From Alteripontixanthobacter maritimus (GTDB taxonomy: Bacteria > Pseudomonadota > Alphaproteobacteria > Sphingomonadales > Sphingomonadaceae), in the NCBI RefSeq assembly GCF_003340475.1, contig NZ_QBKA01000002.1:443501-507500 (forward strand): 64,000 bases of DNA. The letters are read 5' to 3'. Positions 1 through 64,000 of the stretch are shown here, piece after piece. The first letter of the stretch is position 1, and every line of letters begins with the position of its first letter. The notes under the pieces were generated by a model. The model made no database searches. It worked only from the letters and a program-made list of their open reading frames with translations, and was not told the origin of the DNA. Position numbers and translations under genes: made by a program.

Positions 1-14
1 AGTTTCAAACGCAT
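1..14 (-). CDS. Possible 5' end of a gene leaving the window
   Basis: On the minus strand an ATG at 14-12 opens a frame (Met-Arg-Leu-Lys) that runs off the left edge. It is preceded by GAGGAAA at 25-19, a good ribosome binding site seven bases away. Only four codons are visible, so neither product nor reality can be judged. It would lie downstream of the acylase gene in the same direction. Confidence 0.3.
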
Positions 15-39
15 GATGTTTCCTCGAAGTTATAAGGCG

Positions 40-63
40 GGGTGCAGGGCAGGGTGCAGGGCA
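40..63. repeat. Tandem duplication of a 12-base unit
   Basis: GGGTGCAGGGCA occurs twice in perfect tandem (40-51 and 52-63). It lies between the acylase stop codon and the possible minus-strand start at position 14. A role is not evident; slippage duplication is the simplest explanation. Confidence 0.8.
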
Positions 64-80
64 TAACGGTAGTTTCCGGG

Positions 81-2339
81 TCAGCGATGGCGGACGATTT
101 TTCGACTAACCGCGTTCTTCAGCACATCGGCGCGGTAGAACCGCACGGGCTTCAGCTTGTGCTGGACAAAAAGCGACGCTTGATCGGCATAGTGCAGGCT
201 GTTCGGACGGGTTGTGGCGGCGCCATAAGGCTGGATGGATTCCGACTTCAGCAATTCGCCGTCCTTCCATTCCACGAACTGGATGAAACTGTCGCCATGG
301 CGAACCGACAAGCGGCCATCATCATCCACATCCCATAGAGTACTGGCCCGCAATGTATCGGAGCCGCCATCCAGCGGCAAATCGACCCGGTTATCGCCCG
401 AACCCTGACGCAATCGCAGCAGTTTCGACATTGGTGGATCTAGCCTGCCGAAATGCTCCATCAAGTGATCGGCGGACCGCTGCAATTCTTCGCGTACATC
501 GGGTATCGTGCCGTTCTGGTAATCCGCACCCATATATGGGCGGATCATCAGCAGGGCGAGCGCGTCGCCGCGTCCGACATTGTCTGCAAACAAATCCCAG
601 CCATTGAGCAGCGCTTGCGCTTGGGCCAGCCGCGAACCGTCCTTCAGATCGAGCGCTGCGACCGCATCCAGCATATCGGCGACATAGCCGCTGCGATCGT
701 AGCCGGTGTCGTACTTAATCCGTTCGAGGGTTTCGCGGTCGATCACATCAGCCTCCGCCATAAGCCTGGCCGCCCGCCGCGCGCGGTTGGTATCGCGCAG
801 CTCGATCCCCATTTCCGGGGCAAAGTCGGTGAAGGTCACATCGCTGCCCGGACCTGCTGCATTGTCCGGTCGGTTGTTGGCGTTGAAGACCCAGCCGCTG
901 GCCGGATTGACCACTTGCGGCAAAGCCTCGAAATCGACGGTGCCGTTCCATATCAGCGCGCTGTCGTTACCCGGCAATATGCCGCGCCAGTCGGGACGCT
1001 TCCCCGCAATCGTGGCGGGACGGTCGGGTATCGCGGCGTTGTAGTAATAGCCGATGTTCCCGGCCTCGTCGGCATAGATGAAATTGGTGCTTGGCACGTC
1101 GAGCCGCGCCAGGATCGCTTCCCATTCGGCGAAGCTAGTGGCCTTGTTCATGCGGTAATAGGCGTCCAGCGCGCCGAGCGAATCCATCCCGCCATAACGG
1201 ATGGCAAAGTGGCCATTGTCGTTGGCAATGACCGGGCCATGCACGCTGCGGAGGATGTCGCGCCGTACCGGAAGCACGACCGGGCCGAAGCGGACGGGCA
1301 GGGTAACGGTCCTGGTTTCAAGATCGCGCCATTCCCCGTCCAACCGGTACTGGCTGCCATCGTCGCTCATCTCCAGCCGATACACGTCTACCATATCTGG
1401 CTGGTTCACTGTGTTGGTCCAGCCCAGATGCTCGTTATGACCAAGAAAGGGGAAGGGGCTGCCGGGGAAGTTCGCGCCCGCATAATGCCAGCCTTCGCCG
1501 CTTTCCACGACCAGTTCGTACCAGGCGACACCGCCGCGCCACGGCTGGTGGCTGTTGGAAACCAGCCGCGTCACACCATCGCCCGATTTTTCAGGTGCGA
1601 TGGCAAAAGCGTTGGAGCCTGCAAAAGCAGCGTTCTCGCCCGCATGAAGCGGTAGCGGGCGCGTTCGGCCGCTCGCTTGCGTGTGCGCAATGGGTGGTGC
1701 TGGACGCACGCTTTCCGGCGCGGGTTCGTCGATATTAGGTGACTTTTGCGGGATCGGCGGGCCTTGCTCGCGGTTCAGCTTTTCACCCGCCACCAGCGGC
1801 CCGATAGTGTTGCCAAGGCCAAAGAACAGTGGCTGGCGCAAGGCGAAGCCGGTTGCGATGTCTTCGCCGTCCAATGGAAACAGCCGGTCGAGTTTTACTT
1901 CGCCGGGATTCTGCGTGGCGAAGTCGTTCATGCCAGCGGCGTAAGCTTCGAACAGCGCACGGGTATCTGCCGGGACGGAAGCGTAATTGCGCTGGGCCGT
2001 GCCGCGCGCGTCGAGCAAATGGTAGAGATAATCGACCTGCGCGCCATCTTCGCCCGCAATCGCTCCGTAACGGCCGCGCGTCATCGCAGCGACGTCCTGC
2101 AGCGTGGAGAAGTCATCCTCCGAATGGGCGATGGCCACGCCGTAAGCCACGTCTGCATCGGTTTTGCCGTAAATATGCGGCACGCCGAATTCGTCGCGAA
2201 TAATTTCGGCCTGGTAGGTACCTTTGGGAGGAGGCGTGCCGCGATCAGCGGCTAGCGGCTCCCAGACCATCAACCCGACCAATACGGCCAGCACCAGTGC
2301 CAGCAGGGCAAATCCACCCCGGGCCAACCATTTGCGCAT
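81..2339 (-). CDS. Penicillin acylase family Ntn-hydrolase
   Basis: A 752-residue amidase of the penicillin G acylase/cephalosporin acylase/acyl-homoserine-lactone acylase family, which cleaves an amide bond in an acylated small molecule. Residues 1-30 form a basic, hydrophobic signal anchor, so the enzyme is exported or membrane-anchored. The alpha-subunit motif (RDEFGVPHIYG, about 48-58) is followed by a proline-rich spacer near 194-230. Then comes the autocleavage site with the nucleophile Ser242 after Gly241 (GSNAFA), and a conserved SNSHQPW segment. Members are made as one chain and self-process into alpha and beta subunits. The beta start at 242 leaves a beta chain of about 510 residues. 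The start is supported by GAGAGAGG upstream. Substrate cannot be told from sequence: beta-lactam side chains, acyl-homoserine lactones or other N-acyl compounds are possible. Confidence 0.9.
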   Translation of the reverse strand: MRKWLARGGFALLALVLAVLVGLMVWEPLAADRGTPPPKGTYQAEIIRDEFGVPHIYGKTDADVAYGVAIAHSEDDFSTLQDVAAMTRGRYGAIAGEDGAQVDYLYHLLDARGTAQRNYASVPADTRALFEAYAAGMNDFATQNPGEVKLDRLFPLDGEDIATGFALRQPLFFGLGNTIGPLVAGEKLNREQGPPIPQKSPNIDEPAPESVRPAPPIAHTQASGRTRPLPLHAGENAAFAGSNAFAIAPEKSGDGVTRLVSNSHQPWRGGVAWYELVVESGEGWHYAGANFPGSPFPFLGHNEHLGWTNTVNQPDMVDVYRLEMSDDGSQYRLDGEWRDLETRTVTLPVRFGPVVLPVRRDILRSVHGPVIANDNGHFAIRYGGMDSLGALDAYYRMNKATSFAEWEAILARLDVPSTNFIYADEAGNIGYYYNAAIPDRPATIAGKRPDWRGILPGNDSALIWNGTVDFEALPQVVNPASGWVFNANNRPDNAAGPGSDVTFTDFAPEMGIELRDTNRARRAARLMAEADVIDRETLERIKYDTGYDRSGYVADMLDAVAALDLKDGSRLAQAQALLNGWDLFADNVGRGDALALLMIRPYMGADYQNGTIPDVREELQRSADHLMEHFGRLDPPMSKLLRLRQGSGDNRVDLPLDGGSDTLRASTLWDVDDDGRLSVRHGDSFIQFVEWKDGELLKSESIQPYGAATTRPNSLHYADQASLFVQHKLKPVRFYRADVLKNAVSRKIVRHR

Positions 2340-2487
2340 CGTAAATACCTCTCTCCGCCGCGACCCTAACGCGGTTCGTCCGTCCGGTGAAGCATACAGT
2401 TGGTCGAAAACCGTGACGTCGCGCGCCGACCTCTGCTTGGCTCATGAAAAACTTGGCCCCATATCGGTGTTATTCGGTCGACCATAG

Positions 2488-2515
2488 CTTGTGTTGCAAT
2501 ATAGCAACACTATAT
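2488..2515 (+). promoter_or_regulatory. Heat-shock (RpoH-type) promoter of clpB with embedded palindrome
   Basis: CTTG at 2488-2491 is followed after 17 bases by ACTATAT (2509-2515). This is close to the alphaproteobacterial heat-shock consensus CTTG-N17-CYTATNT. It lies 31 bases upstream of the clpB start, which fits clpB as a classic RpoH target. Inside the spacer sits a perfect inverted repeat, GTGTTGC (2491-2497) and GCAACAC (2504-2510), separated by six bases. Its place inside the promoter suggests an operator for a dimeric regulator, but no known regulator is recognised. Confidence 0.6.
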
Positions 2516-2545
2516 CGTGTGGGCAGACATGAGGGACGATTCTAC

Positions 2546-5125
2546 ATGAACATGGAAAAATTTACCGACCGAGCGAAAGGCTTCCTCCAAGCGGCGCAAA
2601 CGGTCGCTATCCGCATGAGCCACCAGCGCATTACGCCTTCGCATCTGTTGAAGGCGATGATCGAGGATGCCGAAGGCATGGCGAGCGGGCTGGTCGCACG
2701 AGCGGGCGGCAATCCGCGCGCGGTAGAGGACGAGGTGGACGCCGCGCTCGCCAAAATACCTGTCGTCAGTGGCGGCGGGGCACAGGCGACACCGGGGTTG
2801 GACAATGACGCGGTGCGCGTGCTCGACCAGGCGGAACAGATCGCCGAAAAGTCGGGCGATGCCTACGTGACCGTCGAACGGCTGCTGGTTGCGCTGGCGC
2901 TTGCTACCACCACGGCAGCGGGCAAGGCCTTGCAAGCTGCGAATGTCGACGCGAAGGCGCTGGAAACCGCCATTACCGAATTGCGCGGCGGTCGCACGGC
3001 AGACAGCGCGAATGCCGAAGAATCCTACGACGCGATGAAAAAATACGCCCGCGACCTGACCGAGGCCGCGCGCGAGGGCAAGCTCGACCCGGTTATCGGC
3101 CGCGACGAGGAAATCCGCCGCACAGTACAGATCCTCGCCCGGCGTACGAAGAACAACCCCGCACTGATCGGCGAGCCCGGCACCGGCAAGACCGCGATCG
3201 CAGAAGGCCTCGCGCTGCGCATCGCCAATGGCGACGTGCCGGACAGCCTCAAGGGCCGCACGCTGATGAGCCTCGACATGGGCGCATTGATTGCTGGCGC
3301 GAAATATCGAGGCGAATTCGAAGAGCGGCTGAAGGCCGTGCTTGACGAAGTGAAGGGCGCGGACGGACAGATCATCTTGTTTATCGACGAGATGCACACG
3401 CTGATCGGCGCCGGCGCGTCGGAAGGTAGCATGGATGCCTCCAACTTGCTTAAACCCGCGCTCAGCCGGGGCGAATTGCATTGTATCGGCGCGACGACGC
3501 TGGATGAATACCAGAAATATGTCGAGAAGGACCCGGCCCTGCAGCGCCGCTTCCAGTCGGTTTATATCGACGAGCCAAGCGTGGAGGACACGATCTCCAT
3601 CCTGCGCGGCATCAAGGACAAATACGAACTGCATCACGGGGTGCGTATTACAGATGGCGCGATCGTCGCCGCTGCGCAGCTTTCCAATCGCTATATCCAG
3701 AACCGCTTCCTGCCAGACAAGGCCATCGACCTGATGGATGAGGCAGCGTCGCGTATTCGGATGGAGGTGGAATCCAAGCCCGAAGAAATTGAGAACCTCG
3801 ACCGCCGCATCATCCAGCTCAAAATCGAGGAATCCGCGCTGGGCAAGGAAAGCGACCGGAATTCGAAGGACCGGCTGGAGGCGCTGCGTAAGGAGCTGTC
3901 CGAGCTGGAGCAGCAGTCGTCCGAACTCACCACGCGTTGGCAGAACGAGCGCGACAAGATCCATGCAGAAAGCCGGATCAAGGAAGAGCTCGACGCGGCG
4001 CGCATTGAACTGGAGCAGGCTCAACGCGGCGGTGATCTCGCAAAGGCGGGGGAACTTTCCTACGGCACCATTCCGGAGCTTGAGAAGAAGCTGGATGAAG
4101 CGTCGGGCCACACTGAAAATGCACTGCTGCGCGAGGAAGTGACCGAGGACGATATTGCCGGCGTCGTCAGCCGTTGGACCGGGGTGCCGGTCGACCGGAT
4201 GCTGGAAGGCGAACGTGAAAAGCTGCTTCAGATGGAAGAGCTGATTGGCAAACGGGTGATTGGTCAGACGAAGGCGGTCGAGGCCGTATCGAAGGCTGTT
4301 CGCCGCGCACGTGCGGGTCTTAAAGATCCTGGCCGTCCGCTCGGCAGCTTCCTGTTTCTCGGCCCGACTGGCGTCGGCAAGACCGAATTAACCAAGGCGC
4401 TTGCCGAGTTCATGTTCGACGACGACAGCGCAATGGTTCGCATCGACATGAGCGAGTTCATGGAGAAGCACGCAGTCGCCCGGCTGATCGGCGCACCTCC
4501 GGGCTATGTCGGGTATGACGAAGGCGGGGTGCTGACCGAAGCAGTGCGGCGAAGGCCCTATCAGGTCGTGCTGTTCGACGAGGTTGAGAAGGCGCATTCC
4601 GATGTATTTAATGTGCTGTTGCAGGTACTCGACGACGGACGGCTGACCGACGGGCAGGGGCGCGTGGTGGATTTCTCCAATACGCTGATTATCCTTACGT
4701 CCAATCTGGGCAGCGAGTATCTGTCCAATATGACTTCGGAGCAGAAAGTCAGCGATGTCGAACCCCAGGTCATGGATGCAGTGCGCGGGCATTTCCGGCC
4801 CGAATTTCTGAACCGGCTGGACGAGATCATTCTGTTCCACCGGCTGGCTGAGGAGCACATGGTGCCGATCGTCCGTATCCAGCTGGGCCGCGTGCAAAAG
4901 CTCCTCAGCGACCGCAAGATTACGCTCGACCTCAGCGAAGCTGCGCTGCGCTGGTTGGGGCGTGTCGGTTACGATCCGGTGTACGGTGCGCGCCCGCTGA
5001 AGCGCGCTGTGCAACGCTACCTGCAGGACCCGCTCGCGGACAAGCTGTTGGCCGGTGAAATACCTGACGGCAGCACGCTGAAGATCGACGAGGGCGATGG
5101 GAAGCTCAAGATCGACGTTACCTGA
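2546..5125 (+). CDS. clpB: ATP-dependent disaggregase ClpB (Hsp100)
   Basis: An AAA+ chaperone that, with DnaK, extracts and refolds proteins from aggregates in the cytoplasm. From the chosen start it is 859 residues, the normal ClpB length. Order: N-terminal Clp repeat domain (about 1-145), first AAA+ module with Walker A GEPGTGKT (209-216), charged coiled-coil middle domain (about 400-520), second AAA+ module with Walker A GPTGVGKT (606-613), and the C-terminal D2-small domain. The ATG at 2546 is chosen because GAGGGA stands ten bases upstream and [15 protein letters not shown] is the usual N-terminus. An in-frame start at 2444 would add 34 unconserved residues and overlap the promoter. It is transcribed alone and ends at a strong bidirectional terminator shared with the convergent receptor gene. 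Confidence 0.97.
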
Positions 5126-5161
5126 CCACGGCGTTTCGCCTTGGTGCCAGGACGAACCTAA

Positions 5162-5187
5162 GCAAACGTCACTCTACGCACGTTTGC
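5162..5187. other. Hairpin downstream of clpB
   Basis: GCAAACGT (5162-5169) and ACGTTTGC (5180-5187) form a perfect 8-bp stem with a 10-base loop, just before the main terminator. It has no T tract of its own. It may stabilise the clpB 3' end or be an extra pause structure. Confidence 0.5.
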
Positions 5188-5194
5188 ACAATGC

Positions 5195-5235
5195 AAAAGA
5201 AAGGGCCCCGGAAGCGATCCGGGGCCCTTTCTTTT
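5195..5235. terminator. Bidirectional rho-independent terminator between clpB and the TonB receptor gene
   Basis: A perfect 18-bp inverted repeat, 5195-5212 against 5218-5235, has a five-base loop (AGCGA). The GC-rich core (GGGCCCCGGA) is bounded by A-rich and T-rich ends, so a U tract follows the hairpin in both directions. It sits between convergent genes, 69 bases after the clpB stop and 17 bases after the receptor stop. Confidence 0.92.
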
Positions 5236-5252
5236 ATCGTATGCCGCGAGGC

Positions 5253-8200
5253 TTAGAAGTTCGCGGTGAAACCGGCGTAGAAGTAACGGCCGATATTGTC
5301 ATAGATACTCGATCCACCACCCGAGCCGGTCAGCTGCAGAGGCGGCGCCTGGTCGGTCAGGTTATCGACACCGGCATAGAACGAGAAGTCGTCGCTCACC
5401 CGGACGTTACCACGAAGCGAATGGTAGAACCGCTCCTCGTAGAATTCTTCCGCGGTAGCGTCTGGGTTTATGGCTGGTACTACGATCAACTCCCCTGGGG
5501 TACAGGTTGGCGAACCTTCTGTACGGGGGATTACGCCCACTCCTGGGGTGCCACGGCCCTCGACACATGCTGCCGTAAAGGAATTAGTAGTTTCAAACCC
5601 ATTAATAAATTGCTTATCCAAGAAACGTAGTCCGTAGGATAGGGTAAACGGACCTGTTCGATACGATGCATTGAAGTTTACTGCCCACTCGGGATCGCCA
5701 AGTTCACCGCGAACCACGTTTGGTACATTGGGATTTGTACTATCAAGGAAGTTCGTACGCTTCAATACATGAGTAGCGAGAGCGCGGAACGAAATGCGAT
5801 CATCATTATCGAATGTCTTGGAATAGCGAACGTCAAAATCAATACCTTCCGCCTCCAATCGCGCAAAGTTGATCGGGAATGTCGTCAGGGCATTGTCTTG
5901 GTTCAGATCGCCCTCGGGCTCTCTTGGATTGACCTGATCACAAAATCGATTTTGGAGGGACGTTGCGTCGTAGCACAGCGCAAGCACCGCATTTGCCGGC
6001 AACTGCGAAATCACGTTCTCAACGGTGATATCATAGTAGTCAACCGAGGCTGCAAAACCAGGCAAGAACGAAGGTTCAAAAATAGCACCAACAGTATAAC
6101 TGTCCGATATTTCTGCCTTAAGCGCCTCATCACCTCGCTGCCGAAAGCCAGTATTGGATGTAATGCCGTCCGCATCGTAGCCTTCCGGCACGCCATCCGC
6201 CCGACAATTGATAAGCCTACTGGCTGGTCCCAAGTTAATTGTTTCGTCATCGCACGGATCGTTTAGAAAGCCAAAGTTTTGTGTCAATGGCGCGAACAAA
6301 TCAGAAAGAGTAGGCGACCGAACGGCGCGGGAGTAATTAGCACGGAATCTCAGGTCTGGGATGGGCGAATAAACCAAATTGCCGTTATAGGAATAAACCG
6401 TACCGGTTTGCCCACCCCCGGAATTATAATCAGACACACGCCCGGCAGCTGAAACTGTAAGCTCGTCCGCAAAAGGTAAATTGGCAAGCAACGGGAACTC
6501 GATTTCGCCGAAAGCCTCTACAATTTCAAGATCCGGGGGGGAGAAGGTACCAAATGCATTGAAAAAGGTGTTGCCGGTCGCCGACAGATCGTCAGGTCGT
6601 GAGGAAGCCGTTTCCTTCCGGTATTCACCCCCGAGAACGGCGCGAATAGGACCACCCGGAAGTTCGAAGAAACCGGACGAGTCCGTGTTAACGAAGCCCA
6701 GCAAATTGTACTGTTGAGCCTTGTCGTCAAGGGTTGCGTCAGTATTGATGTAATCAAGGGCAGCTGCGCTTGGCGCACCCACACCAAACAGATTAAGGGG
6801 CGCACAAGCAGGATCGTCGTTGGTGGCATCGGCGTCAGCATTGATGCGACAGACAATATTACCTGTTGCCGGATCGCGAACAGCATCCACAGCATTTTGA
6901 AGGTTAGCAAAGACCAAGTTATTGGTAGCTGCCAAGCTGCTGGTAAATCGACCGTAATTAAAAGAGATATCGTAACGGGTGTTCGAACTGATATCGCCTT
7001 CGACCCCAACCACAATACGATAGGTTTCACGCTTCAGAACGTCGGTTCGGGCACCAAAATCAATATTGTTTCGATTAATAGCGAAGCCTGTGGCCGCCCC
7101 TGAGTTTGGTGGGAAGCCAAAGCCGACCAGAAGTTCGTCTTGAATGGCTTCTGCGGTGGCGCGAGCCGCAGGCGTAAGGAACGGATTATCGAAACTAATG
7201 AATGTAGGGGTCGCTGGTTCGTCGAAACATTCATTACGGCCAAAAAGACCCACGGCACCGCCGAGATTGCCGCAAATCCCGTTCAGGAACGATGGTGTGC
7301 CGGCACCACGCGCTTCGATGCGCGCATATTTGGCTTCAACATACGGACGGACTGCGTCTGAAATATCGAACCGACCCAAAAGGTTGATATTGTAGCGTTC
7401 GATATCGGGAATCAGCGTACCGATCGTGCCGAAGTCCGAACCCGTTCCACCCTGCACATTGTTCGTGCCGGGGAAATTCAGATTATCTTCCCGGACCAAG
7501 TCACCGGTTGGCGTAAAACGAAACTGAACATCGTTACCGTCAGCATCACAAGCTAGCGGTTGCACTGCAGCACCAAAAATACAGAACGGCCTTAGCGTAC
7601 CGCCATCCGAGATGAAGTCGAGACGCAGGCCGTCGCGAAGTTCGAAATCGGGGATACCATCCGAATTCGTGATGCCCTCATCACTCAGGTCATCGATCTG
7701 AACAAAACCTTCAAACCCGATAAACGCACCAGAAATTTCTGGACGCTGTACATTGAGAACACGGTTAATTTTGCTGTATTCAGCAACGGCAGCGATGTTG
7801 CCGCGACCGTCGGCAAAGTTCTTACCAGCTGCGATGGCGGCCGTGTAACGACCATTGTCGCCGCGTTCGGAAATGCCCGACTGTGCGGAGATTTCCAGAC
7901 CTTCGAAATCGCGCTTGGTAATGAAGTTCACGACCCCGGCGATGGCATCCGAACCGTACACGGCGGACGAACCACCGGTAACCACGTCGGTGCGTTCCAG
8001 CAGTTCGAACGGGATGGTGTTGATGTCGACCCGGAAGTCGCCAGCGCTACCCGTAACATGTCGGCGGTTGTTTACGAGAACAAGCGTACGACTGGTACCC
8101 AGGCCGCGAAGATCGAGGAAGTTCACACCGGTCGTGCCGATGAAACGCTGCGAGTTCGATGTCGAGAAGGTAGAGCGAAGCGACGGAAGGTCATTCAACG

Positions 8201-8513
8201 CGTCACCAAGAGACAGCGCACCGTCGTCGAGCAGTTCTTCCGCGGCAACCGAAGTCACCGGAACAGGCGAATCAAGGTTTGGGCGCTGGATGCGCGAGCC
8301 GGAAACCACAATCAGACCGCTAGGTTCGGTTTCACCGCCAGGAGTAACCGTCGTAGGATCGGATTCGTCAACACCGACCTGCTGGTCCTCGTCTTCATCC
8401 TCATCAGGATCGACGTCCTGTGCGTATGCCGGTGTAGCGAGCGCGGCGAGCGAAAGTGCGACGATTCCGGCGCTGGCGCTGAAACGCCCCTTCTGGTTGA
8501 AAATCTTTCTCAT
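5253..8513 (-). CDS. TonB-dependent outer membrane receptor
   Basis: A 1086-residue TonB-dependent receptor that should import an unidentified substrate across the outer membrane using TonB-ExbBD energy. A signal peptide ending TPAYAQD is followed by a very acidic linker (DEDEDED), a TonB-box-like stretch (LIVVSGSRIQ), a plug domain (LDLRGLGTSRTLVLVNNRR, AVYGSDAIAGVVNF), and a long beta-barrel ending in aromatic Phe (GRYFYAGFTANF). The ATG at 8513 is chosen because a signal peptide begins there; an in-frame start 36 codons upstream would bury it. Base composition is uneven: both ends match neighbouring genes, while the barrel region around 5,560-7,100 is clearly AT-richer. No transporter or enzyme gene adjoins it to hint at the substrate. 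Confidence 0.93.
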   Translation of the reverse strand: MRKIFNQKGRFSASAGIVALSLAALATPAYAQDVDPDEDEDEDQQVGVDESDPTTVTPGGETEPSGLIVVSGSRIQRPNLDSPVPVTSVAAEELLDDGALSLGDALNDLPSLRSTFSTSNSQRFIGTTGVNFLDLRGLGTSRTLVLVNNRRHVTGSAGDFRVDINTIPFELLERTDVVTGGSSAVYGSDAIAGVVNFITKRDFEGLEISAQSGISERGDNGRYTAAIAAGKNFADGRGNIAAVAEYSKINRVLNVQRPEISGAFIGFEGFVQIDDLSDEGITNSDGIPDFELRDGLRLDFISDGGTLRPFCIFGAAVQPLACDADGNDVQFRFTPTGDLVREDNLNFPGTNNVQGGTGSDFGTIGTLIPDIERYNINLLGRFDISDAVRPYVEAKYARIEARGAGTPSFLNGICGNLGGAVGLFGRNECFDEPATPTFISFDNPFLTPAARATAEAIQDELLVGFGFPPNSGAATGFAINRNNIDFGARTDVLKRETYRIVVGVEGDISSNTRYDISFNYGRFTSSLAATNNLVFANLQNAVDAVRDPATGNIVCRINADADATNDDPACAPLNLFGVGAPSAAALDYINTDATLDDKAQQYNLLGFVNTDSSGFFELPGGPIRAVLGGEYRKETASSRPDDLSATGNTFFNAFGTFSPPDLEIVEAFGEIEFPLLANLPFADELTVSAAGRVSDYNSGGGQTGTVYSYNGNLVYSPIPDLRFRANYSRAVRSPTLSDLFAPLTQNFGFLNDPCDDETINLGPASRLINCRADGVPEGYDADGITSNTGFRQRGDEALKAEISDSYTVGAIFEPSFLPGFAASVDYYDITVENVISQLPANAVLALCYDATSLQNRFCDQVNPREPEGDLNQDNALTTFPINFARLEAEGIDFDVRYSKTFDNDDRISFRALATHVLKRTNFLDSTNPNVPNVVRGELGDPEWAVNFNASYRTGPFTLSYGLRFLDKQFINGFETTNSFTAACVEGRGTPGVGVIPRTEGSPTCTPGELIVVPAINPDATAEEFYEERFYHSLRGNVRVSDDFSFYAGVDNLTDQAPPLQLTGSGGGSSIYDNIGRYFYAGFTANF

Positions 8514-8812
8514 GATAATTCCAGTCCCCTCGGAATGCCGGATCAATCCGGCGTAATCGAAATGCAATAATCTGCGTGTATCTAGTACAATCGCGACGAA
8601 AGGTATCGTCTGCTGCCCCACCCCACGCAGTGCTGGAAAAGCGATGCGTTAACCTACCGGGAGTCGCAAACGGATTTCGCCTGACGTCACCAGTTTGCGT
8701 CCGCATGTTGCCCTTTCGCAACAGATGGACGACAGGAAGGGTCAAGCCAAAGGTAAACTAGCACGCAAAAGGTGCGGCCCCACCCACTGTCGTTTTTATT
8801 GGGGCAAGTTGA

Positions 8813-9370
8813 TTACTCGATGCGGCGACCCTTTACGCCAATCTGACCGTTTACGCGGATAAAGTACGACCCGAGCGAGGCTTTCTTGAAAACCACCGTA
8901 TCACCGGGCTTCGGACCGCGCAGGCGGCTGGGCGGGTTGGATATCTGCCAAACGGCATTTTCGGCAGTACGGAACACAATCGGCCCACGGCGCGAGGCGT
9001 TAACCGCGGTCACCGTGGTTTCCAGCATGGTTGTATCGTCGTCTTTATCGTCGCCATCGTTCCCGAACAGGGCGATTTTTGGCAGCGACAGGCCGAACAG
9101 GCTGCGCCGTGTTTCCTTCAGATCGTCCGCTTCGACGATCCGTAGGTCGCCAGCTGCTTCCGCCTGCATCATCACGCCCACCGCTGCGTCGTAACAGGCC
9201 AGCCGCTGATCCGGCTCGGCAATGGCGCGACATTCCTGCACCCGGTCAAAGGAGCCGGGTGCGATTGCGCCCGGATCTGTTTCTGATGATGTCGATTGTG
9301 CTTGTAAACCTGTCGCGGCGAGGCAGGCCGCGACGGTGGCGGCAGCGATCAAGGTGGTGCGCTTCGGCAT
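8813..9370 (-). CDS. Secreted protein of unknown function with Cys pair
   Basis: A 185-residue protein not assigned to a family. Residues 1-24 form a signal peptide ending in GLQAQ, so it should be periplasmic. The mature part carries a short motif with two cysteines (VQECRAIAEPDQRLACYDAAV, about 44-64) that recurs in many small exported proteobacterial proteins and could form a disulfide. An acidic stretch (GNDGDDKDDD) leads into a C-terminal beta-rich region. The start has AAGAAGGA upstream. It lies in the roughly 1.2-kb space between two divergent TonB-receptor genes and points the same way as the first, separated by about 300 bases. A shared role is possible but unproven. Confidence 0.75.
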   Translation of the reverse strand: MPKRTTLIAAATVAACLAATGLQAQSTSSETDPGAIAPGSFDRVQECRAIAEPDQRLACYDAAVGVMMQAEAAGDLRIVEADDLKETRRSLFGLSLPKIALFGNDGDDKDDDTTMLETTVTAVNASRRGPIVFRTAENAVWQISNPPSRLRGPKPGDTVVFKKASLGSYFIRVNGQIGVKGRRIE

Positions 9371-9639
9371 GAGCTTGTCCTTCTTGGTTCAGGATTGGAT
9401 GACGTCAGGATTTCAGGCTTCTTTAGGGGCGGGCCGCTGTCTCAGTACGGTCAAGGCAGCACAGCTTACACCCCCGCTGCTACGACAAGGGTTTTGCCAC
9501 GGCGTTCATCCATTTCCAAGCAGGCATTCTTCGCGCCTCGGAAGCACTGTAACCGTAATGACACACAGCATTCCTGTTCTGCCAATCGGTATTGTTGAGC
9601 GATTGCAAGGGGCGGGGCGGACGCATAAAGCTCGCCAAT

Positions 9640-9665
9640 TCGGATCGAAGTCCGACCGATTTTTT
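9640..9665 (+). terminator. Possible leader hairpin with T tract before second receptor gene
   Basis: TCGGA (9640-9644) pairs with TCCGA (9651-9655) across a six-base loop, and six T follow at 9660-9665. It lies about 45 bases upstream of the receptor start, so it could act as a weak leader terminator or attenuator. The stem is only 5 bp. The rest of the 338-base gap 9371-9708 holds no gene that I can support; AAGGGG just before 9709 is the receptor's ribosome binding site. Confidence 0.3.
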
Positions 9666-9708
9666 CTGACGGCGCCGCAGTGGTGCTTAAATTCTCAAGG
9701 GGATTGGA

Positions 9709-12700
9709 ATGTCCAACCGTTTTACCAAGGCTTCTCTGCTTACCGGGACCATCATGGCCGGCGCCATGATTGCAACCCCGGCCTTTGCACAGACGTCCAA
9801 CACCGATGACATGACCGATCAGGAAGTGTCCATGCAGGCCGCTCCTGACCAGGTTATCGGCGATCCCATCGTCATCACCGGTTCGCGCATCAAGCAGAAC
9901 ACCGCGACTGCAGCACCAATTGCCGTCGTGCAGGACGAAGAGTTCCAGCTGTCCGGTACGGTCAACGTCGAAAACGTGATCAACACGCTGCCGCAGGTCA
10001 TCCCCGGCACGACGTCCTTCTCCAACAACCCAGGTGGCGGCGTCTCCACGCTGAACCTTCGCGGTCTGGGCACTGCCCGTACGCTGGTGCTGGTCAACGG
10101 CCGTCGCTGGGTCAGCTTCGACACCTCGCAGGTTGTCGATCTCAACACCATTCCGTCGTTCCTGATTGATTCGGTCGACGTTGTGACGGGTGGTGCTTCC
10201 GCCGTTTACGGTTCCGACGCTCTTGCCGGTGTCGTCAACTTCCGCCTGCGTGAAGTCGAAGGCGCGGAACTCGGCGGTCAGTACTCGATCACCGAACGCG
10301 GTGATGGCGGTGCTTACGAAATCCACGGTGCCCTTGGTTCCGCATTCGCCGATGGTCGCGGTAACGCCACTGTTTACGGTGAGTACTTCAACCGCAGCGC
10401 CGTTTTCCAGGGCGATCGCGCGTTCTCCAACTTCGCAGTTGGTGGTGAAACCTTCGGCGCGCCTCTGCAGCAGTTCGGTTCTTCGACGCTGCCACAGGGT
10501 CGTATCAACTTCGCAAATTTCGTTGCTAGCGATGTTGGCACCGATCTTAATGGCGATGGTGACTTTGGCGATGTCGTGAATGGTGTGCGCGAAACGCCAC
10601 GTCTTCCGATTGCAAACGGCCTTATCTTCGATGATGCCGTGTTCGATAATGCTGGTTCGCCGCGTGCCCGTGCCGGTGACACGTACAACTATGCACCCGT
10701 CAACTATCTGCAGGTTCCGCAAGAGCGCTATCTGCTCGGTGGTTACGCCGATTACGAGTTCGCGGATGGCCATGAGTTCTTTACGGAAGTCAGCTACGTC
10801 AATAACCGCGTTGCCAACGAATTGGCAGCAACGCCCGTTACAGGCACGTTCAACCTCGACATCGCTACTGTTTCGCAGTTCCTCTCGCCTGCGGCGATCG
10901 CTGAACTGAACCAGATCGATGCCAACGAAGCGGCTGCAAGTGCAGAGCGTGTAGCTAACGGCCTTGCACCTCTTCCCGCGGCAGAACTGGGCGTGGTTTC
11001 CACATTTGTCCAGCGTCGTACGGTCGAGACCGGCGCCCGTAATTCGCTCGACGAGCGTAACGCATTCCGCGTTCTCGGCGGCGTCCGCGGCGACATTACC
11101 GACTGGTTGAACTACGATGCGTATTACTCTTACGCTCGTACACGCAACGCCAATATTCAGCAGGGCAACATCTCGCGCTCGGCCTTCCAGGCTGGCCTTG
11201 ATGGCACAGGTACGCCGATCAATATCTTCGGCCCGAACACCCTGACGCCAGAACAGATCGACGCTATTTCGATCCAGGCTCAGAACGGCGATGTTTCAAC
11301 CCTGCAGGTTGCCAGTGGCGCCCTGTCCGGCTCGGTCGGCGAGCTTGGCTTCGGCGGCGGACCCATCGGTTTTGCGATCGGTGCAGAGTACCGCAAGGTC
11401 GGTTCGCAGTTCCTTCCTGATACTGCGCTGTCATCCGGCGACGTAATCGGCTTCAACGCTGGCGATGCTACCGAAGGCAGCTACGACGTGAAGGAAGTGT
11501 TCGGCGAGCTGATCGTACCGGTGTTCGACACCGATAGCGGTCTGCGTCTGGAACTGACGGCCGCCGGTCGTTATTCGGACTATTCGCTTGACGCAGTTGG
11601 CGGTGTTGGCACCTACGCTGGTGGTATTCAGTTCTCGCCAATCCGCGATATCACGTTCCGTGCGCAGTATCAGCGCGCTGTTCGTGCCCCGAACGTGGGT
11701 GAACTGTTCGGCGGCCGTGCCATCGGTTTCCCCGGTGCAACCGACCCTTGTAACAATGCTCCGGGTGCCGGTGTCGATGCGGCGGGCCTTGCTCGTACTT
11801 GTGTCGCATCTGGTGTTCCAGCTGGTTCGGTCGGTAGTGGGACTATCCAGCAGAACGCCCAGATTCCTGCACTCTTCGGTGGCAACCCGGACCTTCAGGA
11901 AGAAACGTCGGACAGCTTCACCGCTGGTGTCGTTCTCCGGCCGACATTCCTGCCAGGCTTCACCTTGACAGCCGATTACTTCAATATCGAAATCGAAGAT
12001 GCAATTGCTACCTTCGCTGGCGGTTTGAACAACGCACTGGATCTCTGCTTCAACCAGGTTCAGGACATCAACGATCCGATCTGTGCTCCCTTCCGCGGAA
12101 CACGTAGCGCGACCGGCGATATCGTGACTGCCAACCCTCCTTTTGTCGGCAATGCGAACATCGCTAGCCTCGAAGTGGCTGGTATCGATCTCGAAGCGTC
12201 CTACACCACTACGGTTCCGTTCTCGCTGTTCAGCGACACGGGCGAGCAGGGCTTGAATCTCTCGTTCCTGGGTACGTGGACTGAGCGTTCGAACTTCGCA
12301 CCGATCCAGGGCGGCGACGTTCTGAACGAGTGTGCTGGCAAGTTCGGTGCTACCTGTGGCGAGCCTACACCTGAGTACAAATGGACCAGCCGTGCATCGT
12401 TCATTGATGGTCCGGTGACGACTTCGGTTCGCTGGCGTCACCTGAGCAGCGTCAACGACGATGATGATGGCGTTCTGTTCACCGACTTCAACGGTACCGA
12501 AGAGCTGGACTCCTATGACCTGATCGACCTCACCTTGGCGGTCGACCTCACGGAGCAGTTCAACTTCAATGTCGGCGTAACGAACCTGTTCGATACGCTT
12601 CCGGATACACCGGAATTCAATGCGGCAGGCGAAGTCAGCAACGATATCAGCGGTTCGCTGCTTGGTGATAACCAGGAACAGGCTAACACCTACCCGAGCA

Positions 12701-12753
12701 CTTACGACGTGCTGGGTCGCCGGTTCTTCGTTTCGGTCGGCTTCAAGTTCTAA
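9709..12753 (+). CDS. TonB-dependent outer membrane receptor
   Basis: A 1014-residue TonB-dependent receptor. Residues 1-27 are a signal peptide (ATPAFAQ). The TonB-box region reads DPIVITGSRIKQ (about 52-63), followed by the plug domain (LNLRGLGTARTLVLVNGRRW, AVYGSDALAGVVNF) and a beta-barrel ending in aromatic Phe (RRFFVSVGFKF). Unlike the receptor at 5.3-8.5 kb its codon use is uniform and typical of the window, suggesting a native, well-expressed gene. It resembles the large sphingomonad receptor group with plug motif LRGLGTxRTLVLVNGRR; substrate unknown. It is followed by a strong terminator and so is likely monocistronic. Confidence 0.95.
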   Translation: MSNRFTKASLLTGTIMAGAMIATPAFAQTSNTDDMTDQEVSMQAAPDQVIGDPIVITGSRIKQNTATAAPIAVVQDEEFQLSGTVNVENVINTLPQVIPGTTSFSNNPGGGVSTLNLRGLGTARTLVLVNGRRWVSFDTSQVVDLNTIPSFLIDSVDVVTGGASAVYGSDALAGVVNFRLREVEGAELGGQYSITERGDGGAYEIHGALGSAFADGRGNATVYGEYFNRSAVFQGDRAFSNFAVGGETFGAPLQQFGSSTLPQGRINFANFVASDVGTDLNGDGDFGDVVNGVRETPRLPIANGLIFDDAVFDNAGSPRARAGDTYNYAPVNYLQVPQERYLLGGYADYEFADGHEFFTEVSYVNNRVANELAATPVTGTFNLDIATVSQFLSPAAIAELNQIDANEAAASAERVANGLAPLPAAELGVVSTFVQRRTVETGARNSLDERNAFRVLGGVRGDITDWLNYDAYYSYARTRNANIQQGNISRSAFQAGLDGTGTPINIFGPNTLTPEQIDAISIQAQNGDVSTLQVASGALSGSVGELGFGGGPIGFAIGAEYRKVGSQFLPDTALSSGDVIGFNAGDATEGSYDVKEVFGELIVPVFDTDSGLRLELTAAGRYSDYSLDAVGGVGTYAGGIQFSPIRDITFRAQYQRAVRAPNVGELFGGRAIGFPGATDPCNNAPGAGVDAAGLARTCVASGVPAGSVGSGTIQQNAQIPALFGGNPDLQEETSDSFTAGVVLRPTFLPGFTLTADYFNIEIEDAIATFAGGLNNALDLCFNQVQDINDPICAPFRGTRSATGDIVTANPPFVGNANIASLEVAGIDLEASYTTTVPFSLFSDTGEQGLNLSFLGTWTERSNFAPIQGGDVLNECAGKFGATCGEPTPEYKWTSRASFIDGPVTTSVRWRHLSSVNDDDDGVLFTDFNGTEELDSYDLIDLTLAVDLTEQFNFNVGVTNLFDTLPDTPEFNAAGEVSNDISGSLLGDNQEQANTYPSTYDVLGRRFFVSVGFKF

Positions 12754-12775
12754 GCTAAGATCGACGATCAAATTG

Positions 12776-12806
12776 GGGCGGCGGACTTCGGTCCGCCGCC
12801 CTTTTT
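12776..12806 (+). terminator. Rho-independent terminator with UUCG tetraloop
   Basis: GGGCGGCGGAC (12776-12786) and GTCCGCCGCCC (12791-12801) form a perfect 11-bp stem closed by a C(UUCG)G tetraloop, with TTTTT at 12802-12806. It begins 22 bases after the receptor stop. Confidence 0.95.
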
Positions 12807-13176
12807 CGTGCGCGTTTCGGACGCTGGCATGGTCCGTCTCAGGCTCTCGTCGAGGCGGTTCGACCAAATGGTGTGGGCTAGTGCCTATTCAGGTGATGTA
12901 GCGAGAAGGCTGTGTGCCTTTCGCTATGGCGCTGTACTGCTTCTTCGCGCAGGCAAGGGGGCACGCGGTCCAAGGTGGGGCAGCAGTGGGCTGGTTCGCT
13001 TCATGATGGCCAGGGCACGGATGCCGCGAAACGTTCTGTGCGTACCGCTTTTCGGGTTCAGGTATCCGATTTGCGTAGCAGCATGGAGCGCGGCGCTTCG
13101 CCAAGCGTTTGCGCTGGCTGAGTTCGGAACGGAGCGGCTAGGACAGCGGTGAGGAATTAGGCTTGCGCCGGTATCC
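12807..13176. other. Non-coding stretch between terminator and methyltransferase gene
   Basis: No gene is supported in these 370 bases. Open frames exist on both strands (about 114 codons on plus, 71 on minus) but have arginine/alanine-rich, low-complexity translations typical of chance frames in GC-rich DNA, with no ribosome binding site or recognisable motif. A GGTTCGAC string near 12856 is not flanked by tRNA-like stems. It may be degraded sequence or hold an unannotated RNA. Confidence 0.4.
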
Positions 13177-14094
13177 TCAACTGTCGCTACGCTCCAGCCG
13201 ATAAAAGGTCGCAAAGGCCGCCGGATAAAGACCATCGGCCAGCTCATCACCCCCCACCAAGTTCAGACCGGCAATGCGCCAGCCATCCGCCAAACCCGCA
13301 TGATCGTCCGCCCGTGCGCAAGCCGATACGAGCGATCCGATACGGCCAAGCTCGTTGCGCGCCTTGTCCTCCAGCGTATTAAGCAAGCGCGCAACGTTGC
13401 CGGGATGATCGCGTAGTCCCAACCCCAGCGTCTGGCGGACTGCCTCGGCCAGTTCCCAAGCCGCCGAACGATCTCCAAACAAACGCGCTCCCTCAGCAGG
13501 TGCCGCTTGGACGGCATCAGGCACAGCGTGCAGCCCCATAGCGCGTGCCTTCAAGCTGCGCCGCGCAATCTCTAGCAAATTGCGTTCGTCCAGAACCCAG
13601 GCGAGGCCACTTGCCCGCTCGCGGTTATGGGCAAGGATCGGTCCGTCGCCGCGATGCAGCATCAGTCCGATGATTGCGCCGGGTCTGGTTACCCGCGCAA
13701 TTTCCGAGGAGACCTTCGCGGTATCGCCATATTCAAAACCGAACTGGCTAGTCACGACATCGAAATGCGCGTCGGCATAGGGCAACTGCTCCATCGCAAT
13801 TCCGCCGCGCGATTTGGTTCCACGCGGGGCTTTGGGTAGCACCGGCGCGCGGTCGATGCCCAACAGCTTGGCTTTCGGGCGGACGGCCTGGAAGTGAGCC
13901 ATCACCCGCCCGTCTCCTGTCGCCAGATCAAGCGCAGTAAACTTAGGCGGCAGCTCTTTGGCGAATGCAGTCCAGCATTCCCGCTGCGCAGCATCGATCG
14001 AGCGATAGCCGTCAGGCAGACAGCCGCCGGACTCCCTGGCGGCATCGTCGGCCCAGAAATCGTTCCACGAAGCGGCGTCCTGCGGGGTAGTCAT
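13177..14094 (-). CDS. Class I SAM-dependent methyltransferase, third gene of oxygenase operon
   Basis: A 305-residue class I methyltransferase. The glycine-rich motif I (LDLATGDGRV, about 54-63) and an acidic motif II residue (LLGIDRAP) define the SAM-binding Rossmann fold, followed by motif IV (HFDVVTSQFGFEY). The C-terminal half is longer than in minimal methyltransferases and may recognise the acceptor, which cannot be named. The ATG at 14094 lies seven bases after the stop of the TPR/oxygenase gene, so co-translation is likely. An 11-base direct repeat (ATCATCGGGCG on plus) spans this junction. It resembles ubiquinone/menaquinone-type methyltransferases only at fold level. Confidence 0.85.
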   Translation of the reverse strand: MTTPQDAASWNDFWADDAARESGGCLPDGYRSIDAAQRECWTAFAKELPPKFTALDLATGDGRVMAHFQAVRPKAKLLGIDRAPVLPKAPRGTKSRGGIAMEQLPYADAHFDVVTSQFGFEYGDTAKVSSEIARVTRPGAIIGLMLHRGDGPILAHNRERASGLAWVLDERNLLEIARRSLKARAMGLHAVPDAVQAAPAEGARLFGDRSAAWELAEAVRQTLGLGLRDHPGNVARLLNTLEDKARNELGRIGSLVSACARADDHAGLADGWRIAGLNLVGGDELADGLYPAAFATFYRLERSDS

Positions 14095-14101
14095 CGGGCG
14101 A

Positions 14102-15808
14102 TCATCGGGCGGAAGCCCCTCTTACATCGAATGCGGTTGTCAGGCGGGTCCCGGCGTCGAATGGGCCGGTACTGTGGTAGAGCGTGCTGGGAAACAACGC
14201 CAGATAGCCTGCGCGCGGACGGATGACGCGCAACGGTTCAAGCTCCATCCGCAAATCAGGCGGCGCGCGGCCCAGTTCCAAAGCGCCCTGCAATTCACTA
14301 TCGCTCGCCGCACCTGCTTGCTGTTGTATGGCGGGCGGCAGTTCGCAGTAGAGTGCGGAGGAGAGCAAACCCTCGGGGTGAATGTGTGCAGTATGATAAT
14401 CGCCACCGCCCGTCAGGCGGATGGACCAAGAACCGGCGATGCTCCATGGCAGGTTTCGTTGGCTCAGCAGTGGATGGGTATCATCCCGGGGCGGCAGATT
14501 GGTGCGATAGGTTTCCAGGGTCGCCATCAGCGCATCATGCAGGGCGCGCAATTCAGGCTCCGTCCGGTCGAACAGGATGCCACGCGTCTGGGTTCCCCCA
14601 CGCAGCGACTGGCCAAGCGGGAAGCAGGATACGTCATGGAGCTGGTGGAGTACCGGGATGGCGCGGTGCACCACATCGGCATCGCCTTCCAGCGGCAGAA
14701 GTTGCACCAACCCGTCCTGCCCGTGCAACCATTGCGCGCGTTCGTCATCCAGCATCCGCCAGCACAGATCGCGCGCCGCCCACGCGCCCACCATGCCGGG
14801 CTTCATCGCGATTGCGCTGGCTAGCAATACCTCAGCCTCGATAAACTCACCGCGCCGCATCAGGTGGCGCGCTTTGGCGAAGACGGCAGCGACGGATTCA
14901 TCGTCGAGCGCAGCGAACGCCGCATCGGCCTCGTCCATTCGTCCCGCCGCGCTGGCCTGTGCCGACTTGGCGAGCAACAAGGCGGGCGCATCGGGATGTT
15001 TTGCGAGGCCTGCTTTCGCGGCCTCAAGCGCTTCCAGATGGCGGTCTGCACGGTCGAGATGGGCGATCCATTCCACCCATATATCCACGCCGGCATCAGC
15101 CTGCTGCACCGCGCTCGCAAAAGGCGCGGTAAAGTCCTCCATTCCCGAAGCCAGATTGAGCTGTGTCAAATAGGTCAGGCCGGGCAGCCAATTTGGTCCT
15201 TGCCGGACGATTTCCTCGGCCAATTGCCGGGCTGCCTCGGCATCGCCTACAGCCTCCAGCGCTTGCGCCTTGCCGAGCCAGCCATCGGGATCGGCGGGAT
15301 TACGGGCGAGGGCGGTGTCGAAACGCGCAACCGCATCGCTTTCCGCCCGTTCCAGCGCCACACGGGCCCTGCCAGCCAGCGCCTTTGCATGAGTGGGCTC
15401 GGTCGCCAGCGCCGCATCGAACCAGCGAGATGCCGCATACAATTCGCGCAATTCGTAATGCAAAGCGCCGCGCACCGCGCAATAGCGGGCGGAGCTTTGC
15501 GCCGTCCCTGCAAGGGGTTCCAGCAACCGTAGCCCGGCATCGAACTGGCGCAAATGCGATAACGCGATGGCGAGATTGAGCACGTATTCCAGTGCATCCG
15601 GTTCGGCCTCGACCGCCTGCAGGAACCAGTCCCGCGCCGCGGCAAACTCGCGCGCACGCATTTCCACATTGCCAGCCGTGTTGGCGAGACCAGCATTGTT
15701 GGGATACGCCGCACACAATTGTGCCAACAATCTTCGGGCGGTCGCAACATCGCCCGCTGCTTCCGCATCCAGCGCACGCTGGCGGATAGTCGCAGGCGCG
15801 TCGGCCAT
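14102..15808 (-). CDS. TPR protein with C-terminal Fe(II)/2-oxoglutarate oxygenase domain
   Basis: A 568-residue two-part protein. Residues 1 to about 350 are alpha-helical tetratricopeptide-like repeats (recurrent Ala/Leu/Tyr spacing, DPDGWLGKAQALEAVGD). The C-terminal 200 residues match the putative 2OG-Fe(II) oxygenase family seen fused to TPRs. They carry an HxH-type iron motif (AHIHPEG, His475/His477), a strand (SSALYCELP), a distal ligand (TLYHSTGPF, His545) and the 2-oxoglutarate-binding Arg555 (TRLTTAFDV). The ATG at 15808 overlaps the upstream stop by one base (TGATG), implying translational coupling; a longer in-frame reading to 16210 would overlap the upstream oxygenase. TPRs usually bind proteins, so a protein substrate or partner is plausible, but the reaction is unknown. 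Confidence 0.85.
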   Translation of the reverse strand: MADAPATIRQRALDAEAAGDVATARRLLAQLCAAYPNNAGLANTAGNVEMRAREFAAARDWFLQAVEAEPDALEYVLNLAIALSHLRQFDAGLRLLEPLAGTAQSSARYCAVRGALHYELRELYAASRWFDAALATEPTHAKALAGRARVALERAESDAVARFDTALARNPADPDGWLGKAQALEAVGDAEAARQLAEEIVRQGPNWLPGLTYLTQLNLASGMEDFTAPFASAVQQADAGVDIWVEWIAHLDRADRHLEALEAAKAGLAKHPDAPALLLAKSAQASAAGRMDEADAAFAALDDESVAAVFAKARHLMRRGEFIEAEVLLASAIAMKPGMVGAWAARDLCWRMLDDERAQWLHGQDGLVQLLPLEGDADVVHRAIPVLHQLHDVSCFPLGQSLRGGTQTRGILFDRTEPELRALHDALMATLETYRTNLPPRDDTHPLLSQRNLPWSIAGSWSIRLTGGGDYHTAHIHPEGLLSSALYCELPPAIQQQAGAASDSELQGALELGRAPPDLRMELEPLRVIRPRAGYLALFPSTLYHSTGPFDAGTRLTTAFDVRGASAR

Positions 15809-16575
15809 CAGACGTTGCGGACCCATCCGGTGATGGCATAGCGGCCAAGCGGAGCGAACGGCGGCACGAAGCCAACCGAATGCGCCTGCGGGACGGCGAA
15901 CATATTGAGGCTGTTGAAGCGGGGCCGAAACGCGCATTCGATATTGCCATCCTGGTCGAAGAAATTGAGATAGCCGCCCCAGTCGGGCTTCCAGTCGTCC
16001 ACCGTCAGATTGAGGACATAGGCAACCTTCCACCCTTCCGCCACATGGCTGTCGGTATGCAACCCCAGGAAGTGCTGCGGCGCGTAAAGCGTGGCCTGCC
16101 CGTCGGCCTTGATCAGGTCGTCCATGCCGGTGACTTCGCGCACCAGCCCGAGAAATTTCGGCGTATTCAGATATTCGATCAGCAGATCGTGCGCGCCGCC
16201 CTCGTTCCATTTCTCGAGATAGCCCTGAACCAGCGAATACTGCGCATAGCAGAAGGCATAATCCCCACGCGCAGCCGCTTTGCCGGCAGCCTGTGTCAGC
16301 CGGGCAAGGCGCTGCTGCCCCGCTTGCGTGTTTAACTCCGCGGGCGGGACTTGCGCCGGGCCACCGACTTCGCCGCCTGCATTACCCGAATTCGCTCCAT
16401 CGCCCGGCGCGGTCGCCATGCCCCAGGCGGTGCCGCGCGCCAGTACATCGCGTATCTCGCGCGCGGATTCGTTGGTCAACACGTCCCGGATCTGAATCCG
16501 GCGCCGGCTTGCGAAACGCGCCGCTAGTTCCTCGCGATCGAGGGCAGGGTTCAGTTCGAACAGGGTTTTTGCCAT
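15808..16575 (-). CDS. Fe(II)/2-oxoglutarate oxygenase, prolyl 4-hydroxylase-like
   Basis: A 255-residue cytoplasmic dioxygenase of the prolyl-4-hydroxylase/EGL-9 type. It has the complete facial triad and cosubstrate residues: HTD (His173, Asp175), distal His232 (PQAHSVGF) and Arg245 (GRYAITGW). The double-stranded beta-helix core is about 160-255, with an N-terminal helical part. Family members hydroxylate protein or peptide side chains, using O2 and 2-oxoglutarate and releasing succinate and CO2. The ATG at 16575 gives a clean N-terminus; a start at 16677 would add 34 basic residues not typical of the family. It is the first gene of a three-gene operon with a second oxygenase and a methyltransferase, and is divergent from the thiolase gene 134 bases away. 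Confidence 0.9.
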   Translation of the reverse strand: MAKTLFELNPALDREELAARFASRRRIQIRDVLTNESAREIRDVLARGTAWGMATAPGDGANSGNAGGEVGGPAQVPPAELNTQAGQQRLARLTQAAGKAAARGDYAFCYAQYSLVQGYLEKWNEGGAHDLLIEYLNTPKFLGLVREVTGMDDLIKADGQATLYAPQHFLGLHTDSHVAEGWKVAYVLNLTVDDWKPDWGGYLNFFDQDGNIECAFRPRFNSLNMFAVPQAHSVGFVPPFAPLGRYAITGWVRNV

Positions 16576-16709
16576 CGCACAGGTTCTGTAAGACTTCGCC
16601 GCGCGAAACAAGCGTGCAGCGGCAAGTCCGGCGGCGTTTTCCTTGACGCGGCGATACGCCATGCGACAAGTGGCCAATCGAAACTGGTTGGAAAAGACAG
16701 GAGAGCAGC

Positions 16710-17882
16710 GTGGCCGAAGCCTATATCGTCGAAGCAGTCAGGACCGCAGGCGGGCGGCGCGGTGGCCGGTTGGCTGGCGTCCACCCGGTCGATCTGGCGG
16801 CCAGATCGCTCGATGCGGTGATGGAGCGCAGCGGGGTCGACCCCCAGGGTATCGACGATGTGATCATGGGCTGCGTCAGCCAGGCGGGCGAACAGGCCAT
16901 GCAGGTTGGGCGCAATGCCGTGCTCGCTAGCAAGCATCTGCTCGAATCGACACCGGCTGTCACTATCGACCGCCAGTGCGGATCGAGCCAGCAGGCCATC
17001 CAGTTTGCCGCGCAGGCCGTGATGAGCGGCACACAGGATGCTGTCATCGCCGCAGGGATCGAGAGCATGAGCCGCGTACCGATGGGTTCCACCGCCACGC
17101 TGCACATGAAGGAAGGGCTGGGCGGCTACAAATCGCCCGGTTTGGAAGAAAAATATCCCGGCATCATGTGGTCGCAATTCATGGGCGCCGAGATGATCGC
17201 GCAGAAGCACGATCTGTCGAAGGACGATCTCGACCGGTTCTCGCTCTCCAGTCATGAAAAAGCCATCGCGGCCACGAAGTCCGGCGCGTTCGACGCTGAA
17301 ATTGTCCCCGTCGCCATCGAAACCCCCGAGGGCGAGGAGATGCACACGGTGGACGAGGGCATCCGGTTCGACGCAACGCTCGATAGCATCGCATCCGTCA
17401 AGAAACTGAGCGAGGAGGGGCGCATTACGGCCGCTAGTGCCAGCCAGATTTGCGACGGGTCGAGCGCGGTCATGGTAGTGTCGGAGCAGTTTCTGAAGGA
17501 CCATAACCTCACACCGATGGCGCGCATTCACAATCTTACCGTGACGGCGGGTGATCCGGTCATCATGCTGGAAGAACCGCTGTTCGCGACCGACAAGGCG
17601 CTGAAACGTGCGGGCATGACAATGGATGAGATCGACCTGTACGAAGTGAACGAGGCCTTTGCGCCAGTGCCGCTGGCATGGCTGAAGCACACCGGTGCCG
17701 ATCCCGATAAGTTGAACGTCAATGGCGGCGCGATTGCGCTGGGCCACCCGCTCGGCGCATCGGGAACCAAGCTGATGGCGACCCTGCTACAAGGCTTGAA
17801 GGCACGCGGCGGAAGATACGGCCTGCAAACTATGTGCGAAGGCGGCGGCGTGGCGAATGTAACGATTGTCGAGGCACTTTAA
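16710..17882 (+). CDS. Acetyl-CoA C-acyltransferase (thiolase)
   Basis: A 390-residue thiolase that cleaves 3-ketoacyl-CoA with CoA (or condenses two acyl-CoAs). The catalytic set is complete: acylated Cys90 (DRQCGSS), His346 (ALGHPLGASG) and general base Cys376 (TMCEGGG). Length is normal. The start is GTG at 16710 with AGGAGAG five bases upstream; no in-frame ATG gives a better N-terminus. With the downstream SDR and the enoyl-CoA hydratase it forms a beta-oxidation-like group, although about 140 bases and a repeat separate the first two. Degradative versus biosynthetic type cannot be settled by eye. Confidence 0.93.
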   Translation: MAEAYIVEAVRTAGGRRGGRLAGVHPVDLAARSLDAVMERSGVDPQGIDDVIMGCVSQAGEQAMQVGRNAVLASKHLLESTPAVTIDRQCGSSQQAIQFAAQAVMSGTQDAVIAAGIESMSRVPMGSTATLHMKEGLGGYKSPGLEEKYPGIMWSQFMGAEMIAQKHDLSKDDLDRFSLSSHEKAIAATKSGAFDAEIVPVAIETPEGEEMHTVDEGIRFDATLDSIASVKKLSEEGRITAASASQICDGSSAVMVVSEQFLKDHNLTPMARIHNLTVTAGDPVIMLEEPLFATDKALKRAGMTMDEIDLYEVNEAFAPVPLAWLKHTGADPDKLNVNGGAIALGHPLGASGTKLMATLLQGLKARGGRYGLQTMCEGGGVANVTIVEAL

Positions 17883-17906
17883 GAGACAGATCAACTTTTC
17901 TAGTTT

Positions 17907-17998
17907 CCGCTCAGCCTAAGCTTATCGAAGAATCGCACTTTTCTTCTGACCTTACGCCAAAGTTAAGTACGGTCCTTCGACCAGCTCAGGACGAGCGG
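17907..17998. repeat. REP-like interspersed element, two inverted arms
   Basis: A 24-base arm at 17907-17930 and a 24-base arm at 17975-17998 (starting CTTCGACCAGCTCAGGACGA) are inverted copies of each other with 19 of 24 matches, 44 bases apart. The right arm resembles the CTTCGACAAGCTCAGGACGAGCGG repeat scattered in sphingomonad and related genomes (from memory, not searched). It fills most of the gap between the thiolase and SDR genes and could fold as a long hairpin between them. Confidence 0.75.
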
Positions 17999-18021
17999 TT
18001 TTCTCTGTTACAAGGATTTTA

Positions 18022-18810
18022 ATGATGGAAATCAACGCAAACACACCCGCGGTCGTCACCGGTGGCGCATCCGGACTTGGCGAAGCAACCGCGCGCGCTC
18101 TGGCGGCCAAGGGGGCTAAAGTCGCTATTTTCGACTTGCAGGAGGAGAAGGGCCAGGCCGTCGCCAAGGATATTGGCGGCATTTTCTGCGAAGTGAACGT
18201 GACGACCGACGAGAGCGTCGATGCCGGCTTTGCCAAGGCACGCGAAGCCCATGGGCAGGAACGGATACTGGTCAATTGCGCCGGTACCGGCAGCGCGATC
18301 AAGACCGCTAGCCGCGATAAGCAGACAGGCGAGATCAAGCACTTCCCGCTCGATGCGTTCAACTGGCTGATCCAGATCAACCTCGTCGGCACCTTCCGCT
18401 GCATCGCCAAATCCGCCGCCGGCATGATGAGCGCCGATCCGCTGTCCGATGACGGTGACCGCGGTGCTATCGTGAACACCGCCAGCGTTGCGGGCGAAGA
18501 TGGCCAGATCGGACAGGCGGCCTACTCCGCGTCCAAAGGCGGCGTCATCGGCATGACCCTGCCCATCGCGCGCGACCTGATGCGCGAAGGAATTCGGGTG
18601 AACACCATCCTGCCGGGCATTTTCAACACCCCGCTGATGAACGCGGCGCCGCCGCAGGTGAAGGAAGCGCTGGCAGCCAGCGTGCCGTTCCCCAAACGGC
18701 TTGGCCATCCTGAAGAATACGCACATCTTGCCTGCGCCATGATTGAAAACGGCTATTTCAATGGCGAGGACGTGCGTCTCGACGGTTCCATCCGCATGGC
18801 CCCCCGTTAA
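18022..18810 (+). CDS. SDR family NAD-dependent dehydrogenase, 3-hydroxyacyl-CoA dehydrogenase type 2-like
   Basis: A 262-residue classical short-chain dehydrogenase. It shows the cofactor motif TGGASGLG near the N-terminus, an acidic residue after strand beta-2 (IFDLQ) favouring NAD over NADP, NCAG in place of NNAG, and the catalytic Ser plus YSASK (Tyr-x3-Lys). The overall pattern, including IKHFPLDAFNWLIQINLVGTF split by a charged insert, resembles type 2 3-hydroxyacyl-CoA dehydrogenases. Adjoining thiolase and enoyl-CoA hydratase genes support a role in acyl-CoA oxidation. Two adjacent ATG codons begin the frame behind AAGGA; either may be used. Confidence 0.9.
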   Translation: MMEINANTPAVVTGGASGLGEATARALAAKGAKVAIFDLQEEKGQAVAKDIGGIFCEVNVTTDESVDAGFAKAREAHGQERILVNCAGTGSAIKTASRDKQTGEIKHFPLDAFNWLIQINLVGTFRCIAKSAAGMMSADPLSDDGDRGAIVNTASVAGEDGQIGQAAYSASKGGVIGMTLPIARDLMREGIRVNTILPGIFNTPLMNAAPPQVKEALAASVPFPKRLGHPEEYAHLACAMIENGYFNGEDVRLDGSIRMAPR

Positions 18811-18830
18811 AGTGCTCGCTTCCGCAACAG

Positions 18831-18864
18831 GTTCCGCTCTCCATATTTAATGGGGGAGCGGAAC
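18831..18864. other. Long hairpin between SDR and enoyl-CoA hydratase genes
   Basis: GTTCCGCTC (18831-18839) pairs with GAGCGGAAC (18856-18864); TCCA/TGGG inside extends the stem with a bulge. No T tract follows, so it is not a standard terminator. AT-rich promoter-like strings (TATATAAC near 18921, TATAAC near 18940) follow before the next gene. Confidence 0.5.
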
Positions 18865-18976
18865 TAGTTGTGAACAACCCAGTCCTGCGGCGAAACGGCG
18901 GGCTAACCCTTGTGCGTGCATATATAACCAGCGTTACCTTATAACACGATCATACCCCCGGACAGGAACCCTATCG

Positions 18977-19849
18977 ATGACCGGATATTCGCAGATCGCC
19001 TTCGACATTACCGACCGGATTGCGACCATCACTCTCGACCGGCCGGAGAAGCTGAACGCCTATACCCGCCATATGATGGCCGAGATCTGCGATGCTATCG
19101 ACCGCACGGACAAGGATGACGATGTGCGCGCGGTTATCTTCACCGGCTCCGGCGAGCGGGCGTTTTGCGCTGGTGCCGACCTTACGCCTGAAAGCGGCGA
19201 CCGGCCCTTCGCCAGTGCCCGGGAAGTGGACGATCTGTCCGATGATATCGTGCGCGATGGCGGCGGGCGGCTGACGCTACGTCTGTTCAATTCGAAAAAG
19301 CCGTTGATTTCGGCCTGCAATGGTGTGGCAGTCGGCGTTGGCGCGACGATGCAACTGCCGATGGATATGCGGCTGGCATCCGAAAATGCGCGGTTCGGTT
19401 TTGTGTTTGCGAAACGCGGCATCGTGCCGGAGGCAGCCTCCAGCTGGTTTCTGCCGCGACTAGTGGGGATGCAAACAGCCCTGGAATGGACCATGACAGG
19501 CCGGATTTTCGGTGCGGACGAAGCGTTGAAGCACGGTCTTGTCCGCTCCATCCATCCGCAAAGCGAGCTGCTGGTGGCGGCACACGAACTGGCCAGCGAG
19601 ATCGCGGAAAATACCTCCGCCGTTTCCATCGCCATGACCCGTGCGATGCTGTGGCGGCTATCCGCGACCGAACATCCGATGATGGCGCACCGGATGGACA
19701 GCCGTTCGATCTATCGCCTGTCTCGCAGTGACGACGCGAAGGAGGGCATCGCCAGCTTTCTTGAAAAGCGTGCCCCCGAATTTACGGACACTGTTGTAGA
19801 CGATATGCCCGATTTTTACCCCTGGTGGCAGGAGCCGGAATACAAATGA
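18977..19849 (+). CDS. Enoyl-CoA hydratase/isomerase family protein (crotonase)
   Basis: A 290-residue crotonase-superfamily enzyme. The oxyanion-hole segments are visible (RAFCAGADL and the ACNGVAVGVGATM region). The active-site loop KRGIVPEAASSWFLPRLVG holds a catalytic-type Glu and the downstream helix typical of enoyl-CoA hydratases. Family reactions include hydration of 2-enoyl-CoA and related isomerisations. AGGA precedes the start at normal distance. The stop overlaps the methylthioadenosine phosphorylase start by four bases (ATGA), so the two unrelated enzymes are co-translated. The exact acyl-CoA is unknown. Confidence 0.92.
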   Translation: MTGYSQIAFDITDRIATITLDRPEKLNAYTRHMMAEICDAIDRTDKDDDVRAVIFTGSGERAFCAGADLTPESGDRPFASAREVDDLSDDIVRDGGGRLTLRLFNSKKPLISACNGVAVGVGATMQLPMDMRLASENARFGFVFAKRGIVPEAASSWFLPRLVGMQTALEWTMTGRIFGADEALKHGLVRSIHPQSELLVAAHELASEIAENTSAVSIAMTRAMLWRLSATEHPMMAHRMDSRSIYRLSRSDDAKEGIASFLEKRAPEFTDTVVDDMPDFYPWWQEPEYK

Positions 19850-20769
19850 CGATGGCAACACCCCCCGGTGCCTGGCACATCGGCGTCATCGGCGGTTCCG
19901 GCCTGTACGAGACGGCCCCGCTGGATGACGCGCAGCAGATCGATGTGCAATCGTCCTTCGGTTCGCCTTCCGGTCCCATTACGACCGGTACGCTAACGGG
20001 CACGGACGGTCCGGTGCGCTTCACCTTTCTTGCCCGTCACGGGGCGGGGCACACGCTTCCGCCATCGGCCATCAACTACCGTGCCAATGTCGATGTGTTG
20101 AAACGTTGCGGGGTGACCGACGTGCTGGCGATCAGCGCTATCGGCAGCTTGCAAGAAGAATACGCGCCGGGCGATTTCATGGCGGTGGACCAGATTATCG
20201 ATCGCACCATGGATAGTACGACCGGACGCGAGCGCAGCTTTTTCGGGGCGGGCTGCGTTGCCCACGTACCGCTGGCCGATCCGGTCTGCCCGCAACTGTC
20301 GGTCATGGCCGCGAACGCAGCGGAGGCCGCAGGTGCCACCGTGCATCGCGGCGGAACCTATGTAGCCATCGAAGGACCGCAATTCTCCACCCGCGCCGAA
20401 AGCCACATGTACCGCGCATGGGGCGGTGACGTGATCGGCATGACCGCCATGCCCGAAGCGCGATTGGTGCGGGAGGCGGAACTGCCATACGCGCTGCTTG
20501 GCATGATTACCGATTACGATTGCTGGCGGGTCGGCGAAGACGGCGCAGCGCAGGACGTGGACATCGCCCAGATACTGGAAGTCATGGCGCGCAACGGCGA
20601 TATCGCGCGCGCCGCGCTCGCACAGTTGGCTCAATCGCTACCGCCGCAACGCGACCCCAGCCCGACCGACACCATCCTCGACACCGCCATCATTACCGCT
20701 CCCGAGGCTCGCAATCCGCAAGTGATGGCGCGGCTGGATGCCATTGCAAAACGGGTTACGGGCGGGTGA
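19846..20769 (+). CDS. mtnP: S-methyl-5'-thioadenosine phosphorylase
   Basis: A 307-residue PNP-family phosphorylase that splits methylthioadenosine with phosphate into adenine and methylthioribose-1-phosphate, the entry step of methionine salvage. Motifs: phosphate-binding GVIGGSGLYE at the N-terminus, RHG, AISAIGSL, EGPQFSTRAES, and IGMTAMPEA, the MTAP-type base-recognition signature. ATG at 19846 overlaps the preceding stop by four bases; a second ATG two codons in is possible, and the in-frame start at 19825 lies within the upstream gene. No other methionine salvage genes are nearby. Confidence 0.95.
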   Translation: MTMATPPGAWHIGVIGGSGLYETAPLDDAQQIDVQSSFGSPSGPITTGTLTGTDGPVRFTFLARHGAGHTLPPSAINYRANVDVLKRCGVTDVLAISAIGSLQEEYAPGDFMAVDQIIDRTMDSTTGRERSFFGAGCVAHVPLADPVCPQLSVMAANAAEAAGATVHRGGTYVAIEGPQFSTRAESHMYRAWGGDVIGMTAMPEARLVREAELPYALLGMITDYDCWRVGEDGAAQDVDIAQILEVMARNGDIARAALAQLAQSLPPQRDPSPTDTILDTAIITAPEARNPQVMARLDAIAKRVTGG

Positions 20770-20844
20770 CGGGCGGTTGAACCGGGGCTGGAGCGCGGCC
20801 TATACCCTTGCAAAGACAAGCGGTTTCGTTTGTAACCTGCGGCC

Positions 20845-21294
20845 ATGACCACGCGGCTTCCCGACTTTTTGCCCTACCAGCTCTCGATCACGTCCAACGC
20901 GATCAGCGGCCGGATTGCGGATTCTTATCGCGGGCAATTCGGGTTGAAAGTATCCGAATGGCGCGTGATGGCGGTGCTTGGCGACGCCGGCGCGCAGACG
21001 CAGCGTGAGCTGGCTGCCATGACGCTGATGGACAAGGTGGCGGTGAACCGCGCTTGCCGGTCGCTGGAAGAACGCGGTCTGGCGGTCAGGACGCCGAATT
21101 CGCGTGACGGACGTAGTCACCATCTGGCGCTGACGGACGAAGGTTCTGCCATCCATGCGCGGATCATGCCGCTGGCACTGGCGATGGAAGCGCGCTTGTT
21201 CGAAGGCTTCGACGAAGCGGAGCGGGCGCAGTTTTCCGCGATGATGCAACGGCTGCGAAAACGGGCAGGCGAACTGGCGGGCAGCCAGGACTGA
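20845..21294 (+). CDS. MarR family transcriptional regulator
   Basis: A 149-residue winged-helix regulator. Helices flank a helix-turn-helix (TQRELAAMTLMDKVAVNRAC, about 52-71) and a wing with RDGRSHHLALTDEG (about 89-102), the classic MarR DxR-type wing. MarR proteins act as dimers that release DNA on binding a phenolic or other small ligand. It lies 75 bases after mtnP and may be co-transcribed or separately expressed; its Shine-Dalgarno is weak. A small hairpin plus T tract follows. Target genes cannot be inferred. Confidence 0.92.
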   Translation: MTTRLPDFLPYQLSITSNAISGRIADSYRGQFGLKVSEWRVMAVLGDAGAQTQRELAAMTLMDKVAVNRACRSLEERGLAVRTPNSRDGRSHHLALTDEGSAIHARIMPLALAMEARLFEGFDEAERAQFSAMMQRLRKRAGELAGSQD

Positions 21295-21350
21295 CCGCGA
21301 ATATATTTGGTAGATGAACGCAATTGGCGGACACCGGATATTCCGATGCC

Positions 21351-21367
21351 CACCAAAATGGTGTTTT
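21351..21367 (+). terminator. Small terminator after MarR gene
   Basis: CACCA (21351-21355) and TGGTG (21359-21363) form a 5-bp hairpin with a three-base loop followed by TTTT. It lies between the convergent MarR and tadC genes. The stem is short, so strength is doubtful. Confidence 0.45.
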
Positions 21368-21388
21368 GTATTATGATCTAGAGCGCGG

Positions 21389-22402
21389 TCAGCCGCCACC
21401 CGGATTGGTTGCGAACGCATCGCTGATCGAACAGGCCGCAGGGCCCAGAATAACGATGAACAGCACCGGCAGGATGAACATGATTAGCGGTACGGTCATG
21501 ATGGCTGGAAGGCGTGCAGCCTTTTCCTCGGCGCGCATCATGCGTTCATTCCGGAATTCAGCCGACAGCACGCGCAAGGCTGATGCCAGCGGAGTACCGT
21601 AGCGTTCGGTCTGGATCATGGTCGTGACCACACCCTGCACAGAGTCCAGGTTCACGCGGTAGGCCAGATTGGCAAACGCCATTTTGCGTTCGGTAAGGAA
21701 AGACAGCTCGATCGCGGTCAGGGCAAATTCGTCACCCAGTTCGGGATAGGCGCGGCCCAATTCCTTCGCCACGCGGTTGAACGCAGCATCGACCGTCAGG
21801 CCGGCCTCGGCACAGATGACCAGCAGGTCGAGTGCGTCGGGCAAACCCTTGCGAACCAAGTCTACGCGTTTGCTGGACTTGTTCTTCAGGAAGATCTCGG
21901 GGCCCTTGTAACCAAGTCCGACCGCTACCGTCAGTGCGCCCATCCGCTTCACACTCCCCCATTCAGGGAAGAAATCGAGAAGGTAGACCACCGAGAAGAC
22001 GATCAGACCCATCACGATTGGCGCGATCAGGCGTAGCCCGATAACGATTGGAGCCAGTTCGCGATTGTTGCGGTAGCCGGCCCAGGCCAGCTTTTGCGCA
22101 ATGGTGTCGATCTGGCTTTGCTGGAGCACCTTCATGTTCGACAGGGTGTCGCGCACCTTGTCGGTGGAATCGGTGCGGCGGACCAGGCTTGCCCGTTTGC
22201 GGGCGCCCTTGCTGACTATCCCGGCTTTAAGTTCTTCGCGTCGTTCGCCCAGCGCCTTGACGCGCTTGGCCATGGGATCCCTGATCGTCACGGCGGCATA
22301 GATTGCCATGACCACTCCGAGTGCGGCGATGCCGGCCAGAATGGTCCCAACGAATATGACATCGACGCCAAGCAGAGTGGGGCCGGGTGCGGTATCAAGC
22401 AT
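21389..22402 (-). CDS. tadC: Tad pilus inner-membrane platform protein TadC
   Basis: A 337-residue type II secretion F-domain membrane protein, one half of the Tad (Flp) pilus assembly platform. Hydrophobic segments occur at about 14-36, 120-145 and near the C-terminus (LPAIMTVPLIMFILPVLFIV). The F domain (LPDALDLLVICAEAGLTVDAA) lies centrally. Start ATG 22402 follows AAGGGA; a start at 22477 would overlap tadB. Last gene of the cpa/tad operon, 16 bases after tadB. It would need an ATPase partner (CpaF/TadA) that is not encoded here. Confidence 0.93.
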   Translation of the reverse strand: MLDTAPGPTLLGVDVIFVGTILAGIAALGVVMAIYAAVTIRDPMAKRVKALGERREELKAGIVSKGARKRASLVRRTDSTDKVRDTLSNMKVLQQSQIDTIAQKLAWAGYRNNRELAPIVIGLRLIAPIVMGLIVFSVVYLLDFFPEWGSVKRMGALTVAVGLGYKGPEIFLKNKSSKRVDLVRKGLPDALDLLVICAEAGLTVDAAFNRVAKELGRAYPELGDEFALTAIELSFLTERKMAFANLAYRVNLDSVQGVVTTMIQTERYGTPLASALRVLSAEFRNERMMRAEEKAARLPAIMTVPLIMFILPVLFIVILGPAACSISDAFATNPGGG

Positions 22403-22418
22403 GATTATCCCTTCCGGC

Positions 22419-23390
22419 TTAAATTTCGAAGCTGACCATCTTGGCCATGATGAAGGCCCCGATGGACATCCATACAAGGCCGCCGAGGCCGGTTGCGATC
22501 AGGCGGTCGTCTTCGAAGAAGCCGCCGATGTAATTGGGGTTGATCCACCAGATCATGAAAAACACAATGAAGGGGAGGGCACCCACGATATAGGCGGAAG
22601 CCTTCGATTCCGAGCTCATCGCCTTGATCTTCAGCTTCATCTGGCTGCGTTTACGTAAAACATCGGCGAGGTTGCTGAGCGTTTCAGCGAGGTTACCGCC
22701 GGTTTCGCGCTGAATGGCAAGAGTGATGCAAAAGAAGCTGAATTCCGGAATGTCGAGCCGATCTGCGGTTTCCTGCAGCGATTCTTCCATCGTGCGGCCG
22801 ATCTTGATTCGCTCCACGATGCCTTTGAATTCCTCGCCTACAGGGCCGGGAAGCTCGGTCGCGACGACTGCCAGCGTCTCGGTCACCGGCAAGCCGGAGC
22901 GTAGACCGCGCACAAGCAGTTCGATAGCATCCGGAAACTTCACCGTGAACTTGGTGGTGCGCCGTTTTACGAAAAACCCGACCATCATGTGCGGCAAGCC
23001 GAACCCGATCACCGCCCCAATACCCAGCGCCAAGAACGCTGCACCGCTGCGAAGGTAGATCAGAACCGCGATAGCCGCAGACAGGCCGAGCGAAGTGTAG
23101 AGATATTGCGTTACGGTCCAGCCCTTGCCGGTCCGGTCGAGCCGGATTGCAAGCGCTTCGCCGCGTGAACCGGAACCCGCAACCTTGAAGGTTTTCGGTT
23201 TACGCGATGCGATGGCCTTCTTCAGCTGCGATTCCATCTTGGTATCGGCGCTGTCGGAATGCCGGAACCGGACCGCTTGCAGACGGCGGTTGCCGGCCTT
23301 CGCAGCCGACGGCCCGGCGACCAGCATATAGCCGATCACCAAAAGGGCCATGACGCCCCCGCCAAACAGCAGGAGTTGCATGATATTCAT
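22419..23390 (-). CDS. tadB: Tad pilus inner-membrane platform protein TadB
   Basis: A 323-residue partner of TadC in the Tad pilus platform. It has an N-terminal membrane segment (about 4-26), a membrane pair around 92-130, and a cytoplasmic F domain (FPDAIELLVRGLRSGLPVTE, then QRETGGNLAETLSNLADVLR). Two C-terminal membrane segments include IVGALPFIVFFMIWWI. GAGGATAG precedes the start. It follows cpaE after only 47 bases, at the place where cpaF normally lies in this type of locus. Confidence 0.94.
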   Translation of the reverse strand: MNIMQLLLFGGGVMALLVIGYMLVAGPSAAKAGNRRLQAVRFRHSDSADTKMESQLKKAIASRKPKTFKVAGSGSRGEALAIRLDRTGKGWTVTQYLYTSLGLSAAIAVLIYLRSGAAFLALGIGAVIGFGLPHMMVGFFVKRRTTKFTVKFPDAIELLVRGLRSGLPVTETLAVVATELPGPVGEEFKGIVERIKIGRTMEESLQETADRLDIPEFSFFCITLAIQRETGGNLAETLSNLADVLRKRSQMKLKIKAMSSESKASAYIVGALPFIVFFMIWWINPNYIGGFFEDDRLIATGLGGLVWMSIGAFIMAKMVSFEI

Positions 23391-23437
23391 CTGCTATCCT
23401 CGCATCGAGTAAAAATCATCGCGGTCACGAAGCGGCC

Positions 23438-24727
23438 TTAACCGGCTGGCTCGAGCGCGGCCGACTTCTTCTTTTTCGGCAGCAATGACTTGAGGTCGAA
23501 CCCGCCAAGAAGCGATTTTTTGTCGCCTGCACTTTCGCTATCGTCTTCGTCCTCCTCCGCTGCACCGATCACGTGTTTCGCCAAGTCGCGGATAATTGAT
23601 GCTGCCTTGGTCGACTTGTTCGCATCGACGAAGGTCTGTCCTAGCTTGGCGGCATTGGCCGCTGCCTTCACGTCGTAGGGGATCGTGAAATCGACACGGC
23701 GTTCGATCGACGCTTCGTAATCCGCCTTGCTGATTTCAGCGACACCGGACTGCACGCGGTTGGCCACGATGACCGGCTGTGCATGAGGCGCATTGGCCTT
23801 CAGCCACGACAGGATCCGAATCGTATCGCGCGCACTGGCCAGCGTCATATCGCAAGCGAGAACCACCACGTTGATGCCGTTGAGCAGATGCGGGAAGTTG
23901 ATGAGCATGTTGCGCGGCAGGTCGATCATGGTCATTTCGAATGCTGCGCGAAATTCCTCTTCCAGCTGCACGAACGCCGAACCATCGGTCATCAGCGGCG
24001 CGTTGATCGGCGCCTCGGCTGACAAGATTGCGAGATTGTCGTTCGCGCGGATCATGGCGCGTTCGATGAACAGGCCGTCGATCCGGCTGGGATTGTCGAT
24101 CGCGTCGGTCAGACCGCGGCCAGGCTCCAGATCAAGGGCCAGCGCGCCGGTGCCGAAATGCACGTCAAGATCGAGCAGCGCGGTCGGCAGATGGTGTTCG
24201 GTACTAAACAACCAAGCGAGCGAAGTGGCCAGAGTGGACGCTCCCACGCCGCCCCGTGTACCGACTACGGCCGTTGAAACATGGCGCTTGGCCGAGTCCG
24301 GATCGCTGGCCTTGGGTGCGGAAAACACCTGCTGCGCCTGATTGAGCGAATCGCGCACTTGCCCGGCCGAAAGCGGCTTGAGCAGGTAATCGTGGATGCC
24401 GCTGGACAGCAGATCGCGGTACAGGCGCACGTCGTTGACCTGGCCGACCGCAATCACAACTGTGCCGGGCTCGCAAACTTCTGCCAGAGCGTTGATGTCA
24501 TTCAGCGGGTCGCCGCTTTCCGACAGATCCACCATCAGGATATTGGGGCTGGCCGCAACCGATAGCGATTGCACCGCGTTGCGCAGTCCGCCTTTGGCGC
24601 ATTTTTCCGGTTGCCAACCCAGTTCGACGACGACGGGACGCAACACGTCCAGCGCGGTATCGTCGCAGATGAAAGCGGCGAAGGGATCTCTGTTTCCGGC
24701 GTTACCGGGTTTCCAGGGAGCGTTCAT
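23438..24727 (-). CDS. cpaE: Pilus localisation ATPase-like protein CpaE/TadZ
   Basis: A 429-residue TadZ-type protein that places the Tad pilus machine at its cell site. The N-terminal half (about 15-135) is an atypical receiver domain with ILMVDLSESG and YLLKPLSAG. The C-terminal half is a MinD/ParA-like ATPase with a deviant P-loop (TRGGVGAST) lacking the usual second lysine, as in CpaE/TadZ. LLDLDVHFG and IDLPRNM follow as Walker-type strands. The tail is acidic and then lysine-rich (LLPKKKKS). It lies between cpaD and tadB. Localisation partners are not visible. Confidence 0.93.
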   Translation of the reverse strand: MNAPWKPGNAGNRDPFAAFICDDTALDVLRPVVVELGWQPEKCAKGGLRNAVQSLSVAASPNILMVDLSESGDPLNDINALAEVCEPGTVVIAVGQVNDVRLYRDLLSSGIHDYLLKPLSAGQVRDSLNQAQQVFSAPKASDPDSAKRHVSTAVVGTRGGVGASTLATSLAWLFSTEHHLPTALLDLDVHFGTGALALDLEPGRGLTDAIDNPSRIDGLFIERAMIRANDNLAILSAEAPINAPLMTDGSAFVQLEEEFRAAFEMTMIDLPRNMLINFPHLLNGINVVVLACDMTLASARDTIRILSWLKANAPHAQPVIVANRVQSGVAEISKADYEASIERRVDFTIPYDVKAAANAAKLGQTFVDANKSTKAASIIRDLAKHVIGAAEEDEDDSESAGDKKSLLGGFDLKSLLPKKKKSAALEPAG

Positions 24728-24741
24728 TGTTCTGCTTCCTC

Positions 24742-25386
24742 TTAATCTGTGCCGACTTCGGTCACACCGTTTTCGCCGGTGGGTGCCTGATCGCGATAGG
24801 ACTGGATTGCCTTGGTCGAGCTCATGATGACCGTTTCGCCCGTGCCATTCTGGCCAGCCAACAGGTCTTCAGGATTGGCAACCATCGCTGCCAGATTGCT
24901 GTTCACGCCGCAGCCGTAACCTGGCGATGTACCATTGGTGTAGTTCATGTCCGACTGGGCGGACCAGTCAGGGCAACCCGGCACGAAGGCATTTGCGCGC
25001 GTGATGATTACGCGGGTGCTGCCCGGGTTCACGAACCCCTCGGTTACCGGCGCACCATCGCTCAGCAACAGGCCATAACGGCCAGCCAGATCGCTTACGG
25101 CGTTGCGGGTGTATGGGTTAAGCGATGGGTCCTCGATCGAGACCCGGTCGCCGTAACGCAGGTCCATCGCTTCGAACCAAGCCGCCAGACGGCTTTGCTC
25201 GGGAATTGTCAGGCCGCTCCCGGTGGTGGCCACATCCAACGCGTAATTGGTCCGCTGAACCACTGGTTGTTTTTCGGAATACAGGCTGCGGTTCTGCGGC
25301 ATTCCGCCGCAGGCGCCCAGCACCATCGTGGAAGAAAGCAAAGCCAGTCCGGCCAGTTTCGCAGGGTTCAAAATCGCGTTTTTCAT
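24742..25386 (-). CDS. cpaD: Pilus assembly lipoprotein CpaD
   Basis: A 214-residue outer-membrane-associated lipoprotein of the Tad pilus, thought to assist the CpaC secretin. It has a signal peptide with lipobox VLGAC (Cys about 26), then the CpaD domain with paired cysteines (VPGCPDW, PGYGCGVN) and the typical NLAAMVANPEDLL. Start 25386 is preferred because GAGAAGG stands nine bases upstream and the signal peptide starts there; ATG 25395 or TTG 25404 would add 3-6 residues. It follows cpaC within 14 bases. Confidence 0.92.
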   Translation of the reverse strand: MKNAILNPAKLAGLALLSSTMVLGACGGMPQNRSLYSEKQPVVQRTNYALDVATTGSGLTIPEQSRLAAWFEAMDLRYGDRVSIEDPSLNPYTRNAVSDLAGRYGLLLSDGAPVTEGFVNPGSTRVIITRANAFVPGCPDWSAQSDMNYTNGTSPGYGCGVNSNLAAMVANPEDLLAGQNGTGETVIMSSTKAIQSYRDQAPTGENGVTEVGTD

Positions 25387-25400
25387 CGCTTCCATCCTTC

Positions 25401-27047
25401 TCAATTCAAGTCGAAGCCAGGCGTGGGCGCCGGTGCATCGGCCTTTGCGCTACGGCTTTTCTTGCGCTGTTTCTTATCCGCGCGGCGGGCGGGCTTGTCT
25501 GCTGCGCCAGGCAGCAGGTCTTCCGCTTCGATGCGCGATACGTTCGGGTTCGGGGCGACCGCGCCAGCAGCTGTCGGCATCGGACGCTGCGCGCCTGAAA
25601 TACCGTCATTGTCTCGGAACCCGATCAGGCGCTGCAATTCGTTCGGCGACTGGTAGCCATCGGTCGGCAGCTTGATCTCGTTCGCATTCACCGGGTTCAC
25701 CAGATAAGGCGTCACGATGATCACCAGTTCGGTTTCGCCCTTGCGGAACGAGGTCGAGCGGAACAGATTGCCGAGGATCGGCACATCGCCAAGGCCGGGG
25801 GCCTTATCGATCGTGTTCTGCGCGCTGTTGCTCATCAGGCCGGCAATCATGAAGCTCTGGCCGGAGCCGAGTTCCACCGTGGTTTCCGCGCGGCGCACAG
25901 TCAGGGACGGGATCTGAAAACCGTTCTGGACAACCGCGTTCTGGCTGGAAAGTTCGGAAATTTCCGGCCGGACCCGCAGCGAGATACGACCATTGGCCAG
26001 CACTGTAGGCGTATAGGACAGGCTGACACCGAATTTACGGTAATCGATCGTCGTGGTGCCAAGTCCCTGATTGACCGGGATCGGAAACTCGCCGCCAGCA
26101 AGAAATTCTGCCGTTTCACCGGAAAGCGCCGTCAGGTTCGGCTGGGCGAGGGACGTCAACAAGCCAAGCCGTTCGGAGACATCGAACGCGCCGCCGATGT
26201 CCATACCGAACAGGCGTCCTGCAAATCGCAGCGCGGTCTGCCCGGCAGAGGGCGCAGGGAAGGAATACTGGGTGCCACCGGTGACGAATTCGCCGGTGCT
26301 CACGTCGAAAGGAAGCGAGATCGTTCCCGGTGGCAGGCCGAGTGAGGCAGACGCATCCAACACAGGCAGATTGCCATTGGCGCCGCCTGAAATGGTCGGC
26401 GCGCTGCTCCCACGGCGCGCGCCCAGCAGCAGCCCGCCGGTGTTGTCGCGGGTGTTGAGGCTGGAGCCGATTTCGCGAACCAGCGAACGGTTCACCTCGG
26501 CAAAGCGAACTTGCAGATTGACCTGCAGCGGAGTTGCCATCCGCAGGCGGCTGATAACATTGGCTTCTTCACCCAGGAAGGCACCGACAAGGCGTTCCGC
26601 CTCTGCGGCATCTTCCGGCGCGGTGACAGTTCCGGTCAGCAGCACCGTGTTCGCACCCATGGTCGATACCGCGATCTTGGCCTGTGGCATTGCCATTCCC
26701 AACATCTGATCCACGCTGTCGATATTGTTGCCGACACGCACATTGGCGGACCAGATTACGTCGCCCGCCGAATTGCTGGCATAGACAGTGGTTTCGCCGC
26801 CAGCCTTGCCGAACAGATAAAGCTGACTTTGCGATTTGATCTGGACGTCGGCCACACCGTCGTTGGCGATGAAGACATCGGCCATGGTACCGGGCACGCG
26901 GACCAACTGACCCTTCCCAATGGACAGGACCAGGTCCTGGGTCGGTGAAACCATCTGCTGCGCCGTGGCGGTGGCGACAGGCGCCATTGCCAGCGGCGCG
27001 GCGGCCAGGCTGCTTAGCAGCGCAGTTGCAAAAAAGCGGCGTTTCAT
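25401..27047 (-). CDS. cpaC: Type II/Tad secretin CpaC
   Basis: A 548-residue secretin forming the outer-membrane ring through which the Flp pilus passes. After the signal peptide (about 1-30) come a pilus/BON-type N-domain (LVLSIGKGQLVRVPG), a N1-like domain, and the C-terminal secretin domain with LTALSGETAEFLAGGEFPIP and GLGDVPILGNLFRSTSF. It ends in a basic tail (KKQRKKSRSAK) after the secretin domain. Start 27047 is chosen because AGGGA stands nine bases upstream and a normal signal peptide begins at MKRRFF. In-frame starts at 27062 and 27107 are possible; the latter would begin five bases after the cpaB stop. Confidence 0.93.
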   Translation of the reverse strand: MKRRFFATALLSSLAAAPLAMAPVATATAQQMVSPTQDLVLSIGKGQLVRVPGTMADVFIANDGVADVQIKSQSQLYLFGKAGGETTVYASNSAGDVIWSANVRVGNNIDSVDQMLGMAMPQAKIAVSTMGANTVLLTGTVTAPEDAAEAERLVGAFLGEEANVISRLRMATPLQVNLQVRFAEVNRSLVREIGSSLNTRDNTGGLLLGARRGSSAPTISGGANGNLPVLDASASLGLPPGTISLPFDVSTGEFVTGGTQYSFPAPSAGQTALRFAGRLFGMDIGGAFDVSERLGLLTSLAQPNLTALSGETAEFLAGGEFPIPVNQGLGTTTIDYRKFGVSLSYTPTVLANGRISLRVRPEISELSSQNAVVQNGFQIPSLTVRRAETTVELGSGQSFMIAGLMSNSAQNTIDKAPGLGDVPILGNLFRSTSFRKGETELVIIVTPYLVNPVNANEIKLPTDGYQSPNELQRLIGFRDNDGISGAQRPMPTAAGAVAPNPNVSRIEAEDLLPGAADKPARRADKKQRKKSRSAKADAPAPTPGFDLN

Positions 27048-27111
27048 GGGCTTGTCCCTCATGGTCTCGCCGATCTTTCGGCAAAGTGTGTTCTCGATGA
27101 TGTTCATGGCC

Positions 27112-28143
27112 TTACTTTCCCACCGGTACGGCGGTGGTCTGCTTGCCGCGGGTGACGTTCACTACGGGGCCGACAGGGGCCACAGGCGCCGGTCGGGCGG
27201 TCGGAGCTGGTCCGGTAGAGGCGAAGGTTGCAGGGCCGTTGGCAACCGCTGTCGGTGCGGCTGGTCCCTTCTGTGATGGCGCGCTGCGCCGCTGGAACCG
27301 GGAAACGTCGCCGCCGGTAACATAGGTAGGCGCGCCGTCACTGGGCCGCGACATCGCCTGCCGCAGCAGCGCCTCTTCTTCCTCCGGCGTGGCATCGTCG
27401 GGCACTGTGATATCGCCCGCTGCGATAGCGCGTTCCAGCTCGCTCTGGCTGTCTGCAATGGAGCGCAGCGACAGGCTGAGCGTGCCGATGGTTTGTGCCA
27501 CGGCGACCTTCTCCGCAATCTTGGGTGTTACTTCCAGCGTTACCGTACGAAAGGCGCGAACCACCGTGCGGCCCTCGACCTGTTCCTGCGTAGTGGACTG
27601 GTCGGTCGCCAGCACGCGAAGGTTGCTGAGGATCGTTTCCGAAGCCCTGAGCGCAGGGCCATCGCCCTTGACCGTCTGCGTCAGCATCAGATCGACCCGG
27701 TCACCCGGAAAGACGAAGCCGGCCACACCGGTCTTTGCCGATACGGGCACTGTAACAGCGCGCATGCCGGGGCCAAGCGCCGCTGCCAGGAAGCCGCGAT
27801 CGCCGGGCTTCACCAAGCTACCCTGTGTGACAGGCTCGCCGGCTGTAACCTGGAAACGGACCACGGTGCCGAGCAGTTTGGTAATGTCGCTCTCGCCATC
27901 GATGAAATAGGCATCCTGCACCAGCTCTTCAGGCCATTGCTGGAACCCGATCGCATCAGCGGTGATGATGGTGCCGACGGGCAGGCCGCGATTGGCGACC
28001 AGGACCTTGGGGCCCTGGGCCACGGGGGCAGCAGCCTCGACCTGAGGCGCTGCAGCGCCTGCAAACATGCTACGCGCCGCCATTGCCGTGCCGATCGCGA
28101 TGACCAGCGCTCCCAGCAGCAGAACCAGTTTCTTCCTGTCCAT
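27112..28143 (-). CDS. cpaB: Flp pilus assembly protein CpaB
   Basis: A 343-residue periplasmic Tad pilus protein (RcpC/CpaB) thought to stabilise the secretin. An N-terminal signal anchor (KLVLLLGALVIAIGTAMAA) precedes an SAF domain (VLVANRGLPVGTIITADAI, about 47-115). The RcpC core follows (AVTVPVSAKTGVAGFVFPGD, VDLMLTQT). The last 60 residues are low-complexity Pro/Ala-rich. Second gene of the operon, 87 bases after cpaA and 64 before the chosen cpaC start. Confidence 0.94.
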   Translation of the reverse strand: MDRKKLVLLLGALVIAIGTAMAARSMFAGAAAPQVEAAAPVAQGPKVLVANRGLPVGTIITADAIGFQQWPEELVQDAYFIDGESDITKLLGTVVRFQVTAGEPVTQGSLVKPGDRGFLAAALGPGMRAVTVPVSAKTGVAGFVFPGDRVDLMLTQTVKGDGPALRASETILSNLRVLATDQSTTQEQVEGRTVVRAFRTVTLEVTPKIAEKVAVAQTIGTLSLSLRSIADSQSELERAIAAGDITVPDDATPEEEEALLRQAMSRPSDGAPTYVTGGDVSRFQRRSAPSQKGPAAPTAVANGPATFASTGPAPTARPAPVAPVGPVVNVTRGKQTTAVPVGK

Positions 28144-28230
28144 GGCTTGTCAGCCCCCTAGTTAACTTCCGTCCCTGTGGATGGGCGGGTATGGTTTTGA
28201 TCGTTACGTCGGCATTGGTTAAAATCGGGT

Positions 28231-28794
28231 TCACCCCGATACGGCCGACCCTGTTTTCGAAGTGATATTGGAAAGCGCATCTGCCCCGGCGACCACGCTG
28301 GTGTTGCCGGTTTGCAACTGCTTTTGCGCGGCCGGTAAGGAATGAGCGCCGATGATCCAGAGACCGGCAATGGCGATGGCAATGCCATACGGAATTGCCA
28401 GCCGGTCCTTGCGGCGGCGCATGATATGCCAGCCACCAAATACGATGGTGAGGATGCCGCCGGTAATTGCCATGATGATAAGCAGCTTCAGGAACAGCAT
28501 CGGCGTGATCCACAACGCCAGAGCCGTCAGCAGTTTGACGTCACCGCCGCCCATAGCGCGCAATGCGAAAAGCCCGGCCAGAACGACGAACGATGCCGCT
28601 GCCACTCCGAGCTGCAACAACACGCCGGGGTAGAGCGACAATCCGCTCGCCCACCAGAACAGCGGCGCAGCCACTGCGATGGCTGCAGTCAGCCAGTTGG
28701 CAATGCGGCGTGAGCGCAAGTCGGTAAACGCGGCATAAAGCAGCGCGATTGCCAACGCACATAGCAGACCGTAATGTAGGTATTCGTCCAGCAT
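28231..28794 (-). CDS. cpaA: Prepilin peptidase CpaA/TadV
   Basis: A 187-residue inner-membrane aspartyl protease that removes the leader from Flp prepilins. The two catalytic aspartates are Asp25 (FTDLRSRR) and Asp85 in the GGGD signature (MGGGDVKLL). About six membrane segments are visible. It lacks the N-terminal methyltransferase domain of PilD, as usual for the Tad type, though a hydrophilic tail (about 152-187) is longer than minimal. First gene of the operon. No Flp pilin gene is seen upstream, so pilin must be encoded elsewhere. Confidence 0.93.
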   Translation of the reverse strand: MLDEYLHYGLLCALAIALLYAAFTDLRSRRIANWLTAAIAVAAPLFWWASGLSLYPGVLLQLGVAAASFVVLAGLFALRAMGGGDVKLLTALALWITPMLFLKLLIIMAITGGILTIVFGGWHIMRRRKDRLAIPYGIAIAIAGLWIIGAHSLPAAQKQLQTGNTSVVAGADALSNITSKTGSAVSG

Positions 28795-28905
28795 GTTGCC
28801 CCCGGGTCACTCCCCAATGAGGTCTTGCTACAGGTCATCACTTACCAAAAAGTAACCACCGCCGGATGCTCTGTATTAGGCACATGGCGAAAGCGGAGGC
28901 CAATT

Positions 28906-29964
28906 ATGGCGCGCGAAGCAGGATCAGGACGAATACGAAACGGCGATGAGGCCGCAGGGGCGCGCGTTGCGGAATCCGGTGGTGCCGAAAATGGCCATGC
29001 TCCGATCGACCGCCGTGCTATCCCCGATCATGCGAAAGAAAGCCTGTGGCACGCGCCCGATGGCCATGCGATCCGCCGGATCGATTACCCCGGTGTCTCG
29101 CCAAAAGGTTCGATCCTGTTCTTGCCTGGGCGCGGCGATGCTTATGAAAAATATCTTGAAGCGATGGAGGAGTGGCACCGGGCGGGCTGGCGCGTAACCG
29201 GAGCCGACTGGCGCGGGCAGGCCGGATCCGGCCGGCTTGGCAAGGACGAAGTGACCGGTCATGTTTCCGACTTTTCCGACTGGATCGATGACCTGCGGCG
29301 TTTGTGGAGCGATTGGCAGGCCGAAACGCCGGGGCCGCATATCCTCGCCGCGCATTCGATGGGTGGCCACCTCGCGTTGCGCGCGGTCGTGGAGGGCGCG
29401 GTGCAGCCGGACGGGCTGATCCTGTCAGCCCCTATGCTGGGCTTTACCGCGCAGAAACTTCCGATCGCACTGATGCATGGCGCGGCGCGGCTGATGGCCC
29501 GCATGGGAGATCCTGCGCGCCCGGCCTGGAAGTGGAGTGAGAAACCGGGCGAGATCCCGGCCCGCCGCCGCGCGCTGCTGACCCATGACGACGAGCGCTA
29601 TGAAGACGAGCTGTGGTGGCGCGACATGCGGCCCGAACTGGTCATGGGCCCGGGCAGTTGGGGCTGGGTGGAGCGGGCCTATGCCTCGATGCGAGCGATG
29701 TTCGCCAAGGGGCGGCTCGAAGCGGTGCAAGTGCCGGTGTTAATCGTGGCCACCAGCAACGACAAACTGGTCGGCTTCGAAGCTATCGAGGAAGCGGCGG
29801 CCCGCCTGAACGATGCGGAACTGGTGACGTTCGGCAGGGAAGCGCGGCATGAAATTTTGCGCGAGGCAGACCCGATGCGCGCCCGCGCCATGACGGCGAT
29901 CAATGCGTTTCTTGATCGTATTGCAAGTGAACATGCTCAGCGCCGGACGACGCGGCAGAGCTGA
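28906..29964 (+). CDS. Alpha/beta hydrolase, lysophospholipase/monoacylglycerol lipase-like
   Basis: A 352-residue serine hydrolase with a complete triad: Ser151 in the nucleophile elbow (AAHSMGGH), Asp286 (ATSNDKLVG) and His315 (REARHEIL). The cap region (about 190-245) and FLPGRGDAYEKYLE near 72-85 resemble PldB/serine-aminopeptidase S33 enzymes acting on lysophospholipids or monoacylglycerols. No signal peptide; the first 40 residues are polar and likely disordered. Start 28906 follows GGAGG six bases upstream. Two bases separate its stop from the next gene's TTG start, implying an operon with the flavoprotein. Substrate unproven. Confidence 0.87.
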   Translation: MAREAGSGRIRNGDEAAGARVAESGGAENGHAPIDRRAIPDHAKESLWHAPDGHAIRRIDYPGVSPKGSILFLPGRGDAYEKYLEAMEEWHRAGWRVTGADWRGQAGSGRLGKDEVTGHVSDFSDWIDDLRRLWSDWQAETPGPHILAAHSMGGHLALRAVVEGAVQPDGLILSAPMLGFTAQKLPIALMHGAARLMARMGDPARPAWKWSEKPGEIPARRRALLTHDDERYEDELWWRDMRPELVMGPGSWGWVERAYASMRAMFAKGRLEAVQVPVLIVATSNDKLVGFEAIEEAAARLNDAELVTFGREARHEILREADPMRARAMTAINAFLDRIASEHAQRRTTRQS

Positions 29965-29966
29965 TC

Positions 29967-31070
29967 TTGGACGAGATTTACGATATTGCTATCATCGGTG
30001 CCGGGATGGCCGGGGCCAGCCTTGCTGCCGAATGCGCTCCCGATGCGAGCGTGGTGGTGCTGGAAGCTGAGGATGCACCGGGCTACCACGCCACCGGCCG
30101 CAGCGCTGCGTTCTGGGAACAATGTTATGGCGGGCCGGACATTGTGCCGCTCACTCTGGCATCGGGCGAGTATCTTCGGGACGGCGGGTTCCTCGACCGG
30201 CGCGGCGCGTTGTACATTGCGCGCGAAGCGGACCAGTCGAAGATAGAAGCGTTCGCCGAACGGTTTGCAGGTTCGGGCGCACGCTTCAGCCGGATCGACC
30301 GGTCCGCTCTCAAACAGCACATACCGGGCTTGCACGACGCTTGGCGCCACGCAATTTGGCAGCCCGATTGCGCGGATATCGATGTGGCGGCGCTACACGC
30401 GCACTATCTTGCAGCGATACGGCGCAATGGCGGCGTTATGAGACTGCGCGCGCGGCTGAATGGGGTCCGCCGGCGCAAGGATGTGTGGGAGCTGGACTGC
30501 GAAAATGGCGATCCTGTGCATGCCAGGACGCTCGTCAATGCGGCTGGTCCGTGGGCCGATCCGGTGGCACAGATTGCCGGTGCCGCACCATGCGGCATCC
30601 AGCCCCTGCGCCGGACGGTTGTGCAGCTGCGCTGCGATCCTGCGCCCTTGCCGCGCCAACCGCTGGCCCTCGACATATCGGGCGGGTTCTATTTCAAGCC
30701 GGAGAGCGGACGCGTCTGGCTCAGCCCGCATGACGAAACGCCGAGCGCGCCGTGCGACGCAGCGCCCGAGGAACTGGCGGTGGCAGAGGCGGTGGCGCGT
30801 TTCGAACAGGTGGTCGACTGGCGCATTGGAGCGGTCGAGCGGAGCTGGGCCGGGTTGCGCAGCTTCACTGCCGACCGCAGGCCCGTCTATGGTTTCGACC
30901 CGGCAGTACCGGGTTTCTTCTGGTTTGCCGGGCAGGGCGGTTTCGGCATCCAGACCGCCCCCGCCGCAGCGCGACTGGGCTCGCAATTGCTTTTGGGCAA
31001 GCCGCGTGACGCAATGACAGCGGGGCTCGATGCGATGCTCTATTCGCCCGCGCGCTTCGGGTGCAATTAG
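29967..31070 (+). CDS. FAD-dependent oxidoreductase, D-arginine dehydrogenase (DauA)-like
   Basis: A 367-residue DAO-family flavoprotein. It shows the FAD-binding motif IIGAGMAGASLA (Gly11, 13, 16), the active-site-near motif GYHATGRSAA, and the C-terminal FWFAGQGGFGIQT, all hallmarks of the DauA-type D-amino acid dehydrogenases. Length is near that of DauA. It would oxidise D-amino acids to 2-oxo acids and ammonia, passing electrons to the respiratory chain; the precise substrate is unknown. The start is TTG at 29967, two bases after the hydrolase stop; no better in-frame ATG exists before the FAD motif. Confidence 0.87.
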   Translation: MDEIYDIAIIGAGMAGASLAAECAPDASVVVLEAEDAPGYHATGRSAAFWEQCYGGPDIVPLTLASGEYLRDGGFLDRRGALYIAREADQSKIEAFAERFAGSGARFSRIDRSALKQHIPGLHDAWRHAIWQPDCADIDVAALHAHYLAAIRRNGGVMRLRARLNGVRRRKDVWELDCENGDPVHARTLVNAAGPWADPVAQIAGAAPCGIQPLRRTVVQLRCDPAPLPRQPLALDISGGFYFKPESGRVWLSPHDETPSAPCDAAPEELAVAEAVARFEQVVDWRIGAVERSWAGLRSFTADRRPVYGFDPAVPGFFWFAGQGGFGIQTAPAAARLGSQLLLGKPRDAMTAGLDAMLYSPARFGCN

Positions 31071-31117
31071 TCACCACAATCGATATGGTATCCATACCGA
31101 CAACGCAGGAGAACAGC

Positions 31118-31300
31118 ATGTCCCATCGTTTCGAAGTGAGGAAGAACAAGGCGGGCGAGTTCGTCGCCTATTATGTGTACAACAGCGAATCCATCTTCTG
31201 GACCGAAGGATACAGCTCGAAAGCCGGAGCGATGAATGCAATCAAATCCATCAAGGAACGCGGTGCCGATGCCGAAGTGGTCGATACGACTGCCACATAG
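31118..31300 (+). CDS. YegP family (DUF1508) small protein
   Basis: A 60-residue protein with one YegP/DUF1508 unit: FEVRKNKAGEFVAYYVYNSE, then a glycine/tyrosine turn (SEGYSSKAGAMNAI-like, here TEGYSSKAGAMNAIKSIK) and a C-terminal beta strand. E. coli YegP carries two such units; single-unit versions are common. Function is unknown. Start 31118 follows AGGAG; an in-frame start at 31061 overlaps the flavoprotein gene. It converges on rnhA with 18 bases between stops. Confidence 0.88.
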   Translation: MSHRFEVRKNKAGEFVAYYVYNSESIFWTEGYSSKAGAMNAIKSIKERGADAEVVDTTAT

Positions 31301-31318
31301 GAAAAAGGCGGCGGCGCT

Positions 31319-31780
31319 TTAAGCTTCGTCGCCGACGACCTGGCCGCGCGCGACCGCGTCGGCCGCGTTGCTGGCGAGCTGGTCCGCGCGCTCGTTTTCC
31401 GGGTGTCCGGCGTGGCCCTTCACCCAGTGCCACGTTACCCGGTGCCGGGTGTTGGCCTCGTCCAGGGCGCGCCACAGATCCTCGTTCTTTACGGGTTTCT
31501 TGGCCGCAGTTTTCCAGCCGCGCTTCTTCCAGCCGTGGATCCAGCCGGTAATACCGTCCATCACATATTTGCTGTCGGTGTAGAGATCGACCTGGCAGGC
31601 CTCTTTCAACGCGTCCAACGCCTGGATCGCAGCCAGCATTTCCATCCGATTGTTGGTTGTGTCGGGCTCGCCGCCCGAAATTTCCTTCTCGCGGCTACCC
31701 ATGCGCAGCAACGCACCCCAGCCGCCGGGGCCGGGGTTGCCCTTGCAAGCGCCGTCTGTGAAAATCTCAACATTCTTCAT
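31319..31780 (-). CDS. rnhA: Ribonuclease HI
   Basis: A 153-residue cytoplasmic nuclease cutting RNA in RNA-DNA hybrids at R-loops and primers. The catalytic set Asp9 (FTDGACKG), Glu47 (NNRMEM), Asp69 (YTDSKYV) and Asp133 (NERADQLA) is complete, with the His-containing loop [10 protein letters not shown]. Length matches the E. coli enzyme. ATG overlaps the thrB stop by four bases (ATGA), forming an ispH-thrB-rnhA group common in alphaproteobacteria. Confidence 0.97.
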
Positions 31781-32775
31781 ATCGTAAAGGCCTGTGCGCC
31801 GTGTTCGGCATAGAAGGTCAGGCGGCGCGCAAACTCCATCGGGTCTTTCCGCGTCACCAGCGCATCGCCAGGCGTATCGATCCAGTCCGCCGCACGGGTT
31901 GCGACAAAGCGCATCGCTGCGCCCTGCGCCAGGATCGGGAGCGCGTCACGTTCGGCTGCGGATAGCGGTCGTACCGCTGCGTAACCTTCTAGCAGGGCCA
32001 AGCCGACTGCCGCGTCGAAATGCTCGCCCGTACGGTCGAAGCACCACGCGGCATGGGTTACGGCAAGGTCGTAAGCAGCCATGTCCTTGCAAGCAAAATA
32101 AAAATCGATCAGCCCGCTTACCGCATTTCCGCGCATCAGGACATTGTCTGGAAAAAGATCCGCATGGATGATCGCCTGCGGAAGATCGTCCGGCCACGCG
32201 GCCATAAGTCGAGGTAGATGCGCTTCGATAAATTCAGGCAGGTCGGCATCGATTTGCGCCAACTGGCTGTCGGTATATTGCCCCAACAGAGCCTGCCAGT
32301 CGGACGGTCGCAAATCGTTTTCGCGTGTTCCAGCGAAGTCTGCCGAAGCCAGATGCATACCGGCCAACGCCTTGCCCACCGAATGCGCCTGCGCCGGGGT
32401 GGGCCGATCCACCGAAACGCCCGGCAGGAATTCTATCAGCGCAACCGCCTTGTTTCCGACCATACGAAATGCAGCCCCGGAACGGTCGTGAATAGTGCGC
32501 GGTACGGGCAAGCTTGCGGCTGAAAGATGGTCGAGAAGTCCGAGGAAAAACGGCAGATCGCCGATCTTGATGCGCCGTTCATACATGGTGAGGATGTACC
32601 GCGCGCTGCCATGAGGGCTATCAACCCGCGCTGCGTCGGGGCCGGTGGTCTCCAGCAGCCAGTTGGAATTGGACACACCCTCCGCAATGCCTTTGGCCGA
32701 CACCAGCTCGCCCACATCGTAATGCGCGATCAGTCCGGATAAATTTTCGGCGGAAAGATGGGTGTAGACGGCCAT
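31777..32775 (-). CDS. thrB: Homoserine kinase, APH-fold type
   Basis: A 332-residue kinase phosphorylating L-homoserine in threonine synthesis. It is not a GHMP kinase but the aminoglycoside-phosphotransferase-like homoserine kinase of alphaproteobacteria and pseudomonads. Visible features are an N-terminal ATP-grasp loop region ([14 protein letters not shown]), the catalytic [10 protein letters not shown] (HxD-x4-N) and the metal-binding IDFYFAC. Length is normal. It follows ispH by 19 bases and overlaps rnhA by four. Confidence 0.93.
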
Positions 32776-32794
32776 CGCCGGAATGCGCGCCGGT

Positions 32795-33793
32795 TCAGTC
32801 GGTCAATTGGCGGGGAAGCTTGAAAACCATCTTCTCCTGCGCGGACACGAATGTGTGTTCTTCCACCTCGCGCCATTCGGAAATGCGGTCGACGACTTCG
32901 CGAACCAGCTTTTCCGGTGCGCTCGCTCCGGCTGTCAGCCCCAGCGTTCCGACACCGTCCAGCCACGTAGGATCGATCTCGCTGGCGCGCTGGATCAGGC
33001 GGGCATCGGTGCCCAGCCGCTCGGCAACTTCAACCAGTCGCAGGGAGTTGGAAGAATTGGGTGCGCCGATCACCAGCACCAGATCGGAACCGGGTGCGAT
33101 CTGCTTTACTGCCGCTTGCCGGTTGGACGTGGCATAGCAGATATCCTCCGCCTTGGGGCCGACGATATGCGGATATTTGATGCGCAATGCTTCCACGATG
33201 GCGTGCGTATCATCCACGGAAAGCGTGGTCTGGGTGAGAAAAGCCAGCGGGTCTTCGGCGGTGAAGGATAGCGCGGCAACGTCTTCCGCCGTTTCGACCA
33301 GCGTCATGGTTCCATCGGGAACCTGGCCCATTGTGCCGATTACTTCAGGGTGGCCCTGATGGCCGATGAAGACGATATGCCGTCCCGCCTCGATCTGACG
33401 TTCCGCCTGCCGGTGAACCTTGCTGACCAGCGGACAGGTCGCATCGAGATAGTCAAGCTTGCGGCGGTCCGCCTCGTGCGGGACCGATTTCGGCACTCCA
33501 TGCGCGCTGAACACGACCGAGGCACCGTCCGGCACCTCGTCCAGCTCCTCTACGAAAATTGCGCCTTTCGCCTTCAGTCCGTCCACCACGTAGCGGTTGT
33601 GCACGATCTCGTGCCGCACATAGACCGGCGCGCCGTAGCGTTCCAGGCTTCGCTCGACGATTTCGATTGCGCGGTCCACTCCGGCGCAGAACCCGCGCGG
33701 CGCGGCTACCAGCAGAGTCAAAGCAGGTTTGCCGGACGGTTCGCCCGATACGGGATCGCTGCGCGTCTCGCTATCTTGAAAGGGAGCGTTCAT
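32795..33793 (-). CDS. ispH: 4-hydroxy-3-methylbut-2-enyl diphosphate reductase
   Basis: A 332-residue iron-sulfur enzyme for the last MEP-pathway step, making IPP and DMAPP. The three cluster cysteines are Cys36 ([11 protein letters not shown]), Cys120 ([11 protein letters not shown]) and Cys219 ([11 protein letters not shown]), and the substrate-binding [10 protein letters not shown] follows. The first 25 residues precede the conserved domain and are probably disordered. Heads the ispH-thrB-rnhA group. It is divergent from the lipoprotein gene, with a 129-base gap that should contain both promoters. Confidence 0.97.
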
Positions 33794-33922
33794 CCCGCCG
33801 CCTCTAGCGCTTTGTCGGCGTGGCCGCTAGGGCGTCTCGCATATCCCGGCGCAGTTTTGCGGCAGGCCCCCCGGCCTCATCGCACTAAGGCGCTGTTGAC
33901 CGACGATAAGGATCACGACCCG

Positions 33923-34579
33923 ATGAACGCCATCAAGCGTATTGCCACACTTTCCCTGCTTTCCGGCGCAGCGGCCCTCGGCGGATGCGCCCAGGACGGC
34001 CAGTTGGTGCTGAGCGACGGGGTCGGCATCACGTCGGTTCGCGGCGTGTGTCCGGCAGTGGGCGTGCCCGATTATACAGGCGATATCACAACTTTCCGTA
34101 CCCCAGGCAGTACGCTCGCGACCGATATGGACGTAACCGCCAGTATTACCAATGTTCGTTCCACGTGCGACGACAGCTCGGCAAAGGTGTACACCAACGC
34201 CACGTTCGACGTGCAGGCCCGCCGGTTCGACACGCGCGGCGCGCGGCAGGTACAGCTGCCGTTCTTCTCCACCGTCCTTCGCGGCGGCTCGACCGTGGTA
34301 AGCAAGCGCGTCGGCACGGTAACAGTGAACTTCGCCGATGGTGCGGAACGTGCAACGGCCAGCGCACAGGCAGGCGCCTTCATCGATCGCGCCGCTGCAA
34401 CTTTGCCGGACGACGTACGCCGCCAGATAACTCGTCGCCGTAAGGCAGGCGACGCGGATGCCGCGCTCGATCCGCTGGCCGATCCGCAGGTTAAGGCTGC
34501 TCTCGACCGCGCGAATTTCGAGGTTTTGGTAGGTTTCCAGCTAACGCGGGACCAGTTGGCTTACAACGCCACGCGATAA
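33923..34579 (+). CDS. Putative lipoprotein of unknown function
   Basis: A 218-residue protein with a lipoprotein signal peptide (lipobox LGGC, Cys22). The mature part holds a conserved Cys-containing start (RGVCPAVGVPDY), a beta-rich central region (about 60-150) and helical C-terminus. No known family is recognised. AAGGA precedes the ATG at 33923. It is placed between ispH and argS and points toward argS, 87 bases away. Codon use is typical of the window. It is likely an outer-membrane lipoprotein; partner unknown. Confidence 0.78.
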   Translation: MNAIKRIATLSLLSGAAALGGCAQDGQLVLSDGVGITSVRGVCPAVGVPDYTGDITTFRTPGSTLATDMDVTASITNVRSTCDDSSAKVYTNATFDVQARRFDTRGARQVQLPFFSTVLRGGSTVVSKRVGTVTVNFADGAERATASAQAGAFIDRAAATLPDDVRRQITRRRKAGDADAALDPLADPQVKAALDRANFEVLVGFQLTRDQLAYNATR

Positions 34580-34666
34580 TGGCTTTAGGCAACGGCGATT
34601 GGCGGGCACCGCCTTTCGGCGTCTGACACCTTGCGATTCGCCTGCGTTCGGGTAACCCGCGCGCCT

Positions 34667-36457
34667 ATGGCCGATAACCACACACCCTCCGCTGCCGACA
34701 CCCGACCCAAGGCACTATACGCCCGTTTTGCCGAGAAACTGGATGCGGTGCTCAATGCACTGGAGATGGAAGCGACGCTTCCGCCCGGAACGCCGCGCAG
34801 CAATGTGACAATCGAGCCGCCGCGCGATGCGAGCCATGGAGACATGGCGACCAACGCTGCGATGGTCCTGTCGAAGGCCGCTAAGTCGAAGCCGCGCGAC
34901 CTGGCCGAGACGATCACCACGCATCTTGCTCGCGATCCCGATATCGTGACTGCGGACATTGCCGGACCTGGCTTCATCAATCTGAAACTGGCCGACCGGG
35001 TTTGGGTGGAAGAACTGGAACGTATCGCCCAGCAGGGTGGGAATTACGGCCGTTCGGATGTCGGCGGCGGCAAGCGGGTGAACATTGAATTCGTCTCCAC
35101 CAACCCGACCGGCCCGATGCATATGGGCCATTGCCGGGGCGCGGTGGTGGGCGACGCGTTGTCCTCGCTGCTCGAATGGACCGGCCACGAGGTCACCCGC
35201 GAGTATTATGTGAATGATGCCGGCGGTCAGGTTGATGTGCTCGCCCGCAGCGCGCACCTCCGCTATCGCGAGGCGCTGGGCGAAACCGTCACGATCCCGG
35301 AAGGGTTGTATCCCGGCAAATACCTCATTCCTGTGGGGCAGGACGCGGCCAACGAATTCGGCGACCGTTACAAGGACGCGCCGGAAGCGGAATGGCTGCA
35401 GATTTTTCGTGCCTTCTCTGTCGAACGAATGATGGACCTCATCAAGTCCGACCTGGCGCTGCTCGACATCCATCACGATGTGTTCGCATCAGAAGCGGCC
35501 TTGCAGGCGGCAGGCAAACCCGAAGCCGCCGAAAAATGGCTCCGCGAACACGACCTTGTCTATGACGGTGTGCTGGAAGCGCCGAAAGGCAAAACACTGG
35601 ACGATTGGGAAGCGGTGGAGCTGCCGTTGTTCCGCTCGACCAGGTTCGGAGACGATCAGGATCGCCCGATCAGAAAATCCGATGGCAGCTGGACCTATTT
35701 CGGCGCTGATCTGGCCTACCATTTCCAGAAGGCGGAAAATGCCGACGCGCTGATCGATATTTGGGGTGCGGATCATGCCGGGACCGTGAAGCGCATCCGC
35801 GCTGCCGTCGCCGCCCTCACCGAAGGGGCCGATCGCGACGTGCCGTTCGACGTCAAGCTGGTACAGATGGTGCATTTGGTGCGCGGCGGCGAACCTGTGA
35901 AAATGTCCAAGCGCTCGGGCAACTTCATCACTTTGGCTGATACGGTAGAGGAAGTCGGCAAGGATGTGGTCCGCTTCACCATGCTGACCCGCAAGCCCGA
36001 AGCGCAAATGGAATTCGACTTCGCCAAGGTGGTGGAAGCGTCGAAGGACAATCCCGTGTTCTATGTGCAATACGCCCACGCGCGCATCCATTCGACGCTT
36101 CGCAAGGCGAAGGCAGGTGATGGAACAGGCGGCGAAAGTGTGGCGCCGTCGGGCAGGGCGCTGCACCGGCTGGAAACGGAAGAACTGGCGCTGGTGCGCG
36201 AGGCGGCGCAATTTCCGCGCATTGTGGAAGCCGCTGCGCTGGCCCGGGAGCCGCACCGCATCGCGTTCTATCTCTATGATCTTGCAGCCGCGCTCCACGC
36301 GCATTGGCATCTTGGGAATGACCGTCCGGAAAAACGCTTCATCGTGGCACAGGATAGCGAATTGACGGCAGCGAGACTTTTCCTTGGCGCGCAAATCGGG
36401 CAGGTTATCAAAAATGGCCTATCCATTCTGGGGGTAGCTGCCGTCGAGGAGATGTGA
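34667..36457 (+). CDS. argS: Arginyl-tRNA synthetase
   Basis: A 596-residue class I synthetase charging tRNA-Arg. Visible are the N-terminal Add-1 domain (about 20-110), the HIGH-type motif in PTGPMHMGHCRG, VKMSKRSGN as the KMSKS motif, and the DALR anticodon-binding domain. The start at 34667 gives a polar 15-residue lead before the typical LYARFAEKLD; a start at 34631 adds 12 atypical residues. Heads the argS-SPOR-nagZ-scpA-scpB-tatABC cluster. Confidence 0.96.
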   Translation: MADNHTPSAADTRPKALYARFAEKLDAVLNALEMEATLPPGTPRSNVTIEPPRDASHGDMATNAAMVLSKAAKSKPRDLAETITTHLARDPDIVTADIAGPGFINLKLADRVWVEELERIAQQGGNYGRSDVGGGKRVNIEFVSTNPTGPMHMGHCRGAVVGDALSSLLEWTGHEVTREYYVNDAGGQVDVLARSAHLRYREALGETVTIPEGLYPGKYLIPVGQDAANEFGDRYKDAPEAEWLQIFRAFSVERMMDLIKSDLALLDIHHDVFASEAALQAAGKPEAAEKWLREHDLVYDGVLEAPKGKTLDDWEAVELPLFRSTRFGDDQDRPIRKSDGSWTYFGADLAYHFQKAENADALIDIWGADHAGTVKRIRAAVAALTEGADRDVPFDVKLVQMVHLVRGGEPVKMSKRSGNFITLADTVEEVGKDVVRFTMLTRKPEAQMEFDFAKVVEASKDNPVFYVQYAHARIHSTLRKAKAGDGTGGESVAPSGRALHRLETEELALVREAAQFPRIVEAAALAREPHRIAFYLYDLAAALHAHWHLGNDRPEKRFIVAQDSELTAARLFLGAQIGQVIKNGLSILGVAAVEEM

Positions 36458-36655
36458 CGCGTGGCGCAGGGCGCAGGCAGCGATACGGGCGGACACGGTT
36501 CGGGATTGAACCGGATGATCGACAGGGTCGCCCGAGAAGTGTCGCAGCGCATCAGGCACGGCAGACCGGATCCTGAGTACAGGGCAGCGAATATCGAAGA
36601 GCCGGGGGTGGCCGAACCGACAGCGGGCCACGAATTTCTTACCAAAGAGGATCTC

Positions 36656-37363
36656 ATGACAGATCGGGACGAAACGCAAATTGATAATACCGAGGAGCTG
36701 GAACTCGCCAATGAGGACGAGCGTCTACCTTGGCTCGAATCCGCGGATTACGACGAGGAAGAGCCCGGCACCGATACCGGTAAGATCATTGCGTTTGTCC
36801 TTCTGGCGCTGGTCGCGCTGGCGTTGCTGATCGGCGGCATCTGGTGGCTATCCAATCGCGGTTCCGATTCCGATCTTGTTGCAGAAGGCGGTACGTTGGC
36901 TGCACCCGAGGGCGATTACAAGGAACGCCCCGAAGACCGTGGTGGCCGGGAGTTCGAGGGCGCGGGCGATAGTGCGCCAGCCGTTGGTGAAGGCCAGTCG
37001 CGCGAAGGCCGATTGGCCAACAGCAATACGAATGCCGGCTCTACGGGCGAAAGCGATGCCCGGCCGAGCATCGACCGCAACCAGTCCGGCGAGCGTCAAA
37101 CGCCGGCTTCCGACAATGCGGCCAGTGGCGGTGTCGGCGTTCAGGTGGCGGCTTACTCCACCCCCGCCGGGGCCGAGCGGGGCTGGCAGGTTCTGTCGCG
37201 CCAGACCGATGTGCTGAAGGGCGTCAAGTATCGCGTCGTCAAAGGCGAAATCGATCGCGGTACCGTATACCGGTTGCAAGCGGTCACCAGCAGCACTGCC
37301 GCTGCGCGGAAGCTGTGCGATGCGTTGAAGGCAGACGGTCTGCCGTGTCAGGTCAAAAGCTGA
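36656..37363 (+). CDS. SPOR domain membrane protein
   Basis: A 235-residue bitopic inner-membrane protein. After an acidic cytoplasmic N-terminus (LPWLESADYDEEE) there is one membrane segment (about 45-67), then a long low-complexity periplasmic linker. The C-terminal SPOR domain (about 160-235; VGVQVAAYSTPAGAERGWQ and LQAVTSSTAAARKLCDAL) binds denuded peptidoglycan at the division septum. Start 36656 has GAGG five bases upstream. A GTG at 36461, directly after the argS stop, is in the same frame and would add 65 polar residues; the 198-base stretch 36458-36655 is otherwise unexplained. Confidence 0.88.
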   Translation: MTDRDETQIDNTEELELANEDERLPWLESADYDEEEPGTDTGKIIAFVLLALVALALLIGGIWWLSNRGSDSDLVAEGGTLAAPEGDYKERPEDRGGREFEGAGDSAPAVGEGQSREGRLANSNTNAGSTGESDARPSIDRNQSGERQTPASDNAASGGVGVQVAAYSTPAGAERGWQVLSRQTDVLKGVKYRVVKGEIDRGTVYRLQAVTSSTAAARKLCDALKADGLPCQVKS

Positions 37364-37431
37364 ACCTGAATTACAGTAGGGGGCGAGCGCTAACGCTGTC
37401 GCCGCGACATTGACAAGAACAGGGGGCGAAT

Positions 37432-37463
37432 GGCGGGATAGCCTCCCGCCCCTTTCTGTTTTC
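37432..37463 (+). terminator. Terminator after SPOR gene
   Basis: GGCGGGA (37432-37438) and TCCCGCC (37444-37450) form a 7-bp stem with a five-base loop, followed by CCTTTCTGTTTT. An outer AACAG/CTGTT pairing may extend it. It would separate argS-SPOR from nagZ-tatC transcription. Confidence 0.75.
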
Positions 37464-37521
37464 CCCACCGTAGCCACCTGCCGCGCTTGCCTAGAGCGCG
37501 CAGTTCTGCGATTCTACCATC

Positions 37522-38553
37522 ATGGTACCAGCAATTTTCGGCATCGCAGGCGCGCAGTTGAGCGCAGACGAACGCGCGTTCTTCAAGGCCGCCGATCCGG
37601 CAGGCTACATTCTGTTCGGGCGCAATTGCGAAACCCGCGACCAGATGCGCGCTTTGACAGATTCTATCCGCGAATTGCACGGGCGCGACGACGTACTTAT
37701 CAGCATCGATCAGGAAGGTGGCCGCGTAGCGCGCATGAAGCCGCCCGAATGGCCCGGCTTCCCCGCTGGCGAGATTTTCGACAAGCTTTACCAGATCGCA
37801 CCCGCCACGGCGATCGAAGCAGCCCGCATCAATGCCGAGGCGCTGGGCAGATCGCTGGCCGAAGTGGGTGTGAATGTGGACTATTACCCCTCGCTCGATG
37901 TGCGCCAGGCTGGTGCGCATGACGTGATCGGGGATCGTGCCCTGGGCAGCGAACCGATGCAGGTTGCCGCTCTTGGGCGGGCGATTCTGGACGGGTTGGA
38001 GAGGGCCGGCGTGGTTGGCTGCATCAAGCACATGCCGGGCCACGGGCGCACCACCACCGACACGCACAAGGAAATGCCCACGGTCACCGCGACCGAGGCG
38101 GAACTCGAAATCGACCTCGAACCGTTTCGTACCCTGTCGCATGCGCCCATCGGCATGACCGGGCACTTGCTGTTCACTGCATGGGATGCGGACAACGCAG
38201 CCACACAATCGCGCTTCGTCGTGCAGGACATCATCCGCGGCAAAATCGGTTTTGACGGACTGCTGCTGACCGACGATATCGATATGGAGGCGCTGTCCGG
38301 CACGGTCCCCGAGCGCAGCGAACGTGCACTTGCGGCGGGTTGCGATCTCACACTGAATTGCTGGGCGAAGCTCGATGACATGACCGGGATCGCGCAGCGT
38401 AATCCGCAGATATCTGAGGAAAGCCGCGCTCGACTTGATCGCGCCATGGCACATGCCGGCAAACCGGCAGAGTCTGGCCCCATGGCGGAATTGTTCGAAC
38501 GGCGCGATAGCCTGCTGGCGCAAGTCGATAACGATGGGGTTCCCGACGCTTGA
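37522..38553 (+). CDS. nagZ: Beta-N-acetylhexosaminidase NagZ
   Basis: A 343-residue GH3 cytoplasmic glycosidase of peptidoglycan recycling, removing GlcNAc from muropeptides. Signatures: ISIDQEGGRVARM, the catalytic-loop IKHMPGHGRTTTDTHKEMP with His/Asp dyad, and the nucleophile region LLLTDDIDMEALSG (Asp in DDI). Length is right for NagZ. The upstream Shine-Dalgarno is weak. The stop overlaps the scpA TTG start by four bases. Confidence 0.96.
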   Translation: MVPAIFGIAGAQLSADERAFFKAADPAGYILFGRNCETRDQMRALTDSIRELHGRDDVLISIDQEGGRVARMKPPEWPGFPAGEIFDKLYQIAPATAIEAARINAEALGRSLAEVGVNVDYYPSLDVRQAGAHDVIGDRALGSEPMQVAALGRAILDGLERAGVVGCIKHMPGHGRTTTDTHKEMPTVTATEAELEIDLEPFRTLSHAPIGMTGHLLFTAWDADNAATQSRFVVQDIIRGKIGFDGLLLTDDIDMEALSGTVPERSERALAAGCDLTLNCWAKLDDMTGIAQRNPQISEESRARLDRAMAHAGKPAESGPMAELFERRDSLLAQVDNDGVPDA

Positions 38554-39410
38554 ATGAGAACCTGCTCATCACGGGATCGGAACCGGCTGCCGTTCAGGAC
38601 GAGCCCGAGAGTGATGGTGGGAAGGGTAATTGGCGCGGGATCGCCGCACCGGGCACAACCGATGACGGATCGTTATACCTGGCGATAGACGGGTGGGAGG
38701 GTCCGTTGGACCTGCTTCTGGATCTCGCCCGCCGCCAAAAGGTGGACTTGCGCGCAATTTCGATACTAGCGCTAGTCGACCAGTATCTCGACCATATCGA
38801 CCGGGCAGGCGCGCTGCAGCTGGAGCTTGCGGCCGATTACCTGGTTATGGCAGCATGGCTCGCATATCTCAAATCATCCCTCCTGTTGCCGAAGGAAGAA
38901 CAGGAGGAGCCGGGTCCGGAAGAACTGGCGTTACGCCTGCAATTGCGGCTCCAGCGCCTCGGCGCCATGCGCGAGGCGGCGGCGCGTCTGATGACCCGCG
39001 ACCGGATCGGACGCGATGTGTTCCGCCGGCCCGCGCCCGAGGGATTGCGCACCGATCGCAAGACGGTGTGGCAATGCGACAGCTTCGCGCTGATGCAGGC
39101 CTATGGACAGGTAAAGGCGCGCACGGCGCCTGCCATCCACATGGTGCGCGACCGTGCGGTGATGACGCTCGACAGCGCGCTGGAGCGAGTTTCGGCCATG
39201 CTGGGCGTGACGCTGGACTGGCTGTCGCTGGAGGATTTCCTCCCGCCTCATGCCGAACCGCGCCTTCGTAAAAGCGCACTCGCGTCCAGCTTCGTGGCGG
39301 CGCTTGAACTGGCACGACTGCGCAAGGCGGAACTGGCGCAGGATGCGATCTTCGGTCCGCTGAGATTGCGGCGCCGGAAAGATGGTGCGCAGGCGAGCGC
39401 GACCTCATGA
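38550..39410 (+). CDS. scpA: Segregation and condensation protein A
   Basis: A 286-residue kleisin subunit of the SMC-ScpAB condensin. The N-terminal SMC-neck-binding part begins near residue 44 (GWEGPLDLLLDLARRQKVDL) and the C-terminal winged helix is near 225-270. The only usable start is TTG at 38550, overlapping the nagZ stop (TTGA); a nearby ATG at 38554 is out of frame. The first 40 residues are unusual and may be an artefact of a later, non-ATG start. Works with scpB downstream; the smc gene is not here. Confidence 0.93.
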   Translation: MNENLLITGSEPAAVQDEPESDGGKGNWRGIAAPGTTDDGSLYLAIDGWEGPLDLLLDLARRQKVDLRAISILALVDQYLDHIDRAGALQLELAADYLVMAAWLAYLKSSLLLPKEEQEEPGPEELALRLQLRLQRLGAMREAAARLMTRDRIGRDVFRRPAPEGLRTDRKTVWQCDSFALMQAYGQVKARTAPAIHMVRDRAVMTLDSALERVSAMLGVTLDWLSLEDFLPPHAEPRLRKSALASSFVAALELARLRKAELAQDAIFGPLRLRRRKDGAQASATS

Positions 39411-40036
39411 ACAGCGAACCGGATGTAATGGTCCGCGCGGTCGAGGCGACGCTGTTCGCTTCGGAAGATCCTATGAGCGCCGAGCAACTGGCAACCCATC
39501 TGGGCGATGCAGCCTTGCGGGATGTCCGAGATGCGCTGCATCAACTGGCGCGGGATTATGCAGGCCGGGGCATCGCATTGGTGGAACGCGCGGGTCGCTG
39601 GCATTTTCAGACAGCGCCCGATCTGGCCCACCTCCTGCGCCGTGAACGCGAACAGGTCCGCCGCCTGAGCCGCGCCGGTACCGAAGTGCTGGCCATCATC
39701 GCTTATCATGAACCGGTCAGCCGGGCGGATATCGAATCGATTCGTGGGGTGCAAACCGCGAAAGGTACACTCGACGTGCTGATGGAAGCTGGCTGGGTAA
39801 AGGTCGCTGGTCGCCGTGAGGTCCCGGGCCGCCCGGTGATCTATGCTACAACACCGGAATTCCTGGCACATTTCGGGCTCGCATCGCGGCGTGATTTGCC
39901 GGGCATCGACGAATTGCGCGCGACGGGAATGCTCGATCCGGTAGACGAGGCGTTCGACGCCCTGATGGAAGATGACCCCGCCGACGCTGAGAGGGCAGGC
40001 AAGGATCGCGACCGAGAAACCGAATTGCGGGGCTGA
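39407..40036 (+). CDS. scpB: Segregation and condensation protein B
   Basis: A 209-residue ScpB with two winged-helix domains: the first at about 5-85 (VEATLFASEDPMSAEQLATH) and the second at about 90-165 (LAIIAYHEPVSRADIESIRG, PGRPVIYATTPEFL). Dimeric ScpB binds ScpA in the condensin complex. The ATG overlaps the scpA stop by four bases. The acidic/basic C-terminal tail is normal. Confidence 0.95.
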   Translation: MNSEPDVMVRAVEATLFASEDPMSAEQLATHLGDAALRDVRDALHQLARDYAGRGIALVERAGRWHFQTAPDLAHLLRREREQVRRLSRAGTEVLAIIAYHEPVSRADIESIRGVQTAKGTLDVLMEAGWVKVAGRREVPGRPVIYATTPEFLAHFGLASRRDLPGIDELRATGMLDPVDEAFDALMEDDPADAERAGKDRDRETELRG

Positions 40037-40093
40037 CTGGCGCTTGGCCCACTGTGCCCCTATATCAAGCGCAGGCAATGAGAGAGAGTTCCT

Positions 40094-40357
40094 ATGGGCG
40101 GTATCGGCATCTGGCAAATCCTGATCGTGGCGCTGGTCATCCTCGTGCTATTCGGGCGTGGGCGGATTTCTGAAATGATGGGCGATTTCGGCAAGGGCAT
40201 CAAAAGCTTCAAGCAGGGCATGGGCGACGAGGAAAAGTCGCATGACGAGAAGGCGGTTGCATCTCGCATCGAAGGGCCGTCTCACGAAGCCAAACCTGCC
40301 GGCGAAGCTGCACAGGACCCTCAGCCTGCACCCAATGATAAAACCCGCGCCAACTGA
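40094..40357 (+). CDS. tatA: Sec-independent translocase subunit TatA
   Basis: An 87-residue TatA. One N-terminal membrane helix (IWQILIVALVILVLFGRGRI) with the FGRGRI hinge, then an amphipathic helix (MMGDFGKGIKSFKQGM) and a charged tail. TatA oligomers form the pathway for folded proteins across the inner membrane. GAGAGAG precedes the start. It is followed by tatB after 28 bases. Confidence 0.96.
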   Translation: MGGIGIWQILIVALVILVLFGRGRISEMMGDFGKGIKSFKQGMGDEEKSHDEKAVASRIEGPSHEAKPAGEAAQDPQPAPNDKTRAN

Positions 40358-40385
40358 CATTTCCGTAGCGCGGGTCTGCTGAGCC

Positions 40386-40844
40386 ATGTTCGATATCGGC
40401 GCCTTCGAGCTACTGCTGGTGGTGGTGGTGGCGATCCTTGTGATCGGTCCGAAAGACATGCCCGCTGCCCTGCGCACGGCCGGACGCTGGATCGGCAAGG
40501 TGCGACGCGTGTCCAACCATTTCCGCAGCGGTATCGATACCATGATCCGCGAGGCGGAACTGGAGGATATGGATGCCAAATGGAAAGCGCAGAACGAACG
40601 CATCATGCGCGAGCACCCCGGTGGAAAGGACGCCGTGATCGGCGATGCGGACGAGTTGGCCGGAGAGGCTTCACCGATCATGGAGCCTCTTGCAGCACCT
40701 GAGCCAGCTTCTGAAAATGCGTCTGTACCACCGGCGCCAGATAGCGTTGACGACCCTGCGATAGCACGACCTGACGAGGAACCGGGACTGCCGTTTGGTA
40801 ACTCCAACCCTCGCGGTCCTGTGCGCGGTCCGGCCGAGGACTGA
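40386..40844 (+). CDS. tatB: Sec-independent translocase subunit TatB
   Basis: A 152-residue TatB: MFDIGAFELLLVVVVAILVIGPKDMP gives the single N-terminal membrane helix ending in the GP hinge (split here for length: helix residues 6-20, hinge IGPKDMP). The amphipathic helix and a long proline/alanine-rich acidic tail follow. With TatC it forms the receptor for twin-arginine signal peptides. Two bases before tatC. Confidence 0.95.
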   Translation: MFDIGAFELLLVVVVAILVIGPKDMPAALRTAGRWIGKVRRVSNHFRSGIDTMIREAELEDMDAKWKAQNERIMREHPGGKDAVIGDADELAGEASPIMEPLAAPEPASENASVPPAPDSVDDPAIARPDEEPGLPFGNSNPRGPVRGPAED

Positions 40845-40846
40845 GC

Positions 40847-41692
40847 ATGGCATTCGGCATCAGCGAAATCGACGACAGCCAGGCTCCATTGATGGACCAC
40901 TTGGTCGAGCTGCGCGGCCGGTTGCTGCGTTGCGTGCTGGCACTGGCGATATTCTTCTGCATCAGCCTGTATTTTGCCGACTATATTCTGGGCTTCCTGA
41001 TTCGCCCGTTGACCGATGCCTTTCCCGCAGGGGAGGGGCGTCTGATCTTCACCAAGCTGTACGAGGTGTTTTTCGTCGAGCTGAAGGTGGCGCTATTCAG
41101 CGGGTTCGTGCTGGCATTTCCGATTATCGCGAACCAGTTATGGGCGTTCGTCGCGCCAGGGCTGTATGTGAAGGAAAAGCGGGCGTTCCTGCCTTTCATC
41201 CTAGCCACTCCGGTGCTGTTCACGCTGGGCGCTTCGCTCGCCTACTTTGTCGTGATGCCGACCGCATTTCGCTGGTTCCTGGATTTCGAAGGGTCCGCCG
41301 GTGGGCTGCAGATCGACGCATTGCCAGCAGCGGGCGATTATTTATCGCTGGTCATGCAGTTCATACTGGCATTCGGGGTCAGCTTCCTGTTGCCGGTACT
41401 GCTGTTGTTGTTGAACCGCGCAGGGATCGTCAGCCGCCAGCAACTCGCAGGGGCACGGCGCTACGTAATCGTGGGCGCAGTTGCGGTTGCCGCAATCATC
41501 ACGCCGCCCGATCCGGGATCGCAATTGTTGCTGGCGGTGCCGCTATTGCTACTGTTCGAGGGATCGCTGCTGATCATGCGTTTCACCGATCGCAGAACAG
41601 CGCAGAAAGAGAGTGTCGAGCAGGCGCAACGGGAAGCCCCTGCGACAAAAGCAGCGCCTGCCGATGTTGAAGTAGAGCGCGACGCAGAATAG
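40847..41692 (+). CDS. tatC: Sec-independent translocase subunit TatC
   Basis: A 281-residue six-helix inner-membrane receptor of the Tat pathway. The signal-peptide-binding N-terminus (MDHLVELRGRLLR) and the periplasmic loop AFVAPGLYVKEKRAFLPF are typical, and so is FGVSFLLPVLLLLLNRAG. The C-terminal tail (about 255-281) is longer and charged, as in many sphingomonads. Last gene of the cluster; no clear terminator follows it on the plus strand. Confidence 0.96.
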   Translation: MAFGISEIDDSQAPLMDHLVELRGRLLRCVLALAIFFCISLYFADYILGFLIRPLTDAFPAGEGRLIFTKLYEVFFVELKVALFSGFVLAFPIIANQLWAFVAPGLYVKEKRAFLPFILATPVLFTLGASLAYFVVMPTAFRWFLDFEGSAGGLQIDALPAAGDYLSLVMQFILAFGVSFLLPVLLLLLNRAGIVSRQQLAGARRYVIVGAVAVAAIITPPDPGSQLLLAVPLLLLFEGSLLIMRFTDRRTAQKESVEQAQREAPATKAAPADVEVERDAE

Positions 41693-42091
41693 CCTTCGGA
41701 CCTAAGCCGCAGACTTGTCGGCGTCCAAAGCGCTCGCTGCATAATTATCCGCAAACGCGTGAAGGGTTGCGCGTGGCAAGAATATCGACGGCAGGCGGAG
41801 CGAGCCTATGTGAATTCGTGTCGGAAGTTTGGCGGTCCTTTGAGGCGGATAATCCTGGAGATAAAGTGCCTGTCGCCGCACCAGCCGATAAAATACCAAT
41901 GCCTTAATCAGTTTCGCACCTGACGGTAGGGTCCTTGAGCTCAAGCAACATGCGAAGTTCTCTATTGCACCCCACATGCCCAGAATTACGCGACCGCCGC
42001 GCCATGTCGGGCACCGTCGATACCTGACGCTCAAACACCCAATAGCAAAAAAGCCGCACCGGCAAAGCGGAGCGACCTTTTTAACAATCAG
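41693..42091 (-). other. Gap downstream of tatC without supported gene
   Basis: These roughly 400 bases are AT-richer than the surroundings. One minus-strand frame at 41702-42034 (110 codons) lacks a Shine-Dalgarno and a recognisable domain, and its basic, mixed translation looks like chance. An A-rich/T-rich bounded segment around 42048-42083 (AAAAAAGCCGC to CCTTTTT) might be a weak terminator. No tRNA seen. Confidence 0.4.
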
Positions 42092-42120
42092 ACAAAAGAA
42101 ACGGGGCCCGAAAGCCCCGT
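42092..42120 (-). terminator. Terminator of the small exported protein gene
   Basis: Read on minus, ACGGGGC (42120-42114) and GCCCCGT (42107-42101) make a 7-bp stem with a six-base loop, followed by TTTCTTTTG. It starts 25 bases after the stop of the 74-residue gene. Confidence 0.88.
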
Positions 42121-42144
42121 AACTCTTAAAACTGAAGCCAGAGC

Positions 42145-42369
42145 TTACTCGCTCAGTGCGTCGTCGTCGTCACCATCGGCAACGATGATGATACCAGCAA
42201 TTACCAGCGCAGCTGCGACGAGTGCAAGGATAACGCCCGTGCCATCTTCGTTATTACCAAGCTCATTCGTTTCGACGGCAGGTGCCACTGCAACGTCAGC
42301 TTGAGCGATTGCAGGTGCTGCTACCAGCGAGAGAGCAGCGGTAGCTGCAAGAACGTTACGAACCTTCAT
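42145..42369 (-). CDS. Small exported membrane protein, unknown function
   Basis: A 74-residue protein with a signal peptide (1 to about 23, ending PAIAQA). A short acidic, asparagine-rich part (NELGNNEDGTG) is followed by a second hydrophobic segment (about 47-64, ILALVAAALVIAGIIIV) and an Asp-rich C-terminus (DGDDDDALSE). After signal cleavage it would be a tiny inner-membrane protein with an acidic end. AAGGAG precedes the ATG, and it has its own promoter-like element and strong terminator, so it is a free-standing, probably well-expressed gene. I know similar small proteins in this order but no function. Confidence 0.8.
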   Translation of the reverse strand: MKVRNVLAATAALSLVAAPAIAQADVAVAPAVETNELGNNEDGTGVILALVAAALVIAGIIIVADGDDDDALSE

Positions 42370-42409
42370 TTCAATACTCCTTATGAGCTCTTGTGCTCAA
42401 TTCACCGCC

Positions 42410-42438
42410 TTATTACGCAGGCAAAACCTGTGACGCAA
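42410..42438 (-). promoter_or_regulatory. Promoter candidate of the 74-residue protein gene
   Basis: On minus, TTGCGT (42438-42433) and TAATAA (42415-42410) are separated by exactly 17 bases, a sigma-70-like arrangement about 40 bases before the ATG. TGAGC/GCTCA in the leader can pair as a small 5-bp hairpin just before AAGGAG. Confidence 0.35.
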
Positions 42439-42714
42439 GGCCTTTATGACAACAATTCTGACTTCTCAACGTTTTGACGCGCATCCAAACCAGACTGCCT
42501 TATCCCACCAACTTATCATCAGACTTGAAAATACGGATTAATATCCGCCGATCAGGCCCGTTTAAACGTAAATCACCCTATCGGGCGAAAGTCTTAAGGT
42601 TTCCCTCGTCCCGCGTGCGGTTATTTCGCAACTGCACAACGGAACTTGTCATGTCAACGACCTTCGCACCATCCAGTTCCCTGTTTCCAAGTAACAATCC
42701 GCCGTATCCGCCAG
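42439..42714. other. Intergenic stretch, no gene seen
   Basis: Between the small exported gene's promoter and the amidohydrolase stop the sequence is relatively AT-rich. It contains a 14-base palindrome, CGGATTAATATCCG (42534-42547). A plus-strand frame at 42474-42767 overlaps the amidohydrolase end and looks like chance. Confidence 0.4.
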
Positions 42715-44391
42715 TCACGGCGCTTCGTATAGCCGCTCACCATTTACCCACGTTTCAAACAGCTTAGTCTCGCGCAAATCGCGTGCATTGGCGAGCAGAG
42801 GGTCGCGGTCAAGCAACAGAAAATCAGCCCGCTCGCCCCTGACAAGCCGACCGAATCGCCCGTCCGCAAAACCTGCGTAAGCACCGTCCGACGTGAAAGC
42901 GGCAAGCGCAGCTTCGCGGCTGACGGTTTGCGATGGATACCATCCGCCGAAGGGCTCACCGTCGCTGTCGGTCCGGCTGATGGCGACTGCCAACCCGGCA
43001 AAGGGCTCGGGCGATTCGACCGGAGCGTCCGATCCGAAGGCCAGTTTCGCCCCGGTGGCGGCAATCGAACGCCAGGCGTAAGCCGCATCCAGCCGCGCTG
43101 TGCCAAGTCTAGCCTCGGCCATCAAACGGTCGGACGTCTGATGGACCGGCTGCATGGACGCGATGATACCATGTCTACCAAACTGGCCGAGGTCAGCAGG
43201 ATCGAGAATCTGCGCATGTTCGACGCGCCAGCGCCGGTCACCGGTATAGGTCGGAGCGAGCTCCTCGATCGCATAAAGCAGGTCGGCATTGGCGGCATCG
43301 CCGATGGCGTGGACTGCAATCTGGAACCGTTCTAGCGCGGCACGGCTCATCAAATTTCGCAGCTTCGTCGGGTCGATCATCGGCAGGCCGGTATTGCCGG
43401 CATCGTCGGAATAGGGCTGTTTGAGCCAAGCACCGCGCGAACCGAGCGCACCGTCGATCGACAGTTTGACGCCGTTCAGTCGCAGCCGGTCGTCATACAG
43501 CCACGGACCGGGGCCCGGGCCGCCGATCAGGGCCATCTGGTCCACCCCCTTGGCATAGGACATGATGCGAATTTTCAGCCGCCCGAGATCGCCTGCGCGG
43601 CGGAATGTCTGCCAGTCTTCAATATCGGTGCCCATGTCGGCGACGGCCGTCACGCCCATCGAAAGCAGCCGTTCCTGCGCCTTTGCGAAAGCCACATCGC
43701 GATCTGCCGCGCGCAGCTCAGGGACCACGGCGCGAATGAGGTTGGAGGCGTTGTCCACGAATACGCCTGCAGGTTTTCGCGATCCGGCAACGCGGATGAT
43801 CCGCCCGCCATCGGGATCGGCGGTCTTGGCAGTGATCCCCGCTCGCTCGATCGCATTACTGTTGGCCCAATGAGCGTGATTGTCCGCTCGTTCGAGGAAC
43901 ACTGGCCGGTCTGCCACAACGGCATCGAGATCCGCGGCCGTGGGAAAGCGGCCAAGGCCCCAAACTTCCTGGTTCCAGCCGCGCCCGATAATCCAGGGTA
44001 GCGAAGGGTTCTGCGCCGCGTAGGCGGAAATCATGGACAGCGCATCGTCCAGCGAGGTCGATCCCGACAAATCCAGCGTCATCGCCGCAATGCCCAAATC
44101 CATCACATGTAAATGCGAATCGATCATGCCGGGAACGAGATATTTTCCTTTGCCGTCCAAGGCGAAGTCAGGCTTCGCCGGCCGGTCGTCATTGCGGCGC
44201 AGCACCTGCCGGATACGTCCGTCGTCGTCGATCCACAGCCCAGTGAAGCGTTCTACCTCCCCATCCTTGCCGATGGTGATTCCCTGCACGTTATCGACCA
44301 GCGTATCTGCTGCGGCGGGCGTGGCCATCCCTGCAATAGCCAACCCGAAGGACAAAGTGGTGGCAGCGCTCAGGGCGCGAATCGAGATCAT
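42715..44391 (-). CDS. Secreted amidohydrolase, YtcJ type
   Basis: A 558-residue metal-dependent hydrolase of the amidohydrolase_3 family. A signal peptide (about 1-28, TPAAADT) marks export. Then come a beta-sandwich start, the first metal-binding site DSHLHVMD, a central TIM barrel with VHAIGDAAN and VEHAQILDP histidines, the catalytic Asp region FGSDAPVESPEPF, and the C-terminal ADFLLLDRDPL. Substrates of YtcJ-like enzymes are mostly unknown. ATG overlaps the stop of the broken dehydrogenase gene by four bases, so the two were an operon. Confidence 0.9.
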   Translation of the reverse strand: MISIRALSAATTLSFGLAIAGMATPAAADTLVDNVQGITIGKDGEVERFTGLWIDDDGRIRQVLRRNDDRPAKPDFALDGKGKYLVPGMIDSHLHVMDLGIAAMTLDLSGSTSLDDALSMISAYAAQNPSLPWIIGRGWNQEVWGLGRFPTAADLDAVVADRPVFLERADNHAHWANSNAIERAGITAKTADPDGGRIIRVAGSRKPAGVFVDNASNLIRAVVPELRAADRDVAFAKAQERLLSMGVTAVADMGTDIEDWQTFRRAGDLGRLKIRIMSYAKGVDQMALIGGPGPGPWLYDDRLRLNGVKLSIDGALGSRGAWLKQPYSDDAGNTGLPMIDPTKLRNLMSRAALERFQIAVHAIGDAANADLLYAIEELAPTYTGDRRWRVEHAQILDPADLGQFGRHGIIASMQPVHQTSDRLMAEARLGTARLDAAYAWRSIAATGAKLAFGSDAPVESPEPFAGLAVAISRTDSDGEPFGGWYPSQTVSREAALAAFTSDGAYAGFADGRFGRLVRGERADFLLLDRDPLLANARDLRETKLFETWVNGERLYEAP

Positions 44392-45301
44392 CGGTTTTCT
44401 CCTTCTGGCAGATGCCGGATAAGGGCACTGGTATCCTGCCGCGCGCCGCCATCGGACTGCACGCGGGCATAGAACTGGTCCACCAGCGCAGTCACCGGCG
44501 CGCTAAGGCCGAGGCGCTTTGCCTCGTCCAGCGCATGTCCCAAATCCTTGCGCATCCAGTCGATTGCGAAGCCGTGGTCGAATTCGCCTTTCGTCATGGT
44601 GGACCACCGGTTGTCCATCTGCCAGCTCTGCGCAGCGCCGCCGGAGATCGCTTCGAACACGCGTTCGGTGTCGAGGTCGGCAGCCTGCGCCAGCCGGATC
44701 GCTTCCGACAGCCCGCCGAGCACTCCGGCAATGCACATCTGGTTTGCCATCTTGGTCGTCTGGCCCGCGCCCGCGCCGCCGACATGGACAATGCGTGCAG
44801 CGTAGCATTCCATCAGCGGCACCGCGCGCGCCATAGCTTCCTCGCTACTTCCGCACATGATGGCGAGCTTGCCGTTTTCCGCGCCTGCCTGTCCCCCGAG
44901 ACCGGGGCATCGATCGCGTGCAGTCCGCGCGTCGCGGCAGACGCCTCGAGGTGCTGCGCCATTCGCGCAGAGATGGTGGTGTGATCGATGAAAATTGCAC
45001 CGGTATCCATGGCATCGAACGCGCCATATGGACCCAGAGCGATGGCCTCTACATCCGCATCATCGCCGACGCAGGCGAAAACGAATTCGGCGTTTGCCGC
45101 AGCCTTGGCAGGCGTTTCCGCGACCGTGACGTCCAGCCCTTCACCAGCATAGCGCGCCTGCCATTCCTGTGCAGTAGCCTTGGTGCGGTTATAGGCCGTT
45201 ACCGTGTGCCCTGCTCGCGCGAGATGGGCGGCCATCGGCCCACCCATTACGCCAAGGCCGAGGAACGCGACGGTATGTTTCGTTGATTTCACGTCAGTCA
45301 T
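44388..45301 (-). pseudogene. 3-hydroxyisobutyrate dehydrogenase-family gene with one-base frameshift
   Basis: The first part (from ATG 45301) encodes a Rossmann NAD-binding domain (FLGLGVMGGPMAAHLARAG) up to the substrate-binding motif DAPVSG. There the frame changes, and the rest (catalytic Lys in GAGQTTKMANQM, C-terminal helices) continues in another frame to 44388. The shift is at a run of five C at 44893-44897. With a sixth C the motif would read APVSGGQAGAENGKLAIMCG, as in the family, and the whole gene would be 915 bases, 304 residues. No second difference is apparent, so either a recent inactivating deletion or a sequencing error in a homopolymer is likely. It is downstream-coupled to the amidohydrolase and divergent from ilvA. 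Confidence 0.88.
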
Positions 45302-45415
45302 TTCGCCGTTGGTGAAGAGGATATGCGCGCCATGCAAGTTTTCACCGCCAGCGGTGTGAGCGATCGTTGCGGCAAAGCTTTGCCGAGCGGCACAAAGCGG
45401 ACTAGGGATTGGTTC

Positions 45416-46684
45416 ATGACTACCGCAAGTACCGACAAGCCCGCCTCTTCGCCTTTGGCTATACATAGCGCCGCGGACCTCACCATCGAGGACATCCGCG
45501 CCGCTGCCGACCGCATCCATGGTGCGGTCGTCCGCACGCCCACGCTGCACAGCAAGACGCTGTCCGACATCACCGAAGCGGATGTGTGGCTGAAATTCGA
45601 GAACCTGCAATTTACCGCTGCGTATAAGGAACGCGGTGCGCTAAACGCGTTGCTGTTGATGGATGAAGAACGACGCTCGCGCGGAGTGATCGCAGCTTCT
45701 GCCGGGAATCACAGCCAGGGCCTGTCCTATCACGGCACGCGGCTGGGCGTGCCGGTCACCATTGTCATGCCGCGCACCACGCCCACGGTTAAAGTAATGC
45801 AGACCGAAAGCGTGGGCGGTAATGTGGTGCTTCACGGCGAAACATTCGACGATGCCTACAAACATGCCCGCCAGCTGGAACAGGAAATGGGGCTGACATT
45901 CGTCCACCCGTTCGATCATCCGCATGTTGCGGCAGGCGCGGGCACAGTGGCGCTGGAGATGTTCGAGGACGCGCCCGATCTCGATTGCATCATCACGCCG
46001 ATTGGCGGCGGCGGGCTGATTAGCGGCATGTCCACCGTTGCGCGCGCACTGTATCCGGACATGGATGTCATCGGCGTGCAGGCCGAGCTGTTCCCGTCCA
46101 TGTACATGTCGATGCGCGGCGAGGACCTGCCTTGCGGCGGCGACACGCTGGCGGAAGGTATCGCGGTGAAGGCACCGGGCGATTTTACCTCGTCGGTGAT
46201 TCGCGACAGGGTGGACGACATCCTGCTCGTCAGCGAAAATGCGCTGGAGGAAGCAGTGTCGCTCCTGCTGCAAATCGAAAAGACCGTGGTCGAGGGCGCG
46301 GGCTCTGCCGGATTGGCGGCGCTCCTGACCAACAAGGAACGGTTCGCTGGCAAGACCATCGGCCTGGTCCTGTGCGGCGGAAATATCGACACCCGCCTGC
46401 TAGCCAATGTGCTGCTGCGTGACCTGGCCCGTTCCGGCAGGCTGGCACGGCTACGGATTACCTTGCAGGACCGGCCGGGCGCCCTGTTCAAGGTTATGCG
46501 CGAATTCGAGGCGCACAACGTGAATATCATCGAGATATATCACCAGCGCATCTTTACGTCCTTGCCAGCCAAGGGGCTGGTGACGGATATCGAGTGCGAA
46601 GCGCGCGACCGGGCGCAACTGGACGCGTTGATAACCGCATTGCGAACCAAGAACTACACAGTCGCGGCCGTGGAATCGAACTGA
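45416..46684 (+). CDS. ilvA: Threonine ammonia-lyase
   Basis: A 422-residue PLP enzyme deaminating threonine to 2-oxobutyrate for isoleucine synthesis or catabolism. The PLP lysine is Lys71 (FTAAYKERG), the glycine phosphate loop is ITPIGGGGLISGMS, and a single C-terminal ACT domain (LRITLQDRPGALFKVMREFE) suggests allosteric control. One ACT domain and this length match the shorter form rather than the E. coli biosynthetic IlvA. Start 45416 follows AGGGA; a start at 45323 adds 31 unconserved residues. Confidence 0.94.
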   Translation: MTTASTDKPASSPLAIHSAADLTIEDIRAAADRIHGAVVRTPTLHSKTLSDITEADVWLKFENLQFTAAYKERGALNALLLMDEERRSRGVIAASAGNHSQGLSYHGTRLGVPVTIVMPRTTPTVKVMQTESVGGNVVLHGETFDDAYKHARQLEQEMGLTFVHPFDHPHVAAGAGTVALEMFEDAPDLDCIITPIGGGGLISGMSTVARALYPDMDVIGVQAELFPSMYMSMRGEDLPCGGDTLAEGIAVKAPGDFTSSVIRDRVDDILLVSENALEEAVSLLLQIEKTVVEGAGSAGLAALLTNKERFAGKTIGLVLCGGNIDTRLLANVLLRDLARSGRLARLRITLQDRPGALFKVMREFEAHNVNIIEIYHQRIFTSLPAKGLVTDIECEARDRAQLDALITALRTKNYTVAAVESN

Positions 46685-46782
46685 ATTCCGGGGCCAGGCT
46701 CCGACCGTTCATACCCGGTACGGATGTCGGCCATTATCGGGACAGCTGTTGAGATTAACCATCGAACGCGTCTTATTTGTGG

Positions 46783-46956
46783 TTAAAACCCTTTTACCGG
46801 CGCGTCCCGCTTGGCATAGAACATGGCCTGCCCTCGGCCGGTCTGACACCGGTCGCAGGCTCCAGGGTCCTCGCCAACTTGGCGTAGGGCCAGATATCGG
46901 ACGAGCGGTGGCAGCAGCGATGCGGCAACCGCCAAGCGCAAGGATTGAAAGCACAC
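46783..46956 (-). CDS. Doubtful small ORF divergent from bpt
   Basis: From GTG 46956 a 57-codon frame encodes a hydrophobic start ([20 protein letters not shown]), then a CxxC (GACDRCQTG) and a basic end ([12 protein letters not shown]). Codon third positions are GC-rich as in real genes, but there is no Shine-Dalgarno and the start lies only four bases from the divergent bpt ATG. I do not recognise it. The remaining bases of the 276-base ilvA-bpt gap show nothing else. Confidence 0.22.
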
Positions 46957-46960
46957 TACC

Positions 46961-47836
46961 GTGACCGCGCCCGTCCGCTTCCCCCGCTTCTTCGTCACCA
47001 GCCCTGCGCCCTGTCCGTATCTCGACGGGCGGATGGAACGCAAAGTGTTCACCGAACTGAAGGGCGAACATTCCGCCCAGTTGAACGAGACGCTGGGCCG
47101 GATCGGGTTCCGCCGCAGCCAGACGGTTGCCTATCGCCCAAGCTGCGCGGATTGCCAGGCGTGCGTGTCGGTGCGCGTCGTGGCGAAGGAATTCGCGCCA
47201 TCCACCACGCAGAAACGCAACATTCGCCGGAACCGCGATCTCGAAGTGACCGAGTGCCGCCCGTGGGCCACTGAAGAACAGTTCGACCTCCTGCAGCGCT
47301 ATCTGGGCGTGCGCCATCCCGGTGGCGGGATGGCCAACATGGAGGAGATGGATTACGCGGACATGGTGGAACACACGCCCGTCTCCAGCTATGTGCTGGA
47401 ATATCGGGAGCCATCGCTGGACGGGATCAGCAAGGGTCGCCTCGTCGGAGCATGTCTTACAGACCGTCAGGGTGACGGCCTGTCGATGATATATTCCTTC
47501 TATGACCCGGAGCACGAGGCGCGGTCCGGACTTGGCAACTACATCATCCTCGACCACATCCAGCGCGCGGCGCGGGATGGCCAGTCCTACGTCTATCTCG
47601 GTTACTGGGTCGATGGATCGGACCGGATGCAATACAAGATCCGCTATCGCCCGATCGACAAGCTCGGCCCCGATGGCTGGCAGCGCATGGAGCGTGAAGA
47701 GCAGGACCGGCTTATCGCCGCTGCCGTCGCTCCCAAAACCCGCATCGTCGATACCGCTGCTGGCGCACCTGCAGCGACGGATGTCGGGTCGGCTACCAAA
47801 GACGGCAAGCAAAGCCAGTACCGGTTCGCGGACTGA
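46961..47836 (+). CDS. bpt: Aminoacyl-tRNA--protein transferase (arginyl/leucyl type)
   Basis: A 291-residue N-end-rule enzyme that adds an amino acid from a charged tRNA to proteins with an acidic N-terminus, marking them for ClpS/ClpAP. The N-terminal cysteines (CPYLDGR and [11 protein letters not shown]) and the C-terminal GNAT-like fold ([24 protein letters not shown]) identify the ATE family; bacterial members of this type transfer leucine (Bpt), eukaryotic ones arginine (Ate1). A 40-residue low-complexity tail follows. It is directly upstream of tamA. Confidence 0.92.
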
Positions 47837-47855
47837 ATTGCTGTCCGGGCTGGCC

Positions 47856-50030
47856 GTGCGCTCGCGAGGCCGGGCTTACCAGAGCCATTCAGTCAGGTTC
47901 GCCAGTTCCGTTGCAGGCGCGCTTGCTCTTATCGCCGTATGTCAGCCAGGCTCGCTGTTCGCGCAGGACCTCGACGCGCCGCTCAGGCTGGAAGAGCTGA
48001 TCCCCGACGAAGCGGTCGAGAACCCTGAGGAATGGGCGGCCGACGGCGCGCCGCGCGATGCAGCGATCGATCGGGAGGATATCGACCCGGATTCTCCTCT
48101 GGCGACCATCCCGGCCATCGGCGTGCCCTGGCCGACGGAGGCGGACCTGCCGCAACTGGCTCCGCTGCAGCCGCTCGAAGCGGAAGACGACATACGGTTC
48201 ACAGAGCTCGAACTGCCGGGCCGTGTCGCTCCCACCGAAATCGACTTGGTTACCCTGTCGCAGGAACTGGCGCTCGCTTTCCCGGCCGGCGACGATGCCA
48301 TTGCGGTGCAGGACGAATTCGTCGGCAAGTTCGAGGCATTGTCCAAGATCGAGGAGCTGGAAAGCGACGAGCAGAACGTGGCTCAGCTGGCGGCGCAGGC
48401 GCGTGCGGACCAAACGCTGCTGACAGACCTGTTGCAGGCCTATGGCTATTACGACGCGGAGATCCGCCGTACTGTCGGCTCCGTACAGACGGACGACGAT
48501 GCCGAACTTGAGCGTCCGGCAGTGCGGTTCGACATTTTGCCCGGCACTCGCTTCACGTTCGGGGAGGTCAATCTGGGTGCATTGGATACTGCGCCCGACT
48601 ACGCTGCACTTCGGGCCAGTTTCGAAATCATGCCGGGCGACCCGCTGGACAATTTCAGGATCGTGGAGGAGCAGGCCGACCTGGACCGGGCGCTGGGCGA
48701 AAGCGGATATCCATTCGCAGCGATCGACGCGCCTGAACTTGTGGTGGATCACGAGGATTTTACAGGCGATCTGACCCTTCCTGTCCAGCCGGGCGGCAAA
48801 TATGTGTTCGGCGCGGTGAACTCCAGCCTGCCGGACTTCCTGTCGAGCAAGCATCTGGCCGGCATCGCCCGCTTCGACGAAGGAGACGTTTACAAGCGCA
48901 GTATGGCGCTGGACCTGCGGCGAGCGATCATTGCCACAGGTCTCGCCTCGTCGGTCACTGTCACGCCGCGCGAAGTGGTTCCACCCAGCGCCAATGGTCC
49001 GGGCACTGTCGCGATGGATATCGGGCTTGAAAAGGCGCCGCTACGCACGATTGCCGGCTCCATCGGTTACGGAACGGAGGAAGGCTTCCGGGTGGCGGCA
49101 AGCTGGGAACATCGTAACCTGTTTCCGCCCGAAGGTGCGCTGCGCCTGCGCGGGATCGCTGGTACGCAGGAACAGCTGGCCGGTATCACCTTTACGAAGT
49201 CGAATTTCGGCAAGCGCGACCGTATCCTGACGCTGGACGCCTATGCCAGCACCATCGATAGCGACGCGTTCGACGCGCGCACCATCGCCGCCAGCGCAAT
49301 CTACGAACGCCAGTCCACGTTGCTGTTCCAGAAGCCGGTCAGTTATAATGTGGGCCTCGAACTGGTGGCCACGCAGGAACGGCCCGCTGCGGTAAACGGC
49401 GTATCGGGGCCGCGCGAAACGTTCTTCGTTGCAGCCGTCCCGGCGGGCGTCCTGCTGGACAGCACCGACGATCTGCTCGACCCAACCGAGGGCTTTAGGC
49501 TGGGTGGCCGCATTTCGCCGGAAGTATCGCGTAATCAAGGCACGCAGAGCTTTTACGTGCGATCGAACATCGATGCGTCATATTACCGGCGTATATCGGA
49601 AAAGATCGTGGTCGCCGGGCGCACGCGTCTAGCCTCCATTCCGGGAACCGGGTTGCAGAATATCGCGCCTTCGCGCCGTATTTACGCAGGCGGAGGCGGT
49701 TCGGTACGCGGCTATGGCTTCCAGCAGATCGGTCCGCGCGATAATCTGGGCGAGCCAAGTGGCGGGCGCTCTGCCGTGGAACTGGCGGTCGAGGCGCGCA
49801 TCCGCACCCGCTTCTTCGATGGCGCAGTGTCTGTCGTGCCGTTTCTTGATATGGGTTCGGTCGGCCGCGACCCTCTACCGTCTTTCGGCGAAATCAAGAT
49901 CGGGGCGGGTGTCGGAATGCGATACCATACCGGCTTCGGCCCGATCCGCGTCGATGTGGGCGTGCCGCTCAATCCGGGACCCGATGACAGCCCGGTCGCG
50001 GTATATGTCTCGCTGGGTCAGGCGTTCTGA
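47856..50030 (+). CDS. tamA: Outer membrane assembly protein TamA (Omp85 family)
   Basis: About 724 residues: an N-terminal signal peptide ending near LFAQD, an unusual acidic region (about 35-150, rich in Glu/Asp/Pro), POTRA domains (FTFGEVNLGALDT, YVFGAVNSSLPDF), and a 16-strand beta-barrel with Omp85 motifs (SIGYGTEEGF, GGSVRGYGFQQIGPRD) ending in Phe (VYVSLGQAF). It helps assemble outer-membrane proteins with TamB. The start is uncertain: GTG 47856 gives the best signal peptide; TTG 47838, directly after the bpt stop, adds six residues. No ATG is available upstream of the signal peptide without reading through bpt. Confidence 0.88.
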   Translation: MRSRGRAYQSHSVRFASSVAGALALIAVCQPGSLFAQDLDAPLRLEELIPDEAVENPEEWAADGAPRDAAIDREDIDPDSPLATIPAIGVPWPTEADLPQLAPLQPLEAEDDIRFTELELPGRVAPTEIDLVTLSQELALAFPAGDDAIAVQDEFVGKFEALSKIEELESDEQNVAQLAAQARADQTLLTDLLQAYGYYDAEIRRTVGSVQTDDDAELERPAVRFDILPGTRFTFGEVNLGALDTAPDYAALRASFEIMPGDPLDNFRIVEEQADLDRALGESGYPFAAIDAPELVVDHEDFTGDLTLPVQPGGKYVFGAVNSSLPDFLSSKHLAGIARFDEGDVYKRSMALDLRRAIIATGLASSVTVTPREVVPPSANGPGTVAMDIGLEKAPLRTIAGSIGYGTEEGFRVAASWEHRNLFPPEGALRLRGIAGTQEQLAGITFTKSNFGKRDRILTLDAYASTIDSDAFDARTIAASAIYERQSTLLFQKPVSYNVGLELVATQERPAAVNGVSGPRETFFVAAVPAGVLLDSTDDLLDPTEGFRLGGRISPEVSRNQGTQSFYVRSNIDASYYRRISEKIVVAGRTRLASIPGTGLQNIAPSRRIYAGGGGSVRGYGFQQIGPRDNLGEPSGGRSAVELAVEARIRTRFFDGAVSVVPFLDMGSVGRDPLPSFGEIKIGAGVGMRYHTGFGPIRVDVGVPLNPGPDDSPVAVYVSLGQAF

Positions 50031-53000
50031 TGGCCGACCTCGATCTTGCCGAACGTCCGGTCGATGATGCCGCCGAACCCGATGCGCCAGCCACTGACGC
50101 TGCGAGACAAGCCGGTGGTGAGTCCATCGGCGGCACGATCCTGAAATGGGCCGGAGGATTGTTGGCGGCGCTGCTGCTGCTACTCGGCGTCGGCTACGTC
50201 GTATTTCAAGGCCCGATCGGGCAACGTTTTGTTGCCGACCAGATTGCCAAGCTCGAACCGGGTTCAGGCCTACGGGTCGAAGTCGGGCGGATCGAAGGCA
50301 ATGTGCTGACCCGCGCAACGCTCCACGATGTCGTCCTGTCCGATACGCAGGGCGTATTCATGACCATTCCCGAAGCAGAGCTGGACTGGCGACCGCTGGG
50401 CTGGCTGTCGGACCGGCTCGATATCCGCGAACTGATTGTCAAACGCGCCGAGCTCATACGCTTGCCAGAACTGAACGAGGGCGATCCCGACGCACCGATC
50501 CTTCCCGATTTTGATATCCGGGTCGGACGGCTTGTGGTCGAGGATATGGCGCTCGCCGCTGGCATCGTAGGTGCGGAACGCCGGGCGCTCAACTTGACGA
50601 GCGAGGTGGACGTAACCGGCGGCCGACTTGTGCTCGATCTGAACGGACGTTTCGACAGTGGTGACACATTGCTCGCCAAAATCGATTCCCGTCCCGATGA
50701 CGGTGTGTTCGATATCGATGTCGATCTCAACGCGCCGGGCGGCGGTGCCGTTGCTGCCATGTTGGGGCTCAAGGGCGACACGCGGCTCGATGTAAAAGGG
50801 GTAGGCAATTTCGATCTCTGGCGCGGGCATCTGTTGGCCAGCCGGGATGGGCAGAGATTGGGTGCGTTTCGCCTGACCAACCGCGATGGGCGCTATGGCA
50901 TCGTCGGACAGGCGCGGCCTGGTGACTACCTTAACGGGCTCGCTGCCGACGCGCTGGGGCAAACCGTGTCGCTCGCCGCTTATGGAACGCTGGAAGAAAG
51001 CATGCTGGACGGGCGGGCGACGATCATCGGACGCGGAATACGCGGGCATGCCAGCGGCGCGCTGGACCTTGCCGACAACTTGGCCCGCACTGTCCAGTTC
51101 CAGGCGCGGCTAACCGATCCCAACCTGTTCGGAGCGGATGTGCGGTTGGAAGATGCACGGGTTAAAGGCACAGCGAACGGGGCGTTTCGCAGTCTTTCCA
51201 TCGACCACCATCTCACCGTGGGACGGCTGGTTTCCGGTTCGACCGTAGCGACAGGGCTGACCCAGAACGGACGCGCCCGTTATGACGGTGCGCGCTGGAT
51301 GGTGCCGCTCGATCTGACTGCAGGCCGGGTTCAAACCGGTAACGACCTGCTGGACCCCAGGCTGGTCGATGGAACCTTGCGCGGCGAATTGCTGTATACC
51401 GGCACGCAGGTCCTGATCGATGCGGCCGATGTGAACTTCCCCGGCGCGAGCGCGCGGCTATCGCTCGACGGCGATCTTCGCAGCAAGGTCTTCCGCATCA
51501 CCGGACCGGTGGCGGTAAACGGCTTGCAGTTCGACAAGATAGGCTTGGTCAATGCCGGGGCCCGGATCGATTATCGCACCGGCGCCGGGCCCTGGACCCT
51601 CAAGGCGGATGTCGATGGACGTATCCCGCGTGTCACCAACGAAACCCTTGCCAATCTGGCCGGTCCTGACATTCGCTTTGCCGGCGGCGTAACGTTGGGT
51701 GGTGCGCAAAGCCTGCAATTCAGGGGCGTTACAGCAGATGCGGCCAAGCTCAGCCTGACTATGGATGGCCGCATTACCGACGGGCGGACCAGCATCGCGG
51801 GGCGGGGCCGCCATGTCGATTACGGCCCCTTCACGGTCGAGGGTGCCTTGACCGATGCAGGCCCCGAAGCCGTACTCGTGTTCGCCGATCCGCTACCCGA
51901 TGCCGGTCTGCGCGATGTGCGCGTGGCGCTTACGCCTTCGGTGGACGGGTTCGATATTGAAACTACCGGCGATTCCATGCTCGGTACGTTTGAAGGATCG
52001 CTGGGCCTGTTCTCTCCGCGTGGTGGCCCGACACGTATCGCGGTCAATTCGCTTACCGTGGCTAACACGCAGGTCACCGGCGCACTCACGCTTGGCAAAG
52101 GTGGGGCGACCGGCGAACTCGTGCTGGCCAATGGCGGACTCGACGGAACGATCATGTTGGCGGAGCGTGGCGGAGGACAAGGCTTCGACATCGATCTGGT
52201 CGCGGACAACGCCCGCTTCGGCGGGGCGACGCCACTGGTGATCCGGCGCGGAACGGTCGATGCCAGCGGCCTGCTGGTGGACGGCAACAGCACCATTGAG
52301 GGGAGCGGTTATCTTCAGGGCGTAAGCTACGGCGGCCTGTTCATCGGGCGGTTGGCGGCAGAGGCGCAATTGCGGAATGGCAGCGGCACGGTAACCGCCG
52401 CCTTGGCAGGGCGTCGTGGCAGTCGGTTCAATCTCCAGCTTGCCGCCAACGTCACGCCGGAACGCGCCGCGATTGCTGCGAAGGGCAATTATGCTGGCAA
52501 ACCGATTACTTTGCCGCGCCGCGCTGTGCTGCTGCGGCAGGATGACGGCGGTTTCCTGCTGGAACCGACACAAATTTCCTACGGTGGCGGCATCGCGATT
52601 GCATCCGGCGAATTCGGAGGGGATGATCTGGCGCTCGACTTGCGGCTCGACGATTTGCCGCTCAGCCTTGTCGATATCGCCGTGTCCAATGCGGGGCTTG
52701 GCGGCACTATTTCAGGCAACGCCAGCTTCAGCCTGTCGCAGACCGGTTTGCCGATTGGCGACGCAACTGTCAGGGTGGCCGGACTGACCCGTTCCGGACT
52801 GGTGCTTTCGTCGCGACCGGTCGATGTCGCGCTGGTCATGAAACTGACAGAAAGGGAGCTGGAAGGGCGCGCTGTCATCAATGACGGCACCACCCAGAAC
52901 GGCCGTTTCCAGGGACGGGTTGCAGGCTTACCGCCCAGCGGAAAGCTGCTCGACAGGTTGCAGGCCGGCGACCTGTTCGGCCAGCTGAGGTATCGCGGCC

Positions 53001-54256
53001 CCGCGCAGGCGCTCTGGCGATTGGCGGCGGTAGATGCGTTCGACCTCACGGGCCCGCTTTCCGTTGCTGCGGACATTACCGGATCGCTTGCCGAACCTGA
53101 AGTGCGGGGATCCCTGAAGACGGATAATTTGCGTTTGAGGAGCTCGATTTCGGGCACCAACATCCGTGAAATCAAAGGGCGCGGTACTTTTCGCGGCTCG
53201 CGTCTGCGGATAGCGCGCTTTACTGGTGTTGGGCCCAACGGTGGCACCGTCACAGGCAGCGGCACGGTGGATCTCAGCAATTTGGGGCGGCGCGGCCCCG
53301 GTATCGATATTCGCGTGGCAGCCAAGAACGCCCGCGTTCTGAACGCCCGCGGTTTGAGCGCCACCATCACCGGCCCGCTCCGCATCGTGTCCAACGGCAT
53401 CGGCGGGACGATTGCGGGCCGGCTCAGTATCAATCGCGCAAGCTGGCGGTTGAGCAATTCGGAAGATCTCGACGCGATCCCCCGCATCGATACGCGTCAG
53501 ATCAATCTGCCACTGGATTCAGCGCCGGCGCGGACACCACGCGGAAGCTGGCGATATCTGATCGATGCTGTGGCCAATGACCGGGTGGATGTCGATGGCA
53601 TGGGGCTCGACAGCGAATGGAGCGCCGATATCCTGCTGCGCGGAACCACCAGCGATCCCCGAATTGGGGGGCAGGCCCAGGTGGTGCGCGGCGATTACAC
53701 GTTCGCCGGGACCCGCTTTGAACTGACCCGCGGGCGTATCGATTTCGATGAACGCGTCCCGATCGATCCGCGCCTCGATATCCGTGCAGAAACCCAGCAG
53801 AACAATCTTGATGTGACCGTGGCCGTAACCGGCAATTCGCAGCGGCCGGAGATATCGTTCACCAGTGAACCGCCATTGGCAGAGGAAGAACTGCTCGCAC
53901 AGTTGCTGTTCGGCGGGTCCATTACCGAGCTTTCCGCGACCGACGCGCTGCAACTGGGCGCGGCAGTGGCCAGTCTGAATGGCGGGGGCGGGATGGATCC
54001 CATTAACCGGTTACGCAGCGCAATCGGCCTGGACCGTTTGCGTATCGTGGCCGCCGATCCTGCGTTGGGCCGCGGCACCGGGGTTGCGTTGGGAAAGAAC
54101 TTTGGTCGCCGCTTCTATGTCGAGATTATCACCGATGGGCGCGGCTATAGCGCGACGGAAACCGAATTCAGGGTGACCAGCTGGCTTTCAATCCTTGCCA
54201 CCATCTCGACTATCGGACGTGAAAGCATTGGGGCTGAAGTCAGCAAGGATTATTGA
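50030..54256 (+). CDS. tamB: Translocation and assembly module protein TamB
   Basis: A 1408-residue AsmA/TamB-family protein anchored by one N-terminal membrane helix (about 36-58, LKWAGGLLAALLLLLGVGYV) and spanning the periplasm as a long beta-groove. The body is thousands of bases of repetitive beta-strand sequence. The C-terminal DUF490 domain (about 1290-1408) has EPPLAEEELLAQLLFGG, YVEIITDGRGYSATETE and the terminal beta-signal. It works with TamA and may also move phospholipids. The ATG overlaps the tamA stop by one base. The first 30 residues are acidic and cytoplasmic. Confidence 0.94.
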   Translation: MADLDLAERPVDDAAEPDAPATDAARQAGGESIGGTILKWAGGLLAALLLLLGVGYVVFQGPIGQRFVADQIAKLEPGSGLRVEVGRIEGNVLTRATLHDVVLSDTQGVFMTIPEAELDWRPLGWLSDRLDIRELIVKRAELIRLPELNEGDPDAPILPDFDIRVGRLVVEDMALAAGIVGAERRALNLTSEVDVTGGRLVLDLNGRFDSGDTLLAKIDSRPDDGVFDIDVDLNAPGGGAVAAMLGLKGDTRLDVKGVGNFDLWRGHLLASRDGQRLGAFRLTNRDGRYGIVGQARPGDYLNGLAADALGQTVSLAAYGTLEESMLDGRATIIGRGIRGHASGALDLADNLARTVQFQARLTDPNLFGADVRLEDARVKGTANGAFRSLSIDHHLTVGRLVSGSTVATGLTQNGRARYDGARWMVPLDLTAGRVQTGNDLLDPRLVDGTLRGELLYTGTQVLIDAADVNFPGASARLSLDGDLRSKVFRITGPVAVNGLQFDKIGLVNAGARIDYRTGAGPWTLKADVDGRIPRVTNETLANLAGPDIRFAGGVTLGGAQSLQFRGVTADAAKLSLTMDGRITDGRTSIAGRGRHVDYGPFTVEGALTDAGPEAVLVFADPLPDAGLRDVRVALTPSVDGFDIETTGDSMLGTFEGSLGLFSPRGGPTRIAVNSLTVANTQVTGALTLGKGGATGELVLANGGLDGTIMLAERGGGQGFDIDLVADNARFGGATPLVIRRGTVDASGLLVDGNSTIEGSGYLQGVSYGGLFIGRLAAEAQLRNGSGTVTAALAGRRGSRFNLQLAANVTPERAAIAAKGNYAGKPITLPRRAVLLRQDDGGFLLEPTQISYGGGIAIASGEFGGDDLALDLRLDDLPLSLVDIAVSNAGLGGTISGNASFSLSQTGLPIGDATVRVAGLTRSGLVLSSRPVDVALVMKLTERELEGRAVINDGTTQNGRFQGRVAGLPPSGKLLDRLQAGDLFGQLRYRGPAQALWRLAAVDAFDLTGPLSVAADITGSLAEPEVRGSLKTDNLRLRSSISGTNIREIKGRGTFRGSRLRIARFTGVGPNGGTVTGSGTVDLSNLGRRGPGIDIRVAAKNARVLNARGLSATITGPLRIVSNGIGGTIAGRLSINRASWRLSNSEDLDAIPRIDTRQINLPLDSAPARTPRGSWRYLIDAVANDRVDVDGMGLDSEWSADILLRGTTSDPRIGGQAQVVRGDYTFAGTRFELTRGRIDFDERVPIDPRLDIRAETQQNNLDVTVAVTGNSQRPEISFTSEPPLAEEELLAQLLFGGSITELSATDALQLGAAVASLNGGGGMDPINRLRSAIGLDRLRIVAADPALGRGTGVALGKNFGRRFYVEIITDGRGYSATETEFRVTSWLSILATISTIGRESIGAEVSKDY

Positions 54257-54310
54257 CCCGATTGCTCTTGCAGCTGCCAGGTAAGTTTCTGTCAGTTCAG
54301 CAAGTGCGTA

Positions 54311-54895
54311 TCACGACGCGGAAGGAGCGTCGCCCACGCTCATGGCCATGCCGTCGAGCTGCAACAGCACACCGTTGCTGGCCTCGATCGCATTACCCGT
54401 AAGTGTTGTTGTGGTTCCGTCCGGGCCGGTCACTTCCAGTTCCTTGCCGTCGGTGTCGAATGTCATCGTACCGGAGCCAAGGGTGCGTATCTCGACAGGA
54501 CCACCTGTCGCCGTGATAGCGTCGCGGATGGTATCGGGCGTAAGATGACCGGGTAGCATATGGTTGCGAAGCGTAGCGGCCAGCAGCGGCGCGCGCTCAT
54601 CGGCTGCCAGCGCTTCTGCCATGTCGTCCAGTTCAGCAAAAGCCTCGCTGTCGGGAGCCAGCAACGTATAGCTGCCTGGGCCGTCCAGCACCATGGCAAG
54701 GCCGGTAGACGACAGGGCGCCTGAAAGCCCGCGCATGTCCCGTGATCCGCCGATCACACTGGCGAGCGTCTGGTTGACCATCCCTGTCGCCGGGGGAGCG
54801 ACATCGCTGCCTTCCGTGCAGGCTGCTATGGACAGCAATGATGCTGCAACTATACCGCCCGCCAATATACGCCGGTGATTGAATACCCTGCTCAT
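54311..54895 (-). CDS. Fasciclin (FAS1) domain lipoprotein
   Basis: A 194-residue exported lipoprotein: lipobox LLSIAAC (Cys26), then one FAS1 domain (about 43-190) with TLLAPDSEAFAEL (H1-like), LRNHMLPGHLT and GVLLQLDGMAM (H2-like) motifs. FAS1 domains mediate adhesion or protein contacts. Its start overlaps the stop of the upstream exported-protein gene by one base (TAATG), suggesting an operon. It converges on tamB. Confidence 0.88.
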   Translation of the reverse strand: MSRVFNHRRILAGGIVAASLLSIAACTEGSDVAPPATGMVNQTLASVIGGSRDMRGLSGALSSTGLAMVLDGPGSYTLLAPDSEAFAELDDMAEALAADERAPLLAATLRNHMLPGHLTPDTIRDAITATGGPVEIRTLGSGTMTFDTDGKELEVTGPDGTTTTLTGNAIEASNGVLLQLDGMAMSVGDAPSAS

Positions 54896-55917
54896 TAGGA
54901 CACCAGCAGTTCGATAGCGGATGTAATCAACTGCGTCTTGGGATCGACCTGATAGACATAACCATCGGAGTAACGATAACGCGTATCAGGCGTATCGCTG
55001 TAGCGCGAACGATACTCATACGGCACATTGTAAACGTCGTATCCGGATGGCATCGGCTGGCCTACGGTAAACCGGTCACCTGTGAGCAGGGCGGCGATCG
55101 ACTGAATGGTCGAAGTGTCCCGATCGACCCGGTACAAGACATTATCGGCAAACCGATAGTCGTCCTGCGAACCGAGATTGTAATAGCTGGCATAATAGTC
55201 GGGCACCTGCCGCGACTGGTAATTTTCCGGCCAAGGATTTCCGGTTGCCAATGCACCGGCCAACAGGGGCAGGTAACCGGTGATGCGGTTACCTGCGCCA
55301 AGGTTCATAAGATAGCCGTTGTTCATGAAATAACGGTTGTCACCGCCCATGCCCAGACCGAAGAAATCCGGCCGAAACATTCGCGCCCGCGCATCGCCGT
55401 CGCGGTCTAAGTCATTGCGGGTGAGGCCCGGCGGAATGCAGGATGGAGTTTTCTTCGCCAACCCTGGTGGGCACCCGTCTATCAGCCCCCGCGACCTGGC
55501 GGATGGTAGGGCAGCGACGGCGCTGACCATGTCCGTTCCCCGGCGGCCAACGTCGCGCAAGGCTCCGTTTCCATTACGGTCCACGATGAACGGACGGTCT
55601 TTATTATTTCGATTGTATTTGCCGCCGCCAGACGCCGTAGCAGTTCGGTCGAGAGCGCGATCGAGCTTGCGATCGAGAGTGACAGCCGCGTCACGTTGGG
55701 TTTTCCGGTCCGGTCCGAAGGCGCGTTGCTTACGGTCCGGCTTCCCCTTATCCAGTTTCACCCCATTTGCCTTGGCCCCGGCAGCAGCTCCAGCAGTTTT
55801 GGCAGACACACCTACATCGCTTTTACCATTCCCGTTTCCCTTGCCATTTCCTTGCTGGGCGACCGCAGCGCTGCTCATCAAGGCAAGCGCCGCGGTGCAC
55901 ATGATAAACTTGCGCAT
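54895..55917 (-). CDS. Exported Asn/Gly/Lys-rich protein, unknown function
   Basis: A 340-residue exported protein (signal peptide about 1-20, AAVAQQ) followed by a low-complexity Gly-Asn-Lys tract (QGNGKGNGNGKSD) and a highly basic stretch to about residue 110. A cysteine motif (GCPPGLAKKTPSCIPPGL, about 143-160) resembles one found in many alphaproteobacterial exported proteins. The C-terminal third carries two similar Tyr/Arg-rich segments (DDYRFADNVLYRVDRDT and DTRYRYSDGYVYQVDPKT), apparently a duplicated YRF/YRY-x-DG/DN-x-LY/VY-x-VD unit. No known domain is certain. Co-transcribed with the fasciclin lipoprotein. Confidence 0.78.
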   Translation of the reverse strand: MRKFIMCTAALALMSSAAVAQQGNGKGNGNGKSDVGVSAKTAGAAAGAKANGVKLDKGKPDRKQRAFGPDRKTQRDAAVTLDRKLDRALDRTATASGGGKYNRNNKDRPFIVDRNGNGALRDVGRRGTDMVSAVAALPSARSRGLIDGCPPGLAKKTPSCIPPGLTRNDLDRDGDARARMFRPDFFGLGMGGDNRYFMNNGYLMNLGAGNRITGYLPLLAGALATGNPWPENYQSRQVPDYYASYYNLGSQDDYRFADNVLYRVDRDTSTIQSIAALLTGDRFTVGQPMPSGYDVYNVPYEYRSRYSDTPDTRYRYSDGYVYQVDPKTQLITSAIELLVS

Positions 55918-56056
55918 TGTTAATGCTCCTTTTCAGTACAAACGGTGCGCGCGGCGATATCGTTCCATTACAAGGCTATCGCAGTTAACCCTTCCGATAC
56001 ACCGTCGGGTAGGCCCCGCGACCAGGTTCTGGGGGGGTTACGATCTTGCGTTCCGG

Positions 56057-56731
56057 TTACGCGCGATAAAGCGCAGCCTCCGCCTCCCGCCTCCGCGACA
56101 GACCGGCCATGATACGGCCTCCGGCACGGTTCCAGCGGGCAAATTCTGTGATGGCCGCCGCCGTGTTGTTCGCCCGGTGACGCTTCGTCAGAGTGGCACG
56201 AAAAATCGCGCCGGTATTGTAGTGGAAGCTGACCAGCGCATCGAACTGGGTCTGCGTAGTGGGAGTGTTGGCAAGAGCCCGGCTTACCTCGCTGGCATAG
56301 CGCCGCAAATCCTCCTCCAAACGCTCGTCGCATTGCGCTTGTGTCCAGACGGTGTCGCGCGTTACTCCGCGCCCGGTGGCACCCCAGCCTATCGTCCACG
56401 GCGCGCCGCCGGTGCCGGGATCGGGATAGGCCTCTACCAAACCGTCCGGTCGGATACGCGCGCATCCTTCGAACCGTTTGATCAAAGCAATGCCGGCAGG
56501 TCCGATAGCGGTTGGTTTGTTTGGTGCGGGGCGTGCTGCAGCGGCTTTCCCATAGGGCTGCTGGTCTTGATCGTTTGCATCTGTCGCACAGTCGCCAACG
56601 GAATTTTCCGCCGTTCTTGGGGTCATGCAGATACCGGGTTCGATGACTTCATTCAGCGCATCGACCTCGTGCTGGCGGAACCCACGCCCCAGAATACGGC
56701 GCATGGTATCGAATAAGGGTTTGCGGTTCAT
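56057..56731 (-). CDS. GH24 (phage-type) lysozyme
   Basis: A 224-residue muramidase of the T4-lysozyme/endolysin family. The catalytic Glu88 lies in KRFEG, with Asp104 (AYPDPGTGGAPWT) and Thr113 (WTIGWGATG) in the signature region. The C-terminal part contains the Tyr/Asn FHYNTGA helix and the AEAALYR end typical of bacterial GH24 enzymes. An 80-residue N-terminal extension without a signal peptide precedes the domain. No phage genes are near, so it may be a domesticated gene. The 139-base gap to the exported-protein gene shows nothing further. Confidence 0.88.
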   Translation of the reverse strand: MNRKPLFDTMRRILGRGFRQHEVDALNEVIEPGICMTPRTAENSVGDCATDANDQDQQPYGKAAAARPAPNKPTAIGPAGIALIKRFEGCARIRPDGLVEAYPDPGTGGAPWTIGWGATGRGVTRDTVWTQAQCDERLEEDLRRYASEVSRALANTPTTQTQFDALVSFHYNTGAIFRATLTKRHRANNTAAAITEFARWNRAGGRIMAGLSRRREAEAALYRA

Positions 56732-56897
56732 GACTGGGGTGCCTCGCTGAGTGTCGATCGGGGCGAGGGCAGGTGACAGGATAAGGCGAAGTAGGAAAAT
56801 TGTTTCGGTTTGCGGCGGCTATTCCTTTCGCGCGCAAGCGTCGTCATGGCGCCAAACCAGGCCACCGCTGGCATTAATTTCTATCAAGGAAACGCTT

Positions 56898-56987
56898 GTG
56901 AAGTTGGCTACTGTCTTGTCCGTCCTCGGCCTGATAGCTGTCCCTGCAGCAGCAACGGCACAAAATGAACCCAGCGCGCCGGCGTAA
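56898..56987 (+). CDS. Possible tiny exported peptide, 29 residues
   Basis: GTG at 56898, with AAGGA seven bases upstream, opens MKLATVLSVLGLIAVPAAATAQNEPSAPA, here described in two parts: residues 1-20 are a complete signal peptide and residues 21-29 (AQNEPSAPA) the short remainder. It could be a real small peptide or the start of a truncated exported protein; a different frame continues open for about 50 codons after it. It lies in the gap between the divergent lysozyme gene and the glnA end. Confidence 0.35.
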   Translation: MKLATVLSVLGLIAVPAAATAQNEPSAPA

Positions 56988-57078
56988 ATATCGTTCTTGA
57001 AGCGTCGCAAACGGGTGGCGGGCTGAAGGGTCGATATTGCCAAGGACCGGTTGCTCGCGCGGGAACTGGTCCGGAAAC

Positions 57079-57112
57079 GAAAAAGGGCGCCCGGTTTATC
57101 GGACGCCCTTTT
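57079..57112. terminator. Terminator between the small peptide ORF and glnA
   Basis: AGGGCGCCCG (57084-57093) pairs with CGGACGCCCT (57100-57109) with one mismatch and a six-base loop. An A run precedes it and a T run follows, so it may work in both directions. The rest of 56988-57317 shows no gene. Confidence 0.7.
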
Positions 57113-57249
57113 CTATCGTTGACATCAAGCCTTTAGCCGTGATGCGACATGGGAACTGTAAACAAAACTGCCAACGGTCCGTCGACCGCCAACTACCAAA
57201 TACCGATTACCATCCGCCTATCAAACATTGCCAATTTCGTATCGAATGC

Positions 57250-57279
57250 CCGGACTGTTGAAAGTGTTCGGCAGTCCGG
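57250..57279. other. Hairpin downstream of glnA
   Basis: CCGGACTG (57250-57257) and CAGTCCGG (57272-57279) form a perfect 8-bp stem with a 14-base loop, 38 bases after the glnA stop. No T tract follows on the minus strand, so it may be an mRNA-end stabiliser rather than a terminator. Confidence 0.5.
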
Positions 57280-57317
57280 TCGCAATTGACTTATTGTTCG
57301 ACCTTAAGGCCCAGCGA

Positions 57318-58727
57318 TCAGGCGCTGTAGTAGAGGTCATACTCCACGGCGCTTGGCGTGGTTTCGACACGCATGACTTCTTCCCATTTCAGTTCAGCGT
57401 AAGCATCGATCTGTTCCTTGGTGAACACGTCGCCCTGCAACAGGAAGTCGTGATCGGCCTCCAGAGCTTCCAGCGCCTCGCGCAAGCTACCGCATACTGT
57501 CGGCACGTCGGCCAGTTCGGCTGGCGGCAGATCGTACAGGTTCTTGTCCATCGCCTCGCCGGGATGGATTTTGTTCTGGATCCCATCGATCCCGGCCATC
57601 AGCAGGGCAGCGGCAGAGAGGTAGGGGTTGGCCATCGCATCGGGGAAGCGGAACTCCACCCGCTTCGCCTTCTCGCCCGCTCCATATGGGATACGGCAAG
57701 AAGCGGAGCGATTGCGCGCGGAATAGGCGAGCAAAACCGGCGCTTCGAAACCCGGGACCAGCCGCTTGTAGCTGTTGGTCGTCGGGTTAGTGAAGGCATT
57801 CAGCGCCTTGGCATGTTTGACCACGCCGCCGATGTAATACAAGCAATTGTCCGAAAGCCCGGCATAGCCATTGCCCGCGAACGTGTTTTTACCATCGTTC
57901 CAGATCGACATGTGAGTGTGCATGCCCGATCCGTTATCGTCCTTGATCGGCTTGGGCATGAAAGTCGCCGTCTTGCCATAGGCGTCGGCCACCTGGTGCA
58001 CCACATACTTATAGATCTGCATGTTGTCGGCGGTTTCGAGCAGGGTAGCGAAGGTCACGCCCAGCTCGTGCTGCGCGGCAGCGACTTCATGATGGTGCTT
58101 GTCGCAGGGCAGTCCCATTTCAAGCATGGTGCTGACCATCTCGGACCGGATATCGACCGCGCTGTCGATCGGCGCGACGGGGAAGTAACCACCCTTGGCG
58201 CGCGGGCGGTGCGCCATGTTGCCGCCTTCGATTTCCTTGCCCGAATTGGTCGGCAGTTCGACATCGTCTATGGCGAAGCCCGAACCGGCATAGCCATCTT
58301 CGAACCGAACATCGTCGAACATGAAAAACTCCGCTTCCAGCCCGACATAGATCGTGTCGCCCAGACCGGCGGATTTGACAAAGGACTCCGCACGTTTGGC
58401 AGTGGAGCGTGGGTCTCGGCCGTAAAGTTCGCCGGTGGAGGGTTCCACGATATCGCAGAACAGGATCATCATCGGCGTAGCACTGAACGGATCGATATAA
58501 GTGCGGTCGAGGTCGGGCCGCAGGATCATGTCGCTTTCGTTGATGACCTTCCAACCTGCGATGGAGGAGCCGTCGAACATCAGCCCGTCTTCCAACTCAT
58601 CCTCACCCAGTGCGGATGCAACCATGGAGAGGTGTTGCCACTTGCCCTTGGGGTCGGTGAAGCGAAGATCCACCCACTCGATCTCGTCGTCCTTGATCTG
58701 TTTCAATACGTCTTTTGCGGATGGCAT
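57318..58727 (-). CDS. glnA: Glutamine synthetase, type I
   Basis: A 469-residue dodecameric enzyme making glutamine from glutamate, ammonia and ATP. Visible are the N-terminal beta-grasp ([13 protein letters not shown]), the Asp-50-type loop (DGSSIAGW), the metal-binding EAEFFMFDD, the ATP/glutamate site ([12 protein letters not shown], with [10 protein letters not shown] before it), and the adenylylation site Tyr398 in NLYDLPP, which makes it a GlnE-regulated GSI-beta. AGAGGA precedes the ATG. It follows glnB by 62 bases, the usual glnBA arrangement for PII-controlled nitrogen assimilation. Confidence 0.98.
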
Positions 58728-58789
58728 ATGGAATGTTCCTCTGTTGAATTTTGTATCGCGCAGATGGCGCGCGCAGAATTGCTGTCGCG

Positions 58790-59248
<459 letters not shown>

Positions 59249-59295
59249 TCAGACTGGTCAGTATGCCTACAGAACAGACACGCTCTGCCTGCAAT

Positions 59296-60231
59296 TTAAG
59301 CATCGGATAGGCGCAGTCCGGATGTTTGTGGCAGGCCGCACATCAGGTTGAGGTTCTGCACCGCAGCACCGCTCGCCCCTTTGCCAAGATTGTCGAGCTG
59401 GGCGACGAGCCGGGCGTTCCAGCCACCCTCGTTACCGAAAACCGACAGTTTGAGCGCATCGGACGGAGCGGCAGTCGGTTCCAGCAGCAGCTCTCCGACC
59501 TGGCGATTTTCCTGAACCGTGACGACTTCCGAACCATCGTAGAATGATATGAGAGCATTCCGCAGTTGATCGGAATGCGGGTTGTTTGGCATCGCACCCA
59601 GATGCAGGGGCACCTCCACGATCATGCCGCGAAAAGCCGAACCTACCGAAGGCGCGAACAGGACCGGATGATCGAGCCCGGCATACGTTTGCATTTCGGG
59701 CAGGTGCTTGTGCGCGAGATCGTAGCCATAAGCACGGAAAGCCGGGGCTTCTGCCGCCTCGAACCGTTCGATCAGTGCCTTCCCGCCGCCCGAATACCCG
59801 CTGACGGCGTTGACCGTATACGGCCAGTCCGCAGGTAGCAGACCGCCGCGCACCAACGGCGCGACAAGCGCGAGAAATCCGGTCGGGTAGCAGCCGGGAT
59901 TGCTCACCCGCGTGGCATTTGCCACCACATCTTCGCCCACCAGTTCAGGAAACCCGTAAGTCCAGCCGTCGGCGGTGCGATAGGCGCTCGACGCGTCGAT
60001 CACACGTGTGCCGGATGCCGCATCGATCAGCGCTATCGCCTCACGCGCGGCATCGTCGGGCAGGCAAAGGATCGCGATATCCGCTTCGTTCAGAGCCTCG
60101 CGCCGTGCGGCGATATCCTTGCGGCGGTTGTCGGGTAAGGTGAGTAGCTCGAACTCGCTGCGTTGCGCCAGCCGATCGTGGATTTCCAGCCCCGTAGTCC
60201 CGGCTGCCCCATCGATGAAGACGCGAGTCAT
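59296..60231 (-). CDS. argC: N-acetyl-gamma-glutamyl-phosphate reductase
   Basis: A 311-residue NADPH enzyme of arginine synthesis, type 2 (short) ArgC. The N-terminal VFIDGAAGTTGLEI is the nucleotide-binding region; the catalytic Cys lies in VSNPGCYPTGF. KHLPEMQ supplies the conserved His. ATG 60231 overlaps the SH3-like gene's stop by four bases; an in-frame start at 60312 lies within that gene. The other arg genes are elsewhere. Confidence 0.94.
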   Translation of the reverse strand: MTRVFIDGAAGTTGLEIHDRLAQRSEFELLTLPDNRRKDIAARREALNEADIAILCLPDDAAREAIALIDAASGTRVIDASSAYRTADGWTYGFPELVGEDVVANATRVSNPGCYPTGFLALVAPLVRGGLLPADWPYTVNAVSGYSGGGKALIERFEAAEAPAFRAYGYDLAHKHLPEMQTYAGLDHPVLFAPSVGSAFRGMIVEVPLHLGAMPNNPHSDQLRNALISFYDGSEVVTVQENRQVGELLLEPTAAPSDALKLSVFGNEGGWNARLVAQLDNLGKGASGAAVQNLNLMCGLPQTSGLRLSDA

Positions 60232-60587
60232 TTGCCGGAGGTGGTTGAGGCAGCAAGGAGCCGCGTTTCGATCCACCCGGTCGGCCCTTCCGGACCGCAG
60301 CAGCCCCAGCACCAGTCGCCGGCAAAATCGAGCGCTTCGAATTGCTCGCCCGCCGCCATTTCGCGCAGCGTGTCGCTGTCACCGGTGCGTTTCAGCTTCA
60401 ACGGGGCACCGTCGTCACCCACACGGTAGGCTTGCGGGACGGCATAATGCGGCACCAGAAAACGACTGGCCAGAGCGATATGAGCAAGATCACCGCGTAA
60501 GGGCAGAGTCCCGGGTTCGGGCCGCACGACCGGGCCGGACAGGCGCACCCCGCCTTCTGGGGGCGAGTAATCGGACGCGTCTGTCAT
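60228..60587 (-). CDS. SH3-like domain protein, N-terminal domain of an NlpC/P60-type enzyme
   Basis: A 119-residue protein. RLSGPVVRPEPGTLPLRGDLAHIALASRFLVPHY (described as about 15-48) and the following bacterial SH3-like segment (LREMAAGEQFEALDF, WCWGCCGPEGPTGWI) strongly resemble the N-terminal half of sphingomonad NlpC/P60 endopeptidases, from memory of that family. The catalytic Cys-His domain that normally follows is missing: the frame stops at residue 119 and overlaps argC by four bases. It is either a stand-alone wall-binding-type domain or a truncated enzyme. Confidence 0.7.
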   Translation of the reverse strand: MTDASDYSPPEGGVRLSGPVVRPEPGTLPLRGDLAHIALASRFLVPHYAVPQAYRVGDDGAPLKLKRTGDSDTLREMAAGEQFEALDFAGDWCWGCCGPEGPTGWIETRLLAASTTSGK

Positions 60588-60706
60588 CTAACTCCCCCCC
60601 GACACCGAATGCCTACGCCGAATGCCTGCACGTTGCGGGTGCAGCACGCTTAGCGCCGGGCCTCTATAGGAGACGCCGCACCGCATCAAGTTGTGCGCCC
60701 GATCGC

Positions 60707-62104
60707 CTATTTGCCGAACCGTTCGCGCAACATGTGGAACGCGGCGCGCAGCCCGTAAGCCGCGCCGCCCTTGGAACGGCCGGGCTTGGGGAAGGGACGC
60801 CAGGCGAAGGTATCGAAATGCGCCCAGTCGATGCCGTCACCCACGAACCGGTCGAGGAACAGGCCAGCCACACTCGCACCCGCATAGGCGTTGCCATGCG
60901 CATTGTTGAGGTCGGCAATATCGGAATTTAGCCATTCGCGGTAACCGTCGGGCAGCGGCAGCCGCCACGGTTCGTCGTCATGCGCTTTGCCCGCCGCGAT
61001 CAGCGCATCGGCAGTGGCATCCTGCCGCGTCATCAGGGCAGGGTGATCGGGGCCGAGCGCGACACGCGCCGCGCCGGTCAGTGTGGCGAAATCGATGATA
61101 AGTTCCGGCTTCTCCTCGCTCGCCCGGGTCAGCGCGTCGCCCAGGATAAGGCGGCCTTCCGCATCGGTATTGCCGATCTCCACCGTCAGCCCCTTGCGAC
61201 TAGATAGAACGTCGCCTGGGCGGAAGGCGTTGGAGGCAATCGCGTTTTCGACGGCAGGCACCCACATATGCAGGCGTACCGGCAGCGCGGCCTCCATGAT
61301 GAGGTCGGCCAGAGCCAGCGCATGCGCCGCGCCCCCCATATCCTTCTTCATCAGCTTCATCCCTGCGGCGGATTTCACGTCCAGCCCGCCGGAATCGAAA
61401 CACACACCCTTGCCTATGATGGCGAGCACGGGCGCATCTTCCTTGCCCCAGACAAGGTGTATCAGGCGCGGTGCGTGATGGCGCGCGGCGGCCCGGCCCA
61501 CGGCGTGAACCATCGGGTAATCCTGCTCCAACGCATCGCCGCGCGTCACTGTGACTTTCGCGGAGTGTTTCTTGGCGATAGCTTCGGCTTCTTCCTCCAG
61601 CGCGGCGGGCCCCATATCCTCGGCCGGAGTGTTGACGAGATCCCGCACGCGCATGTCCGCGCGCGCTTCCGCCATGGCCAGGTCGATATCTTTGGCATTC
61701 TTCGTCAGCAGGATGCGCGGTCCGGTCGGGTTGTCGTCCTTCTTGTAACGCTCGAACGTGTATTGCGCGGTTTGCCAACCGAACAGGGCAGGGCCGGGTT
61801 CGCGATCTCCGCCATTCGATGCGGCACGGCGATACGTGCCTTCAGGCAGCACTTCGGCCAGCTTGGCCATGCACCAGCTGGACAGCTCGTCAGGATCGGC
61901 CACACCGCCCACTGCGAACCAGCTATCGCCGTCGGGCACGATGCCGACCTGATACCCGCTGCCGTCGAATTTCTGCGCATCGAGCGCCACACGTTGCGAA
62001 GGTTTGAGCGATTTTGCCCAGCCTTCATAACCGTCCTTGTTGACGAGGTGGATGGCGGTGGCGGTCTGCCCGCGATCGGGCGCAATCAGGTCTGTCTTGG
62101 TCAT
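60707..62104 (-). CDS. Leucyl aminopeptidase family (M17) metalloprotease
   Basis: A 465-residue cytosolic aminopeptidase of the PepA/PepB family releasing N-terminal amino acids. The two-zinc site is seen in IIGKGVCFDSGGLDVK and the family signature NTDAEGRLILGD. Catalytic-domain motifs KKDMGGAAHALALADLI and WRLPLPDGYREWL follow. The N-terminal domain (1 to about 150) is longer and divergent from PepA. ATG 62104 is preferred over a TTG at 62116. It is divergent from map with 82 bases between them. Confidence 0.93.
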   Translation of the reverse strand: MTKTDLIAPDRGQTATAIHLVNKDGYEGWAKSLKPSQRVALDAQKFDGSGYQVGIVPDGDSWFAVGGVADPDELSSWCMAKLAEVLPEGTYRRAASNGGDREPGPALFGWQTAQYTFERYKKDDNPTGPRILLTKNAKDIDLAMAEARADMRVRDLVNTPAEDMGPAALEEEAEAIAKKHSAKVTVTRGDALEQDYPMVHAVGRAAARHHAPRLIHLVWGKEDAPVLAIIGKGVCFDSGGLDVKSAAGMKLMKKDMGGAAHALALADLIMEAALPVRLHMWVPAVENAIASNAFRPGDVLSSRKGLTVEIGNTDAEGRLILGDALTRASEEKPELIIDFATLTGAARVALGPDHPALMTRQDATADALIAAGKAHDDEPWRLPLPDGYREWLNSDIADLNNAHGNAYAGASVAGLFLDRFVGDGIDWAHFDTFAWRPFPKPGRSKGGAAYGLRAAFHMLRERFGK

Positions 62105-62186
62105 AAACGCGCGCAATGCCGTATCGCGCCCTTCGATGCGAGCGGAATCTCTCGCAAAATCCCGGTGCGCTCGCTATGTGAGGGGT

Positions 62187-63014
62187 ATGAACGAATATCA
62201 GACGATCACTGCCGACGACACCGTACTGCGCGACGGCACCATCAAGCTGCACGGGCCCGAAGGGTACGAGGGAATGCGCAAGGCGGGCAAGCTCGCCGCG
62301 TCCATTCTCGACGAGATGGCGAACCGGGTGAAGCCCGGGGTGAGTACGGAAGAGCTCGACCGGGTGGTGCGGGAAATGACGCTGGATGGCGGCGCGGTTC
62401 CGGCGACGCTCGGCTATCGCGGCTACACCCATAGCTGCTGTATCTCGATCAACCATGTCGTGTGCCACGGCATCCCGTCGGACCGTACGCTGAAGGACGG
62501 GGATATCGTCAATATCGACGTCACCCCGCTGCTCGACGGGTGGCATGGCGATACCAGCCGGATGTTCCTGGTAGGCGATGTTTCGCTGCGCGCGCGACGG
62601 CTGGTGGATATCACGCATGAGTGCCTGATGATCGGGATCGACAAGGCGCAGCCGGGTGCACGGCTAGGCGATGTCGGTGCGGCGATCGAGGACCACGCAC
62701 GGCAGTTCCGTTACGGCGTGGTGCGCGAATTTTGCGGCCATGGCCTCGGCCGCCTGTTCCACGATGCGCCGGAAGTGGTCCATGCAGGCACACCCGGCAC
62801 CGGCCCCGAATTGCGCCCGGGAATGTTCTTCACCATCGAACCGATGATCAACCTTGGCAAGCCGCACGTAAAGCTGCTGCGCGACGGCTGGACCGCGGTG
62901 ACGCGCGACAAATCGCTATCGGCCCAATTCGAACATTCGATCGGCATTACCGAGACGGGCAACGAGATTTTCACGGCTAGCGAGAAGGGCCTGCACAAGC
63001 CCGGCGATTATTGA
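62187..63014 (+). CDS. map: Methionine aminopeptidase, type I
   Basis: A 275-residue enzyme removing the initiator methionine. The pita-bread fold's metal ligands appear in NIDVTPLLDGWHGDTSR (two Asp), CGHGLGRLFHDAPE (His), FFTIEP (Glu) and FEHSIGIT (Glu). A 20-residue N-terminal lead precedes the usual MRKAGKLAASILDEM. GAGGGG precedes the ATG. It converges on ccmB, 14 bases apart. Confidence 0.97.
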   Translation: MNEYQTITADDTVLRDGTIKLHGPEGYEGMRKAGKLAASILDEMANRVKPGVSTEELDRVVREMTLDGGAVPATLGYRGYTHSCCISINHVVCHGIPSDRTLKDGDIVNIDVTPLLDGWHGDTSRMFLVGDVSLRARRLVDITHECLMIGIDKAQPGARLGDVGAAIEDHARQFRYGVVREFCGHGLGRLFHDAPEVVHAGTPGTGPELRPGMFFTIEPMINLGKPHVKLLRDGWTAVTRDKSLSAQFEHSIGITETGNEIFTASEKGLHKPGDY

Positions 63015-63028
63015 AGTCAGGCTAATTC

Positions 63029-63697
63029 CTAACTCTCGCGCGCTGCCCTCAATGCTGCGCCTGCCGCGAACGGGGCAAGCGCAACCAGTACCAGACTGAC
63101 CACTGCCGCCAGCGCGATGCCGCTGCCATCGGGGCGCGCCAGCGTTCCGGCACCGAACAGCAGGATGGGTGCGGCAAGTGGGATCAGCAGCAGTCCCGCG
63201 AGCGCAGCGCTTCCGCGCAAGGTCGCAGTCAGTGCAGCGATTGTCACACCGATTGCGGCCAGACCCGGCGTACCGACCAGCAGCCCCGACAGAACGATTT
63301 GCAATGTCGGACCGTCCAGCGAAAGCAGTGCTGCCGCCGGGATGCAGGCCAGCAGCAACAGCGGTGCGAAAGCGAGCCAGTGGGCGATAATCCGCACCAG
63401 CATCGCAGCCTCGTCCGACACGCCGCGCAGGGCCAATTGGTCGAACACTCCCGCTTCTAGATCACCTGCCACCAGACGTTCCAAAGGCAGGATCGCAGCT
63501 AATAGCGCAGCCACCCAGATGACCCCGCCCCCGGTTTGCGCCAACAGGTCCGGCTCTGGCCCGACGGCGAAGGGGAACAGCATCGCCACCGCGAGGAAGA
63601 ACAATAGCGGCAACAGCCCGCTTCCGCCATTTGCACCCAATCCCGGAAGCAGGCGTACGACATCGCGTCGCAGCAGAAGTGTGAGAGCGCGTATCAT
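63029..63697 (-). CDS. ccmB: Haem exporter membrane protein CcmB
   Basis: A 222-residue inner-membrane subunit of the CcmAB(CD) ABC system for cytochrome c maturation. About six hydrophobic segments, with the conserved GGVIWVAALLAAILPLERLV and LSGLLVGTPGLAAIGV regions. The start at 63697 overlaps the ccmA stop by four bases (ATGA). Cytochrome c maturation genes ccmC and later ones would lie elsewhere. Confidence 0.93.
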   Translation of the reverse strand: MIRALTLLLRRDVVRLLPGLGANGGSGLLPLLFFLAVAMLFPFAVGPEPDLLAQTGGGVIWVAALLAAILPLERLVAGDLEAGVFDQLALRGVSDEAAMLVRIIAHWLAFAPLLLLACIPAAALLSLDGPTLQIVLSGLLVGTPGLAAIGVTIAALTATLRGSAALAGLLLIPLAAPILLFGAGTLARPDGSGIALAAVVSLVLVALAPFAAGAALRAARES

Positions 63698-64000
63698 GGC
63701 GCGTACCCTCCCAGCTCGCATTGCCGCGCCGCCACCGTGTCGATCGTTTGGTGGGAGGCGAAGGCGCACACACCGCCGCCCGCGCAGTGTTCACTGATCG
63801 CCGTCTCGACCAACCTGCGGGACCGGGCGTCCAGCCCGCTCATCGGTTCATCCAGCAGCCAGATCGGTGCCGCCTGCAATGTAACGCGGGCGAGGGCCGC
63901 GCGCTTGCGCTGGCCGGTTGAAAGATACTGCACCGGCACATCCGCCAGATCGTCCAGAGCCAGCCGTCGCATTACCTGCGCGCAGGCATCATGACCGTCC
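63694..64000 (-). CDS. ccmA: Cytochrome c maturation ATPase CcmA, C-terminal part
   Basis: The last 101 complete codons of an ABC ATPase; the gene enters from beyond position 64000. The ABC signature (QYLSTGQRKRAALARV), Walker B (IWLLDEPMSGLD), D-loop and the H-switch His (FASHQ) are present, so only the Walker A half is outside. CcmA powers the release of the haem chaperone CcmE. Its stop overlaps ccmB by four bases. Confidence 0.93.
   Translation of the reverse strand, partial: DGHDACAQVMRRLALDDLADVPVQYLSTGQRKRAALARVTLQAAPIWLLDEPMSGLDARSRRLVETAISEHCAGGGVCAFASHQTIDTVAARQCELGGYAP

Follow-up and report, generated by a model that had tools for sequence, protein, structure and literature searches.

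What do two unlike Fe(II)/2OG oxygenases and a methyltransferase do when they are encoded as one tight unit, and does that unit act alone? The window, the whole stretch of 64,000 nucleotides analyzed here, comes from a 2.68-Mb genome and carries three such genes (P1, P2, and P3) on the minus strand. A sequence-only reading had described a one-base overlap between P1 and P2 and a seven-base gap between P2 and P3. Both were verified in the sequence, as were the two neighbors it named: a thiolase gene (16710-17882), divergent from the operon and adjoining its P1 end, and a TonB-dependent receptor gene pointing toward it. None of the three proteins received an above-cut-off name from the NCBIfam models. 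The features discussed below are as follows.

15808..16575, minus strand: P1, prolyl-hydroxylase-type Fe(II)/2OG oxygenase, 255 aa (H173, D175, H232, R245)
14102..15808, minus strand: P2, predicted TPR superhelix (residues 1-362) plus a PF13759 2OG oxygenase domain, 568 aa (H475-x-H477, H545, R555)
13177..14094, minus strand: P3, class I SAM-dependent methyltransferase, 305 aa
9709..12753, plus strand: TonB-dependent receptor, convergent with the operon and the best-conserved associate of P2
9546..9565, plus strand: conserved motif ACTGTAACCGTAATGACACA (TGT-N12-ACA), 20 nt, between INVL and the receptor
8813..9370, minus strand: INVL, small secreted-type protein without a Pfam family, adjoining the receptor in most module loci
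5253..8621, minus strand: second TonB-dependent receptor, 1122 aa, beside INVL in several relatives; its membership in the module is uncertain

The three enzymes

P1 is matched by the Pfam families PF13661 (1.6e-16) and PF13640. It has the HxD...H facial triad and the 2OG-binding Arg, and all four residues are invariant in an alignment of 39 P1 homologues, which bears out the intact iron site first read from the sequence. By profile comparison, the nearest solved structures are OGFOD1 (4nhx, 6.7e-13), Tpa1 (3kt1, 2e-6), PPHD (4iw3, 3.6e-6), and EGLN, whereas the P1 profile had no match to the PKHD-type structure 3dkq at E ≤ 0.01. P1 shares its HxD...H and Arg with OGFOD1/Tpa1 and PPHD but is a single-domain protein, whereas the OGFOD1 and Tpa1 chains span 560 to 650 residues. 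Unlike these relatives, it is also mostly receptor-linked and patchily distributed. Strongly diverged duplicates of P1 lie side by side at five loci (L040, L057, L060, L065, and L069).

P2 had been described as a TPR protein fused to a second 2OG oxygenase. Pfam agrees on both parts: Several TPR families match, and PF13759 (2OG-FeII_Oxy_5) is found at residues 460 to 561 (4e-15; 56.5 bits against a Pfam cut-off of 27). AlphaFold confidently predicts a superhelix of TPR-like helix pairs for residues 1 to 362; model confidence for the oxygenase domain is very low (pLDDT about 30). The active-site motif, however, is H475-x-H477...H545...R555 rather than the canonical HxD/E...H triad of 2OG oxygenases, and these four residues are invariant across 49 aligned P2 homologues. 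The C-terminal domain resembles the PF13759 structures 2rg4 and 3bvc, which share the HxHP with a downstream His and Arg; judged from these sequences, HxH for HxD is a trait of the PF13759 family and not of P2 alone. A three-His metal site involving residues 472 to 480 is possible. What P2 has beyond 2rg4 and 3bvc is its TPR superhelix of roughly 360 residues and its operon context.

AspH and the collagen prolyl hydroxylases are TPR-bearing enzymes whose 2OG oxygenase domain acts on polypeptides. Like P2, they join a helical-repeat domain to a 2OG oxygenase, but the oxygenase domain of P2 belongs to another family. Proteins that fuse TPRs to PF05118, comparable to the AspH type, do occur at loci related to the P2 module (see below).

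The assignment of P3 as a class I methyltransferase stands, with a Methyltransf_11 (PF08241) match above cut-off (1.2e-9) and a glycine-rich/acidic SAM-binding Rossmann motif (D56, G60, G79, and D81) invariant in 30 aligned sequences. Profile and fold comparison found no informative nearest relative; the fold search returned only generic class I methyltransferases (TM about 0.2 to 0.4). Its relatives include many small-molecule methyltransferases, and its structural neighbors, at low similarity, are mostly natural-product methyltransferases. LahSB, a methyltransferase from a lanthipeptide cluster, is among the profile matches.

Conservation of the operon and its tie to a receptor

P1-P2-P3 is a real, tightly coupled operon that has been kept well beyond chance. 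In a sample of 201 Sphingomonadaceae genomes, searched with E-value limits that differed between the three proteins, 58 had P1 homologues, 104 had the P2 oxygenase domain, and 34 had P3. The earlier reading had proposed a gene-neighborhood search, and adjacency is indeed kept: P1 precedes P2 in tandem in 28 of the relatives' loci that we fetched and P2 precedes P3 in 25, mostly with a 4-nt overlap. Every fetched locus with P3 also has P2 within 5 kb. Three related loci are labeled Erythrobacteraceae or Altererythrobacter.

As a three-gene unit, however, the operon is only partly upheld, with coupling conserved but P1 and P3 optional around a core of P2 and the TonB receptor. P1 and P2 occur without P3 at six loci (L004, L043, L057, L059, L060, and L064), and many P2 loci lack P1. 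P2 and P3 occur without P1 at seven (L074, L076, L077, L082, L089, L090, and L092), so an obligatory hydroxylation followed by methylation, as first suggested, is not indicated. There are also some P1 homologues that are not near any module gene (L055, L061, L062, and L068).

The thiolase is a conserved chromosomal neighbor rather than a partner. We rejected it, together with other beta-oxidation-type genes, because the module also occurs at clpA/xseA/purD-type sites that lack them. These housekeeping neighbors (clpA, xseA, purD, and thiolase-SDR-ECH) are themselves syntenic.

The receptor, first noted as a mere neighbor, was correctly placed but proves to be the best-conserved associate of P2. 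In loci selected by P1 or P2 alone, which are kin to one another and therefore not independent, 47 of the 52 P2 copies from Sphingomonadaceae and 9 of the 20 copies from other families have a receptor within 5 kb. The detection queries represent the general type of the window receptor, and other types may have escaped. Given that the source genome has 18 receptors of this type, we estimate that position alone would place one near P2 by chance roughly one time in ten. The linked receptors are mostly of one subfamily: For 58 of the 66 found near P1 or P2, the best match of the 18 in the genome is the window receptor. No NCBIfam receptor model reached its cut-off for the window receptor, and the Fiu model was absent from the hits.

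This association survives rearrangement. The receptor precedes P2 in the same direction at L076, L077, L081, L085, and L088; it is flanked by P1 on one side and P2 on the other at L060 and L065; and other families, as well as bacteria beyond the class, show the link again, with P1, P2, and the receptor together at L110. Among P2 copies from other families, roughly one in two lacks a nearby receptor of the window type. Receptor-free P2 loci include L102 and L104 to L106. Distance matrices for 14 loci, a sample of low power, revealed no significant covariation of receptor distances with P1, P2, or P3 beyond the control genes (thiolase, SDR, ECH, and MarR); the only notable correlation is that between P1 and P3 (r = 0.46, P = 0.008). 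P2 keeps one receptor subfamily beside it, and usually INVL, through rearrangements and across families, whether or not P1 and P3 are present. The link between operon and receptor is well supported, and P1-P2-P3 is one version of a larger receptor-associated module that has P2 as its core.

INVL is divergent from the receptor, here and in most module loci, and the second receptor gene follows it. The one match obtained for INVL, a weak one, is to VasI and covers just the first 30 positions. The TGT-N12-ACA motif lies about 165 nt ahead of the receptor start codon, at a near-constant distance in relatives; by our count, 14 of the 30 upstream regions contain it exactly. The window copy is the only exact match in the genome; a copy with two mismatches lies near another receptor gene (G000:C2:340588). 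The motif is probably a regulatory site, and its spacing resembles that of the PpsR/CrtJ consensus. A Fur-box search ahead of the receptor and P1 gave at best 12 of 19 positions, scored against one Fur consensus.

Exchangeable enzymes at related loci

Related receptor loci have other partners: a TPR protein with an Asp/Asn beta-hydroxylase domain (PF05118), a TPR protein with a sulfotransferase domain (PF13469), and a protein of about 340 aa without a Pfam family. At L126, P1, the TPR-hydroxylase, INVL, the receptor, and the TPR-sulfotransferase occur together without P2; at L095 and L103, both from other families, P2 is found with both TPR enzymes and the receptor. Such TPR-fused hydroxylases and sulfotransferases recur beside the same receptor type at L080, L084, L095, L103, L113, L126, and L131. 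The protein of about 340 aa (cluster c20; for example, L039 1313-2368) often lies beside P1 or INVL, and its P-loop-like stretch FHTAFCRSTLLAR looks sulfotransferase-like by eye.

What the enzymes may act on

We tentatively favor, as a possibility somewhat short of even, that the products of the operon are cytosolic tailoring enzymes serving the TonB-dependent receptor system specifically, with a polypeptide client that would most plausibly be an exported partner. The TPR superhelix of P2 would capture this polypeptide while it is still in the cytosol, the P2 oxygenase domain and P1 would hydroxylate its side chains, and P3, in lineages that have it, would add a methyl group. The client (the receptor itself or INVL) would be modified before secretion, and a modified receptor could then work properly or escape something that targets it.

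A protein or peptide substrate had been proposed from the sequence, and both the likeness of P1 to protein prolyl hydroxylases and the long TPR superhelix of P2 fit it. Two further points favor a polypeptide: TPR domains are also present in the alternative enzymes, and neither importer nor biosynthetic genes could be recognized as conserved in the module at the fetched loci. The preferred reading as a whole is also supported by the conservation of the operon and by a receptor link that persists through changes of order, strand, and family and mostly involves one subfamily. The exchange for a TPR-Asp/Asn hydroxylase or a TPR-sulfotransferase elsewhere fits variable surface chemistry. Against this reading stand the receptor distances, which do not covary beyond controls (only 14 loci); the extra-family P2 copies, about half of which have no such receptor; the noncanonical iron site of P2, whose oxygenase activity is presumed; and the generic relatives of P3, many of them small-molecule methyltransferases.

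The closest precedent is CciT-CciO of Caulobacter. Experimentally, the receptor CciT does not function without CciO, a dioxygenase of the cytosol, and ligand synthesis or ligand oxidation has been proposed as a model for CciO/PiuC (PMC12004947). The main rival, nearly as likely as our preferred reading, is likewise phrased in terms of the ligand: The enzymes may make, modify, or degrade what the receptor imports, such as a metallophore, a peptide, or another nutrient. P2 and P1 copies without a receptor could then serve other small molecules, and the natural-product methyltransferases that neighbor P3, if distantly, would be in keeping. However, the module has no recognized conserved inner-membrane importer, biosynthetic, or degradative genes, no Fur-like site was found (by the one consensus scored), P1 resembles protein prolyl hydroxylases more closely than enzymes of the PiuC/YbiX types, and the TPR fusions favor polypeptides.

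CciT-CciO, like PiuA-PiuC and Fiu-YbiX, consists of a receptor gene conserved beside a gene for a cytosolic Fe(II)/2OG dioxygenase, and this adjacency is found here in relatives. The differences are considerable. The CciT-CciO dioxygenase is of the PiuC/YbiX (PKHD) type, to which neither P1 nor P2 can be assigned (P2 matched 3dkq only at 0.17 in profile comparison), and the CciT receptor belongs to the Fiu/PiuA siderophore family, where NCBIfam does not place the window receptor. Here there are two oxygenases, a methyltransferase, and a TPR fusion, the receptor is a convergent gene outside the operon, and no site upstream of the receptor or P1 scores above 12 of 19 against the one Fur consensus used. 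The earlier reading knew of no described system with exactly this composition, and our literature search, in a collection with few subscription journals, likewise found no paper describing it.

It is improbable that the receptor has no part in the system at all, with a shared ancestral site holding unrelated genes and P1 and P2 acting on a housekeeping protein (a ribosomal protein or EF-Tu) in the manner of OGFOD1 and PPHD. P1 does resemble those enzymes and has homologues away from module genes, and the housekeeping neighbors are likewise syntenic; but the linkage persists where the site, the gene order, or the strand differs and reappears both in other families and beyond the class, and the presence of P1 in only 58 of 201 genomes is unlike what a housekeeping modifier would show. 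Least probable is a RiPP-type pathway, with the three enzymes processing a small genetically encoded peptide for export and later reuptake via the receptor. An oxygenase, a methyltransferase, and a TPR protein would be compatible with this, and LahSB is among the P3 matches; yet a search of the module intergenic stretches for precursors turned up no conserved small ORF, and the loci do not consistently carry an exporter or a peptidase. Some small ORFs do recur, but we rejected them as precursors: They start in the stretches of flanking coding sequence that the search took in and are therefore probably its shadows.

The work on CciT-CciO established the dependence of an outer-membrane receptor on a cytosolic dioxygenase but did not explain it. 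The P2 module is a second, richer case of a receptor paired with enzymes, built from other protein families. It associates one receptor subfamily with a range of interchangeable chemistries: oxygenases of two kinds and a methyltransferase here, and an Asp/Asn hydroxylase and a sulfotransferase elsewhere. Whether modification falls on the receptor, on its ligand, or on a third molecule becomes a testable question in culturable relatives. The boldest generalization, which we consider doubtful, is that, in a widespread bacterial system, cytosolic enzymes guided by TPRs add hydroxyl, methyl, or sulfate groups to a TonB receptor or its secreted partner before export. If true, outer-membrane receptors would carry side-chain chemistry that is new to description.
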